Of a stretch of 17,948 nucleotides of DNA, positions 1 through 17,948 are shown piece by piece. Position 1 is the first letter of the stretch; every line of letters starts with the position of its first letter. The notes under the pieces were generated by a model. It was not told the origin of the DNA, searched no databases, and worked only from the letters and a program-made list of their open reading frames with translations. The position numbers were made by a program, and so were the translations under genes. This DNA is from Acidobacteriota bacterium (GTDB taxonomy: Bacteria; Acidobacteriota; Terriglobia; Terriglobales; Acidobacteriaceae), in NCBI GenBank assembly GCA_021805955.1, contig JAJZDO010000414.1, positions 1-17,948 on the forward strand, given 5' to 3'.

Positions 1-1
1 T

Positions 2-688
2 CGCGACAATGCGGTGGAAGTTCCAACCGCGATCCCGGTGCTGGAGCGTTTCGGCATCGATTTTTGCTGCGGAGGGAAACATACGCTGGCGGAAGCCTGC
101 ACGCGGCGGCAGGTCGACGTCGATCCCGTGCTGAAAGAGCTGGAATTGCAACAACAGAAAACAAACACGCCGGAAGTTCAATGGCAGAATGTGCCGTTGA
201 AAGATCTGGCCGACTACATCGTCGGCAGGCATCATGCGTTTACGCGCGAGCAGATCCATCTGATCGGCGGTCTGATGGCGAAGGTGGAGGCGCGCCACGG
301 GGACAGTCATGCAGAAGTCGCGCAGATCGCCAAGGTTTTCGCCGTGGTCAGCGCCGAACTGGCTCACCACTTTATTTGTGAGGAAACCATCCTGTTTCCT
401 TATATCGGGAAGCTGGAAGGCGACCAGAGAGCGGCCTTGCCGCCCATGTTTGGCAGCGTGGAGCAGCCGATTACGCGCATGATGGCGGACCACGACCAGG
501 CCGGCGAGGAGCTGCGCGAACTGCGTAGTCTGACCGGCGATTACACGCCGCCGGCTGCGGCCTGCCCCACGTGGCGCGCCCTCTATCGCGCATTGGAAGA
601 TCTGGAGCAGGACCTGCATCAGCACATTCACCTGGAGAACAATATCCTTTTCCCGCGCGCTTTGGCGCAAGCGAAGGGAACGGCGTGA
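2..688 (+). CDS. ric: Iron-sulfur cluster repair di-iron protein (RIC/ScdA/YtfE), 5' end cut by window
   Basis: Cytoplasmic di-iron protein of the family that restores Fe-S clusters damaged by NO or peroxide. The visible frame is open to the window edge. The first in-frame start is a GTG at 14, but the residues before it (RDNAV) continue the ScdA_N domain smoothly, so the true start most likely lies upstream. Numbered from that GTG, FGIDFCCGG (about 13-21) is the ScdA_N di-cysteine motif (C18, C19). A hemerythrin-like four-helix domain follows. Its probable metal ligands are H74, H119 with E123 (HxxxE), H160, and H204 with E208 (HxxxE), the usual arrangement in YtfE. The stop TGA overlaps the next gene's GTG (GTGA). 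Position ahead of an NnrS-like gene and an NO reductase supports a role in nitrosative stress. The promoter is outside the window. Confidence 0.93.
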   Translation, partial: RDNAVEVPTAIPVLERFGIDFCCGGKHTLAEACTRRQVDVDPVLKELELQQQKTNTPEVQWQNVPLKDLADYIVGRHHAFTREQIHLIGGLMAKVEARHGDSHAEVAQIAKVFAVVSAELAHHFICEETILFPYIGKLEGDQRAALPPMFGSVEQPITRMMADHDQAGEELRELRSLTGDYTPPAAACPTWRALYRALEDLEQDLHQHIHLENNILFPRALAQAKGTA

Positions 689-2022
689 GTTCGCGGCTTC
701 CTTCGCCAGAGCAAGCAGCGAATACGGTGCGGGTCTCGATGGAGCGGCACAGCCAGCGGCTGGTGACCGCCTTCATCGTCAGCGGCATGTTGTTCATGCT
801 GCTGCCGGGGACATTTCTGGGAGTGTGGAACCTGATTGGCATCTCCCAGCAGCGCACCCTCAGCAGCCTGTCCGCAGCATGGTTGCAGGCGCACGGTCAG
901 GCGCAAATCTTTGGATGGATTGGTTCATTCATTCTGGGGATTGGATTTTATTCGCTGACAAAGATGCAAAGCACGCTGGAATTTCCGGTGCGCGCGGCAT
1001 GGACTTCGTGGATCTTGTGGACAGTGGGGATTGCAATGCGCTGGATCGGCGGCGTTACGGGCTGGCAATGGAGAATTCTATTGCCGCTCGCCGGCGCGCT
1101 GCAACTGATTGCCTGCCTGCTCTTCTACCGCGCGGTGCGGCGGCATCGGCCGGCAAACCCTGCGCACTCAATGGAACCCTGGATGAGGATTGTGATCGCA
1201 TCCACCATTGCGTTTCTGGTCGCGGTGACGGTGAATTTTTTCGCCATGACGCATCTGGCCCTCTATGGAACATCACCCGCGCTACCGCATGTTTTCGATC
1301 TGCAACTGGTCGTATTGGCGGTCTGGGGCGTGCTGGTGCCGACGATCTGGGGCTTCAACGCGCGCTGGCTGCCGGTGTTTGCCGGATTTCAGAAGCCGGA
1401 TGGCATTCGCCTGATGGTCGCGTATGGGCTGAGTGTGACGGGTGTGGTTGCAGTGTTTCTGCAATGGCTGCCGATCGCCGCCGCCGTCTTTTTACTTGCC
1501 GCTTTATTGTCGATTCACGCGCTGCATGTGTGGCAGCCGGCCGTCCAGCCGGCCAAGCTGTTGCATGTTGCCAGGACGTTTCCACTGTTCATCCGCGTTG
1601 CGTATGTCTGGCTGGTGGTGTCGTGTTTGCTGGATGCGCTCGCGGTGCGCTATGACCATGCCGGCGGCATCTGGGGTGCCAGCCGCCATGCGCTCACAGT
1701 GGGCTTCATCGCGGGCATGGTCTTCGTCATTGGCCAGAGAGTTCTGCCTGCCTTCTGCGGTATGCGAATTCTTTGGAGTACGCGGCTGATGTTCTGGTCG
1801 CTGCTGCTGTTGCATATCGGCTGCTTGCTACGTGTGACGCTGGAACCGCTGGCCTATGAGAGCTATTGGAATTTCGCATGGAAGCTGCTGCCATTTTCCG
1901 CGTTCGTGGAGTTGACCGCGGTTGCCCTGTTCGCTGTCAACATCGCGGCAACGCTGCTTCACCCACCCGCCCATCTTCGCCCTGAAATTCATTCTCCACT
2001 GCCTACACGAGGTGCTGCTTGA
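685..2022 (+). CDS. NnrS-like polytopic membrane protein
   Basis: Hydrophobic protein of about 445 aa with roughly 11-12 predicted membrane segments. It resembles the NnrS family, heme- and copper-containing membrane proteins linked to NO tolerance and denitrification. Visible family-like motifs are AHGQAQIFGW near residue 69 (H70), NARWLPVFAG near 225 and SRHALTVGF with QRVLPAFCG near 333-359 (H335). I chose GTG at 685 because it overlaps the stop of the RIC gene (GTGA) and has a purine-rich AGGGA upstream. An ATG at 739 is the alternative. A longer open frame back to 571 would overlap RIC by over 100 bp and is unlikely. The stop overlaps the TTG start of the NO reductase. NnrS membership comes from motif pattern and context; the biochemical role of such proteins is poorly defined. 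Confidence 0.72.
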   Translation: MSSRLPSPEQAANTVRVSMERHSQRLVTAFIVSGMLFMLLPGTFLGVWNLIGISQQRTLSSLSAAWLQAHGQAQIFGWIGSFILGIGFYSLTKMQSTLEFPVRAAWTSWILWTVGIAMRWIGGVTGWQWRILLPLAGALQLIACLLFYRAVRRHRPANPAHSMEPWMRIVIASTIAFLVAVTVNFFAMTHLALYGTSPALPHVFDLQLVVLAVWGVLVPTIWGFNARWLPVFAGFQKPDGIRLMVAYGLSVTGVVAVFLQWLPIAAAVFLLAALLSIHALHVWQPAVQPAKLLHVARTFPLFIRVAYVWLVVSCLLDALAVRYDHAGGIWGASRHALTVGFIAGMVFVIGQRVLPAFCGMRILWSTRLMFWSLLLLHIGCLLRVTLEPLAYESYWNFAWKLLPFSAFVELTAVALFAVNIAATLLHPPAHLRPEIHSPLPTRGAA

Positions 2023-4310
2023 ACTCCTATAAACGCCTTTGGATTGCGTTATCCGTTGTTGTCATCGGCTCTTTCATCATCCTCGGCGCCGTGGGGCGCC
2101 ACATTATCAGCCATGCGCCGCCGATTCCCAATCAGGTGGTCACCACCGACGGAAAGGTGTTGTTTACCGGGACCGAGATCACCGATGGACAGGGAGTCTG
2201 GCAGTCGATCGGCGGTCAGGAGATTGGCACCGTCTGGGGTCATGGCGCGTATGTCGCGCCAGACTGGACTGCCGACTGGCTGCATCGCGAATCCATGTTC
2301 ACGCTGAATACATGGGCGCGCCAGCAGGGAGCGACTTCCTACGTGGCCCTCTCCGATGAGCAAAAGGCTGCGCTCGATGCGCGGCTGCGCGATTCGTTAC
2401 GACACAATACCTACGACCCCGCAACTCGTGACATTACAATCCTGCCGGTACGCGCGGCCGCGTTCGATTCGCTGGAAAAGTATTACGCGAACATTTTTGG
2501 AAACGGTCGCGACAACTACGCCATTCCGCGCGACACGCTAAGCGATCCCGTGAAGCAGCGGGAGATGGCGGCATTTTTCTGGTGGACTTCCTGGGCAGCC
2601 ACCGCAGACCGGCCCGGCGAAAATGTGACGTATACCAACAACTGGCCCCATGAGCCATTGGTGGGCAATCAGCCAACGCCGGGGGCCATCGTGTGGAGCA
2701 TCCTGAGCTTCGTGTTTCTGCTGGCCGCTGTGGGTGCGATGGTCTGGTATTTTGCGGCCCGCGAAGTGGACCCGATCCGTGAGCTGCCGCCGAGGCACGA
2801 TCCACTGCTCGGGCTGCATCCAACGCCGTCGCAACGAGCCACCATGAAGTATTTTTTTGTGGCGGCGACCATGGCGCTGGTGCAGATCGCCTGTGGCATA
2901 ATCACGGCGCACTATGGCGTCGAGGGGTCGCATTTCTACGGCATTCCGCTGGCCAAGTGGTTTCCTTACGCGGTGTCGCGCACCTGGCATCTGCAACTGG
3001 GTATCTTCTGGATTGCAACCTCCTGGCTGGCTACGGGATTGTACGTCGCCCCCGCAGTCAGCGGACATGAGCCGAAAGGGCAGCGACTCGGCGTCAATCT
3101 GCTGTTTGGCGCGCTGGTGCTGGTTGTCGCCGGTTCTCTGGCAGGGGAATGGATGGGGATTGAACAGAAGCTGGGCAATTTGTGGTTCTGGTTCGGCAGC
3201 CAGGGGTATGAGTATGTCGATCTCGGCAGATTCTGGCAGATTTTGCTCTTTGTTGGCCTGGTCTTCTGGCTGTGGCTGATGTGGCGAGCGCTGCGGCCAG
3301 CACTTGCGGTTCCGTCGGAAGGCCGACACCTGCTGGTGCTGTTTCTCATCAGCAGTATCGCCATTCCGCTTTTCTATGGCGCGGGACTGATGTACGGACA
3401 ACGCAGCAACCTGGTCACTGCGGAGTATTGGCGCTGGTGGGTGGTGCATCTGTGGGTGGAAGGGTTTTTTGAGGTCTTCGCCACGGTAGTGATCGCTTTC
3501 CTGTTCACCCGGCTGAATCTTCTGCGCGTGCAAACAGCGACGCGAGCGGTATTGTTCTCCACCATCATATTTTTGTCCGGTGGCATTGTTGGCACCTTTC
3601 ATCATTTGTATTTCAGCGGGACGGGGGCGGCAGTCATCGCGCTCGGCTCCGTGTTCAGCGCCTTGGAAGTGGTGCCGCTGGTGCTGATTGGCTTTGAGGC
3701 ATGGGACAACATACGCCTGGGACAGCAACGCTCGAATGCGGTGTGGATCGCCGCCTACAAATGGCCCATATGGTTCTTCGTTGCCGTTGCCTTCTGGAAT
3801 TTTGTTGGAGCCGGGTTGTTTGGATTTCTGATCAACCCGCCGGTCGCGCTTTACTATATGCAAGGCCTCAACACGACTGCGGTGCATGGCCACACCGCAT
3901 TGTTTGGCGTGTACGGCATGCTTGGCCTGGGGCTGATGTTGTTTTGCTTGCGCGCGCTGCGGCCGGGCAGGGCGTGGAAGGACCGTCCCCTGGCGATCTC
4001 TTTCTGGTCGATCAATATCGGTCTTTCGCTCATGGTGCTGCTGAGTCTGCTGCCCATTGGCATTCTGCAGGCGTGGGCCTCGGTGCAGCATGGAACCTGG
4101 TATGCGCGATCGTCTCAGTTTCTGCAGACCGGCCTGATGAACGATCTGCGCTGGATGCGGATCCCGGGCGACACGCTGTTTGCTTTCGGGATGGTCGTCT
4201 TTTGCTGGTTCCTGCTGGGTCTGGTGACAGGCCATTCCTTTGCGGATAAAGGATTTGTAGACGAAGGAAGTTGGGAGGTCACAGACGAGCATGCTACCGC
4301 AGATAAGTAG
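2019..4310 (+). CDS. norZ: Quinol-dependent nitric oxide reductase (qNOR)
   Basis: Single-subunit membrane enzyme that reduces 2 NO to N2O with electrons from quinol. The 763 aa length is typical of qNOR, in which a NorC-like extracytoplasmic domain is fused to the NorB-like core. Residues 1-30 form an N-terminal membrane anchor. Residues 40-215 are the NorC-like domain (GGQEIGTVWGHGAYVAPDW, 65-83), which lacks any CxxCH heme-c motif, as expected for qNOR. The catalytic core has RTWHLQLG (H324, heme b), HLWVEGFFE (H477, E481, E485), TFHHLYFSG (H528, H529, FeB ligands with H477) and HGHTALFGVYG (H623, H625, heme b3/b). The start is a TTG overlapping the upstream TGA, preceded by GAGGTG. This is the third gene of a coupled NO-defence operon; a membrane protein coupled to RIC suggests detoxification at least as much as respiration. 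Confidence 0.96.
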   Translation: MNSYKRLWIALSVVVIGSFIILGAVGRHIISHAPPIPNQVVTTDGKVLFTGTEITDGQGVWQSIGGQEIGTVWGHGAYVAPDWTADWLHRESMFTLNTWARQQGATSYVALSDEQKAALDARLRDSLRHNTYDPATRDITILPVRAAAFDSLEKYYANIFGNGRDNYAIPRDTLSDPVKQREMAAFFWWTSWAATADRPGENVTYTNNWPHEPLVGNQPTPGAIVWSILSFVFLLAAVGAMVWYFAAREVDPIRELPPRHDPLLGLHPTPSQRATMKYFFVAATMALVQIACGIITAHYGVEGSHFYGIPLAKWFPYAVSRTWHLQLGIFWIATSWLATGLYVAPAVSGHEPKGQRLGVNLLFGALVLVVAGSLAGEWMGIEQKLGNLWFWFGSQGYEYVDLGRFWQILLFVGLVFWLWLMWRALRPALAVPSEGRHLLVLFLISSIAIPLFYGAGLMYGQRSNLVTAEYWRWWVVHLWVEGFFEVFATVVIAFLFTRLNLLRVQTATRAVLFSTIIFLSGGIVGTFHHLYFSGTGAAVIALGSVFSALEVVPLVLIGFEAWDNIRLGQQRSNAVWIAAYKWPIWFFVAVAFWNFVGAGLFGFLINPPVALYYMQGLNTTAVHGHTALFGVYGMLGLGLMLFCLRALRPGRAWKDRPLAISFWSINIGLSLMVLLSLLPIGILQAWASVQHGTWYARSSQFLQTGLMNDLRWMRIPGDTLFAFGMVVFCWFLLGLVTGHSFADKGFVDEGSWEVTDEHATADK

Positions 4311-4381
4311 GACAGGCCATTCTTAAAGAGGGCAAAAGACGGTATGCTTTCGGTATCTGGGATTTTAGAAAGGAATGACCC

Positions 4382-5353
4382 ATGAATATTGCCGCAAGCG
4401 TAACAGACCTGATTGGACGGACTCCTCTGGTAGAGTTGCATCGCGTGACGAAGGGTTGCCAGGCGAGAGTGGTGGCCAAGTTGGAAAGCCAAAACCCGCT
4501 GAGCAGCGTGAAAGACCGCATTGGCATGGCCATGATTGAGGCGGCGGAACGCGAAGGCAAGATCACGCCGGGCAAGACGGTGCTGATTGAGCCGACCAGC
4601 GGCAACACCGGCATTGCGCTGGCTTTTGTAGCGGCGGTCAAGGGATACAGCATTATTTTGACGATGCCGGAAACGATGAGCCTGGAACGCAGAATTCTTC
4701 TGCTGGCGCTGGGAGCGAAAATTGTGCTGACGCCTGGCCCCAACGGCGTGAAGGGATCGATAGCAAAAGCGGAAGAGTTGCTGCGTGAGACGCCCAACAG
4801 TTACATGCTGCAGCAGTTCAACAATCCCGCCAATCCGAAGATTCACTTCGACACGACCGGGCCGGAAATCTGGAACGATACCGACGGCAAAGCAGACATT
4901 CTGGTGTCGGGCATCGGCACCGGCGGCACGCTGACGGGAGTGAGCGAGTACATCAAGGCCAGAAAGCCCGGTTTTTGGTCGGTTGCGGTGGAACCCGCGG
5001 ACAGCGCCGTGCTCTCCGGCGGCAAACCGGGGCCGCATAAGATTCAGGGTCTTGGCGCCGGCTTCGTCCCCAAGATTCTGAGGACGGATCTCATCGACGA
5101 GATTATCCCCGTGACCAATGACGACGCCATCGCGATGGCGCGGCGGCTGCCGAAGGAAGAAGGCCTGCTGGTCGGCATCTCTGCTGGAGCCGCGGTCCAT
5201 GCCGCGCTGCAGTTGGCGCGCAACCCGAAGCACGCCGGCAAATTGATCGTCGTAATCATCCCCAGCGCGGGCGAGCGGTATCTTTCCACGGTCCTGTTCG
5301 ATGAGTTCCGCAAAGAGGCCATGGAGACGAAGACATCCGCCGTGACGGTATGA
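4382..5353 (+). CDS. cysK: Cysteine synthase (O-acetylserine sulfhydrylase)
   Basis: PLP enzyme forming cysteine from O-acetylserine and sulfide. The 323 aa length is normal. Motifs: [11 protein letters not shown] with the PLP lysine K44, PTSGNTG (71-77, substrate loop), GIGTGGT (177-183, PLP phosphate binding), KIQGLGAGF (220-228) and GISAGAA with S268, which contacts the PLP pyridine nitrogen. The ATG is preceded by AAAGGA at good spacing. The 71 bp gap from norZ holds a weak sigma70-like pair (TTCTTA 4320-4325, TATGCT 4343-4348, 17 bp spacer), so separate transcription is possible but not shown. Downstream is cysE, which makes its substrate. The stop codon runs into the inverted-repeat spacer described separately. 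CysK rather than CysM is favoured by the SGNTG and IQGLGAGF patterns, though I cannot exclude relaxed sulfur-donor use. Confidence 0.95.
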
Positions 5354-5465
5354 AGCGGTCTCATAAGCCTGAAGTAGATCGTTATCAAGAGTATGGGACC
5401 CGCCACGAAGCGGGTCTGTCGCGGCGGCGACCCGAAGCGGCAAAAGCGTATATGAGACCGCTTCT
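5352..5465 (+). repeat. Self-complementary spacer between cysK and cysE with competing hairpins
   Basis: A 14-bp perfect inverted repeat brackets the spacer: GAAGCGGTCTCATA (5352-5365) and TATGAGACCGCTTC (5451-5464), the second arm ending one base before the cysE ATG. Inside, GACCCGC (5397-5403) pairs with GCGGGTC (5410-5416) around a 6-nt loop. The same CGGGTC (5411-5416) can instead pair with GACCCG (5429-5434), and GTCGC (5418-5422) with GCGAC (5427-5431). GAAGCGG occurs three times (5352, 5407, 5434), each complementary to CCGCTTC (5458-5464) beside the cysE start. There is no strong Shine-Dalgarno outside the 3' arm. It could be a cis-regulatory leader, a REP/MITE-like element or an mRNA-processing hairpin. 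Pairing is seen directly; function is inferred. Confidence 0.75.
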
Positions 5466-6227
5466 ATGAACCTGGTTCGACTGATTCGCGAAGACATTCG
5501 ATGCGTGTTCGAGCGTGACCCTGCGGCCACGTCCAAGGCCATGGTGCTGCTTTGCTATCCGGGGCTGCACGCAGTGTGGGCCCATCGCATTCATCATTGG
5601 CTTTGGTCGCATGACCTGAAGCTGCTGTCGCGTGTGCTGTCGCAAATCACACGCTTCTGGACGGGGATTGAGATCCATCCAGAAGCGCAGATCGGCCGAC
5701 GATTGTTTATCGATCACGGAATCGGCGTGGTGATCGGCCAGACTGCTGTGATTGGCAACGATGTAACGCTGTACCAGGGTGTGACGCTGGGCGGTACCGG
5801 AAAGGGCAGCGGTAAACGGCATCCCACGCTGCGCGATGGTGTCTTCGTCGGCAATAACGCCAATATTCTGGGTAATATCACGATTGGGGAACATTCCCGG
5901 GTGGGCGCTGGCTCTGTGGTTCTTCGCGACGTGCCTCCCGATTCGACCGTTGTGGGTGTTCCAGCGCACATCGTGTATCAGGGCGGAAAGCGCGTGCTGA
6001 TCACCGATCCGCGCGAAATCAACGATCCGCTTTCCGATGTCATCGTCGCGCTATGCGACGAAGTGAAGCGCCTGAAAGCCCGCGTCGAACGCCTGGATGG
6101 CGAGTTGCAACAGTCGCGCCTGGCGGAACCCGAAAGCACGCTTGCGGTGGAAGAAGAAGAACGCGCGCGCTACCGCAGCCAACAATATCCGCGGTCGGAT
6201 TACGTCAGCATGGGCGAAGGCATCTGA
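5466..6227 (+). CDS. cysE: Serine O-acetyltransferase
   Basis: Transfers acetyl from acetyl-CoA to serine, giving the O-acetylserine used by CysK; it usually forms the cysteine synthase complex and is feedback-inhibited by cysteine. The 253 aa protein has a short N-terminal helical domain (about 1-60) and a hexapeptide-repeat left-handed beta helix from about 65 to 170. Visible motifs are [16 protein letters not shown] (H84, catalytic histidine region), [20 protein letters not shown] (90-109), [11 protein letters not shown] (H119) and [20 protein letters not shown]. The short N-terminus resembles the EpsC/SAT-like bacterial forms rather than the longer E. coli CysE. A charged C-terminal tail (about 190-240) is predicted to be coiled coil and extends past the usual end. 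The ATG lies 1 base after the 3' arm of the inverted repeat, so its initiation region may be structured. Confidence 0.94.
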
Positions 6228-6244
6228 TCGGGGCGCGTCAGCCG

Positions 6245-7408
6245 TTACATCCCCGGATGCGAAAGCTGGTTTGCGTTCGGCACCAGTTCCATGTACAGCG
6301 AGCGCGACAGATTTGTCTTCCAATGGCCGGTTGCTTTCGCGTAGCCGACAAATCCAAAGAACATGCACGCCAGAACCAGCGTCACCGCCATGGGAGTGAT
6401 AACAAGGCTGCGCCAGCGGTCATTTGCCTCCGCCGCACGACGCGGTGGCAAAGAAAACTGCAACGCGTTCTGTGCCGGGCACGCGGCAATGCATTCCATG
6501 CAGGCCGCGCATTCGACAGAGCGAATCTGCACCAGCCGGTCGACATGCAGATTGGCTGGGCAGGCGCGCGCACACTTGCCGCAGTCGATACAAGCGGCCG
6601 CGTCGCGGCGAATTTTCGCCGGACTCAGCAGTGAGGCCAGCCCCATCAGCGCGCCGTACGGGCACAGATAGCGGCACCAGAAATTTCTTATCAATAGAGA
6701 GAGCGCGAACAACAGGGCGATCACGATGATCCCGGTTTCACCCAGATCGCGGAAGAAATTCAGCATTTTGACATCCGCAACCAGGCCGTAGGGCGAGTGC
6801 AGAAAGTCTGCCAGTGCCGCTGCGGACATGCTTCCAATCACATACGCAAAAAAGCCCAGCAGAACATATTTCAGGCAGCGTAGCGGTAGATCGAGCCATT
6901 TTGGAAGCTGGATGTTTCTGCCCAGAAGCTTTTGGCCGGTTTTCCACAGCAGTTCCGAGAGCGTACCGATGGGGCATAGCCAGGAGCAGAACGCCTTTTT
7001 CAGCAAAATGCTGGACAGCAGGAATGCGAGGAACAGGAACATCGCAGCCGGATGAATCTGTGGAATACTGCGAGTTTCAATCAGGAATTTCGTATTCATC
7101 ATTCCCGCAATGGGCAACCAGCCTTCCACCCCGGCAGGTCGGCTTACGTACGGTGATTTTCCTGCGGTTTCGTAGTATCGCGTCCACAGAATGAACTGAA
7201 TCCCGATCCAGAGGTTCAGCATCGCAAATATGGCCTGAACGCTGTGGCGAACCCACTGAGAACGGTCCTGAAACTGACGCCGAATCAGTTTCTTTCCAGA
7301 TCGGCGGGCAGGTTTGCCGAGGTTTCTGCTGCCGCCAATGGGAGATGCACCGGACAAATCGACAGATTTGGCATCCGCAAGAGGTTCGGTCTCAGATTGT
7401 GGGGACAT
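6245..7408 (-). CDS. Membrane-bound polyferredoxin (NosR/NapH/CcoG-like 4Fe-4S protein)
   Basis: Probable membrane electron-transfer protein, 387 aa. A basic N-terminal tail (about 20-55) precedes five to six membrane segments. Two CxxxCP motifs of NosR/NapH type are present: CSWLCP (C141, C145) and CRYLCP (C245, C249). Two complete 4Fe-4S ferredoxin motifs follow: CIDCGKCARACP (C273, 276, 279, 283) and CAACMECIAACP (C300, 303, 306, 310). A last membrane helix lies near 335-355, with a short tail ending SHPGM. It is convergent with cysE (17 bp between stops) and divergent from the Crp/Fnr gene, sharing its operator. NapH moves electrons from quinol, NosR supports N2O reductase and CcoG is a copper reductase; none of their partner genes is in view, so substrate and partner are unknown. 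The ATG has GGAAGG upstream on its strand. Confidence 0.85.
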   Translation of the reverse strand: MSPQSETEPLADAKSVDLSGASPIGGSRNLGKPARRSGKKLIRRQFQDRSQWVRHSVQAIFAMLNLWIGIQFILWTRYYETAGKSPYVSRPAGVEGWLPIAGMMNTKFLIETRSIPQIHPAAMFLFLAFLLSSILLKKAFCSWLCPIGTLSELLWKTGQKLLGRNIQLPKWLDLPLRCLKYVLLGFFAYVIGSMSAAALADFLHSPYGLVADVKMLNFFRDLGETGIIVIALLFALSLLIRNFWCRYLCPYGALMGLASLLSPAKIRRDAAACIDCGKCARACPANLHVDRLVQIRSVECAACMECIAACPAQNALQFSLPPRRAAEANDRWRSLVITPMAVTLVLACMFFGFVGYAKATGHWKTNLSRSLYMELVPNANQLSHPGM

Positions 7409-7453
7409 CCTTACCTTCCAGCTTGACTGTAACGAAGCCTCTAAAGTGAGAGC

Positions 7454-7469
7454 TGTGATCTACGTCACA
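7454..7469. promoter_or_regulatory. CRP-type operator TGTGA-N6-TCACA in the divergent promoter
   Basis: A perfect 5+5 palindrome, TGTGATCTACGTCACA, sits between the divergent polyferredoxin and regulator genes. Its centre is 7461.5. On the plus strand AATACT (7491-7496) is a possible -10 with a start near 7503, about 41.5 bp from the centre. On the minus strand TACAGT (7431-7426) could be a -10 with a start near 7419, about 42.5 bp away. Both fit class II activation by a CRP/FNR-family protein. The palindrome is seen directly; promoter elements and regulator identity are inferred. Confidence 0.72.
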
Positions 7470-7526
7470 AACGATTGCAGCCGGGGAAACAATACTGGAC
7501 TATGCTGAAAGTGGCAGGGTGCGACA

Positions 7527-8234
7527 ATGATAGACAACTGTGCCAACAAGATGGAAAACGAAGGCTGCTTCATGTGCAAGGAGAGGCATGCCGACTGGTT
7601 CTGCAATTTGTCTCCGCAGGCGCTGGTGGAATTCGAAACGCTCGGCATGCAGATGACGGTCCCTGCAGGAAGCACGCTTTTCTTCGAATCGCAAACGGCG
7701 CGCAGCGTGTACATCTTGTGCGGCGGTCATGTGAAGCTGACCACCTCTTCCAAAGATGGCAAGACTCTGTTGGTGCGAATCGCCAAACCAGGGGACGTGC
7801 TGGGCTTGAGCGCTGCCATCTCCGGGACTGTGTATGAGATCACCGCGCAGGCAATTGAGCCGGTACAGGTGAAGTCATTCCAGCGGCAGGATTTTCTCCA
7901 CTTCATCGAACACCACCTGGAAGGCAGCATGCACGCGACCAAGATGATCAACAAGGAATATCGCGATGCCTTGGGCGATGCCACGCGACTCGCGCTTTCC
8001 ATGTCGATTGCCGGGCGCGTCGCCAGGTTGCTGCTGGAGATGACATCTGGCGCGCGCGATGCGAAGCCCCGCTTTACCATGTCGCTGACCCACGAAGAAC
8101 TGGCCACCATGCTGGGCACGACGCGTGAATCGATCACACGCGTCTTGAGCGAATTAAAGCGTAAAGAGATTATTGCCATCAAAGGGGCTTCGCTGACTAT
8201 CCTTCGCAAGTCGGCGCTTGAACTTCTCATTTAG
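7527..8234 (+). CDS. Crp/Fnr-family transcriptional regulator with N-terminal cysteine cluster
   Basis: 235 aa, normal for the family. The N-terminus carries C5, C14, C17 and C26 (CxxC then x8 then C), followed by CNLSPQAL. The cyclic-nucleotide-binding-like beta roll spans about 30-140, with a further C65 in YILCGG. A dimerisation helix lies near 140-175 and a winged helix-turn-helix at about 186-230. The recognition helix TTRESITRVLSEL has R200, E201 and R205, the RExxxR spacing that reads GTGA half-sites in CRP; FNR has ExxSR. The cysteines suggest an Fe-S cluster sensing O2, NO or redox state, but their spacing differs from E. coli FNR. The start is ATG 7527 after AGGGTG; ATG 7551 is an alternative that would lose C5. 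It sits between its own operator and cydAB, so autoregulation and control of cydAB and the polyferredoxin are likely. Confidence 0.9.
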   Translation: MIDNCANKMENEGCFMCKERHADWFCNLSPQALVEFETLGMQMTVPAGSTLFFESQTARSVYILCGGHVKLTTSSKDGKTLLVRIAKPGDVLGLSAAISGTVYEITAQAIEPVQVKSFQRQDFLHFIEHHLEGSMHATKMINKEYRDALGDATRLALSMSIAGRVARLLLEMTSGARDAKPRFTMSLTHEELATMLGTTRESITRVLSELKRKEIIAIKGASLTILRKSALELLI

Positions 8235-8263
8235 ACCGTCGACCCTGGAAATGTTGCAGTATC

Positions 8264-8279
8264 CGTGACGGTCGTCACC
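8264..8279. promoter_or_regulatory. Second CRP-type operator, upstream of cydA
   Basis: GTGAC-GGTC-GTCAC (8265-8278) has perfect 5-bp arms and the same GTGA-N6-TCAC core and spacing as the site at 7454-7469. It lies 43 bp before the cydA start and 30 bp after the regulator stop, in an 87 bp intergenic region. Possible -10 elements are TACATT (8291-8296) or TATCGT (8302-8307); neither is strong. Occurrence of the same core in two neighbouring promoters beside a RExxxR-helix regulator is the main support. Confidence 0.65.
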
Positions 8280-8296
8280 GCTGTTGGAGATACATT

Positions 8297-8317
8297 CCCT
8301 CTATCGTGAGAGAGGGG
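8297..8317 (+). promoter_or_regulatory. Hairpin covering the cydA ribosome binding site
   Basis: CCCTCT (8297-8302) is complementary to AGAGGG (8311-8316), leaving an 8-nt loop. The 3' arm is the purine-rich Shine-Dalgarno (GAGGGG, 8312-8317), which ends 4 nt before the cydA ATG. The hairpin could limit translation initiation. If transcription starts inside the hairpin the structure would not form, so the start site decides its relevance. Confidence 0.4.
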
Positions 8318-8321
8318 CTGT

Positions 8322-9686
8322 ATGTCTGACGCTATATTGCTCCACCGCCTGCATTTTGCCTTTACGGTCACCTATCATTACCTGTTTCCGCAACTCACCA
8401 TGGGATTGGCGTTGCTGATCGTCGTTTTGAAGACGATTGCCATTCGAAAGAATGATCCCGTCTATAACGATGCAGCCCGGTTCTGGGCGCGTATTTTCGG
8501 AATCAATTTCATCATGGGTGTGGTCACGGGAATTCCGATGGAGTTCCAGTTCGGCACCAACTGGGCCCAGTTTTCGCGCATGACCGGAGGCGTGATCGGT
8601 CAGCCGCTGGCCATGGAAGGGGTGTTTTCCTTCTTTCTGGAGTCGGCATTTCTCGGCCTGTTCCTCTACGGAGAAAAGCGCTTGTCCCGGTGGCAGCACT
8701 GGACGGCGGCATTTCTGGTATTTCTCGGTTCGTGGATCTCAGGATTTTTCATTATCGTTACCGATGCCTGGATGCAACATCCAGTCGCCTACCGCATGCT
8801 GGCGAACGGTTCCTATGAAGTGACCAGCTTCTGGAAGTTGCTGCTGAATCACTGGGCACTGCTGCAATATACCCATAATATGAGCGGTGCTGTAGTTACC
8901 GCGGCCTTCGTCATGTGTTCCGTCGGCGCGTACTACCTGCTGGAAAACAAGTTCTCCGATCATGGTCGTGCGTTTTTGCGAGTGGGCGTAGTCGCTGGTG
9001 TGATTGCGTGCATTTTTCAGGTATTCCCGAGCGGAGATCTGCATGGGAAGTACATGGCGCATCATCAGCCGGCAACCACCGCCGCCATGGAGGGACTGTT
9101 CAATTCCTCCAAGGGCGCGCCCATGGTTCTGATGGGCCAGCCCAATGTTGAAAATCAACAGATCGACAATCCGCTCGTCGTCAATAAGGTGCTCAGCTTT
9201 TTGATTTATGGCACCACCACAGCGGAAGTGCAAGGCCTGAACACGTTTCCCAAAGACCAGTGGCCGACAAACATACCGCTGCTGTTCTTCAGCTATCACA
9301 TCATGGCCGGGCTGGGAACCTATTTCGTTGCGCTGATGGTGCTGGCTGTCGTATGGCTGTGGCGCGGGAAGTTATTCGCCGCAAAGTGGCTGCTTTGGCC
9401 GTTGATGTTGAGCTTCCCGCTGCCGTACGTGGCGAATATTGCGGGCTGGATGACGGCCGAGGTCGGCAGGCAGCCATGGCTGGTATATGGCCTGATGCGT
9501 ACGACGCAGGGGTATTCGCAATTCGTATCGACAGGCAATACTTTGTTTACGTTGCTCGGGTTCATGGGAATGTACGCGATTTTGTCGATCCTGTTTGTCC
9601 TCCTTATTTATGCCGAACTTGCGCACGGGCCCAAGCGTACACCCGCAGCCGGCATCCACACCGGCGCCCCGGTCAGTGCTGCATAG
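8322..9686 (+). CDS. cydA: Cytochrome bd-type quinol oxidase subunit I
   Basis: Heme-bearing subunit of a bd-type terminal oxidase that oxidises quinol and reduces O2 to water without proton pumping. Its 454 aa and short Q-loop match the S-type (short-loop) bd oxidases. Ligand positions resemble E. coli CydA: H19 (VTYHYLFP), E99 and E107 (MEGVFSFFLES), H185 (YTHNMSG, H186 equivalent) and M328 (SYHIMAGLG, M393 equivalent). PSGDLHGKYMAHHQP (236-250) occupies the quinol-loop start, and GWMTAEVGRQPW (375-386) is a conserved bd signature. Start ATG 8322 follows AGAGGGG. cydB begins 20 bp downstream, so the two are co-transcribed. bd oxidases have high O2 affinity and tolerate NO, fitting the NO-defence genes. 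No cydC or cydD is in the window. Whether it carries heme d or only b hemes (CIO-type) cannot be told from sequence reading. Confidence 0.96.
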   Translation: MSDAILLHRLHFAFTVTYHYLFPQLTMGLALLIVVLKTIAIRKNDPVYNDAARFWARIFGINFIMGVVTGIPMEFQFGTNWAQFSRMTGGVIGQPLAMEGVFSFFLESAFLGLFLYGEKRLSRWQHWTAAFLVFLGSWISGFFIIVTDAWMQHPVAYRMLANGSYEVTSFWKLLLNHWALLQYTHNMSGAVVTAAFVMCSVGAYYLLENKFSDHGRAFLRVGVVAGVIACIFQVFPSGDLHGKYMAHHQPATTAAMEGLFNSSKGAPMVLMGQPNVENQQIDNPLVVNKVLSFLIYGTTTAEVQGLNTFPKDQWPTNIPLLFFSYHIMAGLGTYFVALMVLAVVWLWRGKLFAAKWLLWPLMLSFPLPYVANIAGWMTAEVGRQPWLVYGLMRTTQGYSQFVSTGNTLFTLLGFMGMYAILSILFVLLIYAELAHGPKRTPAAGIHTGAPVSAA

Positions 9687-9706
9687 GCAAAGCTACAGGA
9701 GATACC

Positions 9707-10756
9707 ATGATGGGCTTGATCTGGTTCTGGATTGTCGCACTGATGCTGGTGGCGTACGTGGTGCTCGACGGCTTCGACATAGGAGTGGGCATCGCACATT
9801 TTCCGGTGGGCCGGTCGCACCGGGACCGCGACACGATTCTGCGCACCATCGGTCCAGTGTGGGACGGCAATGAAGTCTGGCTGCTGGCCGGCGGCGGCAC
9901 ACTGTACTTTGCCTTTCCTCTGCTCTACGCCTCGTCGTTCAGCGGGTTTTATTTGCCGTTGATGATCGTGCTGTGGCTGCTGATCCTGCGCGGCATCAGC
10001 GTCGAACTGCGGTCGCACTTCAGCACCGTGGTATGGCGCGGATTCTTCGATGGATCGTTTGCTTTTTCCAGCATCCTGCTGGCGATTTTTCTGGGCGCTG
10101 CGTTGGCCAATGTCATCCGCGGAGTTCCGCTGAACGCTGACGGCTATTTCTTCGCTCCGTTGTGGACCAACTGGCGGCTCGGTCCCAATCCCGGAATTTT
10201 AGATTGGTACACGGTCATCGGCGGCCTGGTGGCGCTGGTCGCGCTCGGCATTCACGGCAGTCTGTATTTGGCCATCAAAACAGGGGGAGAGCTGCAGACG
10301 CGGGCGCGTCAACTGGCACAACGCGGGTGGATCGTTCTGCTGTTGCTCACCATCATCAGTTTGACGGCCACCATGGTGGTTCGGCCCGCGCTCCTGCTGA
10401 GTTACTTTCATCATCCGATCGCGTTTCTTATTCCTGCGGGTGTGGTTGCCAGCCTGTTCGGCATCCTGCTCTACTCGCGCAGTGCCAGAGATTTTGCGGC
10501 GTTCTTATGCTCCTGTTTCTATCTGGCGCTGATGCTGACCGGAGCCGCCGTGGGGCTGTGTCCAGTTCTGCTGCCGTCGAGCCGCAACGCGGCCCAGGAC
10601 ATTACCATCTCGAACTCCCTCGCCGGTCATCATGGTCTGGCGGTGGGGCTTGTCTGGTGGGGCTTCGGCATTTTGCTGGCGATTGGATATTTTGTCTTTG
10701 TCTATCGCATGTTTCGAGGCAAAGTGGTGGAAACCACGGAAGCCCACGGGGGTTGA
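9707..10756 (+). CDS. cydB: Cytochrome bd-type quinol oxidase subunit II
   Basis: Structural partner of CydA in the bd-type oxidase, 349 aa, strongly hydrophobic with eight to nine predicted membrane helices. Motifs: VVLDGFDIGVG (18-28, with D21 and D24) and GPVWDGNEVW (49-58), the CydB signature close to E. coli GPHWDGNQVW. A C-terminal HHGLAVGLVWWGFG helix follows. The first of two adjacent ATGs (9707, 9710) is chosen because AGGAG (9697-9701) lies 5 nt before it. The reading frame stays open back to 9260 inside cydA, but that stretch is a shadow. No hydrophobic CydX/CydH-like small subunit follows the gene. Confidence 0.95.
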   Translation: MMGLIWFWIVALMLVAYVVLDGFDIGVGIAHFPVGRSHRDRDTILRTIGPVWDGNEVWLLAGGGTLYFAFPLLYASSFSGFYLPLMIVLWLLILRGISVELRSHFSTVVWRGFFDGSFAFSSILLAIFLGAALANVIRGVPLNADGYFFAPLWTNWRLGPNPGILDWYTVIGGLVALVALGIHGSLYLAIKTGGELQTRARQLAQRGWIVLLLLTIISLTATMVVRPALLLSYFHHPIAFLIPAGVVASLFGILLYSRSARDFAAFLCSCFYLALMLTGAAVGLCPVLLPSSRNAAQDITISNSLAGHHGLAVGLVWWGFGILLAIGYFVFVYRMFRGKVVETTEAHGG

Positions 10757-10871
10757 ATGGCGATGAGACGAGTGCAGCAATGTGAACATGCCATCAATAT
10801 CTCAGCTCTAGAGCTAACTTGTCTGACGGAAATCTTCGTCTAACGAAGTGTCACACCCGATTAGGATACCC
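10757..10871 (+). promoter_or_regulatory. Leader of the phosphoketolase operon with palindrome and repeats
   Basis: Gene-free 115 bp. It holds a perfect 12-bp palindrome AGCTCTAGAGCT (10804-10815), a 10-bp near-direct repeat GTCTGACGGA/GTCTAACGAA (10821-10830 and 10838-10847, spaced 7 bp apart), and a small hairpin CTTCG-TCTAA-CGAAG (10834-10848). I see no convincing sigma70 pair, no GTGA-N6-TCAC core and no terminator with a U tract, so separation from cydAB transcription is uncertain. Confidence 0.35.
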
Positions 10872-13304
10872 ATGAGCACTGAAATCCGCACCGCTTCCCC
10901 CCGCCGTTCCGCCTCTGCCAGCAGCAAGGTCAGTTCCCGCAAGCCGCTTGCGGCAGAGGAACTGCGCAAGATCGACGCCTATTGGCGCGCCTGCAATTAT
11001 CTTTGCGTTGGAATGCTCTACCTGCAGAAAAATCCGCTGCTGCGCGAGCCACTGCAGCCGGAACACATCAAGCAGCGCCTGCTGGGCCACTGGGGCTCGG
11101 ACCCCGGCCAGACATTTACCTGGGTCCATCTGAACCGTCTGATCAAGAAATACGACCTGGACATGATCTATATTTCCGGTCCCGGCCACGGCGCGCCCGC
11201 CACTCTTTCCAACGCGTACCTTGAAGGCACATATTCCGAGGTCTATCCAGACAAGAGCCAGGATGAGGAAGGGCTGCTGAAATTCTTCAAGCAGTTTTCT
11301 TTTCCCGGAGGCATTGGGAGTCATTGCACACCAGAAACACCCGGGTCAATCCATGAAGGCGGCGAGCTGGGCTACAGCATTTCGCACGCATTTGGGGCTG
11401 CGTTCGACAATCCCAACCTGATCGCCACGGTCGTCGTGGGAGACGGCGAAGCGGAAACGGGACCGCTGGCAACATCCTGGCACTCGAACAAATTTCTCAA
11501 TCCCATTCGCGATGGCGCTGTGCTTCCCATCCTGCACCTGAATGGATATAAGATTGCCAATCCGACCATCCTGGCGCGAATCTCTGCGGAGGAGCTGGAG
11601 CAGTTGATGCGTGGCTATGGATGGACGCCCTATTTCGTTGAAGGCGACGATCCGCACGTCATGCATCAACAGATGGCGGCCACCCTGGAGCACTGTGTGC
11701 AGGAGATTCGCTCTATCCAGAAACATGCGCGCAGCACCAACACTGCAGATCGTCCGCGTTGGCCCATGGTGGTTCTGCGTAGCCCTAAAGGATGGACAGG
11801 GCCAAAGGAACTGGACGGGCACAAGGTAGAGGGATTCTGGAGAGCGCACCAGATCCCGATCCTCGACGTCACCACCAATCCAGCGCACATGCGGTTGCTG
11901 GAAGAGTGGATGAAAAGCTACAAGCCGGAGGAATTGTTCGATGCAGCCGGCGCGCTGATACCGGAGCTGAAAGAGTTGCCGCCCAAAGGCAATCGCCGGA
12001 TTAGCGCCAATCCCCATGCCAACGGTGGCGTGCTGCGCAAGGCGTTGCGGCTGCCGGAGTTTCGAGACTTCGCGTTTCCGGTGACAAAGCCGGGTACAAC
12101 CGAAGTGGGACCGACCGAGGTGCTGGCGCATTTCCTGGCGGAAACCATGCGCAGAAACATGAACAGTTTTCGCGTCTTCGGCCCGGACGAGACCGCCTCC
12201 AACAAGTTGCAGGCGATCTACGAGGCCAGCAAGAAAACGTGGCTGGCGGAATTCAAGCCGGAGGATTCGGATGGTGGCGAGCTTTCAGCCGATGGCCGGG
12301 TCATGGAGATGCTGAGCGAACACACGCTGGAGGGATGGTTCGAGGGTTATGTCCTGACCGGACGGCACGGTCTTTTCGCCAGCTACGAGGCGTTTGTCCA
12401 CGTCATCGACTCCATGTTCAATCAACATGCGAAGTGGCTGGAGAAATGCAAGTCCGAAGTGAAATGGCGTGCTCCCATCTCGTCGCTGAACATCTTGATT
12501 ACCTCGCTGGTCTGGCGTCAGGACCATAACGGTTTCACCCATCAGGACCCAGGGTTTCTCGATGTCGTGACCAACAAGAGCGCTGCCGTCACGCGCATTT
12601 ATCTGCCGCCCGATGCCAATTGCCTGTTAAGTGTCGGCGATCACTGCTTGCGCAGTACCAATTACGTCAACGTGATTGTTGCGGACAAGCAGCCTCACCT
12701 GCAGTACCTGGACATTGATGAAGCGGTACGACATTGCACCAAGGGCATTGGCATCTGGGACTGGGCCAGCAACGATCAGGACACGGAGCCGGATGTGGTG
12801 ATGGCGGCAGCCGGAGATATCGCCACCATGGAATCGCTCGCGGCCGTGGCAATTCTGCGCGAACATTTTCCAGAGCTGAAGATTCGTTTTGTCAACGTGG
12901 TCGACCTGTTCAAGCTGGAGCCGGACACAGAACATCCGCACGGATTGTCGAGTCGCGATTTCGATTCGCTCTTCACGCAGAACAAGCCGATCATGTTCAA
13001 TTTTCATGGGTATCCATCGCTGATTCACAAGCTGACGTATCGACGCACGAATCACGACAATTTGCACGTACGCGGCTATAAGGAAAAAGGGAACATCAAC
13101 ACGCCTCTGGAACTGGCTATTTTGAACCAGGTAGACCGGTTCAATCTCGCAATCGACGTGATTGACAGGTTGCCGAAATTGAGCGCAACCGGGGCACATA
13201 CGAAAGAATGGCTGAAAGATCAAATCACAGACGCGATCGGCTACGCGCATGAAAATGGCATCGACAGAAAGGAAATTCGAGAGTGGAAGTGGCCCCTGGG
13301 ATGA
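10872..13304 (+). CDS. xfp: Phosphoketolase (xylulose-5-phosphate/fructose-6-phosphate)
   Basis: Thiamine-diphosphate enzyme splitting xylulose 5-phosphate or fructose 6-phosphate with phosphate to acetyl phosphate plus a triose or tetrose phosphate. 810 aa, the usual XFP size. Motifs from the chosen start: [16 protein letters not shown] (37-52), [10 protein letters not shown] (70-79), SGPGHGAP (102-109), [20 protein letters not shown] (149-168) and the ThDP/Mg signature [20 protein letters not shown] (190-209), then [11 protein letters not shown]. Later blocks [18 protein letters not shown] and [16 protein letters not shown] (the phosphoketolase C-terminal domain) are also present. ATG 10872 is preferred, with TAGGA 5-6 nt upstream, over a GTG at 10848. 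The first 25 residues are Ser/Arg/Ala-rich and look like a dispensable extension. The stop overlaps the ackA ATG (ATGA), coupling acetyl-phosphate production to ATP formation. C5 versus C6 substrate preference cannot be judged here. Confidence 0.96.
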
Positions 13305-14554
13305 GACCGCGCCTGCAACAATTGCCGATCCTTGTTTTTAACGGCGGCTCTTCGTCGATCAAATTTTCCATCTACGTTGCCAACGGCACGGCGCTCACCT
13401 TGCTGAATTACGGAGAGGCCGCCGGGATCGGTACACCCAAGCCGCAGTTTCATTTTTATGCTTTTCGGAATGGAGAACGTGAAACTCTGGTGTCTGAATC
13501 CGCGCCGCAAGACCTTGGCTCGACTCGCGATGCCATGCGAAAGATTGCCGTACTGCTGCATCAGCCGGGATTGACGCGCCCTGCCGCCATTGGTCATCGC
13601 ATCGTTCACAGCGGACCGAATCTGCACGCGCATCAGCTCATCACGTCGGCAGTGTTGCTGGAAATTGAAAAGGCGACCTGTTTCGCTCCGCTGCATCAGC
13701 CGATTGGACTTGAAATTATTCGTGAAGCGAAGGAGAGTTTTCCTGGCGTGGACAACTATGCCTGCTTCGACACGGTCTTCGATCAGGATTTGCCTGAAGT
13801 CGCGTCGATTTATCCGCTGCCCAAGGAGATTCGCGATCAGGGTGTGCATCGCTACGGCTTCCACGGTCTATCGTGCGAATCGATTCTGGAGCAGTTTCAG
13901 GATGGAAGAGTACCGTTTCCGGCTTTGCCAGGCAGGGTGCCAGAGAGGCTGATCTATGCCCATCTGGGCAGTGGGGCCAGCGTAACCGCGATTTGCGAAG
14001 GAAAAGCCCTCGACTGCTGCCTCGGCCTGACGCCTTGCGGCGGCGTCATCATGGGAACTCGTCCCGGCGATCTCGATCCAGGATTGGTCTTCTATCTGAT
14101 GCGCCTGCAAGGGGGCAGCGCCGCTGACGCAACCGATGCGGTCGAGCAGTTGCTGAACAAGCGCTCCGGCATGCTCGCACTTTCCGGTCTCTCGAACGAC
14201 ATGCGCCTCCTCCGCGATGCCGAAAAAAATGGAAATGCGCAGGCGGCGCTAGCCATTGCGGCGTTCGCGTTATCGGTCAAGAAGATGATCGGCGGCTACG
14301 TTGCGTTGATGGGAGGTCTGGATGCACTGGTTTTTTCCGGTGGCATCGGCGAACGCGATCCGATGACTCGCGCCCAGGTCTGCGCTGGCATGGATGCCTT
14401 TGGACTGGTCCTCAATCCGGAGGAGAACGATCCCACGCATGCAGGACCGAAGACCATCAGCCAGAAAGGATCGAGGATTGCCGTCTATGTTCTGCCGGCG
14501 GATGAAGACCGCGTAATTGCCAGCCATGTCGCGCGACTGTCAACCGAAGAATAA
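13301..14554 (+). CDS. ackA: Acetate kinase (acetate/propionate family kinase), divergent form
   Basis: Converts acetyl phosphate and ADP to acetate and ATP; it uses the product of the preceding phosphoketolase. 417 aa, typical size, ASKHA fold. Equivalents of known catalytic residues are kept: N14 ([10 protein letters not shown]), R100 (GHRIVHSG), D157 (CFDTVF), H188 (YGFHGL), R254 ([11 protein letters not shown]), the GGIGE loop (347-351) and E402 (PADEDRV). Several usually fixed motifs differ: NGGSSS for NAGSSS, APLHQP for APLHNP, FDTVFDQ for FDTAFHx, GFHGLSCE for GFHGTSH, and GTRPGD for GTRSGD. It is thus a divergent but probably active kinase. ATG 13301 overlaps the xfp stop (ATGA). A GTG at 13283 with AAGGA upstream is an alternative adding six residues. 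No pta is adjacent, so flux from acetyl phosphate would go to acetate. Confidence 0.92.
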
Positions 14555-14557
14555 GCG

Positions 14558-14573
14558 GAACTAGCGCTAGTTC
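14558..14573. terminator. 16-bp perfect palindrome at the ackA/GH57 convergent junction
   Basis: GAACTAGCGCTAGTTC is a perfect inverted repeat (6-bp stem, 4-nt loop in RNA), starting 3 bp after the ackA stop and spanning the last codons of the convergent GH57 gene. It could act as a bidirectional stop or mRNA end, but there is no U tract on either side, so terminator function is uncertain; a protein-binding site is an alternative. Confidence 0.35.
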
Positions 14574-16303
14574 ATCGCCGCCCACAGGCTTGGATCGATG
14601 TGGGAAAACACGCTATCCTGAACTTCGATCTTGCTCAACGCCACCTCTTCATCGGGACTGAGCGTGCCGCCGCCAGTGTGCAGTTGCCACATTTTCTCAA
14701 TGGCGCGGAACGAAGCCAGGTGTTCGTTGAAGCGGTATTCGGCATAGTCCCGCGCAGCTTCCGTCGTAATCAAAAACTGCCAGTCGGAAGATTCCAGCAA
14801 CAACAATTCCCGGCACAACTGCTTCAGAATGCGTTCTCCCTGCGGATGATTTTTCCAGTGGTCGGAAGTGGCGGCATCGCGCACCGCGACTTCCGCCGGG
14901 TACAAATATTCCCACGTCCAGCGCGTATCCGAATTGAGCCAGACTTCGTGGGTACCGTTCTTCCCCCACGAACCCTCCGGCAACGCAAGAAAGGTGTCTG
15001 GTCGATGGCGATCGAGATATGCAGCACAACTGGTTAGCGCAACCGGGACCTCCGCGCGGGCCATGATGCGCGCCACATGTTCCAGCCACATCGGGCCTTC
15101 AAACCACCAGTGACCGAACAGTTCGGCATCGAACGGAGATGTCAGGATGGCCGGTACGTGATCTGTAAAACTGGATCTGAGGGAATCGACCAGCAAACTG
15201 ACATAATGTTCCGCGTGCGACTTTGTCCGTGCCGCCGCTTTCTCCGGGAAGTACGGCGTTTTGTAGGCCATGTCGATTTTCGGGCCGGTCACTTGCCAGT
15301 AGCGATGGCCGCCAGGAAAGCGCTTCTTGTGAAAGTCGAGATAGTTGCTGTCGCCTGGATATCCGGCGTCTCCGCTCCAGACCTGCAGTCCGGTCCGGGG
15401 ATCGCGCGGAAAAATGGTGACTGGCCTGCGATGTGCGCGCGGACCATCCACGTAATATGGCTTGTACAGAGAGTGATGCGGCTCGCAGGTTTCCACTGCC
15501 AGCGATGCGGCGACGCCCACCGCTCCACCTGCCCGCAGCTCATATGGGGTGAATAAGACGGATTCTTCTACCAGGTGGGTATCGACAAAAAAGCAGTCGA
15601 TCTTGGCATCTTCCAGTGGCTCTTCCACGCCTTTGCGTTCGAATGGACGCCAGGGGTCGCTGCTGCCGTGGGGAACGACCGGATAACTCCACATTCCCGC
15701 GGGTCGATAGGCGCACTCCGGCAGCCAGATGCCGCGCGGATGCTGGCCAATATGCCGCTCATGCGTGGAGACGCCAGTTTGCACCTGGGCGCGGATCGAC
15801 TCATCGGTACCCAGCAGAGGGAAATAGCCATGGGTCGCGCCGCAGGTAATAATGTCGATCAACCCGCGCTCGGCTGCCTCGCGAAATCCGCGGATGATAT
15901 CTCCGCCGAGTGCCTCAAAATGGTCCAATGCCTGCTGGAAGTAAGCACGCCAGTATCGGGCTGTCGCTGCCAGCAGCGGCTCGCCATTTTGACTGAAATA
16001 AGCCTCATCTTCAGTTGCAGCGGTGATTTTGCGCTTCAGATACTGCGGGAATTCCGCCCGAAAAACCGGGTGCGCCAGTTGCTCCAGCAAAATGGGAGAA
16101 AGATTGAGATTGGCCCGCAAGGCGATTCCATCGCGCTCCAGGTTGGCGATGACGCGCAACAGCGGCAGATAGGTCTCCGCGGCAGCCTCCAGCAACCATT
16201 CCAAACCATGCGGCCATGTCCCATGGTTCACCACATACGGTAAATGTGCATGCAAAGCAAACGTAAAATACGCAGAAGGTCGTTCGTGAGCCGTGTCGAT
16301 CAT
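14567..16303 (-). CDS. Glycoside hydrolase family 57 protein, probable alpha-1,4-glucan branching enzyme
   Basis: GH57 enzymes act on alpha-glucans with retention, and several are glycogen branching enzymes. 578 aa, within the branching-enzyme size range. Residues 14-24 (TFALHAHLPYV) hold the HxH start of the seven-stranded barrel. GIWLPECAYRP (191-201) contains the probable nucleophile E196. TSPFDAELFGHWWFEGPMWL (388-407) contains the probable acid/base D392. PEGSWGKNGTHEVWLN (442-457) and the helical C-terminal domain, including WTWEYLYPAE near 462-471, follow the branching-enzyme (DUF1957) pattern. Start ATG 16303 has AAAGGGG upstream. It is convergent with ackA and monocistronic as far as seen. 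Glycogen branching would place stored glucan next to the phosphoketolase route; amylase or 4-alpha-glucanotransferase activity cannot be ruled out. Confidence 0.87.
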   Translation of the reverse strand: MIDTAHERPSAYFTFALHAHLPYVVNHGTWPHGLEWLLEAAAETYLPLLRVIANLERDGIALRANLNLSPILLEQLAHPVFRAEFPQYLKRKITAATEDEAYFSQNGEPLLAATARYWRAYFQQALDHFEALGGDIIRGFREAAERGLIDIITCGATHGYFPLLGTDESIRAQVQTGVSTHERHIGQHPRGIWLPECAYRPAGMWSYPVVPHGSSDPWRPFERKGVEEPLEDAKIDCFFVDTHLVEESVLFTPYELRAGGAVGVAASLAVETCEPHHSLYKPYYVDGPRAHRRPVTIFPRDPRTGLQVWSGDAGYPGDSNYLDFHKKRFPGGHRYWQVTGPKIDMAYKTPYFPEKAAARTKSHAEHYVSLLVDSLRSSFTDHVPAILTSPFDAELFGHWWFEGPMWLEHVARIMARAEVPVALTSCAAYLDRHRPDTFLALPEGSWGKNGTHEVWLNSDTRWTWEYLYPAEVAVRDAATSDHWKNHPQGERILKQLCRELLLLESSDWQFLITTEAARDYAEYRFNEHLASFRAIEKMWQLHTGGGTLSPDEEVALSKIEVQDSVFSHIDPSLWAAMN

Positions 16304-16686
16304 GAATTCCCCTTTAACGTTACGTTAGATTCAGGTATGGGGAAGTACAAGAATCAGGCGTCCTGACCACCGGGCGAGGTTCCCGGACGGCTGCGACTCC
16401 TGGCCGCGAAAATAACAGGTTCAATTTTTACTATAGTATGTCCCGCATGAAAATCTCGTAAGGATTGTCCAGGGAATAAGGCGTTCGCGGCAAATTCAGC
16501 CCATGTTCGTGGGTGCGATTAAAGGTCCTGGGCCGCCACGACCGCTGCTTCGATCGCTTCCCAGATGGCCAGACCCCCTGCAACAAAAAGCAAGCGGGAA
16601 TCCAAGTGCGCATTGCCGGGCCAATATCCTTTTGCTACTATCCAGATGATCGCGTAATTCCTCCACTACACGAAGGAGATAAGCAA
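16304..16686. promoter_or_regulatory. 383 bp divergent intergenic region (GH57 / ytxH)
   Basis: No convincing gene. Next to the GH57 start lies TAACGT-T-ACGTTA (16315-16327), an odd-centred perfect palindrome just before its ribosome binding site and a candidate operator. Two small hairpins follow: TCAGG-CGT-CCTGA (16354-16366) and CCGGG-N7-CCCGG (16370-16386). TACTATAGTA (16429-16438) is a 10-bp palindrome in an AT-rich patch that could serve as a -10 on either strand. The stretch 16440-16610 shows no structure I can name. A 60-codon minus-strand frame there has no ribosome binding site and was not called. Confidence 0.5.
16613..16641 (+). promoter_or_regulatory. Candidate sigma70 promoter for the ytxH-like gene
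   Basis: TTGCCG (16613-16618) and TACTAT (16636-16641) are separated by 17 bp, each matching 4 of 6 consensus bases, with TGC directly before the -10 (extended -10). Transcription would start near 16648, leaving about 39 nt of leader with AAGGAG (16673-16678) ahead of ATG 16687. Confidence 0.4.
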
Positions 16687-17058
16687 ATGGCAGAACAGGA
16701 AACAACAGGAATTGGGTGGTTTGTCGCGGGCCTTGGTCTCGGTGCATTGCTGGGCATCCTGTTTGCTCCTAAGGCAGGCAAGGAACTTCGGGAAGGCCTG
16801 ATTACCAGCGCGAAAGATAAGAAAGATTATGTAGCCGCTCGCAGCCGAGAGGCGCGCGATCAGATCAATTCTGTGGTCGACAGAGGCCGCGATCAAGTCA
16901 ACGAGTTTGCCGAGCGCGGGAAAGAAGTCGCCGAAAAAAGCCGTGAGCGCTGGAGCGGCCTTGTGGATCGTGTCGCCGGTAGCAGGAACGATGCCGAACC
17001 CCACTCGCACGACGCTGAAGAACCGTTTCACGGTGGTGCAGCCGAAAATCGCTTTTAG
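16687..17058 (+). CDS. YtxH-like small membrane-anchored protein
   Basis: 123 aa. Residues about 8-27 form a glycine-rich membrane segment (GWFVAGLGLGALLGILFAPK) ending in the FAPKxGKELR pattern typical of YtxH/GvpP-like proteins. The rest is a charged helical tail (about 30-100) with repeated RDQ/REARDQINSVVDRGRDQVNE units likely to form an amphipathic coiled coil, then a polar His/Glu-rich end. Start ATG 16687 is set by a strong AAGGAG 8 nt upstream; the frame is open further upstream without a good start. Family members are often associated with envelope or general stress responses, but no biochemical function is established. The DUF948-like protein downstream often accompanies YtxH proteins, suggesting a joint role at the membrane. 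Confidence 0.85.
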   Translation: MAEQETTGIGWFVAGLGLGALLGILFAPKAGKELREGLITSAKDKKDYVAARSREARDQINSVVDRGRDQVNEFAERGKEVAEKSRERWSGLVDRVAGSRNDAEPHSHDAEEPFHGGAAENRF

Positions 17059-17377
17059 CGCATCTCAAGGGCAGACGCGGTATGTGTTCCTGCTACCGTT
17101 GGTATGGATGTGGCCTGCTGCGGCGGGTGGTTCTACACTTGGGCTTAGTATTGCAGTTGCATATAGCGAATCGTCTGGATAGCTGGGCTGTAGACCATTG
17201 ATTTTTAGAGAGCAGTGCGCAAGTGGGGCGCAATGGAAATCAGGGAAAATCCATTACGTGCAACTGTAGTATTAGGCCACGGGCTTCGGTTCCCTTTAGC
17301 GGATTTCGCCCAATGGGGTCAGAGCCACGGGTCGTGTCAAGAGTCTGCTGGTGCAAATTTCGTAATGAGGGGGCTTC
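17059..17377 (+). other. 319 bp spacer with long imperfect inverted repeat
   Basis: No gene found. The main structure is a 19-nt inverted repeat: arm 17143-17161 (GCTTAGTATTGCAGTTGCA) and arm 17259-17277 (TGCAACTGTAGTATTAGGC), 97 nt apart. Fifteen positions are Watson-Crick and the other four are G-U pairs in the RNA, and G17142-C17278 extends it. A small UUCG hairpin (17281-17292) follows. The hexamer GGGCTT occurs at both outer edges (17141-17146 and 17281-17286). It may be a non-coding RNA, a leader structure for the next gene or a decayed MITE. No clear promoter for the downstream gene was seen. Confidence 0.5.
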
Positions 17378-17896
17378 ATGCCAACCGGATCGACCGTCTT
17401 CCTTGTGTTTACCGGAGTAGTTACGTTTGCAGTGGTCTTGCAGACGGTTATCTTGGTTGTATTTGCAGTTGCAGCCAAGGCTACCCAAGCCAAAATCATG
17501 GAACAGGCGGAGCGCTTGCAAAGCGAGGTGCACACCATCGTCGAGTCCACAGCAAATTTGATGGAGACGCTCGACGATCTAACTCCACGCATACGCGCTA
17601 TTACGGAAAATGTACAAAATGCCACTGAGACCCTGCGCCAGCAGGTGGACCATATCGATGGAGTTGTGACGGATGTAACGGGAAAGACGCGCCACCAGGT
17701 TTCCCGCATCGACAGTATGGTGACGGACACGCTGGATGGCATCGCACGCGGTACCCGCACCATTCAGGACAACATTATGGCGCCGTTGCGTCAGATTGGT
17801 GGATGGATGAATACGATCCGAACTACGCTGGATCTGCTGCGTGGTGGCGGGGACCGTCGCGGCGATCGCCGTACCCGCCGCTACGACGAAGAGTAG
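17378..17896 (+). CDS. DUF948-like membrane-anchored coiled-coil protein
   Basis: 172 aa with one N-terminal membrane segment (about 7-33, rich in Val/Phe/Ala) and a long helical region (about 38-140). That region has regular heptad-like hydrophobics and TENVQNATETLRQQVDHIDG-type repeats resembling the DUF948 family and methyl-accepting-like coiled coils. The tail is very basic and acidic (GGGDRRGDRRTRRYDEE) and may bind nucleic acid or lipid headgroups. GAGGGGG lies 5 nt before the ATG. The 319 bp spacer separates it from ytxH, so co-transcription is not certain. No enzyme motif is visible; a structural or envelope-stress role is a guess from family company only. Confidence 0.8.
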   Translation: MPTGSTVFLVFTGVVTFAVVLQTVILVVFAVAAKATQAKIMEQAERLQSEVHTIVESTANLMETLDDLTPRIRAITENVQNATETLRQQVDHIDGVVTDVTGKTRHQVSRIDSMVTDTLDGIARGTRTIQDNIMAPLRQIGGWMNTIRTTLDLLRGGGDRRGDRRTRRYDEE

Positions 17897-17948
17897 AGCC
17901 ACATACTTGCGTTTGCAGGTTAGAGCATTGATCACTGCTGTCCGGTTA

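What the first reader, a model, noticed from the sequence alone, without database searches (positions are those of the whole stretch)
7454..8279. Two matching GTGA-N6-TCAC operators flank a Crp/Fnr regulator with a CRP-like recognition helix
TGTGA-N6-TCACA (7454-7469) lies in the divergent polyferredoxin/regulator promoter and GTGAC-N4-GTCAC (8265-8278) lies before cydA. Both share the same core and spacing. The regulator encoded between them has R200-E201-xxx-R205, the CRP arrangement for reading GTGA, while its N-terminus carries an FNR-like cysteine cluster. This predicts a hybrid: Fe-S sensing with CRP-type DNA specificity, controlling itself, the polyferredoxin and cydAB. At the first site both divergent promoters can be placed about 41.5-42.5 bp from the centre, so one dimer could activate both ways.
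Basis: partly seen in the sequence, partly recalled or inferred. Interest (0 to 1): 0.72.

Follow-up and report, generated by a model that had tools for sequence, protein, structure and literature searches.

The report
Acidobacterial oxygen-type sensor with CRP operators
A soil and mine-water acidobacterium carries a probable iron-sulfur sensor protein that appears to switch on its own gene, a neighbouring ferredoxin-like gene and a high-affinity respiratory oxidase through matching DNA sites; the idea is known from Bacillus, but this version and its wide set of target sites look new for this group.

Summary
Exact GTGA-N6-TCAC sites lie at 7455-7468 and 8265-8278 (2 found, 0.21 expected). The regulator between them (REG) has R200-E201-S-I-T-R205 and an N-terminal C14-x2-C17-x8-C26 cluster. 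Both sites are conserved in syntenic relatives (4 of 4, 5 of 5). Genome-wide the motif is enriched (65 against 15 reversed-pattern controls), mostly intergenic, with a -10 hexamer 32-33 bp from its centre far above background: class II activator geometry, so real operators. cydA has an exact site in 14 of 30 family loci; in another genus a CX2CX8C regulator shares one divergent site with cydA.

Corrections: Fe-S sensing with TGTGA-N6-TCACA specificity is already known for Bacillus Fnr. Four of the genome's five Crp/Fnr proteins carry RExxTR, so sites cannot be assigned to REG alone. The ric-nnrS-norB (NO) promoter has its own operator class (AG centre, 26 of 26) beside a second, cysteine-free Crp/Fnr, the likelier NO-operon regulator.

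FNR's Cys122 equivalent is missing. C65 is the only conserved candidate fourth cysteine ligand, but four relatives without the N-terminal motif keep it. No biochemistry was possible. New variant of a known kind.

The parts
7454..7469 (.). Operator 1, TGTGATCTACGTCACA, in the divergent polyferredoxin/regulator promoter
   Evidence: exact match; conserved in 4 of 4 syntenic genomes, window included
8265..8278 (.). Operator 2, GTGACGGTCGTCAC, upstream of cydA
   Evidence: exact match; conserved in 5 of 5 loci of the genus with REG in this neighbourhood, window included; in one of them, G006, cydA itself is mostly missing; exact cydA-upstream sites in 14 of 30 family loci
7527..8234 (+). Crp/Fnr regulator REG, 235 aa
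   Evidence: PF00027 + PF13545 + PF00325; start at 7527 supported because G006 has Ile at the alternative start, residue 9
7566..7604 (+). codons of C14, C17 and C26 (CX2CX8C), putative Fe-S ligands
   Evidence: invariant in 10 of 10 close orthologues; 117 of 120 listed homologues carry the pattern, one of them with 9 in place of 8; the other 3 begin late
7719..7721 (+). codon of C65, candidate fourth ligand (FNR R72 position by recalled sequence)
   Evidence: 120 of 120 listed homologues; kept also in relatives without the N-terminal cysteines
8124..8141 (+). recognition helix R200-E-S-I-T-R205
7491..7496 (+). AATACT, weak -10 for REG, centre 32 bp from operator 1 centre (-41.5 placement)
   Evidence: nATACT at 32 bp in 4 of 4
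7426..7431 (-). TACAGT, -10 for polyferredoxin, centre 33 bp from operator 1 centre (-42.5)
   Evidence: TACAGT in 3 of 4 and TAGAGT in 1 of 4; at 32 bp in the other three
8302..8307 (+). TATCGT, -10 for cydA, centre 33 bp from operator 2 centre
6245..7408 (-). polyferredoxin-like membrane protein (NapH/NosR-C-terminal-like; below the NapH cut-off)
8322..9686 (+). cydA, cytochrome bd subunit I
   Evidence: PF01654
9707..10756 (+). cydB
   Evidence: TIGR00203; reading frame

Best explanation
REG is an FNR-like transcription activator of Acidobacteriaceae. Its N-terminal CX2CX8C cysteines probably hold an O2- and NO-labile iron-sulfur cluster. Its recognition helix has the CRP code (RExxTR) and reads TGTGAY-N4-RTCACA. 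A dimer at the 7454-7469 operator sits about 41.5-42.5 bp from both divergent start sites and activates the polyferredoxin and itself. A second dimer at 8265-8278 activates cydAB. The same class II architecture recurs across the genome, at universal stress proteins and a cytochrome c among others. The ric-nnrS-norB promoter uses a related operator with a distinct centre and is probably read mainly by a second, cysteine-free Crp/Fnr encoded beside it. Shown: the operators, their conservation, spacing and intergenic bias, the residues, and the fold match. Inferred: that REG is the protein that binds, cluster presence, signal, and direction of regulation.
Against: Four of the five Crp/Fnr proteins of the genome (REG, reg2, C174, C293) share RExxTR, so motif enrichment does not identify the binder. 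Exact cydA sites are missing in 16 of 30 loci, including genomes with a REG hit (G028, G057, G163); G032 has a cydA site but no REG hit at 1e-35. Exact upstream sites are absent in 33 of 47 family loci. In congeners G002, G003 and G005, and in G021 of the same family, REG is not beside cydA or the polyferredoxin and has no site just upstream. In-gene sites also show a weak excess of the -10 spacing (2 of 72, p 0.045). No FNR C122 equivalent. Foldseek's own order puts M. tuberculosis CRP and GlxR above FNR, and by VIA-align wild-type holo-FNR (24.7) and GlxR (24.1) are within 1 of each other, which the tool counts as tied. REG's own -10 is weak. No binding or spectroscopic data.
Confidence: 0.66

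Rival explanations
1. The operators are real but are read mainly by one or more paralogues (reg2, C174, C293), or jointly by several; REG is only one of the readers.
For: Four of five Crp/Fnr proteins share RExxTR; reg2 lies divergent from ric with a conserved site between them; G032 has a cydA site but no REG hit at 1e-35.
Against: REG-family genes lie next to such sites repeatedly and near cydA: same-contig coordinates give 7 of 30 genomes within 5 kb (G004, G008, G026, G028, G048, G137, G164), one of them sharing a single site (G164); in G028 and G137 the nearby gene is a 41% or 38% paralogue and cydA has no exact site. ric-type sites are distinguishable: centre AG 26 of 26 against 2 of 29.
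Confidence: 0.25
2. REG is a thiol-disulfide or zinc redox switch, or needs a small ligand, rather than an Fe-S sensor; DNA specificity is as described.
For: Only three N-terminal cysteines plus C65; C65 persists in relatives that lack the N-terminal motif; spacing differs from FNR.
Against: CX2CX8C in 117 of 120 listed homologues and the holo-FNR-like N-terminus of the model; Bacillus Fnr shows that three cysteines suffice (PMC12937710, passages and a title in its reference list).
Confidence: 0.25
3. REG is a cAMP receptor of the CRP type and the cysteines are incidental.
For: CRP-type helix and operator; M. smegmatis Crp1 drives cydAB from TGTGA-N6-TCACA sites (PMC7739888, passages); best sequence match in the PDB is M. 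tuberculosis CRP.
Against: In the printed alignment with M. tuberculosis CRP the cassette Glu and Arg fall on L94 and Y103 of REG (my reading of the columns; the residue roles are recalled). Cysteine conservation is not explained.
Confidence: 0.05
4. Chance palindromes.
For: With one mismatch allowed the window count is near chance.
Confidence: 0.01

Closest known systems
Bacillus subtilis Fnr
   Same: O2-sensing [4Fe-4S] protein held by three cysteines (PMC12937710, passages and a reference title), with CRP-type consensus TGTGAN6TCACA (PMC8151001 Table 1, passages).
   Different: Its cluster is in the C-terminal DNA-binding domain. REG has only five cysteines, all within residues 5-65.
FNR of E. 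coli / A. fischeri
   Same: N-terminal cluster loop; top rows by VIA-align are holo forms.
   Different: Ligands C20, C23, C29, C122 (PMC6659574, passages) against CX2CX8C with no C122; DNA code RExxTR instead of VExxSR (recalled) and a TTGAT-type site (recalled).
HcpR of Desulfovibrio
   Same: CRP-like operator wTGTGAN6TCACAw and Arg180 (PMC1274295, passages).
   Different: HcpR lacks the FNR cysteine motif and controls hcp (same passages); no Prismane/Hcp in 31 of 31 genomes searched here.
M. smegmatis Crp1 (MSMEG_6189)
   Same: Induces cydAB; its two sites resemble TGTGA-N6-TCACA (PMC7739888, title, abstract start and passages).
   Different: Works with cAMP; the protected stretch lies at -52 to -102 relative to the cydA start point, not at the class II position.

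Membership tests
Crp/Fnr superfamily | cNMP-binding-like beta-roll plus Crp-type HTH | tested here: met
   PF00027, PF13545 and PF00325 above cut-offs
FNR (N-terminal [4Fe-4S]) | N-terminal three-cysteine loop | tested here: met
   C14, C17, C26 invariant in close orthologues, with spacing 2 and 8 instead of 2 and 5; model N-terminus aligns with holo-FNR
FNR (N-terminal [4Fe-4S]) | fourth cysteine at the C122 position | tested here: not met
   REG has no cysteine after residue 65; Lys116 falls at the C122 position by hand alignment to recalled E. coli FNR
FNR (N-terminal [4Fe-4S]) | binds an O2-labile [4Fe-4S] cluster | not testable with these tools
   needs purified protein
FNR (N-terminal [4Fe-4S]) | TTGAT-N4-ATCAA operator | tested here: not met
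   no exact site in the window; 9 with up to two mismatches against 7.3 expected
CRP (cAMP receptor) | phosphate-binding cassette Glu and Arg | tested here: not met
   L94 and Y103 against the M. tuberculosis CRP alignment; assignment of the cassette recalled
CRP (cAMP receptor) | RExxxR helix and TGTGA-N6-TCACA | tested here: met
Bacillus-type Fnr | C-terminal cysteine cluster | tested here: not met
   no cysteine after residue 65
HcpR | controls hcp | tested here: not met
   no PF03063 in 31 of 31 genomes, 18 of them at least 90% complete and at most 5% contaminated; G000 is 88% complete

The most novel reading that the evidence does not exclude
A family-wide acidobacterial hypoxia regulon is run by FNR-like sensors whose cluster uses a new ligand set, CX2CX8C plus a cysteine on a neighbouring strand (C65) in place of C122. 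In the same genome a second, cysteine-free Crp/Fnr with the same recognition residues governs the NO operon by reading a different operator centre (GTGAY-N2-AAGTCAY against TGTGAY-N4-RTCACA), so specificity between paralogues is set in the spacer rather than in the half-sites.
Probability: 0.28. Interest if true: 0.66.

Novelty: new variant of a known kind. Interest (0 to 1): 0.5.

Why it matters
Acidobacteria are abundant in soil and acid mine water (recalled), and my literature searches found no described O2 or NO regulon for them in the open-licence library. A conserved class II operator with a candidate sensor turns that gap into a direct test. The ligand set and the split between two operator classes would also bear on how Fe-S sensing and DNA specificity recombine within the Crp/Fnr superfamily.

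Tried and rejected
Chance: rejected. FNR-type TTGAT sites in the window: none exact. HcpR: no hcp gene. cAMP receptor: cassette residues absent (alignment). C65 as a proven ligand: not accepted, because C174 (L002), L185, L141 and L144 keep C65 without the N-terminal motif, and L149 has a different N-terminal spacing; L186, of the L002 lineage, still has CX2CX8C. Assigning all 65 sites to REG: not accepted, for the shared RExxTR; the fifth Crp/Fnr protein (C140, cut by its contig end) has RSRVSF there. Reading the NO operon as a REG target: not accepted as the main case, for the ric-type centre. A first regular expression for C65 was wrong and was replaced; the pattern scan missed some regulators (for instance that of L174), which I then translated by hand. 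Interatomic distances among the cysteines could not be measured, as no model coordinates were among the files. Literature: searches gave no paper and 68 one unrelated paper on an Acidobacteria Crp/Fnr operator; the library holds open-licence papers only.

Dropped rows and limits: 15 of 65 genome sites were not listed by the tool and were not examined. The cydA test used the 30 loci the tool fetched, out of 79 of 120 genomes with a match; the ric test used 30 loci, out of 39 of 61 genomes with a match; the REG-family test used 47 of the 50 loci (the three weak non-acidobacterial ones, L152-L154, were left out). In one search I took one ric site from each of 26 of 30 ric loci (4 had none with at most one mismatch), choosing the site nearest the expected position rather than the best-ranked where they differed (L207, L208, L212, L215); 15 of 18 REG-upstream sites (left out: the distal L137 site, which has AG, L138, and L150, which is identical to L139); and all 14 exact cydA sites. 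Gene calls come from a home-made codon-usage caller trained on ten window genes. Loci of relatives are not independent of each other; several genome contigs records (for example L105-L109, L112, L113, L115) are the same contigs as loci of handles used earlier.

Full report
WHAT IS THERE. The window lies in an unnamed acidobacterial genome of 3.65 Mb, 88% complete. The nearest named records are Acidobacteria MAGs at 95-87% identity in the regulator, and the nearest named isolate is Silvibacterium bohemicum S15 at 56-58%. Order of genes: ric (iron-sulfur repair), nnrS, norB, cysK, cysE, a NapH/NosR-like polyferredoxin on the minus strand, the Crp/Fnr regulator (REG), cydA, cydB, phosphoketolase, acetate kinase (by sequence, no family search run on it), and a GH57 enzyme. 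Both palindromes are exact and intergenic.

THE SITES ARE OPERATORS. In the whole genome GTGAN6TCAC occurs 65 times against 15 for the pattern read backwards; a 98%-complete congener has 72 against 11. Of 100 genomes (own plus 99 relatives), 87 have TGTGAN6TCACA, up to 34 against 1 control; 13 have none. Of the 50 sites the tool listed, 32 lie outside called genes although 77% of flanking positions are coding. The bias comes from sites of the form GTGAY-N4-RTCAC: 24 of 30 are outside genes, against 8 of 20 for the rest. A TAnnnT hexamer sits with its centre 32 or 33 bp from the centre of intergenic sites in 14 of 128 tests (64 site-sides, two distances), against a base rate of 0.0069 (p 5e-13). 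In-gene sites give 2 of 72 (p 0.045), and sites in relatives 15 of 220 (p 1.5e-10). That distance puts the operator at -41.5 or -42.5, the class II activator position of CRP and FNR (recalled). It holds for polyferredoxin (TACAGT, 33), cydA (TATCGT, 33) and ric (TACTGT, 32). REG's own -10, AATACT at 32, is weaker but stays as nATACT at 32 in 4 of 4 genomes.

CONSERVATION. Operator 1 is kept in 4 of 4 genomes that have the polyferredoxin/REG junction (window included), with changes in the six central bases and none in TGTGA or TCACA. Operator 2 is kept in 5 of 5 genomes with REG in this neighbourhood; in one of them, G006, cydA itself is mostly missing. In a further congener where REG and the polyferredoxin are apart, a site stays with the polyferredoxin (L108). 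Across the family, cydA has an exact site within 250 bp upstream in 14 of 30 loci (two of them congeners), 0.08 expected, and 12 of the 14 carry the -10 at 31-34 bp; 16 of 30 have none. In genome G164 a CX2CX8C, RETATR regulator is divergent from cydA with one TGTGACGTGCGTCACA between them. From the coordinates, 7 of 30 genomes have a REG-like gene within 5 kb of cydA; in two of these (G028, G137) cydA has no exact site. REG-family genes have a site within 330 bp upstream in 14 of 47 loci and within 200 bp downstream in 18 of 47, about 0.2 expected each. Against: 33 of 47 have no upstream site, and in G002, G003, G005 and G021 REG is not beside cydA or the polyferredoxin.

WHO READS WHICH SITE. 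The genome has five HTH_Crp_2 proteins over the cut-off. Four have RExxTR; the fifth, cut by its contig end, has RSRVSF. The published Arg180/Glu181 code (PMC1274295, passages) predicts the same half-site for the four. Just outside the window a second regulator, reg2, without any cysteine, is divergent from ric with GTGATTTAAGTCAC between them. In 30 ric loci, 13 have an exact site and 13 more have one with a single mismatch; 4 have none. The centre is conserved: A then G at the last two central positions in 26 of 26 chosen sites, against 0 of 14 cydA sites and 2 of 15 REG-upstream sites. cydA and REG sites instead favour outer T and A. I therefore read two operator classes and assign the NO operon mainly to reg2. 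This is inference; selection of sites is told under Tried and rejected.

TARGETS. Besides polyferredoxin, REG and cydAB, the genome's four tandem-domain universal stress protein genes (of six Usp genes) have a site upstream: two with the class II -10 (L057, L074) and two at 80 and 163 bp without it in that direction (L078). The Usp gene on C68 has no site within one mismatch in the fetched stretch, and C120 has no listed exact site. Sites with class II spacing also precede a cytochrome c, a URO-D protein, an FAD oxidoreductase and an outer-membrane protein; thiC and a 2OG-Fe(II) oxygenase have a site close upstream without it. Bd oxidase, NO reductase, Fe-S repair and Usp genes fit a low-oxygen or NO response; this is an argument from content only, and other sites precede genes with no such theme.

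NOVELTY. Bacillus Fnr already joins a three-cysteine [4Fe-4S] cluster to TGTGAN6TCACA (PMC12937710 and PMC8151001, passages), a CRP-like motif is noted for the Fnr orthologue Crp2 of T. tengcongensis (PMC1274295), and M. smegmatis Crp1 acts on cydAB from such sites (PMC7739888, passages). What differs here is the N-terminal cluster with CX2CX8C, the acidobacterial regulon, and the two operator classes. Verdict: observation confirmed, interpretation partly supported, new variant of a known kind.

Noticed in passing
L050 9072-9085 (just outside the window start): Operator between ric and a second Crp/Fnr (reg2) with a conserved AAG centre in most family loci, distinct from the REG/cydA operators.
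   Followed up: yes
L044, L118, L119, L120, L134, L014, L215 and others: Neighbouring operators are often exactly 22 bp apart: 12 of 22 distinct site pairs within 100 bp in all fetched loci (some loci are homologous to each other), as if two dimers abut on one face of the DNA.
   Followed up: partly
window 8302-8322; L163, L167, L174, L175, L178, L182, L184: If class II spacing holds, the cydA start site falls on or within about nine bases of the ATG (operator at -47 to -49 in these loci), which predicts leaderless or nearly leaderless cydA mRNA.
   Followed up: no
G000 C144, C234, C251: The four tandem-domain universal stress protein genes have an operator upstream; the two other Usp genes had none.
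   Followed up: partly
L107 4722-5120: In congener G006 most of cydA and all of cydB are missing between REG and phosphoketolase although the operator stays; deletion or assembly error.
   Followed up: no
window 8998-17948: The held genome splits cydA between contigs C235 and C380, so the window runs past its contig.
   Followed up: no
L119, L120, L134, L141 (Silvibacterium bohemicum S15): A cultured strain with several paralogues of this family and a cydA site at L141 6718, useful for tests; the paralogue nearest that cydA (L141 4001-4645) lacks the N-terminal cysteine motif.
   Followed up: partly
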